In this document: positions 1 to 64,000 of the stretch, piece by piece
How positions within the stretch are numbered: position 1 is the stretch's first letter
How the letters are laid out: each line of letters begins with the position of its first letter
NCBI GenBank assembly: GCA_021604005.1
Contig: BQIV01000022.1
Location: 1-64,000, forward strand
Reading direction: 5' to 3'
Length of the DNA: 64,000 bases
Origin: Nitrospirales bacterium
GTDB lineage: Bacteria; Nitrospirota; Nitrospiria; Nitrospirales; UBA8639
Notes under the pieces: model-generated
What the model saw: the letters and a program-made list of their open reading frames with translations, nothing else
Databases searched by the model: none
What the model was told of the DNA's origin: nothing
Translations under genes and position numbers: made by a program

Positions 1-2
1 CC

Positions 3-131
3 GACTTATCCAGGTATACGCAAGCCCAGCTCAACAAAGTCGCGCGGCAGTTAAACGAACGGCCGAGAAAAACATTAGACTACGCAACACCAGCAGAGAA
101 ATTTCAGGCCTGTGTTGCAGCGACCAGTTGA
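3..131 (+). CDS. IS30-family transposase, C-terminal end (partial)
   Basis: An open frame enters from the left edge and stops at TGA 129-131. The 42 visible residues contain LNKVARQLNERPRKTLDYAT followed by PAEKF. This is the typical C-terminal end of IS30-family DDE transposases (consensus LN.RPRKTL.w.tP.E.f). Catalytic residues lie outside the window, so it cannot be said whether the element is intact. It marks the left flank of the window as a site of past insertion. Confidence 0.85.
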   Translation, partial: DLSRYTQAQLNKVARQLNERPRKTLDYATPAEKFQACVAATS

Positions 132-180
132 ACTCACAGCCAAATGCGGACATTCAACAAATACTCTTTAACACATGAAA

Positions 181-243
181 TACCCCTATAATTCTTAATC
201 TAGGCTATGTGAATACATTAGTTTCTCCAATTATCTAGGGGTA
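181..243. repeat. Imperfect inverted repeat downstream of the transposase
   Basis: TACCCCTATAATT (181-193) pairs with AATTATCTAGGGGTA (229-243) apart from two extra bases in the right arm. It lies between the transposase end and the convergent hypothetical gene. It could be a bidirectional transcription end or part of the insertion-sequence terminus; no T-run decides this. Confidence 0.4.
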
Positions 244-263
244 CCTCTCCCTCAATGCAACGA

Positions 264-758
264 CTAGTTAATTGTTTCTTTCCATCGCTTTTCTTGAGCC
301 CCTAATTCAGTAAGCTTGGCCTTCATCTCATTCAGGCAGAGAGCCTCACATTCATCGACCGGTTGATTATATTCCGATCGATGCAAGATTCTGATCGTCA
401 ACTCTACATCCGGCCGGTTGCCCCGAATTCGGTTATACCGAATAGCGCTCTCATAGATTGAAATCTCGTATCGAGAGTGACGTTCTTCCTTTGGGATGAT
501 CCAGTTTGCAATTTTTCGCAAGTCCCGATATATCTCCTTGCATTTCTCACAACCTGGCGTAGGATGCTCTCCCACTTCGTGAGTCCCATACAACATCAGA
601 TCAAATCCCACCTTTAAGGGCTGTTCTTCTTTCACCGGAATCCGCTCTGGCAACACTTCCCAGCACACACGATGTTCATGGACCACCTTTCTGAGTTCTT
701 CGACTGTTTCCTGAAAGGTTTTGGGGGATGTCGACTCGTCTTTTTTCTGTTCCTTCAT
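264..758 (-). CDS. Conserved-type hypothetical protein, 164 aa
   Basis: I do not recognise this family. It is a soluble, charged protein without signal peptide or membrane segment. Near residues 70-75 it has a CEKC pair (GCEKCKEIYRDLRK) and near the C-terminus two further cysteines (DECEALCLNE), which could bind a metal. The start is supported by GAGGAGAGGAAC directly before the ATG. It is the last gene in the direction of the Cus efflux operon, about 40 bp after the TPR lipoprotein, so co-transcription is likely, but no copper function can be assigned. Confidence 0.7.
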   Translation of the reverse strand: MKEQKKDESTSPKTFQETVEELRKVVHEHRVCWEVLPERIPVKEEQPLKVGFDLMLYGTHEVGEHPTPGCEKCKEIYRDLRKIANWIIPKEERHSRYEISIYESAIRYNRIRGNRPDVELTIRILHRSEYNQPVDECEALCLNEMKAKLTELGAQEKRWKETIN

Positions 759-797
759 GTTCCTCTCCTCAACTCCTTTTCTTGAAGTTATTTTGCA

Positions 798-1238
798 TTA
801 ATGCTGATGACCATAATGCCCGTCTTGAAGTTCATTATCTGTTTCCGATTTAACATTCCCATATTTTCTAAACGGGGGAGCATTCCAAATCACGGGATGG
901 CCGGGCGCCAAATTGGCGGCTTCAATAAAGTGAGGCCGTGCTGCCGCCACAGGGCCTTTCCGATAGAGCGTCAACCCCAAATTGTAATGGGCCTCTGCGA
1001 GTTCCGGTTGAGCTTGCACGGCTTCTTGGTATTTCTCGATCGCCACCGTCCACTGACGTTCAGCAAACAGTTGATTGCCTTCGACGATGAGTTGGGCAGC
1101 CAATGAATTGGCATTCTTGGGTGGAAGCAATGGTGCATCTTTTTTGGAATGCGATGGGCTTGCACATCCTCCTATCGCAAGCACCACGAGCAGAAATGTC
1201 GCCCCTATCCAGATAGTTGTGTTCGTCGCGTGAATCAT
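798..1238 (-). CDS. TPR-repeat lipoprotein of the Cus operon
   Basis: A 146-residue predicted lipoprotein. The N-terminal hydrophobic stretch ends in the lipobox LAIGGC (Cys25 would be lipidated). Residues of roughly 48-115 form two tetratricopeptide repeats (IEKYQEAVQAQPELAEAHYN, then LGLTLYRKGPVAAARPHFIE). TPR lipoproteins usually act as protein-interaction scaffolds at the outer or inner membrane. The start has a strong ribosome site (AAGGAG, 10 nt upstream). It begins 17 bp after the cusA stop, so it is probably part of the efflux operon; a role in assembling the pump is an inference. Confidence 0.8.
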   Translation of the reverse strand: MIHATNTTIWIGATFLLVVLAIGGCASPSHSKKDAPLLPPKNANSLAAQLIVEGNQLFAERQWTVAIEKYQEAVQAQPELAEAHYNLGLTLYRKGPVAAARPHFIEAANLAPGHPVIWNAPPFRKYGNVKSETDNELQDGHYGHQH

Positions 1239-1255
1239 TACTCGTAACTCCTTCC

Positions 1256-4200
1256 TTACGATTTCTGGTGTTCAGTTTCTGATTGTTCTGCCAACTCTGG
1301 CATGGCCGCCTGTTTCTTTATTTCCCAACTACGCCAAATGATGTAAATGGCTGGTAGGACGAGGAGCGTGAGCAGCAAGGTTGTCACCATACCTCCAATC
1401 ATGGGGGCCGCAATTCGTTTCGTGACATCCGCTCCACTGCCATGGGTCCACATGATAGGAAGCAACCCAGCAATCGTCGACCCGACCGTCATCGTGATAG
1501 GACGTACTCGCTTCACACTCCCTTCTACGACGGTATCGATCAAATCTTTCATCGTCGTCAGGTGACCTTGAGAACGCCCCCAGGCATATGCCTGATCTAA
1601 ATAAGCAATCATGATGATTCCGATCTCGGCGGCCACTCCCACCAAAGCGATAATCCCAACCCAGACAGCGACACTCAGGTCATATTCAAGAAGGTACAAC
1701 GACCAGATAGCGCCGATTGCAGCAAACGGCACTGACAGGAGTACAATGAGGCTCCGCGCGATTGATTGAAAATTCAGATAGAGCAGCAGAAATACAATAA
1801 GAATGGTGAGCGGAACCACATACATGAGTCGAGCTTTGGCCCGTTGCATATATTCATATTGTCCACTCCAATTGAGGTGATAGCCTTGAGGAATTGAAAC
1901 TTGGTCGGCCACAATTTGTTGGGCTTCCTGCACATAACTCCCGAGGTCGCGGCCTGCCACATCGACATACACATACCCGACTAAGAGCGAGCCTTCACTT
2001 TTCACGACAGTGGGTCCTTTCACCAAACTCACCTCAGCCAGTTGGGTGATCGGGATCTGTTGCCCAGTGGATGTGGAGACCAACACACGTTGGAGGTCTT
2101 CCAACGAATTTCTAAAGGCCCGAGAGTATCGGAGATTCACCGGGAACCGCTCTCGTCCTTCAATCGTCGTCGAGATATTCGTTCCCCCAATTGCGGATTG
2201 GATGACCTGTTCCACATCACTGATCAGCAAGCCATAGCGGGCAATTTCCTCCCGTTTCACTTTAAAGTAGACGTAATACCCCTCTCCGGTTCTCTCGGCG
2301 AAAATGTTTCTGGTTCCAGGGACATCGCGGAGGGCTGTTTCCAACTCCCCACCAATGCGTTGAATTTCATCCAAGTCACTGCCGAATATTTTGATACCCA
2401 GTGGTGTACGAATACCTGTCGTGAGCATGTCCAACCGCCCTTTGATCGGCATGGTCCACGCATTGGCTAATCCTGGGACTTGGAGCGCATCATCCAACTC
2501 ATTCTCCAATCGCTCGACGGTCATGCCTGGTCGCCATTGATCTTCAGGCTTAAGATTAATAATGGTTTCGATCATTGTGAGTGGTGCGGGATCGGTCGCC
2601 GTCCTCGCCCGACCGGCTTTACCAAACACACTTTCTACCTCGGGAAATTGCCCAATAATCCGATCTGTGATTTGAAGGGCTCGCTGCATTTCGGTGATGG
2701 AAGCGCCCGGCAGTGTCACAGGCATGTACATCAATGTGCCCTCATACAAGGGGGGCATAAACTCAGATCCTAACTTCGTAAAAGTGGGCCACGTGGCGAC
2801 AAGCCCGAGTACCGCAAGGATGACCATCGTTTTTCGAAAGCGAAAGACGAATCGCGCGATAGGCCGGTACCCAGTGATTAGCAAACGCGCGATGGGATTC
2901 TGGGCTTCGCTTGCAATCTTGCCTCGAACCAATAGCACCATGAGGAGGGGAACCACGGTGATCGACAGTAGCGCCGCAAACCCCATGGAAAAGGTCTTGG
3001 TATAGGCTAAGGGCCGAAAGAGTCGGCCTTCCTGCGCTTCTAAGGTAAACACTGGTAAGAAGGAAACCGTAATGATTAGAAGCGAAAAGAAAAGGGGTTT
3101 GCCCACTTCCTTGGCAGCTTCAATGATCAGGTTCACGCGATCAGCGTCGTTCCCTGCTCGCTCCAGTTTTTTATGCGCGTTTTCCACCATCACAATCGCC
3201 CCATCCACCATGGCACCAATAGCAATGGCGATTCCTCCGAGGGACATGATATTGGAGCTGACGCCTAGGTAGTACATGGCCGTAATAGCCATCAAGATGG
3301 CTAACGGCAGCGTCAGAATAGCGACTAACGCACTACGAACATGGAAGAGAAAGAGGATGGTAATCAGGCTCACAATGACACTTTCCTCAATCAGTTTTTC
3401 TTTGAGCGTCGCGACGGATCGAAGGATCAAATCCGATCGATCATAGGTCGGGATGATTTCGACCCCATCCGGGAGAGCAGGCGTAATCTCCGTGATTTTT
3501 TTCTTGACGCGTTCAATAACATCCAAGGTGCTTTCCCCAAACCGGACGACGACGATACCCCCCACCACTTCCCCGGTCCCATTGAGCTCGGTGAGGCCTC
3601 GCCGAAGATCAGGCCCTAATTCCACGCGGGCAATGTCCTTGAGAAGAATAGGCGTGCCTTTGGCATCCGTCCCCACGGCCACTTGTTCGAGGTCAGACAC
3701 CGATTCCACATACCCACGACCCCAGACCATGTATTCCCGCCCAGTGAATTCAACGACACGACCGCCCACGTCATTGTTACTCATTCGAATCGCATGCATG
3801 ACCTTGTCTAAGGAGAGGTTATAGGCTTGAAGGGCATTGGGCTCCACCTTCACCTGGTATTGCTGCACATACCCCCCAATGCTCGCCACATCCGAGACAC
3901 CAGGGACCGCCTTCAGCCAATAGCGGATATACCAATCTTGCAAGGTGCGTAACTCCGCAAGATCCAACTGTCCTGTGGGATCAACGACGGCATACTCAAA
4001 TCCCCATCCCACGCCGGTGGCATCAGGCCCAAGCGTGGGAGTGATGCCGTCAGGCAAGACTTTCATCGCTTCATTCATGTACTCCAAAATGCGGCTTCGA
4101 GCCCAGTACATGTCGGTGCCATCCTCGAAAATGACATAGATAAAGGACAGCCCAAAAAAGGAATACCCTCGAACGACTTTGACCTTAGGGGCTCCCAACA

Positions 4201-4417
4201 TGGTGGTGACAATCGGATAGGTCACCTGATCTTCCACAAGCTGCGGGGCCTGCCCCGGCCATTCCGTAAAGATAATCACCTGGACATCGGAAAGATCCGG
4301 AATCGCATCCAAGGGCATCACTCGCATCACCCAGACGCCCCAACCAACGAGAACCGCGACAAGCAACAAGACGACAAATCGATTTCTCGCGCTGTATTCA
4401 ATAATTTTTTCAATCAC
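1256..4417 (-). CDS. cusA: CusA-type Cu(I)/Ag(I) RND efflux pump
   Basis: 1053 residues, the usual size for heavy-metal RND transporters, with two repeats of a transmembrane bundle plus a large periplasmic domain. RND proteins of this class exchange protons for metal and form the inner-membrane part of a tripartite CusCBA pump. RLDMLTTGIRTPLGIKIFG in the second periplasmic half corresponds to the methionine-containing segment of E. coli CusA, and FMPPLYEGTLMYMP supplies further Met, favouring monovalent Cu/Ag over Zn/Co. The proton-relay helix region (GAMVDGAIVMVENAHKKLE) is intact. Translation starts at GTG 4417. It follows cusB by 16 bp. Confidence 0.93.
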   Translation of the reverse strand: MIEKIIEYSARNRFVVLLLVAVLVGWGVWVMRVMPLDAIPDLSDVQVIIFTEWPGQAPQLVEDQVTYPIVTTMLGAPKVKVVRGYSFFGLSFIYVIFEDGTDMYWARSRILEYMNEAMKVLPDGITPTLGPDATGVGWGFEYAVVDPTGQLDLAELRTLQDWYIRYWLKAVPGVSDVASIGGYVQQYQVKVEPNALQAYNLSLDKVMHAIRMSNNDVGGRVVEFTGREYMVWGRGYVESVSDLEQVAVGTDAKGTPILLKDIARVELGPDLRRGLTELNGTGEVVGGIVVVRFGESTLDVIERVKKKITEITPALPDGVEIIPTYDRSDLILRSVATLKEKLIEESVIVSLITILFLFHVRSALVAILTLPLAILMAITAMYYLGVSSNIMSLGGIAIAIGAMVDGAIVMVENAHKKLERAGNDADRVNLIIEAAKEVGKPLFFSLLIITVSFLPVFTLEAQEGRLFRPLAYTKTFSMGFAALLSITVVPLLMVLLVRGKIASEAQNPIARLLITGYRPIARFVFRFRKTMVILAVLGLVATWPTFTKLGSEFMPPLYEGTLMYMPVTLPGASITEMQRALQITDRIIGQFPEVESVFGKAGRARTATDPAPLTMIETIINLKPEDQWRPGMTVERLENELDDALQVPGLANAWTMPIKGRLDMLTTGIRTPLGIKIFGSDLDEIQRIGGELETALRDVPGTRNIFAERTGEGYYVYFKVKREEIARYGLLISDVEQVIQSAIGGTNISTTIEGRERFPVNLRYSRAFRNSLEDLQRVLVSTSTGQQIPITQLAEVSLVKGPTVVKSEGSLLVGYVYVDVAGRDLGSYVQEAQQIVADQVSIPQGYHLNWSGQYEYMQRAKARLMYVVPLTILIVFLLLYLNFQSIARSLIVLLSVPFAAIGAIWSLYLLEYDLSVAVWVGIIALVGVAAEIGIIMIAYLDQAYAWGRSQGHLTTMKDLIDTVVEGSVKRVRPITMTVGSTIAGLLPIMWTHGSGADVTKRIAAPMIGGMVTTLLLTLLVLPAIYIIWRSWEIKKQAAMPELAEQSETEHQKS

Positions 4418-4433
4418 GAGATTAGATCCTTTT

Positions 4434-5723
4434 TCAATGTGACATCCCTGGCATCGAACCAGATGGTTCCGTGTTCTTTTTCTTTCTCATTTCCATCCCC
4501 GGCATCATCATCTCCGTCGCCGCCTTCAAGTTACTTTCTGAATCCACAAGAAAATTCCCCCTTGTCACCACCAACTCTCCCGGCTCGATTCCTTCAAGAA
4601 TTTCGTAGGCATCACGCGTGCGCACGCCCACGGTGACCGTGCGCGGCTCGAACATGCCCTGACCTTGATCAATAAACACCAGTTGTTCCGTTCCTGAATC
4701 GAGAACGGCTGTTGTGGGAACGACGAGTCGTTTTCCACGGGGAATTTGTAAATGGATATTGGCAAACATCCCCGGCTTGAGTGTCCATTTGGGATTCGGT
4801 AGTTCGAACCGGACTTTGACCGTCCGGGTTTTGGTTTCTAGGATGGGATACACATAGGTCACCTTTCCTTTGAAGGTTTGTCCTGGAAAGTACGAGAGAG
4901 TCACCGTGGCTTCCTGCCCCAGTTTCACAAGAGGGATTTCATATTGATATACATCTGCAAGGACCCACACCCTCGACAAATTCGCTAAGGTGTAGAGCTC
5001 CATAGCTGGTGTCACATGCATGCCTTCCCGCACAGCCATGTGCAATACATAGCCCGAACTTGGAGCATGAAGGGGCAACGTTCGAAGGACTTTCCCTGTT
5101 TGTTCTAAGTCTTGTATGTGATCGGGGGTAATATCCCACAGCGAAAATCGCTGACGGGTCACGTCCAACAAAGATTTGGCATTTTTAGCAATCTCAGGAA
5201 ATTCGCTGTCTCCAAGGGACCTGACAGCTTTTAACGCCAGCAAATATTCTTCCTGGGTGGACACGAGTTCAGGGCTATAAATCTCAAACAATTTCTGATT
5301 TTTCTGGACGTGCTCGCCCGTAAATTTCACGTAGAGTTCCTGTATCCACCCCTCCAATTTCGTATGCATATGTGTAAGTCGAGTTTCATCAACCTCAACC
5401 TGGCCGACCGTCCGGATGGTGTGCGTGAGATCTCTAATGGCGGCAGGTTCCGTCTTGACCCCAATCATTTGTTGTTTTTGAGGGCTCACCATCACATTTT
5501 TACTCTTGGTGAGCTTTCCGGCTGTCTTTGGGTTTGGAGTTTTTGCCGAATGTATGACGGTGCTTTCTTCTGTGGTTTGCACTGGTTCCATCGGCACGGA
5601 TCGATTCTCCGTCTTCCACCAATAGGCACCAATACCCACCAGGAGGATCACGAGAAGAAGTCCGATCACGAGTAAATGGGTTCGTCCGTAGGGCCTCATG
5701 TTTAAGGGGTGTATCAGTTTCAT
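4434..5723 (-). CDS. cusB: CusB-type periplasmic adaptor
   Basis: 429-residue membrane-fusion protein linking the RND pump with the outer-membrane channel. It has one N-terminal membrane anchor (residues about 15-35), a barrel-sandwich/lipoyl part, and the CusB hallmark IYSPELVSTQEEYLLALKAV. The C-terminus is methionine-rich (MMMPGMEMRKKK and SGSMPGMSH), suggesting copper binding in the periplasm. An alternative start at Met9 (5699) would keep the anchor. Only 6 bp separate it from the upstream TolC-like gene. The E. coli N-terminal Met ligands are not aligned here, so metal transfer is inferred from family and context. Confidence 0.92.
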   Translation of the reverse strand: MKLIHPLNMRPYGRTHLLVIGLLLVILLVGIGAYWWKTENRSVPMEPVQTTEESTVIHSAKTPNPKTAGKLTKSKNVMVSPQKQQMIGVKTEPAAIRDLTHTIRTVGQVEVDETRLTHMHTKLEGWIQELYVKFTGEHVQKNQKLFEIYSPELVSTQEEYLLALKAVRSLGDSEFPEIAKNAKSLLDVTRQRFSLWDITPDHIQDLEQTGKVLRTLPLHAPSSGYVLHMAVREGMHVTPAMELYTLANLSRVWVLADVYQYEIPLVKLGQEATVTLSYFPGQTFKGKVTYVYPILETKTRTVKVRFELPNPKWTLKPGMFANIHLQIPRGKRLVVPTTAVLDSGTEQLVFIDQGQGMFEPRTVTVGVRTRDAYEILEGIEPGELVVTRGNFLVDSESNLKAATEMMMPGMEMRKKKNTEPSGSMPGMSH

Positions 5724-5729
5724 AAGGGG

Positions 5730-7004
5730 TTAATCCTTCGCCACAGCGTTGCCGTGTAAGGGTTGTCCAATCACTTCTTCGATCCTCGCGATGGCAATTT
5801 CATGGTCGGTCGTTTGCCGATGGAGATCCAACTCGTCTTGCTGCAGCTTGAGCACATTGTCGAGCATAGTCAGGAAGTCCACTTTTCCAACCCCATACCC
5901 GGCCATCGAGGATTCAAGGGCCAACGACGCTTGAGGAATAATGGCGCCACCAATCAATTTCACCAGGCGTGCCGCTCGTTGGACACGGACCACGTTATCT
6001 TTCATCCGAAACACCGCGTTCTGCAACACCGCGTCATAGTTCTTCCGTGCGCCTTCCAAATTCGCCAGCGCTTCCTTTTCGCCATAGCGTTGTTTCGTTG
6101 AATAGTAGAGCGGTATCTTGATGCCGAACATGCCAAAGGCATCGGTTAACTCATCTGAGCGAAATGACTGCATGGTTCCCAAAGTGACCACAAAATCCGG
6201 ATAATATTCTCGCTGGGCTAACGCTAAGGATGATTGACTTTTTTCAATGCCATGCGCTTGAACCTGCAGAAGTGGAGACTGTTGCTTCACTAAGCTGGTG
6301 AGTTCTTCAAGACTGTAAGGTAACGGTGTGAGCGTAGGTTCCTCAGGTTTTCCCATTGGCGCGGTCGGTGGTCGATTGAGAATACGATTGAGCTCCGCCG
6401 TGACCGTCTGTTGTTCCTGCTTCAAGCTGGTCAATCGTTCCATTTCTCGCGACAATTCGACTTGCGCGCGAAACACATCTTGCTGAATCCCTTTCCCAAC
6501 TTTGTAACGGACCTCCGCTGTCTTCTCCAGCTCTTTAAGGATCATGAGATTTTTCTTCACGACTTCAATCGACTCATGAATAAAATGAAGGTTGAAATAG
6601 GCAACTTTCAACTGGGCGATCACTCGAAGTTGAGTGGCACGGTACACTTTGCTGACTTGATCGGCCGCCTTGGAGGCCACTTTGCCTTTCAGCCCGAGTT
6701 TCCCTGGAAATGGAAATTGCTGTTGGATCTGGAACCGTCCTTCTCTCATGATGTCAGGACCGCGATAGCCAAACCCTAGAACTGGATCAGGCAGAGATTG
6801 GACTTGAGGAATAGACGCTTTTGTGGCTTCCCATCGATGTCTGGCTGTCTGAATTTCCGGATTCCGTTGAAAGGCTTCTTCGACAAGTGTTTGCACTTTC
6901 AAGGGAGTCTCAGCACCCAGAACTGACAAACCTGAGATGATAGACAGCCACAGCCCTAAGACAAATATTTTGAGGTATGAACATTGGAGCTGAAACACTT
7001 CCAT
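5730..7004 (-). CDS. TolC/CusC-family outer-membrane efflux channel
   Basis: 424 residues with an N-terminal signal sequence (residues about 10-31, ending VLGAET) and two outer-membrane-efflux repeats rich in long helices. The opening segment LVEEAFQRNPEIQTARHR and the PQVQSLPDPVLGFGYRGPDI region are typical of channels that accompany CusBA/CzcBA pumps. No lipobox cysteine follows the signal, so unlike CusC of E. coli it does not look like a lipoprotein. First of the three pump genes in the transcription direction (channel, adaptor, pump). Confidence 0.9.
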   Translation of the reverse strand: MEVFQLQCSYLKIFVLGLWLSIISGLSVLGAETPLKVQTLVEEAFQRNPEIQTARHRWEATKASIPQVQSLPDPVLGFGYRGPDIMREGRFQIQQQFPFPGKLGLKGKVASKAADQVSKVYRATQLRVIAQLKVAYFNLHFIHESIEVVKKNLMILKELEKTAEVRYKVGKGIQQDVFRAQVELSREMERLTSLKQEQQTVTAELNRILNRPPTAPMGKPEEPTLTPLPYSLEELTSLVKQQSPLLQVQAHGIEKSQSSLALAQREYYPDFVVTLGTMQSFRSDELTDAFGMFGIKIPLYYSTKQRYGEKEALANLEGARKNYDAVLQNAVFRMKDNVVRVQRAARLVKLIGGAIIPQASLALESSMAGYGVGKVDFLTMLDNVLKLQQDELDLHRQTTDHEIAIARIEEVIGQPLHGNAVAKD

Positions 7005-7097
7005 GATGCCCCCCTAACGTGATGACGAAAATAATCAACGAAGCTCGAAAACCCCATGGGATTCCGAACTCTTTTGTCATTCAGTTGTTAGGGAAAC

Positions 7098-7466
7098 TCA
7101 ATTCAGAAAAACAGAGAAGAGAAGAAAGAGAAGTGGATAGGTGTTTGTTTGAGGAGTCCTGTCATTCCCCCAAAACTTAAAAAGACCGAAGTGAGGAATG
7201 TCGTGTAGCCATGAAATAGCCCCGACAGAGAGAACGCCAACCGAGACATCATCATTTTCAAAAGTTTGCGCGGCAGTCGTCAGTTGTTCTTGGCACTCTC
7301 CTGTATTTTGAGAAGAGGAATGGTGAGAAGTTGGTTGAGAGTGGTGGGTGTCGCTTGCGGAAGCTGGCATTGGGCAATACATACCCCCCACTCCGCATAT
7401 CACAAAGGCAACAAGGACAAGGGGAACAACCTTTGTAAACTTTGATAAAAGTTTTTGGTTCATCAT
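7098..7466 (-). CDS. Small exported His-rich protein ahead of the Cus operon
   Basis: 122 residues with an N-terminal hydrophobic segment ending ASASDTHH, so probably exported. After it comes a His/Ser/Gln stretch (THHSQPTSHHSSSQNTGE) and, at the C-terminus, a second hydrophobic run (YPLLFLLFSVFLN). Cys and Met near MYCPMP and the His cluster suggest metal binding. Position immediately upstream of the copper-efflux genes resembles the small variable proteins often found there, but I do not recognise a named family. About 90 bp separate it from the channel gene. Confidence 0.6.
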   Translation of the reverse strand: MMNQKLLSKFTKVVPLVLVAFVICGVGGMYCPMPASASDTHHSQPTSHHSSSQNTGECQEQLTTAAQTFENDDVSVGVLSVGAISWLHDIPHFGLFKFWGNDRTPQTNTYPLLFLLFSVFLN

Positions 7467-7816
7467 GATGTAAAGCCTGGGCTGTTACGCCCTTCCAAGT
7501 TTAATATTTAGCCTACTCTCTCTTTCGTAGTAATGTAAAGCAAACTTGAGGCTATTTCTCGATGATGAAAGATTTTACCATGTTATAGACGTTTTCCTTT
7601 CTGATGGAAGAAGGGATCAATTCATACTGTGGCTATTTACCCCTCTGGGTCAACAGTTCGCTGAGGGTACACGCGGCGTACCTTTAGCCCGCTTTGGGTC
7701 GACAGAGGCCAATGGCTATCCCAGCACTTGAATGTCTGCTTCGGAGATGAAGGCCAGATCTGACCCTGTCCATACGCTCAGACCTGAGTTAGACGCCTAC
7801 TATCCCAGGATTCTTC
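7467..7816. other. Intergenic stretch, no gene seen
   Basis: About 350 bp between the ABC permease and the Cus operon. It must hold the Cus promoter (minus strand, near 7500-7560), but I found no convincing -35/-10 pair or CueR/CusR-like palindrome. A 61-codon frame on the plus strand has no ribosome site and no recognisable product. Confidence 0.5.
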
Positions 7817-8608
7817 TTATTCCCCGACCCGCACCAGCATGCCGCGTTCTTTGCAAATATTGAAGGTGTGATAAAACCAGAGGACCATACCGACGAGAAA
7901 GATGGTATTCAGGCCTGTGGCCCAGATAAGATGCGCTCCTGGAAATTCTCCACTCAGCAACACTTGACGCATGCCTTCGAACACATGCGACGGTGGAACG
8001 AGCCAGGCAATGTGCTGAAGAATATCTGGCAACACTTCCATCGGATAAAACACACAGGAGATAGGTTGAAAGAGGAACACCATGCCCCAGGCCAGCACTT
8101 CCGCTTGTTGCCCGAACCGCATGATAATCGAGGTTGTGAGCACGCCAATGATCCATCCTGAAAGGAGTAGATTAAAGATAAATGGAATCAATGCCATACC
8201 AATGGCAAAAATATCATACGAGTACACGAGCAGGGCGAACAACATCATCAGTGACCCAACGGCAGTGACCTTGAGAATACTCATGACCATCGTCGCGACC
8301 AGATACTCGCCAACCGTGAGTGGACTGGCAAACAGATTCATGAGATTCCTGGCCCACATTTCTTCAAGGAATGACAGGGCAATGCCTTGCTGCGCACGAA
8401 ACAGGACATCCCACAAAATCAACGCGCCAAGAAAGAACGTCACAGCGCCATGCAATTCATTGCCTTGCTTCGCTAAATAGATGGTAATAAATCCCCAGAC
8501 GACTAAGTCTAAAAATGGCCAATAGAAAATTTCCAACAAACGCGCGACACTTCGTTGATATAAATACAAATGGCGGGACAGCAATCCGCCAATACGCCCC
8601 ACGTTCAT
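7817..8608 (-). CDS. ABC-2 type transporter permease
   Basis: 263 residues with about six membrane helices and the ABC-2 signature region (FLFQPISCVFYPMEVLPDIL), as in exporters of the NodJ/CcmB-like and drug-export type. It forms the membrane half of an exporter with the ATPase encoded directly upstream; the two genes overlap by 4 bp (8605-8608), indicating translational coupling. Last gene of the 7817-15917 operon. The substrate is unknown. Context beside a multihaem cytochrome and molybdenum-cofactor genes suggests a role in maturation or envelope assembly, but that is only positional. Confidence 0.88.
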   Translation of the reverse strand: MNVGRIGGLLSRHLYLYQRSVARLLEIFYWPFLDLVVWGFITIYLAKQGNELHGAVTFFLGALILWDVLFRAQQGIALSFLEEMWARNLMNLFASPLTVGEYLVATMVMSILKVTAVGSLMMLFALLVYSYDIFAIGMALIPFIFNLLLSGWIIGVLTTSIIMRFGQQAEVLAWGMVFLFQPISCVFYPMEVLPDILQHIAWLVPPSHVFEGMRQVLLSGEFPGAHLIWATGLNTIFLVGMVLWFYHTFNICKERGMLVRVGE

Positions 8609-9345
8609 TGAGATGCTCTACCTTCCCGGGCCAGCTTTAAAAACACATCCTCAAGATCTTTTTGTCCAAAGCGCGACACGATATCTTGCGCGGTTCCTTC
8701 TGCCACAATTTTCCCCCGTTGCAAAAAGATAATACGGTCGGACATTTCTTCCATTTCCCTCATATTATGCGAGGTATAGAGAATGCTTAAGTTTTCCGAA
8801 CGACGGTATTCTTTGAGAAAGGCTTTGATCTTGTGCGTGATGTCGGGATCAAGGCTGGCGGTGGGTTCATCCAATAAGAGTAGTTTGGGTTCCGTCAAGA
8901 TCGCCTTCGCCAATGTCAGCCTGGACATTTGGCCCGATGACAGTTTTCGCGTGAGCTTGGCTTGAATCTCTTGCATATCGAGCTGCTTGATGATGGCATC
9001 GATTTTTCGAGGAATGTCCTTCAACCCATAGAGTCTGGCAATCACTTTGAGATTTTCTTCAACCGTGAGTGAAAACGGCATGGAAATATACGTTGAAGAA
9101 AAATTGACGTCCCGCAAAATGGCTTCACGATGCGTGCCGAGATCCAGTCCAAACATACGAATTGAACCGGCTGTCGGCGTTATCAAACCCAAGAGCATGT
9201 GGATGGTGGTCGTTTTCCCAGCTCCATTCGGGCCAAGCACTCCTAAAATTTCTCCAGGTTGAATATGAAAAGAAACGTTGTCCACGGCACAAAAATCGCC
9301 AAACCGCTTCGTCAAATTGCGCACGTCAACAATGGGCTGAGACAT
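8605..9345 (-). CDS. ABC transporter ATP-binding protein
   Basis: 246 residues with complete nucleotide-binding motifs: Walker A GPNGAGKTTT (about residue 39), signature LSSGQMSRLTLAKAIL, Walker B LLLLDEPTASLDP, and the switch histidine in LYTSHNMREME. It powers the ABC-2 permease encoded next. The start ATG lies 17 bp after the cytochrome stop. Family members drive drug, polysaccharide or haem/cofactor export; nothing in the sequence decides between these. Confidence 0.9.
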   Translation of the reverse strand: MSQPIVDVRNLTKRFGDFCAVDNVSFHIQPGEILGVLGPNGAGKTTTIHMLLGLITPTAGSIRMFGLDLGTHREAILRDVNFSSTYISMPFSLTVEENLKVIARLYGLKDIPRKIDAIIKQLDMQEIQAKLTRKLSSGQMSRLTLAKAILTEPKLLLLDEPTASLDPDITHKIKAFLKEYRRSENLSILYTSHNMREMEEMSDRIIFLQRGKIVAEGTAQDIVSRFGQKDLEDVFLKLAREGRASQ

Positions 9346-9362
9346 GATCGTTGTGAATGAGG

Positions 9363-10070
9363 TTAAAAAAGAAAATCGCCGATTTTATCGGGCAAATGAC
9401 AGGTTTCGCATTTTTTACTAAGGATGCGTCCCTCATGGGTTGTCTTATTATCGTGACACCGAACACAATCGGCCATGGTCACCTTCCAGAGATGCGAATC
9501 TTTTGGGTAATCGGGTTCATGCCGTTGATCATCTAATTGAACATGACCTCGAGGGATCACCATATCATACCCTTTAATAGGCGTTCCGTGAACCACCCGC
9601 GCATGGCAGGTCGTGCAGCCTTCCCCTTGACCGCGTTGTGCAAAGGCTTCCATGTGCGTACGGTGACTCATAATCAGGCCAACGTCTTTCACACGCTTGG
9701 GCAAATCACGCGTTGACACTTCCGAAACCCGGAGAATCGCACGATGGCAACTCAGACAGACCTCCGAATACACATGTGATTGTAAATTATGAGGCTCCGT
9801 CGGCGTTCCAAAGAACGTAATGGCCACATCTTCCAATCCTGCCAACACTTTATCTTCGAGAAAGCCGTGAACACCCGGCCGCACATGACAATCGACACAG
9901 GTCACATCCTTATGCGTCGATGTCGTCCAGGCATCATACGCCGGCTTAATCGTATGACAGCTCGCACAAAATGTTGGAGCGTTGGTAAGGGGAATGGCCA
10001 CGGCACTCCCTAGAATAATCACACCCACCAGGGCCGCGATGATGCTAAGGGCTTTGCCGGTAGAAGTCAT
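9363..10070 (-). CDS. NapC/NirT-like multihaem cytochrome c with six CXXCH motifs
   Basis: 235 residues with a single N-terminal anchor helix (about 6-27) and six haem-c motifs at C35-H39 (CASCH), C58-H62 (CVDCH), C105-H109 (CLSCH), C152-H156 (CTTCH), C202-H206 (CVRCH) and C221-H225 (CETCH). Classical NapC/NrfH quinol dehydrogenases carry four, so two extra haems are appended at the C-terminus, as in some NirT/TorC-like extended forms. The expected role is passing electrons between the quinone pool and a periplasmic partner. It overlaps mobB by 4 bp, tying it to molybdenum-cofactor genes and suggesting a molybdoenzyme partner. Confidence 0.88.
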   Translation of the reverse strand: MTSTGKALSIIAALVGVIILGSAVAIPLTNAPTFCASCHTIKPAYDAWTTSTHKDVTCVDCHVRPGVHGFLEDKVLAGLEDVAITFFGTPTEPHNLQSHVYSEVCLSCHRAILRVSEVSTRDLPKRVKDVGLIMSHRTHMEAFAQRGQGEGCTTCHARVVHGTPIKGYDMVIPRGHVQLDDQRHEPDYPKDSHLWKVTMADCVRCHDNKTTHEGRILSKKCETCHLPDKIGDFLF

Positions 10071-10576
10071 GTATATGATGAACGATGAGGAAAATGCTTG
10101 ATGACGATTTCAGCAAGTTGTTTAATATTATCACGATCAATACACGGCACAGGCGTATTGGCAATCGGCTTCATCGAGACAATCGCAAGTAATCCATCCG
10201 GCGAAACTGGCACTTCATCCAGGGCTTCTCGGACGACAACGACTTTGGGATAGCCTTCGCTTTTCCACCCCTCGGCAATAATCAAATCGATCTCCGAGTT
10301 CACGAATTGGTCACGGACCTCTTCAATTTTCATTTCTTCCGGCACGTCCGCAAACATGGCCATGCTGCCTTTGGATAGGACAATGACCGTGCTGGCTCCC
10401 GCACGTTTATGGCGCCAACTGTCTTTGCCCTCGGTATCGAGTTCAAACCCATGACCGGCATGTTTAATTGTCGACACCCGATACCCCGCTTGGGTTAATT
10501 CCGGAATCAATCGCTCAATTAAGGTCGTCTTCCCGCTATTGGAGCGTCCGACGAAACTCAAGATAGGAGGAGCCAT
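10067..10576 (-). CDS. mobB: Molybdopterin-guanine dinucleotide biosynthesis protein MobB
   Basis: 169-residue GTP-binding protein of the MobB family. The N-terminus carries the P-loop FVGRSNSGKTTLIERLIPEL, followed by the family segment VSTIKHAGHGFELDTEGKDS and the later EGWKSEGYPKVVVVREAL. MobB assists MobA in attaching guanine nucleotide to the molybdenum cofactor, giving the bis-MGD form used by DMSO-reductase-type enzymes such as nitrate reductase or nitrite oxidoreductase. Its presence with moeA and tatC supports export of such an enzyme. No mobA is seen in the window. Confidence 0.92.
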   Translation of the reverse strand: MAPPILSFVGRSNSGKTTLIERLIPELTQAGYRVSTIKHAGHGFELDTEGKDSWRHKRAGASTVIVLSKGSMAMFADVPEEMKIEEVRDQFVNSEIDLIIAEGWKSEGYPKVVVVREALDEVPVSPDGLLAIVSMKPIANTPVPCIDRDNIKQLAEIVIKHFPHRSSYT

Positions 10577-10624
10577 AGATTATGACGCTTTCATAAAAAG
10601 TTATCGATCCACAACGCAAGTCGA

Positions 10625-11857
10625 TTAAAAGTTTCGACTTAATAATTGCACAGAAACGGTATCACCTGGTTGAAGCTGTTCCACATCTTCCGGAACATCA
10701 ATGAGCCCATTGGCTTTGACCATTGACGTCAACAGGCCAGACCCTTGTCCTCCGGTCGTCCGTACGGTCAAGACACCGTCTTCCTGCTTGAGGACCCCGC
10801 GCAGAAAATGCCGGCGGTCCGGATGTTTTGAAAAGGATTCCTGAAAGACCGCCTGCACAACAGGACGTCTGAACGTTCGATGACCACTCATCTTCAAAAT
10901 GGCAAGCCGAACTAGTTGATCAAACGTCACCATCGATGAAACAGGGTTCCCCGGTAAACCAAAGGCCAGGCTACGTTGAATTTTTCCAAACGCTACAGGT
11001 TGCCCTGGTCGAATGGCAAGTTTCCAAAAATTCATTTCCCCGCCTAATTCGGCGAACACCGGTTTCGTAAAGTCATAGTCACCCATCGACACACCACCGG
11101 ATAAGACGATGATGTCACACGTGAGACCTTGATAAATTTTCTCTTTCAGTGAATCAGGATGGTCGTTGGCTATCCCCAAGAGCACGGGAATGCCTCCAGC
11201 TTCCTGGACGGCTGCGGCAATCCCATAACTGTTGGAATTCACAATTTTACTTTCATCAAACCGTTCGTCGAGATCGGCTAGTTCATCGCCAGTCGACAAA
11301 ATGGCCACGCGCGGACGTTGATAGACGGACACGAATGATTTCGCCAAGATCGCAAGCATACCGATTTCACCAGGCCGTAAGGACGTTCCTTTGGCAATAA
11401 TGCAGTCCCCTTGCTTCACATCTTCGCCTTGAGGCCGGATATGAACACCTTGCCCACTTTCCGGCTTCATAATCCGCACCCTGTCGTCTCCTAACGGTTC
11501 CGTAAACTCGACACGGACAACCGTATCGGCACCTGCAGGCATGGGGGCACCGGTCATAATACGGATCGCTTCTCCTCGTCCTACCGTCTTTTCCGGCATA
11601 TTCCCGGCCGGCACATCTTCGATGATTTTCAGCTCAGGAATTTTGGTGATCGCAAAGTCCTGCTTGATATCTTCCCAACGTACCGCAAACCCATCCATCG
11701 CGGAATTATTCCATGGTGGGTTATCACGAGGGGCAATAATGTCTTCCCCCAAGACACGTCCAAGGGATTCCAGCAACCCGACTTTTTCACACCCAAGCGG
11801 TGCCGCGGAATCCAAGACGGTTTGTTGAGCCTTTTCAAGAAGCGTCAGTCCATTCAT
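10625..11857 (-). CDS. moeA: Molybdopterin molybdenumtransferase MoeA
   Basis: About 410 residues; MoeA inserts molybdate into adenylylated molybdopterin. Visible family motifs are PPWNNSAMDGFAVRW near the N-terminus, the domain III segment STGDELADLDERF with the GGVSMGDYDFTKP loop, and the RPGQPVAFGKI/FGLPGNPVSSMVTF region. An in-frame ATG at 11896 exists but has no ribosome site; the ATG at 11857 is preceded by GAGAG and starts directly with the usual MNGLTLLEKAQ. It lies between mrp and mobB in the same operon. Confidence 0.92.
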   Translation of the reverse strand: MNGLTLLEKAQQTVLDSAAPLGCEKVGLLESLGRVLGEDIIAPRDNPPWNNSAMDGFAVRWEDIKQDFAITKIPELKIIEDVPAGNMPEKTVGRGEAIRIMTGAPMPAGADTVVRVEFTEPLGDDRVRIMKPESGQGVHIRPQGEDVKQGDCIIAKGTSLRPGEIGMLAILAKSFVSVYQRPRVAILSTGDELADLDERFDESKIVNSNSYGIAAAVQEAGGIPVLLGIANDHPDSLKEKIYQGLTCDIIVLSGGVSMGDYDFTKPVFAELGGEMNFWKLAIRPGQPVAFGKIQRSLAFGLPGNPVSSMVTFDQLVRLAILKMSGHRTFRRPVVQAVFQESFSKHPDRRHFLRGVLKQEDGVLTVRTTGGQGSGLLTSMVKANGLIDVPEDVEQLQPGDTVSVQLLSRNF

Positions 11858-11911
11858 AATATAGCTCTCACGACCGTTCTCCCATGTTCGTTTCATGCAT
11901 CATCGACATGC

Positions 11912-12880
11912 TTACTTTTTCTTGACGAATGGGGCTGGGCGCGCCGTGGGCTGAACCAGCGTTCCCTTACGCTTACAGAAATCGTCGACCTGATTGGCAA
12001 TACCATGAATGGCATCAGCCGTCGGCAGATCGGAATGAAAGAGGGCATAAGGTTCACCACGATCGCTTTGTGTGACTAAATCCGGATCCAAGGGAACACG
12101 CCCTAAAAATGGCACGTTCATATCATGGGCCGAGGCTTCCCCCCCACCCTTTCGAAAGACTTCAATATGTTGATGACAATGCGGGCAATCTAGACCACTC
12201 ATGTTTTCGACGATTCCAATAATCGGAATTTCACTGTCTCTGGCAAACGTGACAGACTTGCGCGCATCCAGCAATGCAACTTCCTGAGGCGTCGACACAA
12301 TGACGCATCCACTAACATCACCAATGAGATCAATGGTTGTCACCGACTCATTGCCGGTTCCCGGAGGCAAATCAATTAACAAAAAATTGAGATCCTGCCA
12401 TTCCACTCCACCTAACAATTGATTGATGAACTCATACTTATACGCATCGCGCCAGATAATCGGGTCGTCGGAATTTTGCAACAAAAAGGACATCGAGGCA
12501 ATTTTCAAATTGTAGACCTGATGCGGAATGATTCCGCCGCCGGAACTGATCTTCAGCTTCTCGCCTTCCGCCCCTACCATTTTGGGAATGTTGGGACCAT
12601 GGATGTCCATATCACAGACTCCGACTTCATAGCCCTTAAGGGCCAAGCTGATCGCTAGATTCGTGGTCATGGTGCTTTTCCCCACACCACCCTTGTTACT
12701 CATGACCAGAATTTTGTAATCAATGCGTTCCATCCGTTTGGCAACCAACCAGCGACTGTGTCCCTCTTTATCTTTCTGGCACGTTTCGGTTTCATCGCAG
12801 ATGGCGCAGGCCCACATGTAGGTACACACGTCTCCACTATTCGGCGTTGAAGGTTGAACCATCTTTAACTCTGTTGACAT
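11912..12880 (-). CDS. mrp: Mrp/ApbC-type P-loop ATPase (Fe-S carrier)
   Basis: 322 residues of the Mrp/NBP35 family, cytoplasmic ATPases that carry or insert iron-sulfur clusters. The deviant Walker A MSNKGGVGKSTMTTNLA, DMDIHGPNIPKM and the DLPPGTGNE switch are present. The family CxxC pair appears as MSGLDCPHCHQ (GLDCPHC). Four more cysteines lie before the ATPase domain (CTYMWACAICDETETC), suggesting an added metal-binding extension. In this operon it could mature Fe-S subunits of the presumed molybdoenzyme. Confidence 0.9.
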   Translation of the reverse strand: MSTELKMVQPSTPNSGDVCTYMWACAICDETETCQKDKEGHSRWLVAKRMERIDYKILVMSNKGGVGKSTMTTNLAISLALKGYEVGVCDMDIHGPNIPKMVGAEGEKLKISSGGGIIPHQVYNLKIASMSFLLQNSDDPIIWRDAYKYEFINQLLGGVEWQDLNFLLIDLPPGTGNESVTTIDLIGDVSGCVIVSTPQEVALLDARKSVTFARDSEIPIIGIVENMSGLDCPHCHQHIEVFRKGGGEASAHDMNVPFLGRVPLDPDLVTQSDRGEPYALFHSDLPTADAIHGIANQVDDFCKRKGTLVQPTARPAPFVKKK

Positions 12881-12916
12881 GAAAGGCCTCCACTCTATGA
12901 GGAAATGAACAATAAC

Positions 12917-13414
12917 TTATTGCGACATCACACTCTCACCCGAGAGTTTCCCTATGGTGTGATCAAGAATCGGCAGAAGCACCACTAAATTTTCTCGAGC
13001 ACCACGTGCGCTTCCAGGAAGATTGACAATCAGGGTTCGTCCACGAATCCCGGCTATCCCCCGTGATAACATGGCCGTTCGAACTTTTTTTAGACTTTCA
13101 GCCCGCATGGCTTCACCAATTCCAGGGACTTCTTTCTCGATCACGTCCTTGGTCGCTTCAGGAGCCCAATCCGCCGGCCGAACGCCCGTCCCACCAACGG
13201 TTAAAACAAGATCGGTCTGGGCCGAATCGCATAGGTCAATCAGCTGCGTTGTAATTTCACCGCGATCGTCAGCCACAACTCGATAGGTTGTAAGCTTCAT
13301 GTCGTGAGCGTGAATCATCTGCTCCAGATCAGCACGACCCTCGTCACGTTTGATGCCGGTCAGAATTTTACTGCTGATCATCAAGACGGCAACATTACTC
13401 ACCTGACGGCTCAC
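12917..13414 (-). CDS. MoaB/Mog-type molybdopterin-binding protein
   Basis: 165 residues, the normal size for MoaB/Mog, which adenylylate molybdopterin before molybdenum insertion by MoeA. The active-site loop TVGGTGVRPADWAPEAT and the PGSARGARENL segment are present. Mog and MoaB cannot be separated with certainty by inspection. The gene is 15 bp downstream of tatC and 36 bp upstream of mrp, all on the same strand. Confidence 0.9.
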   Translation of the reverse strand: MSRQVSNVAVLMISSKILTGIKRDEGRADLEQMIHAHDMKLTTYRVVADDRGEITTQLIDLCDSAQTDLVLTVGGTGVRPADWAPEATKDVIEKEVPGIGEAMRAESLKKVRTAMLSRGIAGIRGRTLIVNLPGSARGARENLVVLLPILDHTIGKLSGESVMSQ

Positions 13415-13429
13415 GCTTCATGCCAACAC

Positions 13430-14383
13430 TTATCGGGGCCCCGACTCTGGAACATTGACATACTCGTCATCAGCTCCGCCAACTCCTCCAGCAGCTTGCG
13501 CAGCAGGTTTCATGCGAGCCGGAGACATGGCCGGCACCGACGTTGATCCAGTCGCTTCGGCCTCTTCGTTCTTCTTTTTCCCAAAAATCCGCGCACTAAT
13601 AATACCCACTTCATAAAAGAAGTACATCGGCAAGGCCATGATGCATTGATTGAAGGGATCCGGCGTTGGCGTCAAAATCGCCGCGAACAAGAATGACCCT
13701 AAAAATGCCCATTTACGATACTTCTTCAAGAGCGGGGCATCAACCCAACCCAGTTTTGCCATCAGGGTCAACACTAACGGTACCTCGAAAATCATCCCGA
13801 AGACCATCATGAACCACAGCGTAAAACCCACATAATTGGCAATGGATATTTGTGCGATGAATCCGGCGTTTAACCCATAGGAAATAAGGAAATGCAGAGC
13901 AAACGGCAAGACAATAAAAAACGCAAAAGCCAACCCTAAATAAAAGGCAATCCAACTGATGGCCACAAATGGACCTGTAAACCGACGTTCTTGTACATGA
14001 AGTCCCGGAACCACAAATTGCCAGGTCTCCCAGAGGATTTGGGGTGTGGCCAACACTAGCGCAAATAAGGCCGCGACTTTAATGTTCTGAAAGAGCGCTT
14101 CGGCCGGCGAAAGAAAGACAAAGGGAATTTTGGGAAGATCCGAGGGAATCCACTCCAACGATCCAGGGATGAAGTAATTTTGTAGTGGAACGCGAATCCA
14201 GTTCACCAACGTGTCGGCATAGAAAAAGGTCACAACAAAAATCCCCGCCATGACAATGACGGTACGGGTCAAACGCCATTGGAGCTCATGAAGATGCTCC
14301 ATGATCGGCATTTTTTTGTCTTCGAGTGGCTTGAAGACCTTCTCTTCAAGCCACTCGAACATTTGCGATCGCTTCTTTTCCAT
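13430..14383 (-). CDS. tatC: Sec-independent translocase TatC with C-terminal extension
   Basis: TatC is the multi-spanning receptor for twin-arginine signal peptides. The family segment MPIMEHLHELQWRLTRTVIV and six membrane helices are visible, including LSPAEALFQNIKVAALFALVLATPQ. At 317 residues it is longer than the usual 240-260 because of a polar, disordered tail (about residues 262-317: Ala/Pro/Gly-rich, ending VNVPESGPR). A shorter start at Met8 or Met25 is possible. No tatA/tatB is in the window. Neighbouring molybdenum-cofactor genes fit folded molybdoprotein export. Confidence 0.92.
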   Translation of the reverse strand: MEKKRSQMFEWLEEKVFKPLEDKKMPIMEHLHELQWRLTRTVIVMAGIFVVTFFYADTLVNWIRVPLQNYFIPGSLEWIPSDLPKIPFVFLSPAEALFQNIKVAALFALVLATPQILWETWQFVVPGLHVQERRFTGPFVAISWIAFYLGLAFAFFIVLPFALHFLISYGLNAGFIAQISIANYVGFTLWFMMVFGMIFEVPLVLTLMAKLGWVDAPLLKKYRKWAFLGSFLFAAILTPTPDPFNQCIMALPMYFFYEVGIISARIFGKKKNEEAEATGSTSVPAMSPARMKPAAQAAGGVGGADDEYVNVPESGPR

Positions 14384-14393
14384 ATGCGGGAAA

Positions 14394-15917
14394 CTACTTT
14401 GGATTCACGGCGACGAATAAATTATTCCCACGCCGATTCAATAAGAGCACCACCAGCTCTTCCTTGGCAATTTTTGACGCAATTTGTTGATAATCGTCGA
14501 TCGTGGTAATCGTCTGCCGGCTAACCTCTTGAATAAGGTCACCTTCCTGAATACCAGCCGCTTCGGCTTCACTTCCCGGCTTTACTTTACTCACCAGGAC
14601 ACCTTTTACTTCTTCGGGAATTTTCAACTCACTGCGTTTCGCGGCGGTTAAGCCTTGAACCGACAGGCCAGCCAGCACATTATCCAGCGGGGCCACAGAC
14701 GATGGCATATTCGCCGGACCACCAGAGGCCAACATTTGATCGGAAGGCCGCTCACCCAATTCAATGCTCAATGTCGTTTCTTTCCCGTCGCGTAAGACAA
14801 TAATTTCTTTTTTCTTGCCAACTTTTGTCCGTGCGACCACATTGCGCAAATGGTTGACGTCACGAATGATTTTCCCATCATATTTTAAAATCACGTCTCC
14901 ACGCTTGAGCCCGGCTTTTGCCGAAGGACCATTTTCATGCACTTCACTAATTAACACACCGCCTTGTTGATCGTCAGGCAATTGAAACGATTGCGCCAAA
15001 GACGGGGTCATTTCTTGAATAGCCACCCCCATCCAGCCACGCACGACTTTGCCTGTCTCGATCAGACTTTGGGCAATATCTTGCGCAATGCTGACCGCAA
15101 TGGCAAACCCTACGCCTTCAGAGCCACCAGTTCGAGAAAAGATAGCCGTATTAATACCAATGAGCTCCCCTTGCATATTGACCAGGGCACCTCCAGAGTT
15201 TCCGGGATTAATCGCCGCATCGGTTTGAATGAAATCTTCATATTCCGTGATTCCCACACTTCCACGCCCTAAGGCACTGATGATGCCGAATGAGACGGAA
15301 GATTTCAGACCAAAGGGACTGCCCAAGGCTAACACCACATCACCCACTCTGAGGTTATCATAGGTCCCCCATGGCATCGCGGTTAAGTTCGCCCCCTCCC
15401 CTTTAATTTTAATGACCGCTAAATCCGTTTTCGGATCGGTTCCAACCGTCGTGGCAGGAAACTCACGTCCATCATGCAACGTTACGGTAATCTTGGTCGC
15501 ATCTTCCACGACATGATTGTTGGTGATAATGAATCCCGTCGTATCAATGATGACACCCGACCCAGCACTCATGCCTGGAGGACCCTGTGGTCCAGGAGGG
15601 CCAGGTTGCGGTCGTCCCCCACCACCAGGAGGGCCACCACCGGGAGGCCCTCCAAACGGCCCAGGAGGCAACCCCCGGCTAGGTCCACCACCGTTTGTCA
15701 CCGCCACATTAACAACTGAAGGACCAATTTTCTCCACAATTTCGGAAAAACCTTCGGTGAAAGCCCCGGGAACAACCGCAAAGGCCAGAGAAGGGAGTGA
15801 AACGCAGAGAGCTAAACACAAGGTGATCATTCCCGTATGTTTTGGCGCCCCGGCACGGGAACTTGCCAAGGAGGGCGTACAAACGTTCAAAAGGCGGCAC
15901 CTCGTGAATCTCTTCAT
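14394..15917 (-). CDS. DegP/DegQ-type periplasmic serine protease with Gly/Pro-rich linker
   Basis: Starting at the ATG at 15917 (GGGGAG ribosome site; an upstream in-frame start lacks one), the product is 507 residues. A signal segment (about 28-47, ending SLAFA) is followed by a trypsin-like domain with catalytic triad His135 (ITNNHVVED), Asp165 (DPKTDLAV) and Ser241 (NPGNSGGAL), then two PDZ domains. Between the signal peptide and the protease lies a stretch of about 40 residues of almost only Gly and Pro (about 76-116). DegP proteins refold or degrade envelope proteins. It appears to be the first gene of the operon that runs through tatC to the ABC exporter. Confidence 0.92.
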   Translation of the reverse strand: MKRFTRCRLLNVCTPSLASSRAGAPKHTGMITLCLALCVSLPSLAFAVVPGAFTEGFSEIVEKIGPSVVNVAVTNGGGPSRGLPPGPFGGPPGGGPPGGGGRPQPGPPGPQGPPGMSAGSGVIIDTTGFIITNNHVVEDATKITVTLHDGREFPATTVGTDPKTDLAVIKIKGEGANLTAMPWGTYDNLRVGDVVLALGSPFGLKSSVSFGIISALGRGSVGITEYEDFIQTDAAINPGNSGGALVNMQGELIGINTAIFSRTGGSEGVGFAIAVSIAQDIAQSLIETGKVVRGWMGVAIQEMTPSLAQSFQLPDDQQGGVLISEVHENGPSAKAGLKRGDVILKYDGKIIRDVNHLRNVVARTKVGKKKEIIVLRDGKETTLSIELGERPSDQMLASGGPANMPSSVAPLDNVLAGLSVQGLTAAKRSELKIPEEVKGVLVSKVKPGSEAEAAGIQEGDLIQEVSRQTITTIDDYQQIASKIAKEELVVLLLNRRGNNLFVAVNPK

Positions 15918-16657
15918 AGTGATATTCTCCCCTATCGCTAAATGGTGAGTGGTTGTAAACTTTTTAAAGCTTGCGCTGACAAACTCTATCATCACACGAT
16001 TATTATATCGTTCCACACTACAAGAAGACCTATCCATGTGAAAACACTAGATTCTACACTAATTGTTTCATGACGTTCAAAGTTTTCGCTCGATTAATCA
16101 AACTGACTTCTACTTAACTAGAATTTCGTAACAATAGGCGAAAAACCCAAGCTCCTGAAAAGCAGTGGAATATAGAGAACCTCAAAGCGTTCCAAACGGG
16201 GAAACACCAAGATGGGAATGTTGAAAAAAACCGTCCTCTACTCCGCTTTCGTTGCTCATCGTCGTTCGTTGCTCGTTGTTCGGATTTCGTGTGAAACGTC
16301 CTTCAGTCTTTTACGAGATGCAAACGACGATCCCGCATGTGGCCTTGCCCCTCGCAGATTGACGTGTCGATGAGAGCACAACTGGTGAACGATGAGCCCA
16401 GGCTGTTTTGCCCAGTTCCTCCCATTCAAAATGCGAGTCTACAGACGACAATGTATGAGTGATCGAAATGAAATATTCAACAGCCCATGACTGAATCGGC
16501 TATATGGAAGTTATGAAGTTTCACTGTGTATGAAAACGGAGGAGAACGAGGATTTTAAAGGGATTTTTTCAAACCGGAACATACGGTTTTCATGAGACGG
16601 TAGATAAGAAAGATCATCACGATGAATGCAGGGCGTCCGTTCCGGCGACTCGTGTTC
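15918..16657. other. 740-bp non-coding stretch with an imperfect inverted-repeat pair
   Basis: No gene recognised. The degP-operon promoter must lie near 15920-16100. TGGGAATGTTGAAAAAA (from 16213) and the reverse-oriented AAATATTCAACAGCCCA (to 16487) form loosely matching ends of a 275-bp segment, which looks like an eroded miniature mobile element. The inner part has short repeats of CGTTGCTCATCGTCGTTCGT type. Confidence 0.4.
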
Positions 16658-17011
16658 TTACTCGAGCACGTCTAACAGGCTTCCTAGGGTTTCGTCTTGT
16701 GTGGCAATGGCGCTGAGATTGGCTTCAAACGACTGCCGGCTTATCAGCACATTGATCAACTCTTCCCCAAGATCAACGTTTGAAAGCTCTTGCTCTCTCA
16801 GCCCCTGCTCGGATTCTCGAAGCGCAAGTGGCCCGGGAGTGTTCACGTGATCAAGCGTCACGACGACACCGCCTGCAGAAGCCTCTTCAGCAAGCACGCG
16901 CGTCTTTTTAAATTCCGCAGTATTCGCGTTGGCAATATTATTCGCGGCTGCATTCAATTTCGCTTGCGACGCGGCAAGTCCTGAGAGTGAATAGGTGAGA
17001 CCAATTGACAT
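16658..17011 (-). CDS. Orphan flagellar basal-body rod protein-like (FlgC/FlgE C-terminal type)
   Basis: 117 residues from the ATG at 17011 (AAAGGA site); a longer frame to 17074 is unlikely. The N-terminus SLSGLAASQAKLNAAANNIA followed by NANTAEFKKTR is the rod/hook family signature, and the C-terminus VDLGEELINVLISRQSFEAN is the axial-protein helix. It is shorter than FlgC (about 135-150 aa) and no other flagellar gene is nearby. Such single rod-like proteins occur in non-motile bacteria. Function unknown; it is not good evidence for a flagellum here. Confidence 0.75.
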   Translation of the reverse strand: MSIGLTYSLSGLAASQAKLNAAANNIANANTAEFKKTRVLAEEASAGGVVVTLDHVNTPGPLALRESEQGLREQELSNVDLGEELINVLISRQSFEANLSAIATQDETLGSLLDVLE

Positions 17012-17266
17012 CAGCGTACCGTCCTTTTCAATAGAAGCTCCCATGCATGCCTGTGCGACCCAGCCACATGGCATTCAATCAGATACCCATCGCCGTTTTT
17101 GTGAAATACTTGATGAATATAGTAAATCCAAATACATTCCAACTGAGGTCGATCAATTAACACCGTCTCTGTTTATTAAAATTGGTGGATAGACATTGCC
17201 GTTTCCAATCGTTACTGTTTGTTGTAGGGGGAACCTGATTACGGCGTATCTCATACATCGCATCCC

Positions 17267-18223
17267 ATGCATGCCTTAGTCTTTGAAAATCGTCTACGTC
17301 TGGACCATGAATATGCCATACCGGAACCTCGGTCCGGCGAAGCGCTCATTCGCGTCCTCCGTGCTGGCATTTGCAGCACGGACCTTGAGCTCTGCAAAGG
17401 CTATATGGGCTATGCCGGAATCATTGGACATGAATTCATCGGAATTGTAGAACATGCAGCCGAGCGACCGGATTTACATGGCCAGCGAGTTGCCGGAGAA
17501 ATCAATGCTGCCTGTTATGCCTGTGCCACGTGCCATGCCGGACGGCCGACCCACTGCCCGCATCGTACCGTCTTAGGCATTAGCGGACGTGATGGAAGCT
17601 TTGCGGAATTTCTCTGTTTACCATATGAAAACCTGTTTCCCGTCCCCGATCAATTAACTGACGTTCAGGCGGTCTTTATCGAGCCCTTGGCCGCAGCCTG
17701 TGAAATTACCCAACAGGTCGATGTACGCCCAAATGATCGAGTAGTCGTGATTGGAGATGGGAAGCTTGGATTGCTCTGCGCTCAAGTCCTAAACTTAGCA
17801 GGCTGTTCAGTGACGCTCCTGGGGCATCATGCAGAACGAAAAGAGTGGATCGGGCATTGTGGAATTCACGTTACCTCTCAGCCACAAGACGTGACGGCGG
17901 GAGCTGATATCGTCGTCGAAGCGACCGGTACTCCCGAGGGATTTGCCCTCGCGAGCACCTTGGTTCGCCCCAGAGGGGCCATTGTTCTGAAATCAACCTA
18001 TTATGGACAGCTCACGTACGACATGGCCAAGATTGTCATTGATGAAATCTCCGTGATCGGGTCCCGGTGCGGGCCATTTGCTCCCGCTATTCGCCTGCTC
18101 ACACAGGGACTTATTCAAATTGATCCCATGATTCATGCTCACTATTCCCTACAGGATGGACTTACCGCTATGGAACGCGCAGGCTCCAAAGGCACACTCA
18201 AAGTTATCCTATGTATGGAGTAA
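17267..18223 (+). CDS. Zinc-dependent medium-chain alcohol/threonine dehydrogenase-like
   Basis: 318 residues of the medium-chain dehydrogenase family. The catalytic-zinc segment AGICSTDLELCKGY and GHEFIG, a structural-zinc lobe (CYACATCHAGRPTHC, four cysteines) and the nucleotide-binding VVIGDGKLGLLCAQV (GxGxxG) are all present. It would oxidise an alcohol or sugar alcohol with NAD(P)+; the substrate is not predictable. It lacks a convincing ribosome site and stands alone, convergent with the outer-membrane protein gene. Confidence 0.85.
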   Translation: MHALVFENRLRLDHEYAIPEPRSGEALIRVLRAGICSTDLELCKGYMGYAGIIGHEFIGIVEHAAERPDLHGQRVAGEINAACYACATCHAGRPTHCPHRTVLGISGRDGSFAEFLCLPYENLFPVPDQLTDVQAVFIEPLAAACEITQQVDVRPNDRVVVIGDGKLGLLCAQVLNLAGCSVTLLGHHAERKEWIGHCGIHVTSQPQDVTAGADIVVEATGTPEGFALASTLVRPRGAIVLKSTYYGQLTYDMAKIVIDEISVIGSRCGPFAPAIRLLTQGLIQIDPMIHAHYSLQDGLTAMERAGSKGTLKVILCME

Positions 18224-18241
18224 CTCTTTATCCATTCCGGA

Positions 18242-18973
18242 TTAAAAAGCAATACCAATGTAGGCTCCAACCGACCCAAAGTCATTATTGGTGTCAGTCT
18301 GGCCAGTCGCCACGTGATATCGACCATCGATTCCTAGATGAAACGCTTTCCACACACGGTATTGAGCTCCCACCGCAAACTGGGCTCCAATGTCCAAGAC
18401 CGTGGTTTCATTTGATGGCGGACTGATAACGTGGAAGTCCAACCCCACAGGAATAATCCAGGGTCGCAGTCTGCTTCCTTCCATAAACATGATCTTTGGT
18501 GACACACTGACGGTAAGTTGAGTAATTTCAACTTTATCCCTTTTTAGCCCCGCACCCGCCGCTGCGGGTCCTGACTGTGTCGCGTGTTTGGAGTTGAAAC
18601 GCTTGAACTCAACACCAATCTCCCCAAGTGCCCACGCGTGAGACAGCATGCCCCAGAGATCCTTGGAAAGGACCAAATCCAAACCAGCCCCCACGTAATA
18701 TCCGGTATCGCCGTCACTCAAACCTTGCGCACCAAACACATCAGAAAACGTCTCATTCGATCGATCACTGCCAGCGAAAAATCCGCCGCCGCGGAAGAAG
18801 ACCATGTTTCCAGTTTCTCCACCTTGAGAAAGCGATTGATTTCTCTCCAACTTTTCCAAACGTTCTTCCACAGTTAATTCTGCCGCCGCGCTGAAACTCG
18901 GCTGAACCAATAAAATACTTGTCATCATGATGCTCATAAAAAAATGCAGACTAAGAGTCCGAAAATTTCTCAT
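18242..18973 (-). CDS. Outer-membrane beta-barrel protein
   Basis: 243 residues with a signal peptide (residues about 10-31, ending FSAAAE), a short coiled-coil-like segment (LTVEERLEKLERNQ), then alternating hydrophobic strands rich in Gly/Tyr and a terminal phenylalanine (GSVGAYIGIAF), typical of small outer-membrane barrels. Strand motifs such as VGAGLDLVLSKDLWGMLSHAW suggest 8-10 strands. I cannot assign a named family or ligand. It has a GGAGGCGGCACG-type site ahead of the ATG. Confidence 0.75.
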   Translation of the reverse strand: MRNFRTLSLHFFMSIMMTSILLVQPSFSAAAELTVEERLEKLERNQSLSQGGETGNMVFFRGGGFFAGSDRSNETFSDVFGAQGLSDGDTGYYVGAGLDLVLSKDLWGMLSHAWALGEIGVEFKRFNSKHATQSGPAAAGAGLKRDKVEITQLTVSVSPKIMFMEGSRLRPWIIPVGLDFHVISPPSNETTVLDIGAQFAVGAQYRVWKAFHLGIDGRYHVATGQTDTNNDFGSVGAYIGIAF

Positions 18974-19332
18974 CGTGCCGCCTCCTTGTTATATCGTGAT
19001 ACGATCTATGAAATATTCTGCTGAGTGTTTCCGTTTTCACTATATTGAGCAGAGTAACCATCTCTATAGTGAGCAGAACTATCGGATTATTCATGTATCA
19101 GGGCATCCTCATGACCAACCTCCAAACCTCTACTATAAAGTTCAAACACCATAAGACCCTTGTCCTAGAACAATTCGATTTCAGATAGTGATCAATGTTT
19201 TGAGTAGGGCTATTGGGTCAATACAGAATAACGGCGAGAAAACACGCGATAAGAGGAGAGAATTTCTTGGGTCGTATCAGCGAGAAAAACCCACCGGACT
19301 GCCTGAAAGAGAAGAAAGAATGGAAGAGGTTC
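18974..19332. other. Intergenic stretch with short repeated motif
   Basis: About 360 bp between two minus-strand genes, holding the promoter of the outer-membrane protein gene. The motif ACTATATTGAGCAGA (19038) and CTATAGTGAGCAGAACT (19064) are near-identical direct repeats about 26 bp apart and could be an operator. No gene seen. Confidence 0.4.
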
Positions 19333-20073
19333 TTACGAGGAACGGCTGATGGTAGTAGCGATTTTTCGTGCAGCGCGTACCAGTCGATCTGGGTCAAGAA
19401 CGGTAATTTCTCGACCGTTTATTTGAATAAGGTGAGTGGATTGAAGCGTTTGAAGAATACGTACAGCAGTTTCAACTGAGACTGCCGCCATCTGGGCCAA
19501 CTCTTCTCGTTTAAGATGAAGTGAAATTTTTGTCCCATCTTGAGTCTGTTCGCCATATCGCTCAACAAGCTCAAGCAAGAGTCCGGCAATTCGTTCACGT
19601 GCTGATGCAAATGCAAACTGATCAGTATCGTTAAATGACGCACTCATTTTTCGACTAAGTAGTCTAATCACGCGAACAGCGAGCTCGCCATTTTGTTCAA
19701 GAAGTGCGAGATATCGCGTCCGGTCAATGATGCACACCTGAGAGGGTTCCAATGACTCACAAGAGAGTGCATGAACAGCCCCATCTTGGAATGATTGCGT
19801 CTCGATGAGTTCCCCGGGATCCACGATGCTGACTAATCGGCATTGGCCATTTTTTGTCAAACGCGACAGCTTGACTCGTCCACTACATAGAATGTATAGG
19901 GCAAGAACTGGATGACCTTCATAAAATACGAATTGGCCAGGTTGGTACATGACCGTTCGCTTGATATTTTCAAATTCGGCTGCAGTCGAGCCCTCTAGAT
20001 CACAGAGATCTGAAGTCGCACGGTTTTGACATGACACACAGTCGTCAATATAAAGAGGCTTGGAAACACGCAT
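19333..20073 (-). CDS. Crp/FNR-family regulator with FNR-like cysteines
   Basis: From the ATG at 20073 the protein has 246 residues; a longer frame to 20244 would run into a repeat element and is unlikely. A cyclic-nucleotide-binding-type beta barrel (about 35-140) is followed by a winged helix-turn-helix (REELAQMAAVSVETAVRILQ, about 189-208). Cys12, Cys15 and Cys24 lie before the barrel (DDCVSCQNRATSDLCDL), and Cys114 (SQVCIID) sits where FNR of E. coli has its fourth ligand, so an oxygen-labile [4Fe-4S] cluster is plausible. In the recognition helix E201 and R205 match the FNR DNA-contact Glu and Arg. Targets are unknown. Confidence 0.88.
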   Translation of the reverse strand: MRVSKPLYIDDCVSCQNRATSDLCDLEGSTAAEFENIKRTVMYQPGQFVFYEGHPVLALYILCSGRVKLSRLTKNGQCRLVSIVDPGELIETQSFQDGAVHALSCESLEPSQVCIIDRTRYLALLEQNGELAVRVIRLLSRKMSASFNDTDQFAFASARERIAGLLLELVERYGEQTQDGTKISLHLKREELAQMAAVSVETAVRILQTLQSTHLIQINGREITVLDPDRLVRAARKIATTISRSS

Positions 20074-20147
20074 TCTTATGGATTCTTCACAAACTGTTAC
20101 ACTGCGACCCAACTGTATGGATAACAATATGTCATGATAAAACCTTA

Positions 20148-20474
20148 AGGATACCTCTACAAACCAGGGTTTTTTCGTGAGAGCAAGAAAGTCGTGCACG
20201 CAACTTGGGCACCTGTGATCGTTCTCGCGGAAAGGAGAAGCCATCCCAACAAAGGAAAGATGGCAGTACCGTCTGCCCTCTGGCCCATCGTGCCCAAGGC
20301 CACCACCCTGAGCCTTGGCTACGATAGTGGGACGACCCTCACGACACTGATAAACCCTCCATTGTGTGAGGGGAGCGAGCTCTTGCTATTGTGATCGTAG
20401 GTAGCCAAGACATAAGGATTTGAGCACGCAGCTGACGCCGACATCGCGGAAAAGGACGGTTTGTAGATGTGCCT
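20148..20474. mobile_element. Miniature inverted-repeat element, copy 1 (about 327 bp)
   Basis: The ends GGATACCTCTACAAACC (20149-20165) and GGTTTGTAGATGTGCC (20458-20473) are imperfect inverted repeats. Both ends match the 140-bp element at 57204-57343: the right about 55 bp (from GGATTTGAGCACGC to the terminus) are nearly identical, the left about 50 bp clearly related. This copy is longer in the middle, with no transposase frame. It sits just upstream of the FNR-like regulator, where it could affect its promoter. Confidence 0.8.
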
Positions 20475-20489
20475 TTACGTCATGAACAA

Positions 20490-21101
20490 TTACGGTACGT
20501 CGTGTTGCTTCGACCCAAGAGGAAACGAAATAATAATACCACCCATCACGTCACCAAGCTTGTGGTCGCGTTTCGCACTGAGAATATGAGTATTATGACA
20601 ATTTGCACAGGTCTTCGAAACGGCTTTATCAGCATAAATAGCTTTAAAATATTTTTTCTCGCCGCGTGTAATAATTCCAGTGTATGGTTGACTAGGATCT
20701 TTGACGACGGCTTCAAGTCCTTTCGTTTCAAATTCGGTGCTCGGACCATTCCGCTCATAAATTGGCCATAAACTCGCCAACCGAAATTGTAACCCAAAAC
20801 CCTGCTCCTTGACCTCAAGACCAGACAGCAAGAGCATTTGAGCAGGAAGAGGTAGCGTCCCACGTTTCTTCCAGCCTTCTGAAGCCAATACCGTTCCCGT
20901 GTCTTGCATGCGGGATACGACATGTGTGGCATACAACGTTCTGTCTGCCTGAATCACAGCATGGAGATAATCAGCAACAACTTGGGGAGAAATACCTGCC
21001 GCAACCTCGGCATCTTGAGCATCGGACCGTGGAACAGCACTCACGAATACGAGCGGGAGGACGAAAAAAACAACACGAAGCATTGATTGATAGTGTGTCA
21101 T
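20490..21101 (-). CDS. Exported DUF3365 (Tll0287-like) mono-haem protein
   Basis: 203 residues with a cleavable signal (ending SAVPRSDAQ). The central region is the DUF3365/Tll0287-like fold, a PAS-like haem-binding domain used as a redox sensor or sensor-kinase input. Near the C-terminus is one haem-c motif CANCHNTH in the family context (DKAVSKTCANCHN). The start has AAAGGAG 9 nt before the ATG. It has no kinase or output domain, so it may be a soluble periplasmic redox or gas-sensing protein working with a neighbour such as the cupredoxin-like protein. Confidence 0.82.
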   Translation of the reverse strand: MTHYQSMLRVVFFVLPLVFVSAVPRSDAQDAEVAAGISPQVVADYLHAVIQADRTLYATHVVSRMQDTGTVLASEGWKKRGTLPLPAQMLLLSGLEVKEQGFGLQFRLASLWPIYERNGPSTEFETKGLEAVVKDPSQPYTGIITRGEKKYFKAIYADKAVSKTCANCHNTHILSAKRDHKLGDVMGGIIISFPLGSKQHDVP

Positions 21102-21219
21102 AGCTCACGCTCCTTTCATCGAGACATAAAGTTCAAAGCACGAGATGTTGCCGACATCCACGATTCAAACGTCTGCCCTGCTCCACACAGGTTTAACCGT
21201 TCCTTTCTTTGTTTTCGTT

Positions 21220-22131
21220 CTAATGTTGAAGTTCAACTGAAGGAACAATTTTTGAGTCACCTAATAATTCCATTCCAAATCTCGTATTCTCCTGCGCCTC
21301 ATTGGCATACAAACGCCCTTTAGGAGCTTCAAAATCCACAGACACATCTGTGGTTTCATTTGACGTGATCGTCACGGACAATTCTTTCTGAACCATCGGA
21401 TGCCAGATGACGACCTTGTACGTGCCAGGAGGAATATGATCGATGGTGAAGGTTCCCCGTTGGTCGCTCACCGCAAAATAGGGAGAATCCATCGCCACCC
21501 CCCAACTTTCCATGTAGGGATGAAATCCGCATTGCATAGCAAAAATATTTCGCCCACGCTTCATTTTAATTTTTGGACTGACAATCCGCCCAGCTCGATT
21601 CTTCACCTTTTTGCCAGCCATCAAATCTTGTTTTTTTAGTTTTGGACTCACCGGTAACGGAAGATTAAAAAGAACGCGGGCTCCCATCTTTGAGGTTTCG
21701 TACGCTTGAATATCATGCATGACAGGGTCCATATTCACGACCTTCACTTCATGACGATCACGAACCACGGTAATATATGGAGCAAATTTGCAATCAATCG
21801 CTTCAATATGAGGAGGCGTGTAGTCAAACTTCTTGCCTTTTTTGATTCCCTCAATAAAAATGACAACATTTTGAAATTGCCCTTCTGGCCCGATTTGAAA
21901 TGGCTGAAGTAACCGCCATCCGTTACCATTTGATATACGACCACAATAGGAAGGGTCTGGAAAACTTACAAGATTATAGCCTTTTGGATTCGGGAGTTCT
22001 CCCTGAAGCGTAATGACTCCGGACAGCGTCCCACCACCCTCTACTTGAATTTCTTCGTACTTTGCCAACGCAGACTGAGTCCATGTTCCCAGGCTCAAGA
22101 CGAATACAACACACAGCACTCCCGATCTCAT
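21220..22131 (-). CDS. Exported cupredoxin-like protein with carboxypeptidase-regulatory-type domain
   Basis: 303 residues from the ATG at 22131, which has AAGGAGG; an in-frame start further up is unsupported. After a signal peptide (ending SALAKYEE) it has a SGVITLQGELPNPKGYN segment, a cupredoxin-like part with VMHDIQAYE and MQCGFHPYMESW (His...Cys-x2-His-x2-Met, as in type 1 copper sites), and a C-terminal Ig-like domain (GTFTIDHIPPGTYKVVIWHP). It could carry electrons to or from the multicopper oxidase encoded upstream. A terminator separates the two genes, so it is probably transcribed on its own. Confidence 0.78.
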   Translation of the reverse strand: MRSGVLCVVFVLSLGTWTQSALAKYEEIQVEGGGTLSGVITLQGELPNPKGYNLVSFPDPSYCGRISNGNGWRLLQPFQIGPEGQFQNVVIFIEGIKKGKKFDYTPPHIEAIDCKFAPYITVVRDRHEVKVVNMDPVMHDIQAYETSKMGARVLFNLPLPVSPKLKKQDLMAGKKVKNRAGRIVSPKIKMKRGRNIFAMQCGFHPYMESWGVAMDSPYFAVSDQRGTFTIDHIPPGTYKVVIWHPMVQKELSVTITSNETTDVSVDFEAPKGRLYANEAQENTRFGMELLGDSKIVPSVELQH

Positions 22132-22203
22132 CAGCACCTCCTTACGACTAGAATCCCTAAGCCTCATTCGCTCTATCCAAAACATCTTACCAGAATTGCA
22201 GTC

Positions 22204-22236
22204 AAAAAAACGGGGGAGCCATTATGGCCCCCCCGT
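22204..22236 (-). terminator. Rho-independent terminator of the multicopper oxidase gene
   Basis: On the minus strand a G/C-rich stem (ACGGGGGGGCC with GGCTCCCCCGT, 4-nt loop, one mismatch) is followed by seven T. It lies about 30 bp after the stop of the oxidase gene, before the cupredoxin-like gene. Confidence 0.88.
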
Positions 22237-22266
22237 TACGACTACCAGAATTACCGGAATTTCTGG

Positions 22267-25200
22267 TCATTTGAATGATGCTGGAGTCGGTGTGATCGAC
22301 TCCGACTGGTCGCCCTGAGCCGTCTTGGTTCCTGAAGCGGTACCATGTAACGGAAGGACACTCTGATCAGTAGACGGGAGCACTCGTAGGTATCCCCATT
22401 GACCTGACTGTGAGTATGGCAACCGTCCATTACTCCAGACATAATCACCTGGCATAGCCCAATTCCCGCCTGCAGATGGAAGATACACATCCAAGCCTTC
22501 CGAACCGGAGAACTCGACGGTACTGATCATGTCAGCACCTGGGAGGAACGGTTCAAGCGGCCATTCATGTTTTTCGACGGTGAACATACCGTTCTGTTCA
22601 CTACTGGCGCCAAATACATGGATACGGACCTTATCCCCTGCGTGGGCGAGAATCAGAGGAGTTGCCGGGTCTTGTGGATCATCGACTTCGCATGGTTGAA
22701 ACATCTTGCCCAATGTACAGCCAACCTCTTCCCGGTACAAATAGGGTTCGGCTCGGTAGTTGACGCCGGTTAATCCGGCCACATTTTGGACATACGGCAT
22801 GAAACTCGTGCCGATAATATTATCTTCGTCCTGGAAATATAACGCCACATCACGATAATTCTCCCGGCGTTCATTTCCTTGGATGGTACGATCCACAATC
22901 ACATCCGCATTCCAACTATTCTTGAGAGAAATATCTTCGCCGGTTTTTGGGTCACGGTACGTGGATCCCTGTGGTCCGATAATGATACCGCCAAATAACC
23001 CATTGCGAGGATTCATCGACACATTCCCCCAATCCCATACCAACGTCTGTCCTTCTCCATTAAACGGATCGGCATAGTAGGTATAGACTCGAGACTGTCC
23101 AGGAGCCACGGTTTGATCCCCTGGATTATTTCCAAGGTTCACCCCTTGTGAATCTTTGGGGTCAAAGGCTAAGCCGAACGCCGAGAATGACGCCTTGCCT
23201 TTTTTCAATTTATTCGTCAGTTTCACTGTGATGCAATCACCGACGTTTGCTCGTAAGGTCAACGGCATCGGTTGCGCATCTCCAGATACCTTTTGCACTT
23301 CATCTTCAAGGACGTAGATCTTGGCTTCGGGATTGCGCAACTCAATCTTTCGTTCAAAATCCACTTCGATGGATTCCTCCGCATTGGGATTGAAACTCAT
23401 CCCCGGGTGGTCAATCGCCACGACATTAAAGTTTTTCACCGGGGCATCTTTTGGACAAACCGGAAGTCGCTTTGGCATTCCTTCAGCGCCATACGCCTTA
23501 TTAGGCAATGGTTGGAGGTCCGCAACAGGTTCATCCAACACTCGCATGATCCCCCAAGCCCCTTCCGAAAACTTCGAACTTCGACCGTTAAAGAACATGT
23601 AATCGCCTGCCTGATGTCGAGGTCCACCTGCTTCGGCAAGCACGAGGTCATACCGTTCCGCAATCCCAATATGTAAGGAATTCTTGCGATTGGCCTCCTG
23701 GGCATATCGCTCAGACCAGAAGGTATGTCCCGACACGGTAAAGACATTGCTTTCATTCATGGTTACGTCTAACAAACGGAAGACCACGGCATCACCCAAG
23801 TAGGCACGAATCATCGCCGTACTCGGATCACCGTGGACCACACTGCTAAAGATCTTTGATGAATCCGGATTGTTCGCCAATCGTTGGGCAAATGGTTCAG
23901 CCCGGAAATTCAACGCCCCACCGGTGGTATGAGTCCCACCATTTAAAAATGGCATCGGGGTCATTTTAATTTTGTCATTTGGAGGCATAATAAATGAGAC
24001 AGTCCGACCGGCCTCCAATGCCACATCAACTGGTTGGCCAGGTGGATTCCCAGCCGTCACGATATTCACCGTATGTGGAACCGTGTCCATAATATGCACC
24101 ATGAGTTCACGAAAACTTCCGGCCACATCATGTCCCACACGTTCCGTCGCATGAATATCCGCCACTGGACCTGTCCTGATTGACTCCCCAGTTTTGGGAT
24201 CATGCCAGGTCGAACCAAAGGGTTCAGCAATCATGGTCCCCACAGCTCCGTGCGGCCATGTTGTTCCTCCGAAGGCATGGTCATGCCAAAACACACTTCC
24301 AACATCGGCATCCACCCAGAACCGTTGACGGACATATTCAACCGTCACGATATCGCCCACAGGATGACTATGTTCCAATGGCCGGGCAAAGGTTAACGTG
24401 TCGCCAGTAATGTTGGTAATGCGCTTCACCTCTTGACCTTTGACGTTATCAGCTCCAACAAGAATCGGAATACCAACATGATATTGTTTCGCATTCGTCA
24501 CGTGGAGCGTCTTGTCTCCTTTCTTCGAGGCTTTTGTGACTTTCGCATTCATCGGAATTGGCAACCCTTTTTTCGAAGGCTTTTCGAATTGGGTAAAGGG
24601 CCGCATGGACTGCTCATACGAAAATCCGGAAATCACGCCATCAGAGGCCTGGTTGTCAAACTGGAAAAAATGGAAGTGCGTATTAATTTTTGACGACTGA
24701 AAATTCGTAATGTCATCGTCCAACCATTCACTCGTCAATGTCCAATCAATGCAGTCATAGACATTCGCGCGAACAACCAATGGAAATTTCTTATCGTTAT
24801 TGGCTCGAACGTCAGCTTCTTCTTCATGGACCACATATAAAAGCCCATTTGGATCGACAATTGCTGGCTCTTTCCCCTGTGCCGCCGATAATTCAATCGG
24901 CAATTTAATAAAATGCACATTGTAATCTTGAGAGCCTGCTCGATCGGGACACAAACTCCAATTCCCGTTTTCTCCAGCTTTGGCCGGACCAACCGACCGT
25001 GTGCCATCATCGTTGAGCCGAATCATTTCTAACCAGGGAGCGGGATTGTGATCGTTGGAAAACGGTGCCCGCTTCCCAAAGTGTGGCGTCAACCATGGCC
25101 ACGCCACTTTCCCTGTCGTTGGCTCAAACCAAATGGTTCGCCGTTCCCCAGGTGCATAGCCTTGCCGCTCAGGATGATATTTGGGGTTCTCACCTAACGT

Positions 25201-27174
25201 CGGTTCTTTCTCACTCATGGCCTTGCTGCCGTCCCACACCCAATCCAACACCGTGGCATCATAGGCCTTCAGTTGACCAAGCTCATCATCGTTATGCCCT
25301 GGTCTACCTTGATTACTCAGCTGCATTTCGACCCAGTCCTTAATATTGACCACTGCAGGTTTGGCTTTCCAGTCACTCTTTCCTGATCCTACGATTTTAA
25401 ATGTTGAACCAAACCAGTTCACCGTTTTGCCCACCAATTGATCTGACGGCACAGGCTTGTGAATCCGATCAAGACGATCCGGTAATTCACGTAGGGGCGG
25501 CATCACATCATTTTGGAAACCTGGAACCTGCAGGGTGTTATACACTCTCCAGTATCCCCACATGCCAGCGACATAATGATGCGCGACATGGCAGTGAAAT
25601 AAAAAGTCTCCCGCCAACCATTGGCACAAACCTGAACCACATTCGGTTTCTAAATCCAAGGCTTCCGAAGGCCCAATGACTTCAACATCGACTCGGTCTG
25701 ACTTGGTTCGAACGATCGGATATTTCACTGGACCGTTCTGTCCTGTGCTCCACACCGGCATTTGCGTCGCTCGTGGGCTGCGTTGCCACCGTATCGAACC
25801 CCCATGCGGGTGATGTGAATGGAAGACTTCTGATCCCCCGTGTACGATACGGAACTTCGCTGGATCACCGAGGTAACTCCGAGGAATCGTCGGTGCCGCA
25901 TCTCCAAAGGTGTAAGAGCTGTAGGCCATGGACTCATCTTCGAAACCAAAATGTTCATGCTGTACATGCATGTTGTTAATGCCGAACGGCTCGCTACGAT
26001 AGTTCAAGGCCCGTGCACCTGGACGATAGGCATCGGTTAGCGGATCACGTTGAGGCAGAAAATCACCATGCTTATTCACTGGCCGAAACGCCTCGTCTCC
26101 CACTTCGTGATAAATCAACACGAACTCTCGAAAGCTGGGACCAGTTCCGTTTTCAATCATGACTTGCCACCCACTCCTCGCTTCCGTGGCCGGACCTGTC
26201 CCGACTGGCTCCCAATATTTCGATCCTCGCGGTTCCACGACAAAAACCCCAAACAATCCCATGACGGTTAACTCACGATCGTTACTAAACGTATGAAATT
26301 GCTTCCCACCTTCTTGCGTATCTGGATGGATATACCATTCCATGTCAATCGATTCACCTTCTGCACCTTCTTCTGCATCCTCATCAGCACCAGAAGCGAC
26401 GGAATCGGGATTTGTCGTAGTGGCCGGTTGCCCCGTTTTACTCATCACCATATCTGAGCCATTGATGTGAAGACTGACGTCCTCTCCAAATTCTAGTTTG
26501 TTTCGCAGAGTAATCTTGACGCAGTCCCCCTGATTACCACGAATCACCAGTGGCTGAATCCATTGATCCTGAATGCCATTGTTGACCGCACCAGGGTTAC
26601 TATGCCCTTCAGATTCCCGTGCCTCTGCATTCTTGGCTTCTTCTTCTCGTATTTTCTCAATGTCTTCCGTGAGGGCATACATATACCCAGGATAATAATC
26701 CAGCCACTGATTTAACGAGATCTCGACATTGATCGCTGAGATGTCATATTTTTTCACTGGTGCCGTCGCAGGACATCGGCCCCCTTTATTGGAGACAGGC
26801 TCTTGCCCCGTCGTGGAAGCGAGAAGACCATTGGCTGGTCCAGCACCATATTGATGCATCATCGACATCGAGTTATACGCACCAGTATTATCTTTTTCGT
26901 GACCCATTTCCTTCTGCATCTGTTCCATAAGTCGTTGATGCTGCAGTTCCACTAACGCCGCACGCTCAGCTCGACCTTCCACAGAATTTTCGACAATCGT
27001 CTGTCCCTTTAATCGCTCGGCCCATCCTTTTCGATCCTGGCTCATCGCCACGGAATGGATGCCCGCTGATGGATCTTCGGCCACTCCCATCGACGGAGCA
27101 CCCAAGAGGAGCGCTCCTCCTAACGCTCCGAGCCACCACCTTGCACGTAATGCTTGACCTGTACGCGTAAACAT
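22267..27174 (-). CDS. Giant secreted multicopper oxidase (MofA/McoA-like architecture)
   Basis: 1635 residues with an N-terminal signal peptide (about 1-32). All four copper motifs are present but in permuted order: HSHHPHG (H452, H455, H457), HCHVAHHYVAGM (H527, C528, H529, H532/H533, axial M538), then HFHFF (H833, H835) and WHDHAFGG (H964, H966). So the motifs usually at the C-terminus come first. Together they would give one type 1 copper and one trinuclear cluster. Residues 1000-1635 add cupredoxin-like repeats without copper ligands. Length and permuted order recall the putative Mn(II) oxidases MofA, McoA and MnxG; the substrate is not proven. An acidic stretch (SGADEDAEEGAEGES, about 261-275) is notable. 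AAGGAGG precedes the ATG, and a sigma-54 promoter lies upstream. Confidence 0.9.
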   Translation of the reverse strand: MFTRTGQALRARWWLGALGGALLLGAPSMGVAEDPSAGIHSVAMSQDRKGWAERLKGQTIVENSVEGRAERAALVELQHQRLMEQMQKEMGHEKDNTGAYNSMSMMHQYGAGPANGLLASTTGQEPVSNKGGRCPATAPVKKYDISAINVEISLNQWLDYYPGYMYALTEDIEKIREEEAKNAEARESEGHSNPGAVNNGIQDQWIQPLVIRGNQGDCVKITLRNKLEFGEDVSLHINGSDMVMSKTGQPATTTNPDSVASGADEDAEEGAEGESIDMEWYIHPDTQEGGKQFHTFSNDRELTVMGLFGVFVVEPRGSKYWEPVGTGPATEARSGWQVMIENGTGPSFREFVLIYHEVGDEAFRPVNKHGDFLPQRDPLTDAYRPGARALNYRSEPFGINNMHVQHEHFGFEDESMAYSSYTFGDAAPTIPRSYLGDPAKFRIVHGGSEVFHSHHPHGGSIRWQRSPRATQMPVWSTGQNGPVKYPIVRTKSDRVDVEVIGPSEALDLETECGSGLCQWLAGDFLFHCHVAHHYVAGMWGYWRVYNTLQVPGFQNDVMPPLRELPDRLDRIHKPVPSDQLVGKTVNWFGSTFKIVGSGKSDWKAKPAVVNIKDWVEMQLSNQGRPGHNDDELGQLKAYDATVLDWVWDGSKAMSEKEPTLGENPKYHPERQGYAPGERRTIWFEPTTGKVAWPWLTPHFGKRAPFSNDHNPAPWLEMIRLNDDGTRSVGPAKAGENGNWSLCPDRAGSQDYNVHFIKLPIELSAAQGKEPAIVDPNGLLYVVHEEEADVRANNDKKFPLVVRANVYDCIDWTLTSEWLDDDITNFQSSKINTHFHFFQFDNQASDGVISGFSYEQSMRPFTQFEKPSKKGLPIPMNAKVTKASKKGDKTLHVTNAKQYHVGIPILVGADNVKGQEVKRITNITGDTLTFARPLEHSHPVGDIVTVEYVRQRFWVDADVGSVFWHDHAFGGTTWPHGAVGTMIAEPFGSTWHDPKTGESIRTGPVADIHATERVGHDVAGSFRELMVHIMDTVPHTVNIVTAGNPPGQPVDVALEAGRTVSFIMPPNDKIKMTPMPFLNGGTHTTGGALNFRAEPFAQRLANNPDSSKIFSSVVHGDPSTAMIRAYLGDAVVFRLLDVTMNESNVFTVSGHTFWSERYAQEANRKNSLHIGIAERYDLVLAEAGGPRHQAGDYMFFNGRSSKFSEGAWGIMRVLDEPVADLQPLPNKAYGAEGMPKRLPVCPKDAPVKNFNVVAIDHPGMSFNPNAEESIEVDFERKIELRNPEAKIYVLEDEVQKVSGDAQPMPLTLRANVGDCITVKLTNKLKKGKASFSAFGLAFDPKDSQGVNLGNNPGDQTVAPGQSRVYTYYADPFNGEGQTLVWDWGNVSMNPRNGLFGGIIIGPQGSTYRDPKTGEDISLKNSWNADVIVDRTIQGNERRENYRDVALYFQDEDNIIGTSFMPYVQNVAGLTGVNYRAEPYLYREEVGCTLGKMFQPCEVDDPQDPATPLILAHAGDKVRIHVFGASSEQNGMFTVEKHEWPLEPFLPGADMISTVEFSGSEGLDVYLPSAGGNWAMPGDYVWSNGRLPYSQSGQWGYLRVLPSTDQSVLPLHGTASGTKTAQGDQSESITPTPASFK

Positions 27175-27320
27175 TCAACGGCCTCCTTATTAAGATAAAT
27201 ATGTCCTGACAAATATTCAGGTGTGACACACAACCGACATGTGCTTGCGTCTTTTTAGCGTCTCTCGTACGTCTGGTAAGGTCATCCAAAATCCTCGAGG
27301 TGAGGTATTGAATAAAATTT

Positions 27321-27400
27321 GTGTCGGTGAAGGGGTCTTGAAAAGAACAGTTGGGCACTCCGGAGGCCGGTCCATCACACCCTGGCCCTTCACCGACACC
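27321..27400 (-). promoter_or_regulatory. Long hairpin in the 5' leader of the multicopper oxidase mRNA
   Basis: On the minus strand GTGTCGGTGAAGGG (27399-27386) pairs perfectly over 14 bp with CCCTTCACCGACAC (27334-27321), enclosing about 50 nt with an inner CTCCGGAG palindrome. The 3' arm is followed by AAATTTTATT. The 5' arm begins about where transcription from the sigma-54 promoter at 27426-27411 should start. CTGTTCTT occurs both before the 5' arm and in the loop. It may protect the mRNA end, attenuate transcription or bind a regulator. Confidence 0.7.
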
Positions 27401-27410
27401 ACAAGAACAG

Positions 27411-27426
27411 AGCAACCTTAATGCCA
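27411..27426 (-). promoter_or_regulatory. Sigma-54 promoter of the multicopper oxidase gene
   Basis: Minus strand TGGCATTAAGGTTGCT, a GG-N10-GC match with the -24 (TGGCA) and -12 (TTGCT) elements. It is 237 bp upstream of the oxidase start and downstream of a gene for a sigma-54 activator. Confidence 0.85.
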
Positions 27427-27515
27427 TTTCCGAATGACCAGCAGGCATCCTCATGATTGGCAAGAACAACAAGGTGTCGGGTGCCTATACTTGCAACAAC
27501 GAGCATTTTTCCTCA

Positions 27516-27563
27516 GTGTAAGAACTCCAAGAAATTACACAGATTTCATTGAAGAACGTGTAA
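27516..27563. promoter_or_regulatory. Candidate upstream activator site (GTGTAA repeats)
   Basis: GTGTAA (27516-27521) and TTACAC (27535-27540) form an inverted repeat with a 13-bp spacer, and a third GTGTAA lies at 27558-27563. They lie 90-137 bp upstream of the -24 element, the normal distance for a sigma-54 activator. Binding is inferred from position only. Confidence 0.5.
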
Positions 27564-27647
27564 TAGCCAGTAAAATCAATTGATTGTCCTGTCTATTTTT
27601 TTAGACAGATTCGACCAGATATTGGGGAAAAATGGGGCAGGAGGGAC

Positions 27648-29054
27648 TTATTGAATATTGTACGTTTTGAGTTTGTTGTACAGATTCGCTCGACTGATGT
27701 TGAGTCGACGGGCAGCACGTGTTTTGTCGCCTTGAGTTTCTTGCAGAGCCTTAAGAATTTCCTGCTTTTCGACCAGCTTCCGAGCGGCTTTGCTCATGGA
27801 GGGGAGGTCTACAGACTGATCCACATGATCATGGGAGGGGAAAATACCCTGAATGGTTAATTCGGGGCTGTGAGCGATGACCACCGCACGTTCAATCACA
27901 TTCTCTAACTCCCGTACATTACCGGGCCAATCACGGCTGACCAATGCTTCCATAGTCGCGGCGGGAATGCTCGGTCCGATTCTCCCGTTTTTAAGACAAG
28001 ATCGCTCCAAGAAGTGATTCACGAGGAGAGGAATATCCTCTCGCCGATCTCGCAGAGGAGGAACGGTCAGAGGAAGCACGGCAAGCCGATAGTAGAGATC
28101 CAAACGAAATGTGTGTTCTTCGACAAGACGTGTGAGCGGCTTATTGCATGCAGAAATGACCCGAACATTCACTTTAATGGGACGATTCCCGCCAACGGGT
28201 TTTATTTCACCTTCTTGTAAGACTCGAAGGAGTTTGGCTTGAAACGTCGGAATGGTATCGGCAATTTCGTCTAAAAATATCGTGCCCCCTTCGGCTTCTT
28301 CAAACAGACCTTTTCGGTCTGTCACAGCCCCTGTAAACGCACCTCTAACATGCCCAAACAATTCACTTTCCAGCAACGTTTCCGGCAAAGAACTACATTC
28401 GACAACAACAAAGGGATGATCGCGACGCGGGCTTAGCTGATGGATGGTCTTCGCGACCAATTCTTTCCCGGTGCCGCTTTCTCCCTGGATCAATACCGTC
28501 GACTCCGACTGAGCGACTAACCGAATCATCTCGATGAGTTGTTGCATCGAGGCACTCTGTCCAATCAACCCCGGATATTGATTGTGTTCCTTTTGAGACG
28601 CACGAGCATCATCGAATAAGGAGGAAGCAAGTGTTCCTCTCCACACCTTCGTGTCTTCCGGGGCTGTTCCCATCATGACGACACAGGCCACATCCCCTTC
28701 CGCTCCAGGGACCGGAAACGATGTCGGAAACGGACACGAAGGGTCATCATGATGAACGGTTAACGTTCCTTCGTAATTTAATGACCTCTTTGCGACATGT
28801 TGTTCGGCCGGGCAAGTCTCGCAACGCTCGGGGGTGGCGACTTCGGAATCTGGACAATCCGTGGGCATTTCACGTAAGAGAGGACACTGTGCTGCGATGT
28901 CAGCTGCTGAAGAATTCGAATAGACAAGTTTCAAGGTTGGATCAAAGATCACGATAGGCTCAGAAACTTGATCGGCAAGAAGTGTTAAGGCTTGCAGACG
29001 AGAGGATAATCCAGAATTATGTTCGAACGCAGACTCTGAAAACGATCCGGCCAT
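27648..29054 (-). CDS. Sigma-54-dependent activator with Cys-rich PAS-like sensor domain
   Basis: 468 residues: an N-terminal PAS-like domain (about 20-130), an AAA+ domain and a C-terminal Fis-type helix-turn-helix ([19 protein letters not shown]). Walker A GESGTGKE (191-198), the sigma-54 contact loop GAFTG (238-242) and Walker [10 protein letters not shown] (256-264) are intact. The sensor carries Cys57, Cys67, Cys78, Cys81, Cys107 and Cys124, including a CETCP pair, so it may sense a metal, haem, Fe-S or redox signal directly rather than by phosphorylation. It sits immediately upstream of the multicopper oxidase gene and 21 bp after a receiver-domain gene, and is the prime candidate for the oxidase regulator. 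Confidence 0.9.
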
Positions 29055-29075
29055 CGTTTATGATCCCTTTCCTTT

Positions 29076-29561
29076 TCACGAGTTGGGCCATTCTATAGAG
29101 TTCTGACACGTTTGAGGCTTGACAGACTTGACGACAGGACAAACTTGTTGAAGAGCTGCCTTAAGATCCTTCACGCGAACAGGCTTATCAAAATAGGCAG
29201 CAACTCCACAAGCCTGCGCTTCCTGTTTCGTTTGTGAATTCCCGAAGGCCGTGATCAAGATTATCGGACAATTTTGAACAGAAGCCGCAACGTTTCGTAG
29301 ATACTCAAACCCTCCACCAGGCATTTTTAGATCTGTAATGATTAAGTTTGGTTCATAGAGCTTAATGTGGGAAAGAGCTTCATTTCCATCTGATGACTCA
29401 ATAACGTTGCATCCATTTTCACTCAGCTCATCTACCAATAGGCTTCTCATCGCAGAATCGTCATCGACAACCAGTATCGTACAGCTACTCACCTGCTCAC
29501 ACTTCGAATTCAAGTTGCGACTCCCAATTCCAAAAGGCAGTTTACCTTGTGAACGGCTCAT
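29076..29561 (-). CDS. Single-domain response regulator (CheY-like)
   Basis: 161 residues. The receiver domain begins at TILVVDDDSAMRSLL, with the phospho-acceptor Asp in LIITDLKMPGGG, the Thr in ITAFG and the Lys in YFDKPVR. There is a 25-residue N-terminal extension and a short tail (VCPVVKSVKPQTCQN), both with Cys, but no output domain. Co-transcribed with the activator gene that follows (21-bp gap), it may feed a kinase signal into that regulator. A cognate kinase is not next to it; the PAS kinase at 45083-47014 is one candidate. Confidence 0.88.
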   Translation of the reverse strand: MSRSQGKLPFGIGSRNLNSKCEQVSSCTILVVDDDSAMRSLLVDELSENGCNVIESSDGNEALSHIKLYEPNLIITDLKMPGGGFEYLRNVAASVQNCPIILITAFGNSQTKQEAQACGVAAYFDKPVRVKDLKAALQQVCPVVKSVKPQTCQNSIEWPNS

Positions 29562-29595
29562 GAAGCCCTGCCTCTGGTCATCTCATGTTAATGAC

Positions 29596-29611
29596 AGCAA
29601 GTCAAGTGCCA
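29596..29611 (-). promoter_or_regulatory. Sigma-54 promoter of the receiver/activator operon
   Basis: Minus strand TGGCACTTGACTTGCT, essentially the consensus (TGGCAC-N5-TTGCT) with correct GG-N10-GC spacing, 35 bp before the start of the receiver gene. It suggests that the activator promotes its own expression. Confidence 0.87.
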
Positions 29612-29616
29612 GTAAG

Positions 29617-29646
29617 AAAAAACCTCAAAATCTTCTGATTTTGGAG
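29617..29646 (-). terminator. Rho-independent terminator for the upstream PH-domain gene
   Basis: Minus strand CTCCAAAATC, loop AGAA, GATTTTGAGG, then six T. It follows the 29802-30245 gene by about 150 bp and insulates it from the sigma-54 promoter beyond. Confidence 0.7.
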
Positions 29647-29801
29647 AATTCCCTGCACGTTACTGGTGAAAAACGCTACAGACTGCGGATTTCCATGGGA
29701 CGGAAGGCAACAGACATGGAGAAAGTATGCGCCATGTAAACTCGGACTTTTTAAGGATACTCCGGTACATAAAAAAGAAGCAGGCTTCATACAAGACTTT
29801 C

Positions 29802-30245
29802 TTACTTTGCTGGCAACAACGCTTTGATTTTTGCTTCAGCCACATGAGGATCTTTGATTCCACGCAGTCGCAGCTCACGTTTCTCTTTGGATGACTGAAT
29901 TACCAAAGTCCCAATTCCCCAAAATCTAGCAATAGGCCCTTGCAGAAGAGCAATACTTTCGATCATTTCAAGCTTCATATAGGCAATTTCATGTTGAGTA
30001 TACCCGTTCTTGATGATCACCTGAGTCGGGGTCACGATATAGTAGGCCCAACGACGAATAACCACGATGACTAAAAGTAATACAATCGCACCGACAATCC
30101 ACATCTGCCACCCAGGCAGACCGAAACGAAGAAACACGATTCCCCGAAGTGCAGTTAGGATCATAAAGAAGTAGAGCCAACTAAAGTGCCCCCATGAGGG
30201 GAAGGCTTGCCAGATGACGCGTTCTGGTTGTGTCGCTAACATCAT
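29802..30245 (-). CDS. Membrane protein with bacterial PH-like domain
   Basis: 147 residues: two hydrophobic helices (about 20-42 and 48-66) followed by a bacterial pleckstrin-homology-type domain of the YdbS/YdbT kind (YYIVTPTQVIIKNGYTQHE, then IEMIESIALLQGPIARFWG and GTLVIQSSKEKRELRLRGI). Family members sit at the inner membrane; their role is mostly unknown. It is not clearly linked to its neighbours. Confidence 0.8.
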   Translation of the reverse strand: MMLATQPERVIWQAFPSWGHFSWLYFFMILTALRGIVFLRFGLPGWQMWIVGAIVLLLVIVVIRRWAYYIVTPTQVIIKNGYTQHEIAYMKLEMIESIALLQGPIARFWGIGTLVIQSSKEKRELRLRGIKDPHVAEAKIKALLPAK

Positions 30246-30417
30246 ACAAGTGAGTCATGATTCTAAAGAATTGAGCAATAGGCGTGACAAAAAAACAGAG
30301 GAATTTGGCAGAGGTCTTTCCCTTCCGGTGTATGACCCCATTTTCTTCTGGCCCTACCGTCCAAACTCCACACACAATCCAGATACACACGAGACAAGAA
30401 GAAAAAAGGTTAGAGAC

Positions 30418-30753
30418 TTAGTGATTGCTTGATTCTTGAAAATCTTGGCAGCACTCATCAGCCGCTCCTCGTTGATGATCACGCTTCATACCTCCATGCA
30501 TTCCGTGCCGGCCTCTGCCACCATTCATTCCGTGACAGTTCACACATGTCCCTTTTCCTTCATACAGTGCCTTTCCTTTTGCGACCGTTTCTTCCGTGTA
30601 TGGAATAGGGTTTCTAAGGGCACGCGCTTCTTCCAACTTATCCGCCGGTACACGTGAATGCATCATGTGTTGACCCTGTTGCGCAGTTGCTCCTGCTGCA
30701 TGGCTTATCACAGAAATACTTATGAGAAAAAATGCGAAATTTCTGAAGTACAT
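30418..30753 (-). CDS. Small c-type cytochrome with His/Met-rich tail
   Basis: 111 residues with a signal peptide (ending AAGATAQQ) and one haem motif CVNCH. The segment VPADKLEEARALRNPIPYTE and GKALYEGKGTCVNCHG closely resembles the cytochrome at 50746-51249. After the haem the sequence departs into a short Gly/His/Met-rich tail with a CC pair (GMHGGMKRDHQRG, DECCQDF) and has no clear axial methionine domain end. It is either a specialised metal-binding variant or a 3'-altered paralogue. A sigma-54-like promoter lies upstream. Confidence 0.75.
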   Translation of the reverse strand: MYFRNFAFFLISISVISHAAGATAQQGQHMMHSRVPADKLEEARALRNPIPYTEETVAKGKALYEGKGTCVNCHGMNGGRGRHGMHGGMKRDHQRGAADECCQDFQESSNH

Positions 30754-30876
30754 GATCCATCCTTCATCCTTTTCATTAATGTGTGGGGTACGACATTTAT
30801 CGAGTCAATGTTTTGTCTCTATGTTCTCTTGAATAATTGAAATATCGGTCCTTCACTCATGCTTCATGTAAGTAAG

Positions 30877-30894
30877 AAGCAAGAGTGACGCCCA
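30877..30894 (-). promoter_or_regulatory. Sigma-54-like promoter of the small cytochrome gene
   Basis: Minus strand TGGGCGTCACTCTTGCTT contains GG-N10-GC with TTGCT at -12. It is about 125 bp upstream of the cytochrome start at 30753. The -24 box (GGGC) is less ideal than at the oxidase promoters. The rest of the 30754-31266 interval holds no gene that I can support. Confidence 0.6.
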
Positions 30895-31216
30895 AAATAC
30901 TAATGGCATGCCTTCAAGCCCTGCTCTTTCACTCACGTGTTCCCCTATCCCTTTTCAGAGAACAGCCGGCGTTCGACTTTTTGAGATATTGACTGATTCA
31001 GTGGGGAATTTCGGTACTATGGACGATCAAAACCTGTCGCAAACTTCAGCACTATTTCTTCTTTCAAAGAAATATATACAGGCCTATGACAATCACATCC
31101 GTCTCTTACCCTTCTCATTCCACCAAAAAGATTGTACACATTCTTCATAACTCACAAGCCAACGATGTCAGCGCTAACATTATCTTTTTCACCCTGAAAA
31201 TTGTATGCGCAGAACG

Positions 31217-31232
31217 TGGCATACATTTTGAT
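31217..31232 (+). promoter_or_regulatory. Weak sigma-54-like site before the tandem cytochromes
   Basis: TGGCATACATTTTGAT has a good -24 box and spacing, but GA instead of GC at -12. It lies 35 bp before the first possible start of the 31267 cytochrome. The same variant occurs at 35204. Confidence 0.35.
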
Positions 31233-31266
31233 CTTCTTGGGACATGCAAAGCCAATTTTTTAGGTC

Positions 31267-31758
31267 ATGACGAGTTACGCAGGTCTTTATGTGGTTCGGA
31301 AGATGCCTATTCTGACTCAACACCAACGCGGTAAGAACCTGAGAACCGTCATCATCATGTTGGGGGTCACGATACTGATTCACTCGATGAGTCTTGTAAG
31401 CTTTGCACAAAAACATGAAGTCATAGAGGGTGGGCGCTATCTCTACTTTAAATATTGTGCGCTCTGTCACGGCGCGCGCGGGCATGGGGATGGTGAACGA
31501 GCGCCTTCACTTGACGTTCACCCAGCCAACCTGACGCGTCTCAGCAGGAACAACGGCGGAGAATTTCCCTTCTGGAAGACATATCGTGTTATTGATGGGC
31601 GCCAAGAGGTCCTAAACCATGGATCACGCGATATGCCCGTTTGGGGTATCTGGTTCCAAATACCCGACGATGAGGTGTCAACCGAAACGGAATGGGCAGA
31701 TCAAGTGCGAGGAAGATTGTGGCAGTTACTCGCATATCTCAAATCAATTCAGGAATGA
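31267..31758 (+). CDS. Mono-haem cytochrome c (first of three in tandem)
   Basis: Up to 163 residues; the true start may be Met13 (31303) because the hydrophobic export segment (LRTVIIMLGVTILIHSMSLV) lies at 25-45. One haem motif CALCHGARGHGDG follows, in the class I cytochrome context. A possible axial Met lies in HGSRDMPVWG. It probably shuttles electrons in the periplasm. It leads a set of three short cytochrome genes (gaps 45 and 6 bp), all on the plus strand. Confidence 0.85.
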   Translation: MTSYAGLYVVRKMPILTQHQRGKNLRTVIIMLGVTILIHSMSLVSFAQKHEVIEGGRYLYFKYCALCHGARGHGDGERAPSLDVHPANLTRLSRNNGGEFPFWKTYRVIDGRQEVLNHGSRDMPVWGIWFQIPDDEVSTETEWADQVRGRLWQLLAYLKSIQE

Positions 31759-31803
31759 GCGGAAGGTCCGTACGAATCCCTACCGAAAAAGAGGAGCTTG
31801 AAC

Positions 31804-32208
31804 ATGCGCATGTTTGTTTCGTTACCGATCATGCTAATTGTCCTGGTTATAGGCAATGCCATTGGCTTTGCACAGGACGCTCTCGGTGACCGCACCAATG
31901 GAAAAGCAATATATGACACCCATTGTCTTCGGTGTCATGGGGATCATGGCGAAGGCAATGGACCTGAGGCTTCGGCACTTATCGTACCACCAACAAATTT
32001 CCAGACACCTGAATCACGAATGAAGTCAGAGTTTGAACTCCGCTCAACCGTGATCTGGGGCATGGCCTTTAGTCCAATGCACGGATGGTTCAATATTTTA
32101 GATGGCCAGGAAATACGAGAGGTCATCCAATACATCCGTCAACTTGCTCCCTATCAGGCAAAGGACTATTCAGACCTCACACATGACCGCATCGAGAAGC
32201 ATACATAA
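31804..32208 (+). CDS. Mono-haem cytochrome c (second in tandem)
   Basis: About 134 residues from the ATG at 31804, which has GAGGAG 7 nt upstream (a TTG two codons earlier is less likely). Signal segment up to GFAQDALG, haem motif CLRCHGDHGEGNGPEASAL, and a possible axial Met in GMAFSPMHGWFN. Similar in layout to its two neighbours, suggesting local duplication and divergence. Confidence 0.87.
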   Translation: MRMFVSLPIMLIVLVIGNAIGFAQDALGDRTNGKAIYDTHCLRCHGDHGEGNGPEASALIVPPTNFQTPESRMKSEFELRSTVIWGMAFSPMHGWFNILDGQEIREVIQYIRQLAPYQAKDYSDLTHDRIEKHT

Positions 32209-32214
32209 TAAATA

Positions 32215-32592
32215 ATGGAACTGGTCGCACGATATCATGTAATAGGATTGATGATTGTCCTCTTGACCATCTGGCCCAGTACGTTCATCACCAGTACATA
32301 TGGGCAAACGGACAAGGGGAAAGTTCTCTTTGAAGAACATTGTGCCGAATGTCATGGACGAAAAGGAGATGGTCGCGGGGCCGTTGGCTCGTACTTGGAA
32401 GGACAGCAGCCAGCCAACCTCTTAGCGCACACAACACAAACACGATCGGATCAGGAGTTATTCAAAATTATTCGATATGGTATTCACCTTGAAATGGCGA
32501 GTTGGGAAAATATCCTCGAGGATCAAGAAATTCGAACGATCGTGACCTATCTTCGAGATCTCGCGCTTTACCCTACCGCCACGCATGAGTAA
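32215..32592 (+). CDS. Mono-haem cytochrome c (third in tandem)
   Basis: 125 residues, starting 6 bp after the preceding gene. Export segment (about 5-28, ending STYGQTD), haem motif CAECHGRKGDGRGAVGSYL, and a likely axial Met in HLEMASWEN. Class I cytochrome of the small electron-carrier type. Convergent with the PCMT gene, which ends 3 bp away. Confidence 0.87.
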   Translation: MELVARYHVIGLMIVLLTIWPSTFITSTYGQTDKGKVLFEEHCAECHGRKGDGRGAVGSYLEGQQPANLLAHTTQTRSDQELFKIIRYGIHLEMASWENILEDQEIRTIVTYLRDLALYPTATHE

Positions 32593-32595
32593 AGA

Positions 32596-33327
32596 TTATT
32601 GAAGATCGTTTTCCCAATTGGACAACGGGTTTTCTCTCGCCTGACCCGTCATTGGCACAAAAGAGACTGGCAAAAGTTGTCGTTGCACATACCCTTCTTC
32701 TGTGCGGTGAAAGAGAACAAGGTTTTGTGACTCTCCTCCGACTGGCAGAATAAGCCGCCCACCAACGTGGAGTTGCTCCAACAATGGTTGGGGAATATGC
32801 TCAGGAGCGGCGGTGAGAATGATCGCATCAAAAGGGGCTTCTTCGGGCCAACCTTGATACCCATCATCTGATCGAACATAAATATTGCCATACTGCAACT
32901 CTCGAAATTTTCGTTCTGCACGTCGGGCCAGTGGTTCGACGATTTCGATCGTACATACCCGTTCAACAATATGAGCCAACACCGCTGCTTGATATCCAGA
33001 GCCTGTGCCGATTTCCAAAACTTTGTTCTTTGGTCCCAGGGCCAAAGCATCGGTCATGAACGCCACAATATAGGGTTGCGAAATCGTCTGATGATAGTCA
33101 ATCGGTAACGGGTAATCGTTATAGGCTTCCGAACTCTGACTGACCAGAACGAAACGATGTCGAGGAACCTGCCGCATCGCAGAGATGACCGTCTCATGCT
33201 TGATACCCCTGGCAATAATTTGCTCATCAACCATCCGGTCACGCTCAACTTGCCGTTCAGGCAGATGGCTCGCTCGTGCCTGTTCATTCCATGCCATCGT
33301 CATTGTTCCTACCACCAACGATAGCAT
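32596..33327 (-). CDS. pcm: Protein-L-isoaspartate O-methyltransferase, possibly exported
   Basis: 243 residues with the PCMT core: VISAMRQVPRHRFV, QTISQPYIVAFMTDAL, the SAM-binding LEIGTGSGYQAAVLA and APFDAIILTAAPEHIP. The enzyme methylates isoaspartyl residues as the first step of protein repair. The first 20 residues (LSLVVGTMTMAWNEQARA, then SHLPE) look like a short signal peptide, as also found in some other bacterial PCMTs; a periplasmic location is an inference. Fits the stress-gene setting (Hsp20, CbpA, DegP). Confidence 0.88.
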   Translation of the reverse strand: MLSLVVGTMTMAWNEQARASHLPERQVERDRMVDEQIIARGIKHETVISAMRQVPRHRFVLVSQSSEAYNDYPLPIDYHQTISQPYIVAFMTDALALGPKNKVLEIGTGSGYQAAVLAHIVERVCTIEIVEPLARRAERKFRELQYGNIYVRSDDGYQGWPEEAPFDAIILTAAPEHIPQPLLEQLHVGGRLILPVGGESQNLVLFHRTEEGYVQRQLLPVSFVPMTGQARENPLSNWENDLQ

Positions 33328-33692
33328 GATCGCATACTTCTACCATAATGCTCTTGCTGCGATACCATGCATTTCTCTATTCTTTGCCATCATCCAACTC
33401 ATCATACGAGAAGGCTTACGAAATCTGTACACCCCAAACACGTCCGTATCATTGCTCTAGTATATAGCCGTTTCTCAGAACTTCCGGTGGTCGAGACGTC
33501 GAATGCGCGTACCGCGTTGCCACATGACGTGTACACACATCTATTTCAGCACACCACCATAAGATTCATACATGTCACAACGGTTTTCTTCGGTCTCACA
33601 ATTTTGATAGATTTTATATGATGGAGATACCGTGGCATCATATGTGACACGTCTCGTTTTTACTATGGAGTTTTCCAAGGAACCCCAACACA
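33328..33692. other. Intergenic region between divergent pcm and cbpA, no gene seen
   Basis: 365 bp that must hold promoters for both directions. TGGCATCATATGTGAC at about 33632 resembles a -24 box with poor -12 element; I do not call it. No repeat or small gene could be supported. Confidence 0.4.
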
Positions 33693-34658
33693 ATGACATC
33701 AACACCACGTGACTATTACGATGTTCTCGGCGTCGAAAAAACCGCTTCTGCTGCAGACCTCAAAAAAGCCTATCGCCGTTTAGCCAGAAAATATCATCCC
33801 GACCTCCATTCGGGTCCTCAAAAAGCAGAAATGGGAAAAAAGTTTAAGGAACTGAATGAAGCCTATGAGGTCTTGGGTGATGAAGCCACACGTAAAAAGT
33901 ATGACCAATACGGGTTGCAATGGAAGGACGCTGAGGCCTACCAGCGTGCCAAAGAACAGGCAAGGGCCCGGGGAGCTTCAAGCGGATGGGAAACGTACTC
34001 CACACAAGGGGAAGGCGCGGACTTCAACGATCTCTTTTCAGAACTTTTTGGCCGGCAAGCGAAAAGGGAAGGCCCATCGTTTCGTGGATTTGCGATGCCC
34101 GGAGCCGATCTCGAGACCACCATTCAACTCCCGCTTCGGGACTTTCTTTCGGACACCACACAACGATTAGAGTTAACTGACGCAACTGGAACACCACATA
34201 TCATTGAAGTCCGAATTCCAAAGGGCGTCAAAGATGGGGAACGTCTTCGAGTCAAAGGAAAAGGGGCTTCAGGCCGTGGGGGAGGCCCAGCAGGTGATTT
34301 GTATCTTCGTATTCATGCCTTGCCCCATCCAGTTTTTCAGCAACAAGGCATACATCTTTTGGTGACGCTTCCAATATGGCCATGGGAAGCCGCATTGGGC
34401 ACGGAGGTCGAAGTCCCGACATTAACTGGTCCTGTTCGGCTAAAAATTCCCCCCAAGAGTCAATCCAAACAGAAAATGCGACTCCGCGGGAAAGGGTTAC
34501 CCTCACGAGGAGAAAAACATGGTGATCAGATTGTCATTCTTGACATTATCATTCCCTCAGAAATGACTAGCCATGAACAACAGCTCTACGAACAACTGAA
34601 GAACATTGCCCACTCCGATCCCCGTGCTCATCTCATCAAGGAGGCAACTCATGCCTGA
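33693..34658 (+). CDS. cbpA: DnaJ-class co-chaperone CbpA
   Basis: 321 residues. J domain at 5-75 with the HPD motif (KYHPDLHSG), a Gly-rich/linker part, then the two C-terminal peptide-binding domains (RVKGKGASGRGGGPAGDLYL, KMRLRGKGLPSRG). There is no zinc-finger region, which separates CbpA from DnaJ. It stimulates DnaK ATPase during stress and stationary phase. The downstream gene encodes its usual modulator and overlaps it by 8 bp. Confidence 0.93.
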   Translation: MTSTPRDYYDVLGVEKTASAADLKKAYRRLARKYHPDLHSGPQKAEMGKKFKELNEAYEVLGDEATRKKYDQYGLQWKDAEAYQRAKEQARARGASSGWETYSTQGEGADFNDLFSELFGRQAKREGPSFRGFAMPGADLETTIQLPLRDFLSDTTQRLELTDATGTPHIIEVRIPKGVKDGERLRVKGKGASGRGGGPAGDLYLRIHALPHPVFQQQGIHLLVTLPIWPWEAALGTEVEVPTLTGPVRLKIPPKSQSKQKMRLRGKGLPSRGEKHGDQIVILDIIIPSEMTSHEQQLYEQLKNIAHSDPRAHLIKEATHA

Positions 34659-34977
34659 GGAACCTAACCAGAATATAGATCTGGTCATGGCCGAACTTTT
34701 CCAACCAGAATGGTATCGACGAGAGGAACTCTGTACACAATTAGGGATTGGGGATGATCTTCTAGAAGTATGCCTCCGATGGGAAGTCGTTCATGTGACG
34801 ACTACTGACCGAGAAGGACAAGACCTATTTGAATCAGAAGCCCTCGAAAGGCTTTCTCGAGGCCTCCGTCTGCATCGTGATTTAGGTATTAATTGGGCTG
34901 GGGTGGTTGTCGCATTAGATTTGTTAGAACGAATTGAAGATCTTGAACGCAACCTCCATCAATCACACGATATATAA
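34651..34977 (+). CDS. cbpM: CbpM-like chaperone modulator (MerR-type HTH)
   Basis: 108 residues from the ATG at 34651, which has AAGGAGG within the end of cbpA; a longer frame from 34606 lacks support. It has the CbpM pattern: a short MerR-like helix region (LFQPEWYRREELCTQLGIGD) and the tail LGINWAGVVVALDLLERIED. CbpM binds the J domain of CbpA and inhibits it. The 8-bp overlap with cbpA implies coupled translation. Confidence 0.88.
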   Translation: MPEEPNQNIDLVMAELFQPEWYRREELCTQLGIGDDLLEVCLRWEVVHVTTTDREGQDLFESEALERLSRGLRLHRDLGINWAGVVVALDLLERIEDLERNLHQSHDI

Positions 34978-35203
34978 ATCCCAACACGTTAGTTTGTTCA
35001 ATGCCAAAAGTTGTATGACGGTATCGTCATGGTTGAAATGTTCCTTTATCAAAATCTTAGACAGAAGTTCAGCAACATGCTACGTGACTCTTTGCTGCGT
35101 TCTGGAACTCATCAAATAGGCAGGCTGTAGAGAAAAGGGACAGTCCCTCCTCAACTTTCTACACAAACTCTCTTCTCTCCCTAAAAATTAACGATTATTG
35201 TCA

Positions 35204-35219
35204 TGGCATGACTCTTGAT
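35204..35219 (+). promoter_or_regulatory. Weak sigma-54-like site before the persulfide/Usp operon
   Basis: TGGCATGACTCTTGAT, good -24 and spacing but GA at -12, 44 bp before the start of the DUF2892 gene at 35263. Upstream, 34978-35203 holds no supported gene; AAAGGGACAGTCCCT at about 35138 is a short palindrome. Confidence 0.4.
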
Positions 35220-35262
35220 GTTTGAAAGTCTTATGGCAACCGTTTTGGGAAGGAGGTAAACT

Positions 35263-35493
35263 ATGGACTGCAATGTTGGACATAATATGGGACATGTAGA
35301 AAGGATCATCCGTATTGGGTTGGGACTCGCACTTTTGGCGATTGGAGGGTTAACCGCACTTCCAGTGTGGGGAACGTTGATCGTACTTGTCGTTGGAATA
35401 GTGGCGTTAGTAACTGGAATCATGGGATTTTGCCCCGCATGGCAATTCTTGGGTATCAACACATGTCAACATACCAATACCAGGAATACTTGA
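35263..35493 (+). CDS. DUF2892 (YgaP-type) small membrane protein
   Basis: 76 residues starting MDCNVGHNMGHVERIIRIGLG, the usual opening of DUF2892 proteins, with two membrane helices (LALLAIGGLTALPVWG and LIVLVVGIVALVTGIMGF) and a conserved CPAW segment. In YgaP and relatives this domain is joined or adjacent to rhodanese domains; here it precedes an MBL-rhodanese gene, so a role in sulfane-sulfur handling at the membrane is plausible. GGAGG lies 6 nt before the ATG. Confidence 0.88.
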   Translation: MDCNVGHNMGHVERIIRIGLGLALLAIGGLTALPVWGTLIVLVVGIVALVTGIMGFCPAWQFLGINTCQHTNTRNT

Positions 35494-35515
35494 TTGATAA
35501 AGTGAAGACCTATAG

Positions 35516-35602
35516 ATGAATGACTTATTGTTCTTTGGAATCCTCATCCTCGTCGTCGGAGCGATTGGAGTGATGGTCTTACTAAAAGGCAAGAAACGAT
35601 AA
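35516..35602 (+). CDS. 28-residue single-span membrane peptide
   Basis: ATG 35516 to TAA 35602 encodes MNDLLFFGILILVVGAIGVM followed by VLLKGKKR. That is one membrane helix with a basic C-terminal end, as in many small inner-membrane peptides. It lies tightly between the DUF2892 gene (22 bp) and the MBL-rhodanese gene (17 bp) on the same strand. No clear ribosome site is visible (GAAGACCTATAG before the ATG), and no family is recognised. Confidence 0.55.
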   Translation: MNDLLFFGILILVVGAIGVMVLLKGKKR

Positions 35603-35619
35603 CGAATACGGAGCAGACG

Positions 35620-37050
35620 ATGATCTTCAAACAATATTATCTCAAGAGTCTTTCTCATGCGTCGTATCTAATAGGTGACGAAGGAACGCATGTGGCAGTA
35701 ATCATAGACCCTCAGCGTGATATCGAACAGTATCTGGTAGACCTTGAATCGCATGGGCTGAAGTTAAAGTACGTATTTCTCACTCACTTCCATGCCGACT
35801 TTGTCGCAGGCCATCTTGATCTCCATCATCAAACAGGCGCAGAAATTTGTTTAGGGGCCAAGGCACATACAGATTATGCCTTTCATGCCGTGCATGATGG
35901 ATTTGAAGTTGAACTAGGCACCATTCGGCTGAAAATTTTAGAAACACCAGGACACACGCCAGAAGGCATTTCTCTCCTCGTGTATGACCAAACCAAATCA
36001 CTGGAGCAGCCTTACGCGGTTCTGACGGGTGATACGTTGTTCGTTGATGATGTGGGACGCCCTGATGTAATGGCTGCCGTAGGGTATGATCCGAAGGTAT
36101 TAGCCGGACAACTCTACGACTCACTCCACGAAAAGCTGCTTGGGCTACCAGATGAAGTACTCCTATATCCCGCTCATGGGGCAGGATCGTTGTGCGGAAA
36201 ACAATTAGGAGCAGAAACGTCCTCAACTATTGGGACGCAACGTCAACGTAACTATGCCTTGCAACCGATGTCTAAAGAGGCGTTTGTGGAATTAGTAACG
36301 ACTGACCTCCCTGAGGCTCCAGAGTACTTCGGGTACGATGCGTTTCTCAATCGCCGTGAACACCCAACACTTCATGACCGGTTAAAGCAAACACTCAAAT
36401 CACTTGAACTTGACGACGTGATTCATCTCAAGAGTTCCCGGGCACAAATTGTAGACGTCAGAACTCCTGAAGAATTTGCCATGGGGCATATGTGTGGCAA
36501 TTTAAACATCTCTCTCGACGGAAAATTTGAAACGTGGTCGGCCATCATGCTTACTCGCGAACAGCCAATAGTCGTGATCGCTGAACCCGGTCAGGAGCGG
36601 GAGGCAATGATCCGACTCGCACGGGTGGGATATGATCACATTGCCGGATATCTTCATCGTGGTCCCCATGCCTTGGCCTCGACTCCTGAATTGACACTTC
36701 GAACGCACCGTATTTCCGCAACCCATCTTAGCGAACTCATTATGACAACGAATCGGCCACATATTTTAGATGTTCGATCCAAAGACGAATGGGCACAACG
36801 TCACATCGATGAGAGTCGAAATATTCCCTTACCAGAACTCACACAACATCTTTTAGAGATTCCAACCGATCACTCTGTTGTCGTTCACTGCGCAGCAGGC
36901 TATCGATCATCGATTGCCGTCAGTCTGTTGGAACATCACGGTTTTACCAACATGAAAGATCTTGTTGGCGGCTTCAATGCATGGGAAGAACAAGTTGTCA
37001 ATCCTTCGTTACAATCGTCTGAATCACTGCAACAGGCTGGAGGTCGTTGA
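35620..37050 (+). CDS. Metallo-beta-lactamase-fold persulfide dioxygenase with two rhodanese domains
   Basis: 476 residues. N-terminal MBL domain (1-250) with metal motif LTHFHADFVAGH, later GHTPEG and LLYPAHGAGS, like ETHE1/BLH persulfide dioxygenases. Two rhodanese domains follow. The first (about 268-360) lacks the catalytic Cys: its loop reads VVIAEPGQEREA. The second (about 370-465) keeps it (VVHCAAGYRSS). Such fusions oxidise glutathione- or protein-bound persulfides to sulfite. GGAG 7 nt before the ATG supports the start. Confidence 0.9.
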   Translation: MIFKQYYLKSLSHASYLIGDEGTHVAVIIDPQRDIEQYLVDLESHGLKLKYVFLTHFHADFVAGHLDLHHQTGAEICLGAKAHTDYAFHAVHDGFEVELGTIRLKILETPGHTPEGISLLVYDQTKSLEQPYAVLTGDTLFVDDVGRPDVMAAVGYDPKVLAGQLYDSLHEKLLGLPDEVLLYPAHGAGSLCGKQLGAETSSTIGTQRQRNYALQPMSKEAFVELVTTDLPEAPEYFGYDAFLNRREHPTLHDRLKQTLKSLELDDVIHLKSSRAQIVDVRTPEEFAMGHMCGNLNISLDGKFETWSAIMLTREQPIVVIAEPGQEREAMIRLARVGYDHIAGYLHRGPHALASTPELTLRTHRISATHLSELIMTTNRPHILDVRSKDEWAQRHIDESRNIPLPELTQHLLEIPTDHSVVVHCAAGYRSSIAVSLLEHHGFTNMKDLVGGFNAWEEQVVNPSLQSSESLQQAGGR

Positions 37051-37069
37051 GTCGGGAAAGGAACGAGAC

Positions 37070-37933
37070 GTGAAAGTTGTTGTTGCCGTTGATGGATCAC
37101 AACAGACTAAACTACTCACGCACAATCTACACGCATTGGCTCCACTCGAAGAAATTATTCTGCTCCATGCTCTTCAGGTACCCCAGTTAGCGTATCCTGG
37201 GACGGGCATGGGTATTGGGCATGAGTTTTCGATGTATGCGGAACAAGCGTTACGAGTTGAAGGAGCCCGCATACTCGAAAACGTCACGTCTCAAATTCCA
37301 CATGATCTTGGGCCCGTTCATCAGCGACTTGAACGAGGCTCTCCGGCGGAAGTGATTGTTTCTGTCTCGGAACGTGAGAAAGCCGACCTCATTATCATTG
37401 GTTCACGTGGTCTCGGCATGATTCGAGAACAAGTCCTTGGGAGTGTCTCACATCGTGTTATGACCCATGCCGAGTGCTCAACACTTGTGATGAAAGCCGG
37501 GGACAACGTATTCCAACATATTCTTGTTCCGATAGAGCACACATCAGACGCGGAACGCATCGTGTCGTTTTTTGGAATGAAACCACTTCGAGAAAACGTC
37601 CAACTCTCACTCCTCCACGTGATTCCATTCGCACAACCTGTTCTGCCAGTAGGCGCCCTTCTTCCAGAGTCGTGGCGAAAAGATCTCATGGAAAGTGGAG
37701 AGCAGTTATTGAATGAGATTGGGAACCGCCTTTCATCTCTGGGGTATAACACATCAGTGACAGTCGTGACTGGAGCCCCTTCCATTGCCATTCATGAGGA
37801 AGCTCGAAGATTGAAGGCTAACTTGATTGTGCTGGGTAACCGGAAACATGGGAAGTTGAGTCGGTTTCTTTTGGGAAGTGTATCTCATTCAGTCATCCAT
37901 CACGAGACATGCTCAGTCTTGCTCGTGAAATAA
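37070..37933 (+). CDS. Universal stress protein, two Usp domains
   Basis: 287 residues from the GTG at 37070 (AAAGGAA upstream), giving the normal start VKVVVAVDGSQQ. Two tandem UspA domains. The first ends with the ATP-binding loop GSRGLGMIREQVLGSVSHRV, the second with GNRKHGKLSRFLLGSVSHSV (G-x2-G-x9-G-S pattern). Very similar in layout to the proteins at 48979 and 60530. It starts 19 bp after the MBL-rhodanese gene, so probably the same operon. Confidence 0.92.
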   Translation: MKVVVAVDGSQQTKLLTHNLHALAPLEEIILLHALQVPQLAYPGTGMGIGHEFSMYAEQALRVEGARILENVTSQIPHDLGPVHQRLERGSPAEVIVSVSEREKADLIIIGSRGLGMIREQVLGSVSHRVMTHAECSTLVMKAGDNVFQHILVPIEHTSDAERIVSFFGMKPLRENVQLSLLHVIPFAQPVLPVGALLPESWRKDLMESGEQLLNEIGNRLSSLGYNTSVTVVTGAPSIAIHEEARRLKANLIVLGNRKHGKLSRFLLGSVSHSVIHHETCSVLLVK

Positions 37934-38043
37934 GAAACGGGAAAAGACACGTGTCTAGTTGCTGAACGACAGTACGGGCCTGAATTCCAGAGACGTTCAA
38001 AAAAATTCCCGTTTTCACCTCTCACAAAAGGAATTCCTACACG

Positions 38044-38964
38044 ATGAATATCTTACTTGCCATTGATAGCTCTCCCCCTGGCAATGCTGCCGCTCAATTT
38101 ATTCAAAACATTGAATTTCCCCATGGATCCTCTCTACACCTTCTCAAAGTGGTCGACCCCAAACACCTAGTCGATGTCTCAAGTAAAAAGCCAAAGAAAA
38201 AGAATACGTCATCTGGGACATCTGTTCAATCACACGAAACTGACAAGGCTTGGCAACTCATGAATCAACTCTGTCAAAGGATGGAAGACCCTACACGTGA
38301 GACGATCCCCCTTGTCTCGGTGGGAAACCCAGGAGCAGAAATTCTTTCAGTCATCGAACATCACAAGATCGATCTGGTTGTGCTTGGAACCCACAGCCGT
38401 AGAGGGTTGAACCGATTTCTTTTGGGGAGCGTCAGTGAATGGATCGTAACAGAAGCTCCATGTTCGACATTAATCATCCGGGGCAAAACACGCACGAAGA
38501 AATCGAAAGGCATGAACATTCTCCTCGCATCTGATGGGTCTCCCGATGCGGATACTGCTGTGAGATTTCTGAAGAGCGTGGAGTTTCCTCAATCATCAAA
38601 ACTCACGCTTCTTCACGTCGTGAAAAAACATTTTTATCAAACTGAGCAACTTGTGACGACAATAAAAAAAACGTCATCTGACTTTGTTCAATCGGCCGAA
38701 GACCTCTTGCAAGAACGTGGACGAGAAGGCGCTGAACTTCTTGAAAACATCCGCACAATGGTCCAAGAGACAGGACTGAACGTGAATGAACACCTTGCGT
38801 TTGGTTACGAAGCTGACGAAATTCTCAAATGCGCAAAACGAATTCGAGCAGATCTGATCATTCTGGGATCAAAAGGGGTAACCAATCTTCGAAAATTCCT
38901 TCTAGGAAGCGTCTCCAGTAAAATTGTCCGCCATGCGCCATGTTCAGTGTTAGTGGTTCGATAA
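38044..38964 (+). CDS. Universal stress protein, two Usp domains
   Basis: 306 residues, MNILLAIDSSPPGNAAAQF at the start and a second domain from about residue 158 (MNILLASDGSPDADTAVRFL). Both domains have the nucleotide loop (GTHSRRGLNRFLLGSVSEWI and GSKGVTNLRKFLLGSVSSKI). A Lys/Ser-rich linker (SSKKPKKKNTSSGTSV) is inserted in the first domain. It follows the previous Usp gene by 110 bp with an AAAGGAATT site before the start. Confidence 0.92.
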   Translation: MNILLAIDSSPPGNAAAQFIQNIEFPHGSSLHLLKVVDPKHLVDVSSKKPKKKNTSSGTSVQSHETDKAWQLMNQLCQRMEDPTRETIPLVSVGNPGAEILSVIEHHKIDLVVLGTHSRRGLNRFLLGSVSEWIVTEAPCSTLIIRGKTRTKKSKGMNILLASDGSPDADTAVRFLKSVEFPQSSKLTLLHVVKKHFYQTEQLVTTIKKTSSDFVQSAEDLLQERGREGAELLENIRTMVQETGLNVNEHLAFGYEADEILKCAKRIRADLIILGSKGVTNLRKFLLGSVSSKIVRHAPCSVLVVR

Positions 38965-39077
38965 TCACAAGACAAGAATTCTCACACACAAGGATATCAA
39001 GAGATTTCATGAAGAATTCTAGTAAGACAAAATTGGGAGATCTCGAAGGATTACCTCATCCCCAAAAAGTAGAAATA

Positions 39078-39428
39078 TTATTCGGATGATTTGTGTGTGA
39101 TTTCCGTCAGGTCCATTGAAAATTCTGAGCCATCAGTCAGACAGATGCTACCCGCAGAACCAACGAGTAACGTCACCGTATCCAGTAGAAGATCTGCAGG
39201 CAATTCGTACACGATTAAGGTGCCTGAAGCGATAGAGAAAATCTTTATGCGATCATCACGTCTTTCGACAAATTCTCCATTTAACGAATCTTTGATATAA
39301 GTATGCCCCTTCACCTTGGCAATTCCATTCTCATAGCCAAGAACCGTCCCAATAAAATACCGAGTTTGGTCGTCGGCAAATAGCCGACGGTGAACCACTA
39401 AGACTTTACTCCCATTACTTAAGATCAT
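39078..39428 (-). CDS. Hypothetical protein, 116 aa
   Basis: No family recognised. It looks like a small all-beta soluble protein: VLVVHRRLFADDQTRYFIGT, VLGYENGIAKVKGHTYIKD, DRIKIFSIASGTLIVYELP and a tail LTDGSEFSMDLTEITHKSSE. The DLLLDTVTLL and YENGIAKVKG segments suggest a barrel or PilZ/SH3-like fold. It is encoded 46 bp after a CBS-domain gene and could be its partner. Confidence 0.65.
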   Translation of the reverse strand: MILSNGSKVLVVHRRLFADDQTRYFIGTVLGYENGIAKVKGHTYIKDSLNGEFVERRDDRIKIFSIASGTLIVYELPADLLLDTVTLLVGSAGSICLTDGSEFSMDLTEITHKSSE

Positions 39429-39474
39429 CGTCTACTCCTTGCATTAAGATGCTTCAAAGCCATCACTACTGCAT

Positions 39475-40116
39475 TCAAACCCAAAGTTCAAACGGCGCTG
39501 TATTCACGACGGTTCGAAGAACATCACTGCGAGTGAGAATCCCAACAAGTTCATCACGATCATTGACTACTGGCATGGCGCCGATTCGTTCTTGGAAGAA
39601 GACTCGAGCAATTTCTCGAATTTCCGTTTCCGGTCCGGCTGAGAGGACGTGTGTCACCATAATACGGTTAATCGAAACATGTTGAGCGTGTTTCATCGTA
39701 TTCTGTGATCCAGAACAATATTCAATGGTGGCAGAAAACAAATCTCGATCAGAGAGGATTCCCACAAGCTTGCCTTCTGGGGACACCACCGGAACATGCC
39801 GAAACCGATTTTCCCTGACCAGGTCCCACGCGTGGGAAAGCGGTGCCGTCATTGATAGTGTCATGACGGGTGACGTCATAATCTGCTTGGCAAGAATAGC
39901 TGGCTGTCGGTCAACGGTGGGTTTGCCTCCACCGTACTGATAGGCATCGGCCGCACGTCCCTGTGTATATTCGCCTTCCGCTAAAGGGAGTTTCGGATTG
40001 TGAGGAGACGGTCTTTGAACCGGCGTAGATTGGGAAATCTTCTGGGTTCTTCTATTCCAAATAGCTCCTGGTACATATGGAGCTTTGATACCTCCTTCAT
40101 TCCACACAAGAAACAT
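39475..40116 (-). CDS. CBS-domain pair protein
   Basis: 213 residues: an 80-residue N-terminal extension (YTQGRAADAYQYGGGKP) without known domain, then two CBS motifs (about 78-140: MTSPVMTLSMTAPLSHAWDL, HVPVVSPEGKLVGILSDRDL; about 150-208: MVTHVLSAGPETEIREIARV, MPVVNDRDELVGILTRSDVL). CBS pairs bind adenine nucleotides and act as energy sensors. In the middle of a Usp cluster, an ATP/AMP-sensing role fits. Confidence 0.88.
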   Translation of the reverse strand: MFLVWNEGGIKAPYVPGAIWNRRTQKISQSTPVQRPSPHNPKLPLAEGEYTQGRAADAYQYGGGKPTVDRQPAILAKQIMTSPVMTLSMTAPLSHAWDLVRENRFRHVPVVSPEGKLVGILSDRDLFSATIEYCSGSQNTMKHAQHVSINRIMVTHVLSAGPETEIREIARVFFQERIGAMPVVNDRDELVGILTRSDVLRTVVNTAPFELWV

Positions 40117-40169
40117 GGCTTCGTGACGTTCTTCTTCGAATCAGATGAATGAATGCCTCTCTTCGAACC

Positions 40170-40352
40170 TCATCGATCACTTGGGACACATGGCAGATCT
40201 GGAAAGCCCATTTGCACGACTGTTCGTTCATCGAGACACGCTTCGTTCAACTTCATCACGTATTGGATATCAAACTTGTACAGGGTGGCGCTGTATCGTT
40301 TCGGTATAACTAAAACGGCTATCGCAAGCATCACCATGATCCCAAACAACAA
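40170..40352 (-). CDS. Possible small membrane protein, 60 aa
   Basis: A frame just upstream of the CBS gene on the same strand begins with a hydrophobic segment (FGIMVMLAIAVLVIPKRYSA) and continues with a protein-like polar part (ERTVVQMGFPDLPCVPSDR). The likely start is one of the ATGs near 40337; GGGA precedes it at short distance. No family is recognised and the coding status is uncertain. Otherwise the 40117-40490 interval appears empty. Confidence 0.3.
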   Translation of the reverse strand: MLFGIMVMLAIAVLVIPKRYSATLYKFDIQYVMKLNEACLDERTVVQMGFPDLPCVPSDR

Positions 40353-40490
40353 GACCTAGTTTTCCAACTTTCTCATGCCTTTCAGTTATAGACTAGGGTT
40401 CCTTTACTTCTTAGTCCAGAATCTGCTTTATGTCAAAATTTTTGTTATACGCCGGAACGTCATTGAGTCTGAATCATGTAGCCTTTCGCA

Positions 40491-41417
40491 CTAGGTCCTC
40501 CGTGGCCGTATGACCAAGGTTGAGCAAGACGTATACCCGGCCACCCATTCGGAGACACTGCCCATGTGAAACCGTTCGGGACCCGTCAACCCCTTTGAAC
40601 CGAGAACGGCAAGATCAGCTTTTGCGCTTTCGAGCTGATCGAGAATCACTTTTCTCGGCTCACCCTCTTTGACATCTGCGGTCACACGATAGCCTTCTTT
40701 AAGAAAGAACTCTCGATATTGTGCTGTAACTTCCTTTGCTCGCATTTGAAAAGGCTTCATCAGACTTTTTGCGTGCGATTTAGAAAGAAGCTTCGGACCA
40801 ATATCCGTCAAGAACTGTGGCACGACCGAGAGGACATTGAGCGAGATGGCCTCGTCCGACAGGATCGGCGCGAGCCATGAATGAAATGCGCTGACCGCAC
40901 GCTTCGAGGCATTGGAGCCATCCACAGCTAGTACGACTTTCGGTTTTTCTGAGATTGGCTCTTTCACTGTTAAGACTGCACAGGGCGCGTGAGTCAAGAC
41001 TTTCCGTGAGACGCTCCCCATGAGATAGCCAGTGATGTTACTCAGTCCTCGTGACCCCATGACAATCAGATCGGCCTTTCGTTTTTCAGCCTGCTTCGTC
41101 ACCACATTAGTAACATGTCCATGCGTCAACACCGTCCGAATCGCAACAAAAGGTTTCGTATGTGCCTGATTAATCGCGATGGCCGCATGGTTTTCAGCTT
41201 GTTTCAAAAGTTGTTTGCCATCTTGATTCATCGCGGTGATCACTTTCTTGACCTTAGCAGCACTCGCTCCTTCTTTCTTCATCCCCTGCCGCAATTGCAC
41301 ATCATCTACCACATGGAGGAGCACGACCTCTCTTAGGGATTGATGAAACAATGTCCCCAAAGCCTCAACGGCCCAATTTGAAAATTCAGAACCGTCGACC
41401 GCACATAACACTTTCAT
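40491..41417 (-). CDS. Universal stress protein, two Usp domains
   Basis: 308 residues, MKVLCAVDGSEFSNWAVEAL at the start and a second Usp domain from about residue 160 (KVVLAVDGSNASKRAVSAF). Nucleotide loops: GSRGLSNITGYLMGSVSRKV and GSKGLTGPERFHMGSVSEWV. The gene overlaps the upstream macro-domain gene by 4 bp (ATGA type), so the two are translated together under the sigma-54 site at 42051. Confidence 0.92.
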   Translation of the reverse strand: MKVLCAVDGSEFSNWAVEALGTLFHQSLREVVLLHVVDDVQLRQGMKKEGASAAKVKKVITAMNQDGKQLLKQAENHAAIAINQAHTKPFVAIRTVLTHGHVTNVVTKQAEKRKADLIVMGSRGLSNITGYLMGSVSRKVLTHAPCAVLTVKEPISEKPKVVLAVDGSNASKRAVSAFHSWLAPILSDEAISLNVLSVVPQFLTDIGPKLLSKSHAKSLMKPFQMRAKEVTAQYREFFLKEGYRVTADVKEGEPRKVILDQLESAKADLAVLGSKGLTGPERFHMGSVSEWVAGYTSCSTLVIRPRRT

Positions 41418-41902
41418 AACTTCTCCTTGGCTTTCACACCCTTATGAAATACCGTATAGACATAAATAGGGATGGCCAGCTCACCAAGATGTTGAGTAAT
41501 GAGTAGTCGAACCTCTTCCCACTTTAATGCCCCAACACCGGTCGCCAATCTGGGCAATGCAAGACTCTTCACACCTTCTTTCTCGACTAGTAGTTTCAGT
41601 TCTCGCAATGCATGATTGACATACACTGTTGTCGCACGACCAGGTCGACCGCCTTGAACAGGGGATGCTTCTTGTGTCAGTAAATGGACAAGACGCTTGC
41701 CTTCAGCTCCTCCCCATATGACGATCTCCCCGGGCTTTGGATTATTCACTTGGCAATAATGGCGAAAATCCTTGACCATGGCTGGCCACTGCTCACGTAG
41801 ACTCAGAGCCAGTCCCTGCGAAAAATGGTCTCCTGGTGCCACGCCATGTGCAATGCACTCTGATTCTGTGCGTAAAATGTCTCCTTCGACTTCATGAATC
41901 AT
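41414..41902 (-). CDS. Macro-domain (ADP-ribose binding) protein
   Basis: About 162 residues from the ATG at 41902, preceded by GAGAGG; it gives the usual opening MIHEVEGDILRTES. A longer GTG start at 41950 is less likely. Macro-domain motifs are IAHGVAPGDHFSQGLALSL and ALPRLATGVGALKWEEV. Such proteins bind or hydrolyse ADP-ribose or its protein adducts. Coupling to a Usp gene by a 4-bp overlap suggests a shared nucleotide- or NAD-linked stress function. Confidence 0.87.
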   Translation of the reverse strand: MIHEVEGDILRTESECIAHGVAPGDHFSQGLALSLREQWPAMVKDFRHYCQVNNPKPGEIVIWGGAEGKRLVHLLTQEASPVQGGRPGRATTVYVNHALRELKLLVEKEGVKSLALPRLATGVGALKWEEVRLLITQHLGELAIPIYVYTVFHKGVKAKEKL

Positions 41903-42050
41903 CTCATTCGCCTCTCGGAGTATAGGTTCTACAAATTTCTCACTAAACACGCCTCATGAATCCACGATTACACGCACCAGAAATCATTCAATATGCACCT
42001 TATCTTTGAACAGTCCGATAACCACATCTTTAAGCTACAGGTGCTGAATA

Positions 42051-42066
42051 AGCAAAAGAAGGACCA
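42051..42066 (-). promoter_or_regulatory. Sigma-54 promoter of the macro/Usp operon
   Basis: Minus strand TGGTCCTTCTTTTGCT, GG-N10-GC with TTGCT at -12, about 150 bp before the macro-domain start. It is the only promoter-like site seen in the 41951-42322 interval, which otherwise holds no gene. Confidence 0.75.
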
Positions 42067-43337
42067 CTACCCTTGCATTTAAAACCTCCTTTTTTGTGTC
42101 CTTTTCTACATAACTCTGTGGTCATGTCCCAATTTGCGACGATACCCACTTCCTTTTGTGTAGATTTTCGCTACGCTCTGGTCTGTAATTACAGACCATT
42201 CATCACTAAAGGCACACATCCTTTGGCACTGTGCTTGCTGGATAATATGTAACGAAACGATAATTGAATGATAAAAACATTCTCTTTCTTCCTTGCGCCT
42301 TGTTCATTCCTTTCTTCTTGTAAGAGATAGTATTCATTTGAATGTCCTTCTCGAACTTCTCATCCTCATTGTACTTGCCAGGGTCTTCGGTGAGGCGGCT
42401 GAACACCTTGGACAGCCCTCTGCAGTCGGCGAACTCAGCGCCGGCGTCATGCTGACAGCAGCCGCTTCCCTGTAGGGACCGTCTATTCCTATTTTCACTC
42501 ATTTGCTCACAAGTCAGACTCTAGAAGAGATTGCCCAAGTTGGAATTTTTTCTCTAGTCCTGTTAGCGGGGATTGAATCGAAACTCGACGAACTTCGCCA
42601 AAATTCTGGCAGCGCCATTTTTGTCGCCCTTGGGGGTGCCCTTGTTCCGCTGATAGCAGGATTCATCTTGGGATGGCTGTTTCTTCCCGAATCAGACGTG
42701 AAATCCGTACAGGCACTTCTGATAGGTATCACCATGTCAATCACCTCGATGCCAGCCACCATCAAGGTCCTGACAGATTTGGGTTACTGCATTCAAGAAT
42801 CGGACAGACCATTGTTGGTGCAGCCATTGTTGACGATATTCTAGGGTTATTCTTACTCGCTCTTGTAACGATGATGATTCAAACCGGGCATATCCCGGCC
42901 CCATTGGCTTTCGCGGTACTTCTAGGCAAGGTAATACTTTTCTTCGGCATCGCTATCAGCCTTGGTATACATGTCTACCCCAGAGTTAGTCAGAACCTTA
43001 AAGCGTTGCAACTCGCTACCGTGGAGTTCAGCGCTCTGATGGTAGTGGCACTTGCATACGGTCTCCTTGCTGAAGCTCTGGATCTGCATTGGATTTTGGG
43101 CGCTTTTATGGCAGGGCTCTATTTTGAACCGAGTCGGGTTGGTCAGGAAGCGTATCAAGAAATGGAGTTGATCGTGACAGGCATTACTCAAGGGGTTCTT
43201 GGACCACTATTTTTTATTTGGATAGGACTCAATGTGGCATTCGAAACTGTTCTGCAAATTCCAATGTTTATCCTCTTCCTCTTAATCATCGCCTTTTGCG
43301 GAAAACTCATTGGTTCCGGCCTGCCTGCTTACTGGCT

Positions 43338-43447
43338 AGGGTACAACCGTCAGGAGGCCTTGGCAGTCGGAGTCGGCATGAGTAGCCGCGGAAGGGTACA
43401 ACCGTCAGGAGGCCTTGGCAGTCGGAGTCGGCATGAGTAGCCGCGGA
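43338..43447. repeat. 55-bp perfect tandem duplication inside the antiporter pseudogene
   Basis: The 55-bp unit starting AGGGTACAACCGTCAGG at 43338 is repeated from 43393. It duplicates the segment encoding YNRQEALAVGVGMSSRG and changes the frame by one base. Confidence 0.95.
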
Positions 43448-43527
43448 GCGGTAGAGCTTATCGTGTTAAGCATTGTCTATGACGCAGGATTATTTTCTTC
43501 CATGGCACCTGAAAACCTTATAGTATA

Positions 43528-43962
43528 GTTTTTTAACTTTCTCTCAGTACCTATGACCTGACGCCTTCAGGCCAGTCCGTTGAGTGAACACCTCTCATAC
43601 TGGGCGGGCTTGTTTGAACGCAGCGAGTTAGCCCGCCCCACCAACCGGGATTCATCTCATCCGATGAACCTGGCCTGGGCGTTCATGGTTTTGGGTCCTT
43701 TTGCCGAAACAAAAGGGCCGCGGCCGCCGGGACGAACCCCGGCAGAGAACAAAGACCTAGGACGATACGCAGTGCAGGTGATGAATGAGGGAAGAAGCCA
43801 TATTCTTGAGCAAAAGGTCCTCTACCACTATAGCGAATCCATACGTTTCAAACAGGAAAATACAGCTAACCCAGCACGGTACAACGATTGGATCAGCGGA
43901 AGTTATTGGAAACGGCTATAGCATTTTCCAGACAAATAGGTCTTAATGAAAAGTTAAAAAAC
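43528..43962. mobile_element. 435-bp inverted-repeat (MITE-like) element in the antiporter gene
   Basis: The ends GTTTTTTAACTTT (43528-43540) and AAAGTTAAAAAAC (43950-43962) are perfect 13-bp inverted repeats. They are flanked by TATAGTATA (43519-43527) and TATAGTAAA (43963-43971), a 9-bp direct repeat with one mismatch. Removing 444 bp (element plus one flank) rejoins the antiporter reading frame exactly (APENLIV to NLFSALVL). Inside is a GC-rich hairpin (GGCGGGCTTGTTTGAACGC ... AGCCCGCC at about 43601-43637). A frame of 113 codons within reads like translated repeat (AGLFERSELARP) and not like a gene. Confidence 0.85.
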
Positions 43963-44092
43963 TATAGTAAACTTGTTTTCAGCATTAGTCCTCACAATCG
44001 TGCTCACAACCTTCCTGACACTTGTGACAATGCGAAAGGTTCTTTCAAAATCGCCCAGCTGAATAGGACGGATTCATCCGTAGTGAGAATCT

Positions 44093-44977
44093 ATGGCCAA
44101 CACACAGTCGACGGCTAGCAGGCTTCAAGAGATACAATATGTCCTGCGTTCAGTGCTCATTCTCAATCTCTTCGTCGCTCTCACCAAACTGAGCTATGGA
44201 GTGATCACAGCTTCCCTAGGGATGCAAGCCGATGGGTTTCATTCCTTGTTCGATGGGATATCCAATGTGATTGGACTGACTGGTTTGTGGCTAGCCTCTC
44301 AGCCTCCTGATGATAATCATCCCTATGGACACAAAAAATTTGAAGTCCTTGCCGCGGCTGGCATTGGCGGAATGCTGATTAGCACATGCATGTACTTGCT
44401 CTGGAAAAGCATTCATACCCTAGGGCAGGAACCATCCCCTCAAGTCACGGAATTGAGCTTTGGGGTCATGATCATAACAATAGTCGTCAATCTGGGAGTC
44501 ACAAGGTGGGAACAAAAGAAGGGGAATGAATTACAGAGTGAAATTTTGCTCGCAGATTCCTACCATACGGCCAGTGATATGCTCACGTCCGTATCTGTGC
44601 TCATTGGCTTAGTGGCCATCAAACTCGGCTATCCCATGTTTGATCCACTTGTCGCCCTGTTTGTGGCAATCGTCATCGCATGGACTGCTAGCAAGATTTT
44701 CAAAGAAGTCATCCGTTCCCTCACCGATGAAGTCCGATTAGACATCGAGTCTGTACGTGCGGCGGTGCTCGCCATACCCGGCATTCTCGGTTGTCATGAC
44801 ATCCGCACTCGTGGATTAGCCAGTCATGTTTTCGTTGATCTTTCGATTCACGTACAACCACGCATGTCAGTTGAGGAGGGACACGTCATGGCTCATCAGG
44901 TGGAAGAGACGATCAAAAAACGGTTTAACGGGGTTGAAGACATCATCGTTCATGTAGAACCAGAAGGCCACACATGA
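44093..44977 (+). CDS. Cation diffusion facilitator (CDF) metal exporter
   Basis: 294 residues with six membrane helices and a C-terminal cytoplasmic metal-sensing domain. The two metal-site helices are DGFHSLFDGISN (HxxxD in helix II) and DSYHTASDML (HxxxD in helix V), so the H-D/H-D pattern predicts Zn2+/Co2+/Cd2+ or Fe2+/Mn2+ transport by proton exchange. The C-terminal domain has RGLASHVFVDLSIHVQPRMS and ends in HVEPEGHT. It lies 30 bp after the broken antiporter gene and may have shared its promoter. No strong ribosome site is visible. Confidence 0.9.
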   Translation: MANTQSTASRLQEIQYVLRSVLILNLFVALTKLSYGVITASLGMQADGFHSLFDGISNVIGLTGLWLASQPPDDNHPYGHKKFEVLAAAGIGGMLISTCMYLLWKSIHTLGQEPSPQVTELSFGVMIITIVVNLGVTRWEQKKGNELQSEILLADSYHTASDMLTSVSVLIGLVAIKLGYPMFDPLVALFVAIVIAWTASKIFKEVIRSLTDEVRLDIESVRAAVLAIPGILGCHDIRTRGLASHVFVDLSIHVQPRMSVEEGHVMAHQVEETIKKRFNGVEDIIVHVEPEGHT

Positions 44978-45082
44978 ATGACTTTTTTATCTCGTCTATC
45001 GTCTTTCGTTGTTCGACGGTGAAGAGCTAAAACTTCATTTGTTGCAGACAACAACGATCAAAGAAAATCGTCAGATCCCTGG

Positions 45083-47014
45083 TCAGCAAACTGGGAGATA
45101 GATATGAAAGGTCGTCCCCTTTGCTTGTTCGCTTTCTACTTGAATGACTCCATCATGCTCCTGAATGATCCCATGAACCACCGTGAGTCCTAAGCCTGTG
45201 CCTTCCCCAACCGGCTTTGTCGTAAAAAATGGGTCAAAGAGTCTGGAAAGATCTTCTTTACGAATTCCACACCCTGTATCGGAAAGGATCAAGTGAAGTT
45301 GCTGACTGCAATATGCAAGGGCGATTCGTAGAGTTCCGCCCTCAGGCATGGCATGACATGAATTCATAACCAAATTTAGCAGAACCTGGCTCAGTTGGTC
45401 TGGGTCACCAAAAACATTCGGTCTCTCAGGCGGAATTTCCGTTTGAACATAGATGTGATGTTTCTTCATCCGATCTTGCACAATATCAAGAATAGGTGTA
45501 ATGATTTCAGCAAGGTCAAAAGCACGACGTTCAGCAGGTCGCTTCCTCGCAAAACTGAGTAATTGATTCATGATTTTCGTAATGCGCTCAACCTGCGTCA
45601 CGATCGTCTCAAGCCCCTTCTTTGTATTCTCATCGGAGGTCTTGCGCATCAAAAATTCTGCACGTCCCAATATGACGTTCATCGGGGTCCCGATTTCATG
45701 GGCCATGCCTGATGCCAATGTGCCCAACTCAGCCAAACGCTCGGTTTTTCGGAGTCGATCCTCAAGAGCTTTTTCTTGCGTGACGTCAAAGACATATCCT
45801 TCCAAGGCACAGAGCGTTCCATCATGTGTAAAGACTCCACAACCCTGTTCCCACACCCATTTGATTTCCTCTTTCGCGGTCCTGATTCTATACGAGAATT
45901 GAAATGATCGACGTTCATGAGTTGCGGCCTGAACTTCTTTCCATATTCTTTCACGATCCTCTGCTGCTATCACATCCCGTCCGTAAGAAACCTTGCGGTT
46001 TTTGACAAAATCTTCAGGAAGATACCCAGTAAGCTGCTGACACCTGGAACTCACAAACTCCATGGTCCAATCGGCATCACTCTTACACCGATAGACCATT
46101 CCAGGAAGATTTTTCATTAATGTTGACAACGTTCGCTGGGCTTCCTGGAGGGCTGTTTCGGCTTTCAATCGTTCGCTGAGATCAAGAATGATCGCGACAT
46201 AGACTTGGGTATCGTGATGACCAACGAGTTGGAGATGAACCTCGACCGGATAGCAGGTCCCATCTTTTCGGCGATGGATCGTACGGAACTCGATTTTTTT
46301 TGAGACGCCGGTTTTCAGAGGTTGAAGAAGTTGTTCAAATGTCACGTCGGTATATTCAGGTTTCACAGCAACTGGTGTCATGTGCCGCAATTCTTCCATT
46401 GAGTATCCAAGATTTTCTCGCGCTCCCCGATTCACTTGCACGAATTTTAAGGTCTCGACATCAAACAGAAAGATTTCATTGAGCGATTCCTCAAGCAGGC
46501 TACCCAACCGAGCAATTTGTTCTTCTGCCTGTTTACGTTCCGTGATGTCTCGAATAATAACAGTGAATAATCGTTTGCCTGATACCTCCACGTGAGAAAT
46601 TGAAGCTTCAATCGGGAATTCCACACCATTAGACCGCAGTCCTGAAATAGCGCCCAACTTTCCCATGCGACGATTCGTGACTTTGGTCTGACCAAACCGT
46701 TCTATATGCTGAGGGTGTTCCTTACGAAATCGAGAAGGTATAAACTGATCAATGGTCGTACCGATGACTTGAGGCACCGAACGCCCAAACATTTTTTCCG
46801 CGGCTGCATTGAATATGACGATGCGTTGCTTTTCATCAACGGTGATAATCGCATCCATCGCAGAGTGGATGACACCGGCCAATTGAAGCTCAATGGCCTG
46901 CAGGCCTTCTTCTGTATGTCTGTGAATGTTTTGAACAGCACGGAGTTCAGCGATCTCTTCTTTCAGACACTCTAACTCTTGCGTCAGCTGCTCTTTGGTT
47001 GATTCGGGTTTCAT
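45083..47014 (-). CDS. PAS-domain sensor histidine kinase
   Basis: 643 residues without membrane helices: an N-terminal coiled coil (about 5-40), three PAS/PAC domains (first: MDAIITVDEKQRIVIFNAAA; others from about 165 and 295), a HisKA domain with phospho-accepting His in GMAHEIGTPMNVILGR, and an ATPase domain with NLVMNSCHAMPEGG, DTGCGI and GTGLGL. A soluble kinase that probably senses redox, energy or a small ligand in the cytoplasm. The NtrC-type regulator is encoded just upstream (205 bp gap), so they form a two-component pair. Confidence 0.92.
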   Translation of the reverse strand: MKPESTKEQLTQELECLKEEIAELRAVQNIHRHTEEGLQAIELQLAGVIHSAMDAIITVDEKQRIVIFNAAAEKMFGRSVPQVIGTTIDQFIPSRFRKEHPQHIERFGQTKVTNRRMGKLGAISGLRSNGVEFPIEASISHVEVSGKRLFTVIIRDITERKQAEEQIARLGSLLEESLNEIFLFDVETLKFVQVNRGARENLGYSMEELRHMTPVAVKPEYTDVTFEQLLQPLKTGVSKKIEFRTIHRRKDGTCYPVEVHLQLVGHHDTQVYVAIILDLSERLKAETALQEAQRTLSTLMKNLPGMVYRCKSDADWTMEFVSSRCQQLTGYLPEDFVKNRKVSYGRDVIAAEDRERIWKEVQAATHERRSFQFSYRIRTAKEEIKWVWEQGCGVFTHDGTLCALEGYVFDVTQEKALEDRLRKTERLAELGTLASGMAHEIGTPMNVILGRAEFLMRKTSDENTKKGLETIVTQVERITKIMNQLLSFARKRPAERRAFDLAEIITPILDIVQDRMKKHHIYVQTEIPPERPNVFGDPDQLSQVLLNLVMNSCHAMPEGGTLRIALAYCSQQLHLILSDTGCGIRKEDLSRLFDPFFTTKPVGEGTGLGLTVVHGIIQEHDGVIQVESEQAKGTTFHIYLPVC

Positions 47015-47160
47015 CTGAATCGTTTCAGGTTTAACCTTTCATATTTCAGGGAAAGACTTATACGAGTAAATTGTGGTCAGCTTTGAGGATTCAAGTTTCA
47101 AGTCTCATGTCTCAAGTTTTTCTGATTTTTTTCGTAGCCTCTTCTAGACCTTATACTTGA

Positions 47161-47193
47161 AACCTATTAGTTGGAACTTGAAACTAATAGGTT
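47161..47193. repeat. 12-bp perfect hairpin between regulator and kinase genes
   Basis: AACCTATTAGTT (47161-47172) and AACTAATAGGTT (47182-47193) with a 9-nt loop. The flanks repeat ACTTGAAAC and CAAGTTTCAAGT motifs (47088-47190). No T-run follows, so it may act in mRNA processing between the two genes rather than as a terminator. Confidence 0.65.
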
Positions 47194-47219
47194 AAACTTT
47201 CGACTGTAAACACAAATTC

Positions 47220-48593
47220 CTATACCCTTGCTTGTTCTTCCATCTCACTCAACTTCCGATACAGCGTCTTTCGGTCTATGCCCAACACTTGAGCCGCTTG
47301 ATATTTATTCCCACCCATTTTTTCCAGAATACGTCGAATGTAGGCTTGCTCTAATTCCTCTAACGGAAGCAGTCGATCGACCGCATCCTCAACCAATTGT
47401 CCTTCTCCTCGTACCTCTCGAATTATTGGAGGCAAGTCTTCAAGTGTGATGATGTTTCCTTGACAAAGTGTGGCAGCCCGTTCAATCACGTTCTCAAGTT
47501 CCCGCACATTTCCTGGCCATTGATAGTCCAATAATCGTGCTAAAGCAGGTTGCATGACTTCCGTCACGGATTTGTGCTGAGCGGCGAGACTTTTATGAAG
47601 AAGCCCATGAACCAACAGCGGAATATCCTCTTTTCGATCACGCAGAGATGGGAGTCGAATCTCGATGACGTTTAATCGATAGTACAGGTCTTCACGAAAT
47701 TTTTTTTCTTTGACTTCTTCTGCTAACTTGACGTTCGTCGCTGCAATAATGCGCACATCAATGGGGATCGAGCGGGTTGCTCCTACTCGTCGAATTTCTC
47801 GCTCCTGCACAGCTCGCAGTAATTTCGCCTGAAGCATCATGGGCAGTTCACTAATTTCATCCAAAAAAAGTGTTCCACCCTGTGCTTCTTCGAACAGACC
47901 CCGTTTATCAGACTTGGCATCGGTAAACGCGCCTTTGACATGACCAAATAATTCACTTTCAAGTAGTTGTTCAGGAATGGCCGCACAATTGACCGGAATA
48001 AATGGAGCCGATCGACGGCGGCTATTGAAATGTATGGCCTTCGCGACGAGCTCTTTGCCTGTTCCACTTTCTCCAGTGATTAAAATGTTGGTTTGTGAGT
48101 CAGCCACACGACGAATAAGGTCGAAAACCTCACGCATTGGCTTACTTTTTCCTAGAATTTGATCAAACGAAAATTCACGGCGAACCTGCAGCCTAAGCTG
48201 TTCAACTTCACGCCGCAACAGAGCCTCTCGCATCGCCTTATCGACTGTCACCAACAGCTCCTCCGTCTTAATCGGCTTGGTGAGATAATCAAACGCTCCT
48301 TGTCTCATTGCCTCAACGGCTGTTTCCACCGTCCCGAATGCTGTCATCATAATCAGATTGCATTCTGGATGCTTTTTCGTGACGTGTTGTAATAGCTCCA
48401 GGCCATCCATCCCTTTCATTCGTAGATCAGTCAGGATAATGGAGTATGGTTCGCTATCGAGTCTTTGCAAAGCTTCTTGTCCATCTTGTGCTATTTCTAC
48501 GTGATACGATTGATCGAATAAAATATCACGAAGGACATTGCGCATGTCTGGATCGTCGTCAACGATCAAAACACGATTTTCGTCTTGCGCCAT
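47220..48593 (-). CDS. NtrC-family sigma-54 response regulator
   Basis: 457 residues: receiver domain (phospho-Asp in IILTDLRMKGMDG), AAA+ domain with Walker A GESGTGKE and Walker B GGTLFLDEI, and a Fis-type DNA-binding C-terminus (QAAQVLGIDRKTLYRKLSEM). The sigma-54 contact loop reads GAFTD, a variant often seen in AtoC/ZraR-like proteins in place of GAFTG. It is paired with the kinase at 45083-47014. Together they are the best candidate to drive the sigma-54 promoters of the Usp, Hsp20, macro and cytochrome genes around them. Confidence 0.93.
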   Translation of the reverse strand: MAQDENRVLIVDDDPDMRNVLRDILFDQSYHVEIAQDGQEALQRLDSEPYSIILTDLRMKGMDGLELLQHVTKKHPECNLIMMTAFGTVETAVEAMRQGAFDYLTKPIKTEELLVTVDKAMREALLRREVEQLRLQVRREFSFDQILGKSKPMREVFDLIRRVADSQTNILITGESGTGKELVAKAIHFNSRRRSAPFIPVNCAAIPEQLLESELFGHVKGAFTDAKSDKRGLFEEAQGGTLFLDEISELPMMLQAKLLRAVQEREIRRVGATRSIPIDVRIIAATNVKLAEEVKEKKFREDLYYRLNVIEIRLPSLRDRKEDIPLLVHGLLHKSLAAQHKSVTEVMQPALARLLDYQWPGNVRELENVIERAATLCQGNIITLEDLPPIIREVRGEGQLVEDAVDRLLPLEELEQAYIRRILEKMGGNKYQAAQVLGIDRKTLYRKLSEMEEQARV

Positions 48594-48898
48594 AATGCAC
48601 CTAAATTAAAAGGTTATAGAAATTCACTTAGTTGTGTTCTGAGAGACTAGAAACCATCCATATTCTTAATTGAATTTTTACTTCAGATTTATGTTGCAAA
48701 TATCGTCAGCGTTAAACTTGCTCACTGTAGCAAAAAGGGGCAATCTTCATCACCTTACCGTTGCCTGTCATGACCGTTTTACATATCAATAAGAACGAAG
48801 ATTGATTTCCAACCGTGACTTTTTATTACCTTAGATTTGCTAACTCTTTGACTTCACAACATTTCCTATATTTTTTCATAAGTATGCAGTAATAGCTA
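48594..48898. other. Divergent intergenic region, regulator and Usp genes
   Basis: 305 bp, AT-rich, with no gene. It should hold the promoter of the NtrC-type regulator (minus) and activator sites for the sigma-54 promoter at 48899. I could not find a clear palindrome shared with the other sigma-54 upstream regions. Confidence 0.4.
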
Positions 48899-48914
48899 TG
48901 GCATTGCTCTTGCT
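48899..48914 (+). promoter_or_regulatory. Sigma-54 promoter of the Usp gene at 48979
   Basis: TGGCATTGCTCTTGCT, GG-N10-GC with strong -24 (TGGCA) and -12 (TTGCT) elements, 65 bp before the start codon. Confidence 0.85.
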
Positions 48915-48978
48915 GATTTCATAACGCATGTGATCGTCATTCACAATCACAGAATGGTTATTCGAAAGGATAGATGAA

Positions 48979-49842
48979 ATGAAGTTACTCGTTGCTATAG
49001 ATGGTTCGAGTCAGTCAACAGATGCTGTTCATGCTCTTGCACATTTCAGACCTCCAGAGGAATTAACTCTCGTGCATGCACTGACACTACCCGAATTAGA
49101 CCATCCCATGATTACCACTGAAGTTCGAGATCAAGTGCGTGACGATATCGAAAAAAAATTACGTCAAGAGGGAAATGCCTTACTCTCCAATATTGTTACG
49201 GAGTTGCCTCAGGACTTTGGTCCCGCACAACAAATTCATCAAATAGGATCTCCAGCTCAGGTCATTCTCGAGACCGCACAGTCGGTCCAGCCTGACGTGA
49301 TCCTATTAGGTGCACGGGGATTGGGACAAGTCAAAGAACTGATGTTGGGCAGTGTTTCTCACCGTACCGTGCTCCATGCGCCTTGTTCGACCTTTATTTT
49401 TAAAAGACCATTGCCCACGTTAGGGAAAATTCTCTTGCCCATCGAGGGAGAAGAGGATGCGCAAGTGGCGTTCAAATTATTAGCAGCGAAGCCCTTTCAT
49501 GAGCGGGTGGAAATCCAACTCATGCTGGTATGGCCTCAGCCTCAGACTCCTTGGCCTCTCACGTTGTGGCAAAGCAAGCAGCTGGAAGAACATGCGATGA
49601 CTCATGCGCAAGAACAGCTCGACTCTCTCACCGTAAAACTTGAGACCATGGGATACCCAGCCATCAGCTATGTTGGATTAGGAGATCCTTCGTTCGCCAT
49701 CATAGAACAACAACGTGCCAACAAGGCCGACATGATTTTGATGGGCTCTCATGGAAGACACGGGATTTCTCGCTTCTTGCTTGGAAGTGTTTCCCACAGC
49801 GTGCTTCATCAGGCAGACTGTCCAGTATTAATCCTGCGCTAA
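48979..49842 (+). CDS. Universal stress protein, two Usp domains
   Basis: 287 residues, MKLLVAIDGSSQSTDAVHAL at the start. Nucleotide loops: GARGLGQVKELMLGSVSHRT in domain one and GSHGRHGISRFLLGSVSHSV in domain two. Close in order and length to the Usp proteins at 37070 and 60530. It is transcribed divergently from the NtrC-type regulator gene and preceded by a sigma-54 promoter. AAAGGATAGATGAA precedes the ATG. Confidence 0.92.
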   Translation: MKLLVAIDGSSQSTDAVHALAHFRPPEELTLVHALTLPELDHPMITTEVRDQVRDDIEKKLRQEGNALLSNIVTELPQDFGPAQQIHQIGSPAQVILETAQSVQPDVILLGARGLGQVKELMLGSVSHRTVLHAPCSTFIFKRPLPTLGKILLPIEGEEDAQVAFKLLAAKPFHERVEIQLMLVWPQPQTPWPLTLWQSKQLEEHAMTHAQEQLDSLTVKLETMGYPAISYVGLGDPSFAIIEQQRANKADMILMGSHGRHGISRFLLGSVSHSVLHQADCPVLILR

Positions 49843-50116
49843 ACTTCTCTTCATCTATCATCTATCGCATTCCAGTATCCTGAACGCACACGTCACAGTC
49901 TGGCACACCATTCTCCACCGTTGCTCAATTTCGCCATCTCCTATCCAGTCGAGGATCAAATCAGCATGCGTATTCGTTTATCATGTGGTGTTCTGCACCA
50001 TTGATCTTAAGATCCAATGAGGTGATCTTCCACAGGAATACTATCCAGAAAACACAATTGTGGAAGAAATCTTTTATCTACCCGAAAGATCGTAGCACAT
50101 GCACTTACCACCATGG
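49843..50116. other. Upstream region of the Hsp20 promoter, no gene seen
   Basis: About 275 bp before the sigma-54 promoter at 50117. TTGATCTTAAGATCCAA (about 50000-50016) is a palindrome and a candidate activator site. No frame could be supported. Confidence 0.4.
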
Positions 50117-50132
50117 TGGTACATACCTTGCT
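50117..50132 (+). promoter_or_regulatory. Sigma-54 promoter of the Hsp20 gene
   Basis: TGGTACATACCTTGCT, GG-N10-GC with TTGCT at -12, 65 bp before the Hsp20 start. A heat-shock gene under a sigma-54 rather than a CIRCE or sigma-32 site is unusual. Confidence 0.8.
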
Positions 50133-50196
50133 ATGTATCAATCATGTGATCAAGTAAGAATAAATTTTCTCTTATCAGACTCAAAGGAGGATAATC

Positions 50197-50652
50197 ATGA
50201 GCACCCTTACCCGATGGGATCCATTCAATGAGCTTGATGACCTACAAAATCGCCTCTCCACGTTGTTTGGGCGAGCGCCGATCAAGAAAAGCGAAGGAGG
50301 GCGTGAAGCCATGAGAGTGGCGCAATGGGCTCCGTTGGTAGACATCTCCGAAGACGAAAAAGAATATTTGATCAAGGCCGAATTGCCCGAAGTTAAAAGT
50401 GATGAAGTGAACGTGGCCGTTCACGATGATGTCCTGAGCATAACTGGTGAACGAAAATATGAACATGAAGAAAAGAAGAAGAAGGTGCATCGAGTTGAAC
50501 GTGCGTACGGCAGTTTCGCCCGAACGTTTACATTACCGGAAGATTCAGATGCCGAGCATGTATCCGCAGAGTTTAAAGACGGACTCCTAAAAGTTCATTT
50601 GCCGAAAACAGCCAAGGCCAAGCCCCGGAGTATCGACGTGAAAGTCAATTAA
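50197..50652 (+). CDS. Small heat-shock protein Hsp20
   Basis: 151 residues. N-terminal TRWDPFNELDDLQNRLSTLF, then the alpha-crystallin domain (about 47-140) with the signature VSAEFKDGLLKVHLPKT and the dimerisation part LIKAELPEVKSDEVNVAVHD. The C-terminal IxI-like tail reads RSIDVKVN. These proteins hold unfolding proteins as ATP-independent oligomers. A strong AAAGGAGG site lies before the ATG, and a perfect terminator hairpin follows. Confidence 0.94.
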   Translation: MSTLTRWDPFNELDDLQNRLSTLFGRAPIKKSEGGREAMRVAQWAPLVDISEDEKEYLIKAELPEVKSDEVNVAVHDDVLSITGERKYEHEEKKKKVHRVERAYGSFARTFTLPEDSDAEHVSAEFKDGLLKVHLPKTAKAKPRSIDVKVN

Positions 50653-50670
50653 TATGTCGATAGTGCCAAT

Positions 50671-50712
50671 ACCTCGGTGGGTTGAGCTCGCAACCAGACA
50701 ACCCACCGAGGT
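50671..50712 (+). terminator. Terminator-like hairpin after the Hsp20 gene
   Basis: ACCTCGGTGGGTT (50671-50683) and AACCCACCGAGGT (50700-50712) form a perfect 13-bp stem with a 16-nt loop. The T-run is weak (TTGTGC), so termination may be partial and let transcription reach the following cytochrome gene. Confidence 0.7.
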
Positions 50713-50745
50713 TGTGCACTGCAAAAACATTAAAAGGATGAGATC

Positions 50746-51249
50746 ATGGCCGTGCCATTAAGAAAAGTGACGTTGTCTCTCCTCCTCGGTCTCGTCATCA
50801 GCTGCGCACCGAGTTCAGCGTTCATACATCCGAAGGTTCCTGAAGAGAAGCTTACCGAAGCTCGGGCAGTGACCAATCCGTTTCCCAAATCTTACTGGGT
50901 CATTGATGATGGAAAAGCTCTCTATGAGGGAAAAGGCATGTGTGTACGATGTCATGGTCGCGATGGGGATGGGAGAGGGTCAGCCGCGAGCCATTTTGAA
51001 ACTTTACCACGAAATTTTAAAAATCGTCATTTTTGGACGAATCGAAGCGAAGGTGAGCTGTTTTGGATCATTAAGAATGGGAGCGAGACCACAGGCATGC
51101 TGGAATTCCAGAGTCTCTTGACTGACGAGGAGATTTGGAAAATTCTCCGGTATACCGAAACATTTCCTAACGGCCCCTACCCTTCAGAGCCTGTCAAACC
51201 CTTACCACCCCAAGAAACGACCTTCCCAAGTGAATTTTACCTTTATTAA
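50746..51249 (+). CDS. Mono-haem cytochrome c
   Basis: 167 residues with an export signal (residues about 8-26, VISCAPSSAF; Cys20 could even be a lipidation site). Conserved VPEEKLTEARAVTNPFPKS, haem motif CVRCHGRDGDGRG, and axial-Met region ETTGMLEFQSLLTDEEIWKI. It is a paralogue of the cytochrome at 30418 and of the last domain of the broken cytochrome at 54854. AAAGGATGAGATC precedes the ATG. It is followed after 17 bp by a cupredoxin gene, suggesting that the two are partners. Confidence 0.88.
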   Translation: MAVPLRKVTLSLLLGLVISCAPSSAFIHPKVPEEKLTEARAVTNPFPKSYWVIDDGKALYEGKGMCVRCHGRDGDGRGSAASHFETLPRNFKNRHFWTNRSEGELFWIIKNGSETTGMLEFQSLLTDEEIWKILRYTETFPNGPYPSEPVKPLPPQETTFPSEFYLY

Positions 51250-51266
51250 ATAGGAGGGACACCATC

Positions 51267-51692
51267 ATGTTCCGAGAAACACTGCCATTGAGGCGTATGA
51301 CAGTTTTTATGCTCGCCTTCTGTCTGGGGGTAGGATTATTCTCTTGGGTCAACGCCCAACCAGAACAAGTCGTGGATGTCCGCATCAAGGACTTTGAATT
51401 TCGTGCAACCCAAATGCCTCTTCAACTCAACGCCCAAACAGTCATTCATGTGGTCAACGAGGACAAAGTCCGTCATGATTTTGGATCTTCAATATTCCAA
51501 AACACCCATACCCGCGTTGAAAGTGGCGGTGTTTTCACATACGGAAATGACGTCCGCGGTGCGTTTATTGAGCCAGATCATAAGGCGACGTTTCGCTTCG
51601 TGATTCGTGAATCAGGACGGTATCAGTTTCAATGTTCCATTCATCCTGAGATGAAGGGAGAAATTCTTTTGTTAAGCGCAGGAACGGTTTAG
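51267..51692 (+). CDS. Exported cupredoxin (plastocyanin-like) protein
   Basis: 141 residues with a signal peptide (ending SWVNAQPEQ). The mature part is a single cupredoxin domain with a complete type 1 copper site: His in KVRHDFGS, and Cys, His and Met in FQCSIHPEMKGE. A small periplasmic electron carrier, probably serving the cytochrome encoded just before it. AGGAGG lies 9 nt ahead of the ATG. Confidence 0.88.
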   Translation: MFRETLPLRRMTVFMLAFCLGVGLFSWVNAQPEQVVDVRIKDFEFRATQMPLQLNAQTVIHVVNEDKVRHDFGSSIFQNTHTRVESGGVFTYGNDVRGAFIEPDHKATFRFVIRESGRYQFQCSIHPEMKGEILLLSAGTV

Positions 51693-51735
51693 GTGGTACA
51701 CTTTATAACACAAAAGAATTTTTAAAGCTTATCCT

Positions 51736-52692
51736 ATGAAGAAACTTATTCATCGAATACTCCTCGCCACGGACTTTTCTCCATTTTCCGCGAGAACGTT
51801 TCACCTGGCCCTCCTGTGGGCAGACGCATGCGATGCGGTACTCGATATCTTTCATGTGATACCTATACTCCACGAAGCCGAGCTGGATTCGGCCGTGGCC
51901 AATTTGCATCTAAAAGAGCAGAAGGAACTGTTCCAGTCGAAGCTTGAAGGACTCGTCTCCCAGGGGAAGAAAAAGCTACCTGAGGTCCATTCGCATCTCC
52001 TAGAAGGCATACCCGCAGACGCCATTACGGAATTCGCTGTGTCGTCACAGGCTGATTTAGTGATCACGGGGACTCATGGTTGGACAGGGGTGAATCGGGT
52101 TATGATGGGCAGCGTGGCAGAACGTGTGATTTGTCAGGCTCCATGCCCCGTTCTCAGCATGCACGATGTGGAACCAACAGGGACGACTTCACTCGACGAA
52201 GCGGGGAGAGATGGGCCGTATTCCCCTCCCCGTCATATTCTCCTTCCCGTGGACTTCTCAGACTGTTCCCTTGATGCGTACGAATACGCCGTGAATCTCG
52301 AGAAATCTTTTGAGACTTCCGTCACCCTGATCCATTCATTCGAGCCTTTTTCGTATAGCTTAGATTTCTCGTTAGCTCACCCGGCAGAGGACCGTCAGCA
52401 TCGAGAGAACGTAAAAGGCAGGTTAGCCGATCTCACGAAGGCCTTTACCAGAGAAGGACTCAACGCCAATTATGTGATCAAACGCAAACCAGCTGCCGAG
52501 GCCATTATCGAGACGCTGACCGAGACCGGAGCTGATCTTATTGTCATGGGAACACATGGCCATCAAGGATTGCGGCGCTTAATCATGGGAAATGTCGCTG
52601 CTGCAGTCCTTCGCCAATCTCCAGTTCCAGTTTTGACGGTCAAAAGTCCAAAGTTCAAGCACGATTCTCAAAAATCGCCCACGAGAAAGTAA
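51736..52692 (+). CDS. Universal stress protein, two Usp domains
   Basis: 318 residues, HRILLATDFSPFSARTFHLA at the start and a second domain from about residue 172 (RHILLPVDFSDCSLDAYEYA). Nucleotide loops: GTHGWTGVNRVMMGSVAERV and GTHGHQGLRRLIMGNVAAAV (Ser replaced by Asn in the second). Both domains start with the TDFS/VDFS variant, so this is a different Usp subgroup from the 37070/48979/60530 type. It follows the cupredoxin gene by 43 bp. Confidence 0.92.
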   Translation: MKKLIHRILLATDFSPFSARTFHLALLWADACDAVLDIFHVIPILHEAELDSAVANLHLKEQKELFQSKLEGLVSQGKKKLPEVHSHLLEGIPADAITEFAVSSQADLVITGTHGWTGVNRVMMGSVAERVICQAPCPVLSMHDVEPTGTTSLDEAGRDGPYSPPRHILLPVDFSDCSLDAYEYAVNLEKSFETSVTLIHSFEPFSYSLDFSLAHPAEDRQHRENVKGRLADLTKAFTREGLNANYVIKRKPAAEAIIETLTETGADLIVMGTHGHQGLRRLIMGNVAAAVLRQSPVPVLTVKSPKFKHDSQKSPTRK

Positions 52693-52861
52693 AAGAAACC
52701 CATTTTTACATGTCTCAAAAGAGTACTGTGAGTTCCACAAATAGAACCCTTCAGCAAACAATAGTTATCAATCGAGCGGGTCCGTCGGCAAAGGATTCGG
52801 AACCATCTTCCACGTTATGAGCAGCAAGTTGCGAACTGCACACTACTGCTAAATCACCACA

Positions 52862-54529
52862 ATGACTGCTACAAAAATCGTTATCATTGGCGGAGTAGCC
52901 GGAGGTGCTAGCGCGGCAACCAAAGCACGCCGCGCGGATGAAACAGCACAGATTGTCATGTTCGAACGCGGCTTGTTTGTGTCTTTTGCCAATTGTGGGT
53001 TGCCATACTACGTGGGGAACACCATAACGGATCGTGACGAACTGTTGCTTCAAACGCCAGCGAGTTTTTGGCGGCGATTTCGCATAAAAGCACACATCCG
53101 CCACGAGGTTTTGCACATCAACCGAGATGAAAAACGCATTGAAGTGAAAAACCTGCAGACAGGCAAGATCTTCTTCGAACCTTACGACAAACTCATCCTC
53201 GCTCCGGGGGCCGGAGCAGTCGTCCCTCCCCTACCAGGAATTGTTGCGAAAAACATTTTTACCGTTAAAACGGTTCCTGACTCTGATGCAATCAAATCGT
53301 TTATGAAAGCACATGCTCTCAAACATGCCTTAATCGTTGGTGGTGGATTTATCGGGCTTGAAACCGCTGAAGCGTTAATGAACCTCAAGTTAGATGTCAC
53401 TGTCGTAGAAATAGCCGATCAAATTTTACTTCCGTTTGACCTCGATATGGCAACGCTTGTATCGACACATCTCCGTGAAAAAGGCCTTCATCTCATAGAA
53501 GGCGATGGAATTCGAGCATTCCACGACCGAGATGGTCATGCGTATGAAGCTGAGCTTCAAAGTGGCCGGAGACTACCGATGGATCTTGCCATTCTCTCTA
53601 TCGGAGTACGACCAGAACTGAAGCTCGCTCAAGAAGCTGAACTACAGATTGGGAATGCTGGGGGGATTGTCGTCAATGATCATCAACAGACGACAGACCC
53701 AGATATCTATGCCGCTGGTGATGCCGTCGAGGTTCAGCATTTGGTGACTGGTAAGCCAACACGTATTCCACTGGCCGGCCCAGCGAATAAACAAGGTCGG
53801 GTAGCAGGAGCTAATGCTGCCGGAGGAGATCTGCGTTTCCCAGGAGCTTTAGGTACAGCCATCGTCGAAACGATGGGTATCATTGCAGCCAAAACCGGAT
53901 TGTCAGAAAAGGAAGCCAAGGCCCACGGCTACGACTACTTTGTATCTGTTACACATCCCCTCGATCATGCAGGCTACTACCCTGGCGCGGGACAGCTTCA
54001 TATCAAACTGACGGTCGAGCAAAAGACAGGAAGACTGCTCGGTGCACAAATTATTGGAGAACAAGGAGTAGACAAACGGATCGATGTGCTGGCAACCGCA
54101 CTCACAGCGGGACTCACTGTAGAAGACTTAGAATATTTGGATTTAGCCTATGCCCCACAGTTTAATTCGGCAAAGGGGCCCGTCATCATGGCTGGCTTTG
54201 TTGCTGCTAATACGTTACGTGGTGAAGTCCAGACCATTACCAGTGATGAATTACAACACAAACTCACAATCAATCCTGACCTACAGCTCCTCGATGTGCG
54301 AACTTCGAGCGAATACCAAGCACAGCACCTTCCCCACGCTCACCTCTTGCCGATCGACGAACTACGCGAACACCTCCAAAATTTGGACTCTCAAAAAGAA
54401 ACTGTCGTCTATTGCCGCGTCGGCCTCCGCGGATATCTTGCCGCTCGCATTCTACTCCAGCATGGATTCGAAAAAGTCTATAATCTCACCGGTGGAATTT
54501 TGAGTTCATCTCCAACCCAAGAGAAATAA
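52862..54529 (+). CDS. CoA-disulfide/persulfide reductase with C-terminal rhodanese domain
   Basis: 555 residues. An FAD/NAD(P)H pyridine-nucleotide-disulfide reductase (1-440) with FAD motif VIIGGVAGGASAATKARR, redox-active Cys in FANCGLPYYVG, and NAD motif ALIVGGGFIGLETAEAL. It is fused to a rhodanese domain (about 455-550) with active Cys in VYCRVGLRGY. This is the CoADR-Rhd type that reduces CoA disulfide, polysulfide or CoA-persulfide. It probably works with the MBL-rhodanese enzyme at 35620 in sulfane-sulfur metabolism or redox defence. Confidence 0.92.
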   Translation: MTATKIVIIGGVAGGASAATKARRADETAQIVMFERGLFVSFANCGLPYYVGNTITDRDELLLQTPASFWRRFRIKAHIRHEVLHINRDEKRIEVKNLQTGKIFFEPYDKLILAPGAGAVVPPLPGIVAKNIFTVKTVPDSDAIKSFMKAHALKHALIVGGGFIGLETAEALMNLKLDVTVVEIADQILLPFDLDMATLVSTHLREKGLHLIEGDGIRAFHDRDGHAYEAELQSGRRLPMDLAILSIGVRPELKLAQEAELQIGNAGGIVVNDHQQTTDPDIYAAGDAVEVQHLVTGKPTRIPLAGPANKQGRVAGANAAGGDLRFPGALGTAIVETMGIIAAKTGLSEKEAKAHGYDYFVSVTHPLDHAGYYPGAGQLHIKLTVEQKTGRLLGAQIIGEQGVDKRIDVLATALTAGLTVEDLEYLDLAYAPQFNSAKGPVIMAGFVAANTLRGEVQTITSDELQHKLTINPDLQLLDVRTSSEYQAQHLPHAHLLPIDELREHLQNLDSQKETVVYCRVGLRGYLAARILLQHGFEKVYNLTGGILSSSPTQEK

Positions 54530-54703
54530 GACAACACCCAGGATAAAGATTTCCACGATTACCGATGTTTACGACGTTACGTTAAGCCTTAACGAGCAGT
54601 AGTGAACAAAACGTTTCTCTCACTCCAAACATTACCCAAATATTCCTCTGAAAACCCTGAAATTTTAATGCCTTTCTTCCCTCCTCACTCGCAGCATAAA
54701 TTT

Positions 54704-54719
54704 TGGTGTCAAATTTGCT
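54704..54719 (+). promoter_or_regulatory. Sigma-54 promoter of the multihaem cytochrome gene
   Basis: TGGTGTCAAATTTGCT, GG-N10-GC with TTGCT at -12, 135 bp before the ATG at 54854. The rest of the 54530-54853 gap holds no gene; GTTACGTTAAGCCTTAACG at about 54571 is a small palindrome upstream. Confidence 0.75.
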
Positions 54720-54853
54720 GATCCCTATCAAAACCATACCAAGAACAGCAATTTGAGGCATAAAACGACAAGAAAAAATGAAATTGCTGTGGAGTAATTC
54801 CCCACTGAGAGACAAAAAGGTTGCTGTCATTTTCTTTTGAGGAGGCTTTCACG

Positions 54854-56289
54854 ATGAATCACGTAGTTCGAAGTTTCAGCAAATCATCGTTATCTGTGTC
54901 TGTTGGGTTCATAGGTATTTTTTTAGTTCTTCTCACCCCTACCATAAGCTCAGCAGGTAGTGAAGAAAAAGGCGAAAAACTGATCAAAAAACCTCTGTGT
55001 GACCTGCCACAAATTTCAAGGTGCAGGTGAAAGCCGATTCAACTTAAAGGCCCCAGATCTTATGTGGGGAGGTAGTAAATTCCAGAGACAATGGCTACTC
55101 GACTGGCTGACAGGAAAGGTCCCCATGATCTATGCGAAAAGCTATCGATGGGATCTTTCGAAAGAACCAGACACCCATGTCGCCGTGTCTCAGAAAGAAG
55201 CTGAGGCCATCGCGGATTACTTCACGAGCCATCTACAAGATCCGCGGGTCAAGAAGAATTCGATAGACATGTCTACATTCAGCAAGCAGGAAGCTAGGTT
55301 TGGGGAAGAAATTTTTACACAACATTCGTGCATTGGCTGTCACCAAATCATGGTGGACGGGAAAAAGACCGGTGGCCCTCAAAGTACATCGTTCTTTGAT
55401 TCTGGAAAAAGACTCAAAGCTGATTGGATCTATCGATTTAACTCGAGCCCTCCGGATTTTGTACCACACAGTGCAGAATTTGTCGGGGATGTCAGTGAAC
55501 TCGGGCTTCGGTATGTCACAGGATTTATCGCAACTCGAGGGGTTAAAGACTTTCCTTATTATGAACCTTGGAAGAGTGCCGAATTTGATTACCCAAATAT
55601 CGAAAATGGTGCTCAAATTTATAAAGAATATTGTGCACAATGTCATGGAGCAGAAGGGAAAGGCGATGGACCGGCGGCCTCTGGTCTAGAACCCAAACCC
55701 GCCGTTCATGCCAATATTCCCTTCGAGAAAATTCCTCTCGATTATCTGTACAACGTGATCTATTACGGTGGGAAAGGAGTAGGAAAATCGCCCTTGATGC
55801 CATATTGGGGACTGACGATTGGAGGGAAACAGGGCGTAGCCGATGTGATTGCTTATTTAAAGGCCACGTTTAAAGGAGCACCGGAAACTGCCAGTGCAAC
55901 TTCACAGTCTGATGCACCGTTAGGCGTGTGCCCACAACCACGCAATACCAAGCGAGCACCAGGAAAGTTTCGAAACATGACCAATCCATTACCGAGTTTT
56001 CCGGAGAACCTCAGGGCAGGAAAGAAATTGTATCACGAAACGGCACAGCCATTGGCTGTGCATACAATGTCATGGCGAAAAAGGAGATGGCAAAGGTCCT
56101 ATGGGCGCCGCGTTGAATCCACATCCTCGAAACTTTACGTGTGGCGAGACGATGAATGATATCTCTGACGGACAACTGTACTGGATTATCAAAAACGGAT
56201 CTCCAGGAACAGGCATGATGGCCTTTGCGGGAATGCCAGATAACCAAATCTGGCAACTCATCCAATATATTCGCACGCTCACGAGATAA
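54854..56289 (+). pseudogene. Four-haem cytochrome c with two frameshifts
   Basis: Start ATG 54854 (GAGGAGG site), signal peptide ending SSAGSEE. The first frame fails at the A6 run 54986-54991; with one A fewer it continues into CVTCHKFQGAGE. The second frame carries CIGCH and CAQCH motifs and fails near GG 56054-56055; removing one base gives LLCIQCHGEKGDGKGPMGAA and a normal end. The repaired product would have about 477 residues and four haems. Both lesions lie directly before a haem motif and both are single extra bases, so they are either true mutations or homopolymer sequencing errors. The last domain resembles the 50746 cytochrome. Confidence 0.85.
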
Positions 56290-56386
56290 ATAGAGAGCAG
56301 TCGGTTATACTGGCAAAGATTACACATGTTTTCATGAAGCCATCGAGGTACAAGTCTATCTAATGCAGTAACATTCGTTATGAAAG

Positions 56387-57202
56387 ATGAATAACATTTT
56401 TCATCCGACCGACTTTTTGTCACAACCAGACATTGCCTTTGCTCATGCGCTTAAACTTGCCTGGGCTACCAGTTCTCGGCTAACACTTTTTCATGTCAAT
56501 GAACATTTAGACGAACTCAACTGGCAAGATTTCCCATCGGTAAGGAAAACTCTTGCCAAGTGGGATCTTCCTTATAAAGAAAACCCAACACACCATATCT
56601 CCTATTCCAAGATTGATGTTGAAAAAATTCTCTATAAGGGAAAAGATCCTTCATCATCAATTCTTGAACATCTCGAACGTCATCCGGCCGACCTTATTGT
56701 CCTTGCGACGCATCAGCTTGGCGGCAGACCTTTTTTCCATTCCGTCTCTGAACCCGTATTACGAAAATCTCACATCATGACCTTGTTCATTCCTTTTTCA
56801 GCCGAAGGATTTGTGTCACCCGAGAACGGAACTCTCAATCTACAAAACATTCTTATTCCCATAGACCATGATCCACGACCACATGTTGCGTTTAATGCTG
56901 TCACGACTTTGATCCATGTCTTAGGATGTGAAGATGTTTCTGTCGCAGTTCTGTACATTGGCAATCAGGAAGAGATGCCTGAATATTATCCCACTCAGCG
57001 CAACAACGCGACATGGCATCGCATCGCTCGCTCTGACAACGTGGTTGAGGGGATCGTGCAAGCGGAAAAGGACATAGGCGCCAATCTCATTGTGATGCCA
57101 ACGCAAGGGCATCAAGGATTTTTAGATGCCCTTCGCGGAAGCACAACGGAGCAGATCGTTCGTAAGGCACGGTGTCCTGTCCTGGCCGTGCCTACTGAAT
57201 AA
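56387..57202 (+). CDS. Universal stress protein, two divergent Usp domains
   Basis: 271 residues, opening NIFHPTDFLSQPDIAFAHAL. The first domain ends in ATHQLGGRPFFHSVSEPV and has lost the G-x2-G-x9-G-S nucleotide loop; the second keeps a version of it (PTQGHQGFLDALRGSTTEQI). So at most one domain is likely to bind ATP. The stop codon coincides with the 4-bp flank of the mobile element that follows. No clear sigma-54 site lies in the 97-bp gap before it. Confidence 0.87.
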   Translation: MNNIFHPTDFLSQPDIAFAHALKLAWATSSRLTLFHVNEHLDELNWQDFPSVRKTLAKWDLPYKENPTHHISYSKIDVEKILYKGKDPSSSILEHLERHPADLIVLATHQLGGRPFFHSVSEPVLRKSHIMTLFIPFSAEGFVSPENGTLNLQNILIPIDHDPRPHVAFNAVTTLIHVLGCEDVSVAVLYIGNQEEMPEYYPTQRNNATWHRIARSDNVVEGIVQAEKDIGANLIVMPTQGHQGFLDALRGSTTEQIVRKARCPVLAVPTE

Positions 57203-57203
57203 A

Positions 57204-57343
57204 GGGCACCTCTAAAAACCAGGATTTTGTGTGAGGGCAAGGAAGCTGCACGCGCAAAACCGCAGTGTATGGGGGAATACATGAGGATTTGAGCACGCGG
57301 CTGACGCCGCAATCGTGGAAAAGGACGGTTTTTAGAGGTGCCC
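57204..57343. mobile_element. 140-bp miniature inverted-repeat element, copy 2
   Basis: Perfect 17-bp terminal inverted repeats GGGCACCTCTAAAAACC (57204-57220) and GGTTTTTAGAGGTGCCC (57327-57343), flanked on both sides by TAAA (57200-57203, 57344-57347), a probable 4-bp target duplication. No coding capacity. Related to the 20148-20474 element. Short size and perfect ends mark it as a non-autonomous element of an insertion-sequence family not present in the window. Confidence 0.9.
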
Positions 57344-57388
57344 TAAAGGAAATGACCCGAAAAATATGGACTTAACGATTCTTGGTCA

Positions 57389-57826
57389 ATGGTTGTCACG
57401 CTCTTCATCACACTGCTACTCGTTGGGACAGTCATATTGATCCATTTCGAAGCGTTGCGTCGGCTATCTGATTTCATAGCCTCGCCACACCATTGTTTTC
57501 GTGTGGATTTAATGGTCTGCATTCTGGGTGCGCTACTTGCTCACGTGATCGAAGTGTGGGTATTCGGGTTTGGATACTTTTACTTGACGAGATTTAAAGA
57601 GTTTGACTGGCTTGAAGGGGTCGTCTCTCAACCAACTCTAGAAGACTGTGGATATTATTCGTTCGTCACATACACCACGCTTGGATTTGGAGATCTCATT
57701 CCAAAAGGCCCGATTCGTTTTCTCACCGGTATGGAGGCGTTAAAAGGACTGCTGCTCATCACCTGGACCGCCTCATTCATGTACCTACAGATGCAACGAT
57801 TCTGGCAAACCGGATCGACAAAATGA
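57389..57826 (+). CDS. Two-helix potassium-channel-like pore protein
   Basis: 145 residues. Two or three hydrophobic segments (about 3-22, 41-68, 112-135) and between them a pore loop with the filter SFVTYTTLGFGDLIPKG, the GFGD version of the K+ selectivity filter. It is a bare pore: there is no voltage sensor, RCK or cyclic-nucleotide domain. It would conduct K+ as a tetramer. The ATG at 57389 has no clear ribosome site. Confidence 0.82.
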   Translation: MVVTLFITLLLVGTVILIHFEALRRLSDFIASPHHCFRVDLMVCILGALLAHVIEVWVFGFGYFYLTRFKEFDWLEGVVSQPTLEDCGYYSFVTYTTLGFGDLIPKGPIRFLTGMEALKGLLLITWTASFMYLQMQRFWQTGSTK

Positions 57827-57890
57827 CCGGAACAGTCTGGGCGAGAACTTTCTTTCCCCATTGTGGCCCAAGTTGGATGTTGGTTAATGT

Positions 57891-59024
57891 TCATAGCACG
57901 CGACCGGGAAATTTGACCTTCAACTGCTGATGAAAGATCTTCGCAAATTTTTTGAATCCATCCTTCGTCGGATGCAATTCGTTATGCCACGAGCTTGGAG
58001 ACGGAGTCAGCGTGCCTTGTGTATTGATGAAAGTCACATCAGGACGAACAAGAGATTGTAGCAATGCAGCGAATTGTTGCAACATGACTTTCACCACTTC
58101 GAACGCTATAGGGCGTGTCGGGAAGCCGCGCAGGTCAAAGGTCGGCTTCAACCACGGTCCAAGGTGACAGACTCCTCGCCCATCCGGAATCGCGAAGTCA
58201 TAAGCGTGAAACACAAGATGCGTAGTGGAACTCAGCCTATCACGCATCGCAATGAGGTCCTCGTAGCCAGCACGCACAAGCTCTAACACAGCCTCAAAGC
58301 GCGCTTGGTGAATGTGGCCCGCCGCCGGAAGGGCCGAATCGAAATTCTTAACCCAGAGCACCATCGGATTGTCGACAACATCGTTACCACCACCTGAAAA
58401 GAGCAGCACTTCCCAGGGTCCGCCGGCCGGGCATCCCTTTGTAAGCTGTTCCGCAAGCAGCGTTCGTTCCTCTACCCCCATCATGAAGCGTACTTCATCT
58501 CCGGCTTTCGCGAAATTCAGGATTGGCACTCCGACCAGATCCTCAAGCCGTTTGATGATCCCGCCACCGAAAAAAGGGACAGGGTAATCAAACCAGGAAT
58601 CACCCTCGGCCAAGATCTGTAGCGGCTGTCCTGCCCGCGCGATGGAGGTTTCCTCACCGGTCCTGCGGCGCCGTGTTCTGTTGGGCGTAAGTCCTTTGAC
58701 ACCGTGCCGCTTTAAGAGCTTGAGCGTAGCCGTGTATTCACGGATGCGCCGCTGGTTCTCCCGGCGAGTTTTTAATTGAAGTTTTTTCCGTTCGGCACCT
58801 ACGGTCCCCGGCGTGGCTAAGTCGACCGTTGCTTTGCCCAATGCCTGCCGACGTGGAGTCTGTTTTGGAGACTTAGCCTGTGCCCGGACCATGACTCTGG
58901 CCTGTGCCAGCGTCAGGGGGCCACCCGTATCCGTCATCGGGCGGGACCCTCGTTTACGAGTCGGCACCTTACTTGCCGCTGACTTCTTAGCAGTCGTCGT
59001 CGTCTTTCTCTTTGCTTTCGCCAT
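57891..59024 (-). CDS. SGNH/GDSL-type hydrolase with basic N-terminal region
   Basis: About 377 residues from the ATG at 59024 (GGGAG 9 nt upstream). Residues 1-125 are very Lys/Arg/Thr-rich (KAKRKTTTTAKKSAASKV), histone- or DNA-binding-like. The rest is an SGNH hydrolase: block I ILAEGDSWFDYP with the catalytic Ser, block III LLFSGGGNDV, and block V NELHPTKDGFKKF with the catalytic His. Esterase or lipase activity is expected; the substrate is unknown. Its GC-rich wording differs from the neighbours and suggests horizontal gain. Confidence 0.82.
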   Translation of the reverse strand: MAKAKRKTTTTAKKSAASKVPTRKRGSRPMTDTGGPLTLAQARVMVRAQAKSPKQTPRRQALGKATVDLATPGTVGAERKKLQLKTRRENQRRIREYTATLKLLKRHGVKGLTPNRTRRRRTGEETSIARAGQPLQILAEGDSWFDYPVPFFGGGIIKRLEDLVGVPILNFAKAGDEVRFMMGVEERTLLAEQLTKGCPAGGPWEVLLFSGGGNDVVDNPMVLWVKNFDSALPAAGHIHQARFEAVLELVRAGYEDLIAMRDRLSSTTHLVFHAYDFAIPDGRGVCHLGPWLKPTFDLRGFPTRPIAFEVVKVMLQQFAALLQSLVRPDVTFINTQGTLTPSPSSWHNELHPTKDGFKKFAKIFHQQLKVKFPGRVL

Positions 59025-59285
59025 TGTTGTCATCTCCCATTTTTCTTTGCCCCTTGGAGTAAACAGTGTTTCAAAGCAGAACGAGTTCATTGAGAAGGTC
59101 TTTTCTCAGATTCGCATGACAATTCCGATCAAATGTTTGGAGTTGAATGAGGTGGGCGAAGTCATGTGAAGAGTGGAACGACATCTCATAGTCCTTCGAT
59201 CCACCCTCGGTTTTTGCCGATTTTGTACCGTGAGGAGCAATGCTCAATAAAAAATTCCCTGCACGTAGAATAGGGGCTGATCCTC

Positions 59286-60098
59286 TCAGAGTGCAACGGT
59301 CACGCGCAAGAACGTTGCGGGAATGGAAGTGGCATCCTCATTGGAGCTTGTGTTTTGACTGTTGAACAAATCTTCCAATTCCTGCTGCAGATCAGCGGCT
59401 CGACCGTTTTTTTCTGCGGATTCAAACGCATTCATGGTTGGCCCGTAGTATCTTCTGAATTCCTCCACGAAGGCTGAAGGCGGACCGGGATAGTTGAACG
59501 TAAACGTGTCACGCATAAAGGATATCTTTTCGGCTGGAATCCCAGCACCGGCAAACCGCTCAATCACATGGCTTTCGATGCCCCACGTCATCGGACTGAC
59601 GAAACCATCCGGCGGTGGCGGTGTATAGCCGGAGCTAATTTTCAGAATCTGTGCAACTAAGGTTGGATCATTTGGAATCCAGTTCCCCATCACGATCCGT
59701 CCGCCTGGCCGGCTCACGCGCACTGTTTCCTTGGCCACCTCAGATGGGTTCGGCGCAAACATCGCACCGAAGATACTCATAACAAGGGCAAACGTATCAT
59801 CAGGCAATGGGAGCAAATTAGTCGCATCACCTTCCTGGAATAAACAATTGCTCAGGCCATGTTCCTTGGCCCGTTTGTTCCCAGCTTCAACGAGGTTCCT
59901 TGCGATATCGACACCCAAGACTTCTGCTCCGAGTTTCGCCGCTGGCAATGCCGTGGTGCCATCACCGCATCCGAGGTCTAAAACCTTGAGCCCTTTTGTG
60001 ATGCCGAGACGCTGAACAAGTGCCTCTCCGCTTTCTCGCATGCTGCTGGCTATCCGCGTAAAGTCGCCTTTTTCCCAAAGTGCTTTGTTTGGATTCAT
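59286..60098 (-). CDS. Class I SAM-dependent methyltransferase
   Basis: 270 residues. SAM-binding motif VLDLGCGDGTTALPAAKLGA, acidic loop VLGVDIARNL, and a UbiE/Coq5-like motif LPDDTFALVMSIFGAMFAPN with VSRPGGRIVMGNWIPND. Small-molecule methyltransferase of unknown substrate. It stands alone and is separated from the SGNH gene by about 260 bp. Confidence 0.85.
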   Translation of the reverse strand: MNPNKALWEKGDFTRIASSMRESGEALVQRLGITKGLKVLDLGCGDGTTALPAAKLGAEVLGVDIARNLVEAGNKRAKEHGLSNCLFQEGDATNLLPLPDDTFALVMSIFGAMFAPNPSEVAKETVRVSRPGGRIVMGNWIPNDPTLVAQILKISSGYTPPPPDGFVSPMTWGIESHVIERFAGAGIPAEKISFMRDTFTFNYPGPPSAFVEEFRRYYGPTMNAFESAEKNGRAADLQQELEDLFNSQNTSSNEDATSIPATFLRVTVAL

Positions 60099-60391
60099 AC
60101 GGGCATTCCTTATGAGGTGGTTAATTGTATGATGAGTATTAAAATAGACTTGACGACCAACACTAACGGATGAACAGGAGCCGGAAACGCGGCTGTTCGA
60201 TCTACGTGTTCTGGCACCACAGGCGACTCACAAACAATCCCCGGCACAGGCTCCGTTCTGCCGATTGCCATCTATCAGATTGAGATAGATCAGACGAATT
60301 TTTGGTCAATTGACAAAATAAGTCAAGCGGTGGGCTGAGGGGGAATAAGATGGAATACTCTTTATTAACGCCACGCACGATATAGAAATGA
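60099..60391. other. Intergenic stretch, nothing recognised
   Basis: About 290 bp between the methyltransferase and the small membrane-protein gene. It contains AGATTGAGATAGATCAGACG and AT-rich tracts but no gene, repeat or convincing promoter that I can support. Confidence 0.4.
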
Positions 60392-60526
60392 TCAATGACA
60401 GTCCTCAGAACAGAAGAACACGAGGTAGAAAACGATGATAATGCATAAGGTAATGGCACTCCACAGCATCCACTGATTTGTCTGATTAAAACCCTCCCTC
60501 TTTTGCATCTTGTCTTCTTGGTGCAT
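60392..60526 (-). CDS. 44-residue membrane peptide coupled to a Usp gene
   Basis: The frame ATG 60526 to TGA 60392 encodes 44 residues with a polar start (HQEDKMQKREGFNQTNQW) and one membrane helix (LWSAITLCIIIVFYLVFFC) ending SEDCH. It begins 3 bp after the TAA of the Usp gene (TAAGGTATG), so it is probably translated by coupling. A second possible start is Met7 (60508). No family is recognised. A small membrane partner for the Usp protein is possible. Confidence 0.6.
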   Translation of the reverse strand: MHQEDKMQKREGFNQTNQWMLWSAITLCIIIVFYLVFFCSEDCH

Positions 60527-60529
60527 ACC

Positions 60530-61399
60530 TTATCTCACAAGGAGGACAGGACAATGTGTATGATGGACAACCGAATGTGAAACACTGCCTAAAAGGAAAC
60601 GACTGAGCCCAGACCGACTGTGTGTTCGCATCACAAGGAGATCTGGCTTACTTTCCCTCACCTCATTTGCAATGCTTATGGATGGGGCGCCCATGACAGA
60701 GACTCCTTTGGCCTCATGTCCTAAGCTCCTTAATTTCGATGCCACTTCTTCGGTAAATTGCTCTCCATGTTCGATAATTTCTTTTCTAAAACCTTCTGGA
60801 ATCATCGCCCCTACGGGCCAAACAGGCTGTGAAAAAGGCACGACATGCATCAGAGTCACATACACCGTTTCCTTAAAGGGTTTCATTTCAAAAAACTTCA
60901 CGATCGATTCCTCATCTTCCTGATTCGCGAGCGGAATGAGAATATTTTGAATGTTTCTCAATGAGTCTTTGACGATCAAGGTCGAGCACGGTGCATGCGA
61001 CATGACCCGATGTGAGACACTTCCAAACATATGCTCGTGAATTTGACCGAGTCCCCTCGCCCCTATCACAATCAGATCTGCTTGTCGTTCTTCTGCTACA
61101 CGGATGATGACTTCCGCAGGATCACCAAGTTGCAAGATTTTTTTCACCGGCCCTGGATTGGGGGGCAACAGAGACACGACTCGTTCCAGCAAGCTCTCCC
61201 CCTCCTCTCTCATCGCTCTTTCGACTTGCATTGACAAATCTTTGGCGATCCCCATACCAATAGTGGGATACGACAAACCCGGCACACTGATAACGGTTAA
61301 CACCGTCAATTCTTCAGCGTGACTTAATCCAGTTAACCCTCGTACGGCCTCGTACGATTGTTCAGATCCGTCTGCTGCTAGAATAATTTTCATGGCCAA
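60530..61399 (-). CDS. Universal stress protein, two Usp domains
   Basis: 289 residues, MAMKIILAADGSEQSYEAVR at the start. Nucleotide loop GARGLGQIHEHMFGSVSHRV in domain one; in domain two RTHSRSGLSRFLLGSVSHSV has Arg in place of the first Gly. Close paralogue of the proteins at 37070 and 48979, sharing GPVKKILQLGDPAEVI-type segments. It has AAAGGAGAA before the start and a sigma-54-like site about 55 bp upstream. Confidence 0.92.
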   Translation of the reverse strand: MAMKIILAADGSEQSYEAVRGLTGLSHAEELTVLTVISVPGLSYPTIGMGIAKDLSMQVERAMREEGESLLERVVSLLPPNPGPVKKILQLGDPAEVIIRVAEERQADLIVIGARGLGQIHEHMFGSVSHRVMSHAPCSTLIVKDSLRNIQNILIPLANQEDEESIVKFFEMKPFKETVYVTLMHVVPFSQPVWPVGAMIPEGFRKEIIEHGEQFTEEVASKLRSLGHEAKGVSVMGAPSISIANEVRESKPDLLVMRTHSRSGLSRFLLGSVSHSVVHHTHCPVLLVR

Positions 61400-61452
61400 T
61401 TCTCCTTTTTTCCTCCTTCACAGCCAACCACCCCTCTCACGACTTTTTCTAA

Positions 61453-61468
61453 CGCAAGTGCCATGCCT
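61453..61468 (-). promoter_or_regulatory. Sigma-54-like promoter of the Usp gene at 60530
   Basis: Minus strand AGGCATGGCACTTGCG: GG-N10-GC with TTGC at -12, 54 bp before the start codon. The first base and last base deviate from the other sites. The remaining interval to 61757 holds no gene. Confidence 0.6.
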
Positions 61469-61757
61469 CATAAAACGTAAAGCTTATGACGATCGAATCA
61501 ATTGAAAAAGGGGAACAGGCAAATACGTTGAGTGAAAACAGAGGAAAGAACTGAGTCATTGAGGTAAAATGCCGTCTGGCGAATTACATCGTCTGAGGCA
61601 AAAATCCTCAGATCGCCTAGTATGCTCAGCGACACAGGCTCTTACCACTTCCTGTCCATGACTTTCTCATATCTTAGAACAATTTTCCGAAGCGAAATGA
61701 CCGTGGCCATGTATCTCTGTCAGGCCAATCTTCATGAGGCAACAGCGGGATCAGTGT

Positions 61758-64000
61758 TCAGCGCGAGCGTGTCTGACTCGCTGCCCGTTGTTGTCTGACC
61801 CACTTTTCTATCTCGACGATAAAATAACTCCCCAGCCCAATCCCAATAATAGGCACCCACGTTTCCAACCCTATCGGGGCCGTATGAAAGAGAAAATTCA
61901 TAGAAGGAGCATAGGTAAACAACAATTGCAGGGTAATCATGATAAGGACTCCCCCTGTCACCCATGGATTACTGAATACACCCAGTTGAAACATAGGTCG
62001 TTGCAAAGAACGACAATTAAAGAGATACAATAACTCGACCATCACAAACACATTAACCGCGGTAGTCCTTGCTTCCTCAAGCGTATCCCCTCTGGCTTGT
62101 ACCCACAGAAACATTCCAAACGCACCGACGAGGAGGAGTGTCCCAACCAGAAGAATTCGCCACACCAACTCACCGGTCAGTAACGGACGCTTGGGATCGC
62201 GTGGAGGACGCACCATAATACCCGCCTCCTTGGGCTCAAAGACCAACATGAGTCCTAGCGCCACAGCAGTCGTCATATTGATCCAAAGAATTTGCACAGG
62301 AAGAATCGGAAGGGCCAATCCGGCACCAATTGCGGCCAAAATCACCAGTCCTTCTCCCAAATTCGTCGGAAGGGTCCAGATAATAAACTTGGTCAAGTTG
62401 TCAAATACCCCTCGGCCTTCTTCCACCGCCGCTTCAATCGAGGCAAAATTGTCATCCGTCAGAATCATATCCGCAGCTTCCTTGGCCACCTCAGTACCAC
62501 CTCGTCCCATCGCCACCCCAACATCGGCCTGTTTGAGTGCTGGGGCATCATTGACCCCATCCCCTGTCATTGCAACAATGTGCCCTCGAGCCTGCAACGC
62601 GTCAACTATTCGAAGTTTCTGCTCTGGTGCAACCCGAGCAAAGACTATAGTCTCGTTCACGTTATCCGGTAATTGGGTTACCGGATACGCGGCCAAGTCA
62701 GAACCTGTCATGATTCTTGGTCCTTCACCATTGATGACCGTTGCCCTATCGAGTCCAATTTCCTGCGCAATGGCCTTCGCCGTGACGGCATGATCACCGG
62801 TAATCATTTTGACGGCGATCCCTGCACTTTGACAGGCGTGCGCCGCTCGAATGGCTTCGGAGCGAGGAGGGTCCATCATGCCTTGGAGGCCAAGCCATGT
62901 CAGTCCGGACAGATGCCGGGCTGGATCAAGTGTGTCGGTCTCTGGAGAAACTATTCTCTTCGCAAATCCTAAAAGGCGAAGGCCACATTCCCCGAATATC
63001 TGAGCATGCTGGGAGATCGTTTCCAAATCACAAGGCCGTTCCCTCCCGTCTGGGCCTAGTTCCTGAGTACACAAACTCAATACCTTTTCCATCGCTCCTT
63101 TCATGTAGATGACCTTTGAAGAATTATCAATCCTGTGGTGAAGGGTTGCCATATACTGTCGTTGGGATTCGAAGGGAATAACATCGACGCGGATAGAGTG
63201 TTTGGAGACTTCCCATTCATCAAGCCCGGCCTTCTGAGCAGCCGCCAGTAACGCCCCTTCGGTTGGATCACCTACAATCATCCACTGGTTATCCCGATCC
63301 ATCAATTGTGTGTCATTGCAGAGCATCCCAGCGAGAAGGCACTCCCGGAGTGCGGTGGCCTTTTCCAGGTCAATAGATTTCCCATCGTGGCTGATATCTC
63401 CCATCGGTTCATATCCTGTCCCGCTCACTTCAAATTCTTGCCCCCCGGCTAAGATAGCCTGCACAGTCATTTGGTTTTCTGTCAGTGTGCCTGTTTTATC
63501 CGAACAAATCACCGTAGTACTGCCCAAGGTTTCCACTGCGGGGAGTTTGCGTATGAGCACATGCCGCTTCGCCATGCGATTGACGCCGATAGCTAAGGTA
63601 ATGGTCACGGCAGCAGGAAGCCCTTCGGGAATGGCACCCACTGCTAAGGCCACAGCGGCCATGAACATCTCAACGACTGGCTGCCCCCACCACACCCCGA
63701 TACCGAAGGTGACGGCAGCTAATCCCAGGATGACTACGGTTAAAATCTTGCTGAAGTGAGCAATCTTTTTCGTCAGTGGGGTAGCAATATCGGTTGCACT
63801 CCCAATGAGCTGATGAATGCGCCCGATTTCGGTGACAGGCCCCGTGCCTACAGCCACGCCAACTCCTTGGCCATAGGTCACGAGCGTTCCTGAATAGACC
63901 ATGTTACGACGATCGGCTAGGGCGGTATCAGGAGATAACAACGATTCCTCTTTGACGACTGGCACAGATTCTCCAGTTAAAGCCGATTCATCAACTTGTA
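61758..64000 (-). CDS. P-type cation-transporting ATPase (P2 type), N-terminus cut by the window
   Basis: The frame is open to the right edge, with about 747 residues visible. Actuator motif TGESVPV lies at the very edge, preceded by VDESAL. Then come the membrane motif AVGAIPEGLPAAVTITLAIG, phosphorylation site ICSDKTGTLTENQMTVQ, hinge MTGDGVNDAPALKQADVGVA, and four C-terminal helices. PEGLPA and six further helices place it with Ca2+/Na+/K+-type P2 ATPases (PMA1/Ca-ATPase-like), not with copper P1B pumps. The exact ion is not certain. The missing N-terminal part lies beyond 64000. Confidence 0.92.
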   Translation of the reverse strand, partial: QVDESALTGESVPVVKEESLLSPDTALADRRNMVYSGTLVTYGQGVGVAVGTGPVTEIGRIHQLIGSATDIATPLTKKIAHFSKILTVVILGLAAVTFGIGVWWGQPVVEMFMAAVALAVGAIPEGLPAAVTITLAIGVNRMAKRHVLIRKLPAVETLGSTTVICSDKTGTLTENQMTVQAILAGGQEFEVSGTGYEPMGDISHDGKSIDLEKATALRECLLAGMLCNDTQLMDRDNQWMIVGDPTEGALLAAAQKAGLDEWEVSKHSIRVDVIPFESQRQYMATLHHRIDNSSKVIYMKGAMEKVLSLCTQELGPDGRERPCDLETISQHAQIFGECGLRLLGFAKRIVSPETDTLDPARHLSGLTWLGLQGMMDPPRSEAIRAAHACQSAGIAVKMITGDHAVTAKAIAQEIGLDRATVINGEGPRIMTGSDLAAYPVTQLPDNVNETIVFARVAPEQKLRIVDALQARGHIVAMTGDGVNDAPALKQADVGVAMGRGGTEVAKEAADMILTDDNFASIEAAVEEGRGVFDNLTKFIIWTLPTNLGEGLVILAAIGAGLALPILPVQILWINMTTAVALGLMLVFEPKEAGIMVRPPRDPKRPLLTGELVWRILLVGTLLLVGAFGMFLWVQARGDTLEEARTTAVNVFVMVELLYLFNCRSLQRPMFQLGVFSNPWVTGGVLIMITLQLLFTYAPSMNFLFHTAPIGLETWVPIIGIGLGSYFIVEIEKWVRQQRAASQTRSR

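Follow-up and report, generated by a model that had tools for sequence, protein, structure and literature searches.

What does a 1635-residue multicopper oxidase (MCO) do in a bacterium with a nitrifier-like background, and what controls its gene? The question is raised by the window analysed here, a stretch of 64,000 nucleotides from a Nitrospirales bacterium (positions 1 to 64,000 of contig BQIV01000022.1, assembly GCA_021604005.1), in which an initial annotation had described a secreted oxidase with permuted copper motifs, akin in size and order to enzymes linked to Mn(II) oxidation. In the current work, we computed the architecture, copper ligands and conservation of this protein, and also characterized its partner, its promoter and the structure of its leader RNA. 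The strongest new result is the co-placement of the promoter, the start of the RNA and one gene family.

The oxidase and its copper site

The gene occupies 22267–27174 on the minus strand and encodes, from an ATG start and in an intact frame, 1635 residues, as the initial annotation had given. A Pfam search returned Cu-oxidase_3 and Cu-oxidase_2 over the cut-off, including a Cu-oxidase_3 match at residues 1303–1402, and the best solved structure by sequence was MnxG (PDB 9bxa, E 1.6e-74). The four copper motifs that had been named are all present, at the positions and in the order described, and like the gene they read on the minus strand. Motif C, HSHHPHG (residues 452–458; 25801–25821), holds a type 1 histidine and two trinuclear histidines, with H452, H455 and H457 invariant. 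Motif D, HCHVAHHYVAGM (527–538; 25561–25596), is likewise invariant and provides Cys528, His533 and Met538 to the type 1 copper and His527 and His529 to the trinuclear site. Motif A, HFHFF (833–837; 24664–24678), and motif B, WHDH (963–966; 24277–24288), follow, with H833/H835 and H964/D965/H966 invariant, respectively. The claim of a full ligand set for one type 1 copper and one trinuclear cluster thus held for all twelve positions: H452, H455, H457, H527, C528, H529, H533, M538, H833, H835, H964 and H966 are invariant across 18 homologues reaching down to ~41% identity. A larger alignment has 81 rows, including two ORFs picked in error, and keeps each of the twelve columns in 78–80 rows. Because the ligand columns persist in this way across homologues, the motifs are not a product of chance.

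Profile comparison with hhalign divided the protein into three mutually homologous units (E 5e-30 to 7e-43), located at residues 128–560 (25495–26793), 738–1228 (23491–24963) and 1236–1612 (22339–23469), all on the minus strand. Each unit comprises two domains, and the protein is therefore a six-cupredoxin oxidase; the cupredoxin-like repeats proposed earlier for its C-terminal part are confirmed by the same comparison. No copper motif was recognized in the third unit, which Pfam also assigns to Cu-oxidase_3. The C/D ligands lie in the second half of unit 1, home to the type 1 copper and to one half of the trinuclear cluster; the A/B ligands lie in the first half of unit 2, which supplies the other half of the cluster. 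Judging from this arrangement, we expect the one copper site of the protein between domains 2 and 3. Ceruloplasmin, another six-domain oxidase, uses domains 6 and 1 for its active site. A site between domains 2 and 3 explains the permuted motif order without anything unusual. The AlphaFold model of residues 126–1236 was poor (mean pLDDT 54, and below 50 in the active-site stretch); the composite site consequently rests on homology.

The motif order itself is real, and opposite to that of three-domain laccases and CueO, in which A/B are N-terminal and C/D are C-terminal; here C/D (452–538) precede A/B (833–966). Its supposed novelty, however, did not stand. The same order is found in MnxG 9bxa and its 1228-residue Priestia homologue, in further giant plasmid-borne homologues with recognizable motifs, and in the Pseudomonas-type MnxG proteins of other Nitrospirota, so that a permutation unique to the window protein was rejected. 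The type 1 histidine position is Ala in PDB 9bxa (HCHLYPAF) and His in the Priestia protein (HCHLYPHF); we suppose that the former is an engineered variant.

A signal-like stretch at the N terminus agrees with the earlier description of the protein as secreted. A second MCO copy in the same genome (L023, contig C4, 8090–13228) has a LysM-like peptidoglycan-binding insertion at about residues 933–1001, which supports a periplasmic location.

Relation to MnxG and to earlier work

The phylogeny that the initial annotation had proposed as a check was run with the MnxG types as the one family covered out of MofA, McoA and MnxG. In two trees, the Nitrospiria MCOs form one clade that stands beside the MnxG types and is separate from them, with support of 100/100. 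The suggested kinship is thus right at the level of the MnxG superfamily but not for membership within the MnxG types. The nearest relative of the clade in both trees is a Streptomyces plasmid protein (L131:4329-9647), also the nearest relative found outside Nitrospirota (32% over 90%), whose gene adjoins one for CopC.

Comparison with the known systems gives the same picture. MnxG of the Bacillus-type Mnx complex (9bxa) and its Priestia homologue share with the window protein the six cupredoxins, the placement of C/D before A/B, and a single type 1 plus a single trinuclear site; they differ in length (~1220 versus 1635 residues) and belong to a separate clade. The gene arrangement differs as well, since the Priestia MCO is preceded by two small genes in the MnxE/MnxF position, whereas the window MCO is followed by a cupredoxin gene. 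The Priestia protein in the MnxF position had no match in the window genome, which is a weak test as it lacked a positive control. Against NCBIfam NF041487, the MnxG equivalog, the window protein scored 129.6 bits, far below the curated cut-off of 3100. As the Priestia homologue of the solved MnxG itself scores only 332.6 bits, this model covers the Pseudomonas type, from which the window protein also differs by its separate clade. A different giant oxidase that does fit the Pseudomonas-type model, and has the same motif order as the window protein, occurs in another Nitrospirota class and in the window's own order (L155:3033-9512 and L154:4405-9999; 2150 and 821 bits).

The passages of Lucker et al. 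2013 on this enzyme (PMC3578206) describe a MnxG-like MCO as highly conserved in nitrite oxidizers, including Nitrospina gracilis and Candidatus Nitrospira defluvii, as is the window family, and propose that it makes Mn(III) against reactive oxygen; they mention no partner, promoter or RNA. Three proteins of the window family are encoded by N. defluvii (FP929003). The Manganitrophaceae each encode two novel MCOs (PMC9040806). With these enzymes already described, we claim no discovery of the family. What is new is found outside 22267–27174, namely the partner cupredoxin, the sigma-54 promoter and the leader RNA.

Occurrence, partner and gene neighbourhood

Every one of the 133 near-complete genomes in the class (Nitrospiria) has an MCO homologue; N. 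moscoviensis and Candidatus Nitrospira defluvii FP929003 are among the named relatives. Outside the class, the matches listed were no more than weak and partial, and fell on other giant proteins. In the window genome, a second copy, ~76–81% identical, resides on another contig. The nitrifier-like background that had been suspected is borne out by NxrA fragments at three contig ends of the genome, 98% identical to those of a relative; the host is, by its gene content, a nitrite oxidizer. Such cuts of nxrA at contig ends (G000 contigs C14, C15 and C23; also G002 and G003) probably arise from near-identical copies collapsing in assembly. Membership of the MCO in an nxr cluster was rejected, the nearest N. 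defluvii copy being ~60 kb from nxrA. Cytochrome 579, used as a marker of Leptospirillum-type genomes in the class, was over the cut-off in none of the genomes; in the window, a small CxxCH protein weakly similar to it is encoded at 30418–30753, upstream of the regulator genes. One contig labelled as an Opitutales MAG (L047) has an MCO 85% identical to that of the window, with the same RNA and promoter, and is probably mis-binned.

The gene downstream of the MCO (21220–22185, minus strand) encodes a 321-residue protein with a small cupredoxin and a carboxypeptidase-regulatory-like domain, and it is probably exported. Across 32 sequences, its residues H157, C219, H222 and M225 do not vary. The AF2 model is of good quality (pLDDT 84), and the top Foldseek matches are mostly cupredoxins (Cupredoxin_1, the Nitrosopumilus purple cupredoxin, amicyanin and plastocyanin; TM ~0.6 by target length). 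The retained H, C, H, M set and the fold found in the search are those of a small blue-copper cupredoxin. Among 101 loci with a flank of 900 bp or more, 77 have a relative of this partner downstream of the MCO, in most cases less than 300 bp away; several partner-less loci have short flanks, a tandem second MCO, or a third context that lacks the partner. That a small cupredoxin gene follows most of these MCOs is new here.

Three contexts recur. In the first, which is regulated, a receiver protein and a sigma-54 activator precede the MCO and its partner, often with a Tll0287-like protein. The second consists of the MCO, one or two partners, an uncharacterized protein and a HEAT-repeat protein, and the third contains a histidine kinase and an NtrC gene. 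The window MCO belongs to the first context and the genome's other copy to the second. In the window, this neighbourhood lies on the minus strand and comprises a Pfam-assigned Tll0287-like protein with CxxCH (20490–21101), which co-occurs in many window-type loci; a sigma-54 activator with AAA+ and Fis HTH domains, in which no receiver domain was found (27648–29054), conserved upstream of window-type MCOs; and a stand-alone receiver-domain protein (29076–29561), conserved with the activator.

The neighbours of the plasmid-borne relatives differ in kind. CopC, CopC/CopD, YcnI, CusA/CzcA, a metal-sensing repressor and a heavy-metal P-type ATPase flank several of the giant plasmid homologues, which makes copper a serious rival substrate. 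The enzyme would then be a giant CueO-like protective oxidase of periplasmic Cu(I) or Fe(II), with the cupredoxin as a copper chaperone. The window itself has a CusB-type RND efflux operon (1256–7004), encoding a CusB/HlyD-type adaptor and an outer membrane factor, which could serve as a metal exporter and would fit such a role. However, it is ~15 kb from the MCO, beside which no copper regulator or CopC was seen; metal resistance is over-represented on plasmids; and Priestia, with the closest homologue of the solved MnxG, likewise has CopC/CopD next to that gene. We regard a role in copper or iron homeostasis as rather unlikely.

A predicted sigma-54 promoter

A consensus scan places a sigma-54 −24/−12 promoter, TGGCATTAAGGTTGC, at 27412–27426 (minus strand), with the predicted +1 at the start of the RNA described below. 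It shows GG at −24 and GC at −12 with the right spacing, is conserved, and has an activator gene nearby, as a sigma-54 promoter should. The strict pattern stands upstream of 17 of 27 close MCO orthologues, where 0.007 per region is expected, and upstream of none of the 55 MCOs in the 66–80% identity group. The window contains four strict sites versus 0.28 expected. The second, at 29597–29611 (minus strand), is upstream of the receiver/activator pair; the others are at 42224–42238 (+) and 48899–48913 (+), the last just ahead of the gene for a universal stress protein at 48979. What is new is that the window-type paralogue has a predicted sigma-54 promoter with activator and receiver genes upstream. 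A parallel is known from P. putida, in which mnxG and mcoA have sigma-54 promoters that are activated only with Mn (PMC11930936); the case is analogous and does not prove what the substrate is.

A predicted structured leader RNA

Directly after the promoter, a perfect inverted repeat of 14 bp encloses a conserved core, and the same element, with arms that differ yet remain complementary, precedes MCO paralogues 51–63% identical to the window protein. By covariation and covariance modelling, it is predicted to be a conserved structured leader RNA of ~85 nt (27317–27401, minus strand) that forms a three-way junction with a covarying P1. RNAalifold found 8 of the 11 pairs of the outer stem changed on both sides. 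The 24-pair junction had a covariation score of 0.403, compared with 0.217 ± 0.011 for shuffled alignments (none of 500 as high, a count that is not a probability because the leader sequences are related) and with at most 0.162 when the pairing partners were slid. Single leader sequences fold to the same structure. The apical helix may be drawn as CGG/CCG or GGA/UCC, both being (nearly) invariant and hence indistinguishable. The core is near-invariant and there is an invariant GGACCGGCCUCC hairpin.

As the inverted repeat is long and close to a sigma-54 promoter, with an activator gene adjacent, it could also be a DNA operator for that activator rather than an RNA. We consider this very improbable. 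The distant arms change completely between relatives while remaining complementary, which a sequence-specific protein would forbid, and enhancer sites are normally found farther upstream than about −80 and do not lie at +1.

The covariance model detects the leader in 91 of 147 class genomes, spanning 17 genera. Of 138 genomes drawn from the phylum, 27 had a match, all of them in the class, and matches outside it numbered zero. An MCO lies at most 1.5 kb downstream in 30 of 30 fetched loci, and 54 of 54 further matches for which MCO coordinates were given are 136–534 bp before an MCO; on these 84 matches (another 23 were left out), the leader is in every case just upstream of the MCO. Its position relative to the promoter is almost as strict: the −24 GG stands 50–53 nt before the leader core in 56 of 58 elements, the relaxed sigma-54 pattern being present in 2.6% of random 55-nt stretches, and P1 begins 11–17 nt past the −12 element, i.e. 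at the predicted transcript start. Variant RNAs with the core GGACCGGCCTCC and other flanking helices precede two MCOs of the histidine-kinase/NtrC context (L031:12102-12192 and L088:9696-9786) and score only 18.9–24.6 bits with the model.

A covarying structure and a conserved core in a 5′ leader are what is expected structurally of a riboswitch, and we regard the element as a candidate riboswitch or other cis-regulatory leader. No Rfam 15 family reached its gathering threshold, and assignment to a known riboswitch was rejected. The metal riboswitches in Rfam (yybP-ykoY for Mn, NiCo) are likewise structured leaders before a putative metal-handling gene; the leader at 27317–27401 matches neither them nor any other family there. 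A literature search found no paper joining Nitrospir*, riboswitch and copper oxidase. An intrinsic terminator after P1 was rejected, as a run of at least four U occurs in only 9 of 58 copies.

How the leader acts can be read in two ways. It might represent a new, Nitrospirales-restricted riboswitch class that senses the oxidase's metal or another ligand and, together with the sigma-54 system, switches on the oxidase–cupredoxin operon; a ligand sensor is favoured by the near-invariant core, and we put forward this full reading tentatively, at somewhat short of an even chance. Alternatively, the leader may be a small RNA transcribed with sigma-54, an element to which a protein binds, or a 5′-end stabilizer of the long MCO mRNA, which is close to evenly balanced in our judgement. 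Its start at the predicted +1, at a nearly constant spacing, the U-rich tracts after some copies, and the invariant hairpin, which could base-pair with a second RNA or be bound by a protein, would all suit such a role. A near-invariant core within freely varying, covarying stems and a strict tie to one gene family are, on the other hand, usual for cis-regulatory ligand-binding leaders.

Proposed function

From these data we infer the O2 chemistry, the periplasmic location, the flow of electrons and the role of the RNA as follows. The protein would be a multicopper metallo-oxidase of the MnxG superfamily with six domains, exported to the periplasm. Its type 1 copper in domain 2 would take single electrons from a reduced metal substrate and pass them via the His-Cys-His bridge to the trinuclear site between domains 2 and 3, where O2 would be reduced to water, and the small cupredoxin encoded next to it may be its electron or copper partner. 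Expression of the window paralogue would be conditional, the receiver protein and the sigma-54 activator opening the −24/−12 promoter, and a folded RNA at the head of the transcript would adjust expression, most likely as a sensor for a metal or small ligand. Taken as a whole, the proposal of a periplasmic metallo-oxidase with a cupredoxin partner under sigma-54 and RNA control seems to us somewhat more probable than its negation.

The substrate is a matter of guesswork. With modest confidence, Mn(II) appears the likeliest for such a metallo-oxidase, though we would guess it at less than an even chance; Cu(I) or Fe(II) would be less likely, and something else less likely again. The curated MnxG cut-off missed by far, the separate clade and, as a weak test, the missing match to MnxF speak against the proposal as a whole. 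Our guess is that the enzyme is there to detoxify metals or to protect against oxidative stress through Mn(III), and not to gain energy.

We also considered that the MCO–cupredoxin pair might be an accessory O2-reducing branch fed by periplasmic carriers, not a metal oxidase at all. The gene is a class-wide core gene and is usually paired with a type 1 cupredoxin, Nitrospira lack canonical haem-copper oxidases (PMC7078480), and the Manganitrophaceae carry two MCOs too (PMC9040806). However, the MnxG-type relatives are enzymes acting on metals, a soluble oxidase that does not pump would be wasteful of energy, and conditional sigma-54 control of one paralogue would be odd for core respiration. 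We therefore hold an electron-transfer role to be improbable, and retain the metallo-oxidase.

Nitrospira are among the most widespread nitrite oxidizers, and the oxidase is present in every near-complete genome of the class examined. A leader tied solely to the MCO gene is a direct handle on the oxidase's role. The ligand or signal of this leader would point to the substrate of the enzyme, and also to the reason why nitrifiers keep a giant manganese-oxidase-like enzyme.

Follow-up and report, generated by a model that had tools for sequence, protein, structure and literature searches.

A CPA2 antiporter gene of a Nitrospirales bacterium, probably lost recently, and the high-copy MITE family and structured core found in it

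Introduction

Four lesions interrupt an antiporter gene of a Nitrospirales bacterium just upstream of an open cation exporter gene, which raises the question of whether the antiporter was lost recently and by what events. The locus lies in positions 1 to 64,000 of contig BQIV01000022.1 (GenBank assembly GCA_021604005.1), the whole 64,000-nucleotide stretch that was analysed and that is called the window here. An earlier note, made from the sequence alone, had described a stop codon, a one-base deletion, a 55-bp tandem duplication and an inverted-repeat insertion in one Kef/CPA2-like gene, and had read them as recent, stepwise loss. Our analysis indicates that the locus is very probably a recently dead CPA2, NapA-like antiporter gene in which lesions accumulated after selection was relaxed.

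Results

The remains of the antiporter gene are bounded by a TTG codon at 42338 and a TGA codon ending at 44062 on the forward strand (Table 1). The earlier note had the same end; its start, 42323, gives way to the TTG, which is conserved in relatives. Both main pieces of the gene matched PF00999 (61.8 and 95.2 bits, against a cut-off of 26.2). Intact orthologues scored 135.9 and 134.8 bits (E = 1.8e-39 and 3.9e-39) with the NCBIfam CPA2 subfamily model TIGR00932, below its cut-off of 238.3. Among solved relatives, residues 4-392 of an intact orthologue aligned with PDB 5bz2, a Na(+)/H(+) antiporter, at E = 1.1e-28, ahead of KefC at E = 9.4e-9. The name Kef is thus too narrow. We take 5bz2 and 4bwz to be NapA-type CPA2 Na+/H+ antiporters, although their listing says only Na(+)/H(+) antiporter. 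Unlike these proteins, the window copy is broken, and its likeness to them comes from the sequence comparison of its intact orthologue. The original product was probably an antiporter about 409 residues long that lacked an RCK domain, with Na+/H+ (or K+/H+) as its inferred substrates.

Table 1. Features of the antiporter locus, in window positions.
Feature	Position	Strand	Basis
Macro-domain gene (PF01661), upstream of antiporter	41414-41950	-	Pfam; also beside antiporter in L013
CPA2/NapA-like antiporter pseudogene (PF00999), remains of about 409 codons	42338-44062	+	Pfam matches; intact orthologues L012, L013, L014
In-frame TAG stop	42473-42475	+	Relatives (n = 3) have TGG/TGG/TGT
One-base deletion; codon cut to two bases	42776-42777	+	Comparison with relatives
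Exact 55-bp tandem duplication; edges without microhomology	43338-43447	+	Self-comparison; relatives
MITE copy, including both flanking TA	43524-43966	+	Copies in own genome; letters of the window
185-nt structured MITE core	43560-43744	+	Alignment; fold; free-standing copies in sister genera
Open CDF family cation exporter gene	44093-44977	+	PF01545, PF16916; TIGR01297 above cut-off

When 40 genomes, including the organism's own, were searched at the DNA level, the antiporter gene was matched in five: its own, G004, G002, G005 and, weakly, G015. Intact orthologues were found at L012 (G004, 406 aa), L013 (G002, 410 aa) and L014 (G005). The TTG start codon is kept in all three genomes, with the listed frame of G005 starting further upstream. 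In two of the four same-genus genomes (G001 and G003), the DNA search detected no match to the antiporter gene or to the CDF gene. The CDF gene, which had been described as intact and indeed forms an open frame, begins 30 bp beyond the antiporter's old stop and also directly follows the antiporter at L012 and L013; at L014 the antiporter is followed only by a short frame with CDF-like sequence. The antiporter gene was probably the first of a two-gene unit with the exporter. The histidine-kinase gene end of the window's neighbourhood is also present at L012, and a search of a plasmid collection returned nothing similar. The genome holds three further PF00999 genes, all open, and therefore loss of this antiporter may be tolerable.

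All four lesions are present in the window and absent from the three intact relatives, and with them the gene lacks an open reading frame and was filed as a pseudogene. The two copies of the duplication (43338-43392 and 43393-43447) are direct and 100% identical, and each relative has a single copy. The insert measures 439 bp without the TA dinucleotide on either side, 441 bp net and 443 bp with both counted, rather than the 435 bp first reported, and its first bases create a further TAG stop at 43526-43528. These events account for the length of the locus: an open gene of 1230 bases that loses 1 and gains 55 and then 441 comes to 1725. The frame is left unshifted by the insert.

The duplication had been said to restore the frame lost by the deletion. 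As arithmetic this is right (-1 + 55 = +54), and the old frame is regained. However, past the first TAG the original frame stops again at 42842-42844, and translation is not rescued because both stops come ahead of the duplication. Functional compensation of the one-base loss was accordingly ruled out; the frame return is arithmetic only, with a 1-in-3 chance of arising and no functional meaning.

Little credence can be given to continued production of a truncated antiporter, be it from a frame such as the open 255-codon one at 42673-43440, which includes the region with two neighbouring aspartates but not the first part of the fold, takes its start codon from within a formerly different reading frame and runs at its end into the duplication, or by recoding, to which no result points.

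The insert had been described as an inverted-repeat insertion. Inverted repeats are present (34-nt arms, 79% complementary), and the insert is more than that: it belongs to a high-copy MITE family of the IS630/Correia-like kind, which targets TA, contains a structured core and has dozens of copies in the genome. A TATAGTTTTTTAACTTT-like sequence forms the terminal inverted repeats at both ends, and the ends of the family resemble those of Correia elements. At least 66 matches to the insert were found in the organism's own genome (40 of 165 candidates were scored), and the end pattern, with up to three mismatches, occurs at 117 places in this genome, against 35 for a reversed control pattern. 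Both ends were present in 23 of the 41 stretches inspected (the window's and 40 others). These 23 copies measure 323-714 bp, and 21 of them have TA at both termini, the flanks being otherwise unrelated. With a single TA kept, the empty site has the length of the orthologues. A 5-bp target duplication, TAGTA, was considered for the insert and dropped in favour of TA, as the TA ends of other copies and the orthologue length decide. Pfam gave no match to the two frames that overlap the window's insert, and no transposase gene lies inside it. No intrinsic terminator was found at the insert; promoter-like matches there numbered two, against 0.6 expected.

Two further observations concern other copies. 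Elements of about 104 bp in the same genome (L055:318-421 and L063:463-566) have similar ends (TATAGT... / ...ACTATA) and are perhaps a second MITE group. Additional insert-end matches beside other copies, at L031 and L045, suggest nested or adjacent insertions.

When the flanks of 22 copies were joined, copies cut by a contig end being left out, a stop-free stretch of 300 bp crossed the insertion point in 4, compared with 212 of 300 random window points. The family thus lies mostly between genes, and a copy inside the antiporter gene is unusual. Such a position fits a gene on which selection had already ceased, without proving that order.

It is very unlikely that the lesions are assembly errors or reflect a strain mixture in the metagenome bin. 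The assembly consists of 92 contigs, its contamination is 1.66%, and among the 66 listed insert matches 9 begin at the first base of a contig, so that these repeats were frequent break points for the assembler; at this locus, however, the insert has half of a single gene on each side, the halves meeting at TA, and is therefore no false join, usual reads are longer than the 55-bp duplication, and four independent errors in one gene next to an open neighbour are improbable.

The age of the loss was estimated from branch dN/dS, with the in-frame pieces of the window copy compared with L012 and L013 over 402 codons. The window branch had a dN of 0.074 and a dS of 0.585, giving a ratio of 0.127 (bootstrap 0.077-0.207), compared with 0.141 (L012) and 0.047 for the two intact branches and 0.067 for these together. 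The share of the window branch passed without constraint was 0.065 (bootstrap 0.001-0.160), or about 6%, which argues for a recent loss. Of 288 residues invariant in the three relatives, 30 are altered in the window copy. The CDF gene had a dN/dS of 0.160 on the window branch, and by this measure constraint is therefore no weaker on the antiporter than on its open neighbour. Since the excess is small and the L012 branch is equally high, lost constraint would not be proved by the rate test on its own. The copies of the duplication show no differences, and the insert carries 10 private substitutions in 442 columns relative to four sister copies, which bounds its age at no more than about 4% of the branch's dS. 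Collectively, the rates, the unmutated duplication and the young MITE copy fit the recent loss claimed by the earlier note, without ordering the four events.

Whereas the broken gene is ordinary, the structured core of the insert is the more curious part and the one worth following. It recurs without MITE ends in four genomes of sister genera (G018, G020, G014 and G015). Around 20 free-standing copies, no convincing MITE ends were found within 300 bp, only weak five-mismatch matches at L093, L097 and L101. An alignment (A3) of the window copy with 15 of the 20 fetched free-standing copies, from which five more diverged ones (L107-L111) were excluded, yielded six helices, with both-side changes in 22 of 54 pairs. 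Shuffled controls gave a mean of 10.7 such pairs, and none of 500 shuffles reached 22; paired cells made up 95.7%, a share that fell to 34-50% once partners were slid. Because related sequences can beat shuffles without structure, most weight lies with the pair count and the control with slid partners. Both-side changes in so many pairs suggest that the fold may be kept, not the sequence alone. At all 12 core loci checked, a mechanical frame of at least 80 codons overlaps the core, on either strand.

A model of the core matched 4 of 118 genomes in a sample of the phylum, all of one family, with no match in G005 of that family. Among 4227 Rfam models, none matched at gathering score across the window and none at E <= 1 within 43500-43990; a literature search for the core's sequence found no paper. 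REP/RAYT repeats are likewise dispersed, folded and present in many copies. The core resembles them in these respects, but the presence of Y1_Tnp genes does not match that of the core: none were found in G007 and G014, which have the core, and some were found in G005, which does not. REP/RAYT mobilisation of the core is thus unsupported. It is possible, as a tentative reading, that the MITE carries an as yet undescribed structured RNA or DNA element, about 185-195 nt long, that occurs across the family, is free-standing in sister genera and, in this genus, was captured and spread by the MITE.

A partner transposase was sought in 24 genomes. The organism's own genome yielded no whole DDE_3 transposase; the single fragment found there spans 35 of 146 DDE_3 positions. 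At 14 loci of relatives there was no matching end pair, only weak five-mismatch matches.

Discussion

These findings are consistent with a history in which selection on the antiporter was relaxed, and a point mutation, the loss of one base, a local tandem duplication and a TA-target MITE insertion then accumulated. The TAG, the deletion or the duplication would each probably abolish function alone, whereas the MITE by itself would cost the protein no more than its final 31 or so residues. One lesion presumably came first, and the others would have been neutral afterwards. Stepwise accumulation, as the earlier note proposed, can reasonably be inferred. The MITE was most likely moved in trans by an IS630/Tc1-type transposase, of which no whole copy was found in the assembly.

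The MITE family resembles known repeat systems in part. Correia repeat enclosed elements of Neisseria, as described in the available portions of two reports (PMC5039591, PMC2229807), are short MITEs that number more than 100 per genome, with tatagtggattaa at the start of their ends and TA at the termini. The window MITE is likewise short and many-copy, with similar ends and TA termini; the Neisseria elements, however, measure 69-151 bp, well below the 23 copies measured here, and differ in their interior. The pneumococcal RUP, in the available part of one report (PMC2229807), also has a TA-containing target and the MITE format, and mobilisation by IS630-Spn1 has been proposed. On that description, RUP is 107 bp with a known partner IS, whereas none was found for the window MITE. 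Judged by titles and the opening lines of abstracts, the literature listed on miniature inverted repeats, transposable elements and interspersed repeats in Nitrospira offered nothing of apparent relevance.

The broken gene itself represents an ordinary recent gene loss with a clear lesion record. Its insert calls for caution, as assemblies of this Nitrospirales lineage break at these repeats, and it points to a high-copy MITE family in the lineage. The core, a conserved structured repeat without an Rfam match, is possibly a structured, mobile RNA or DNA.
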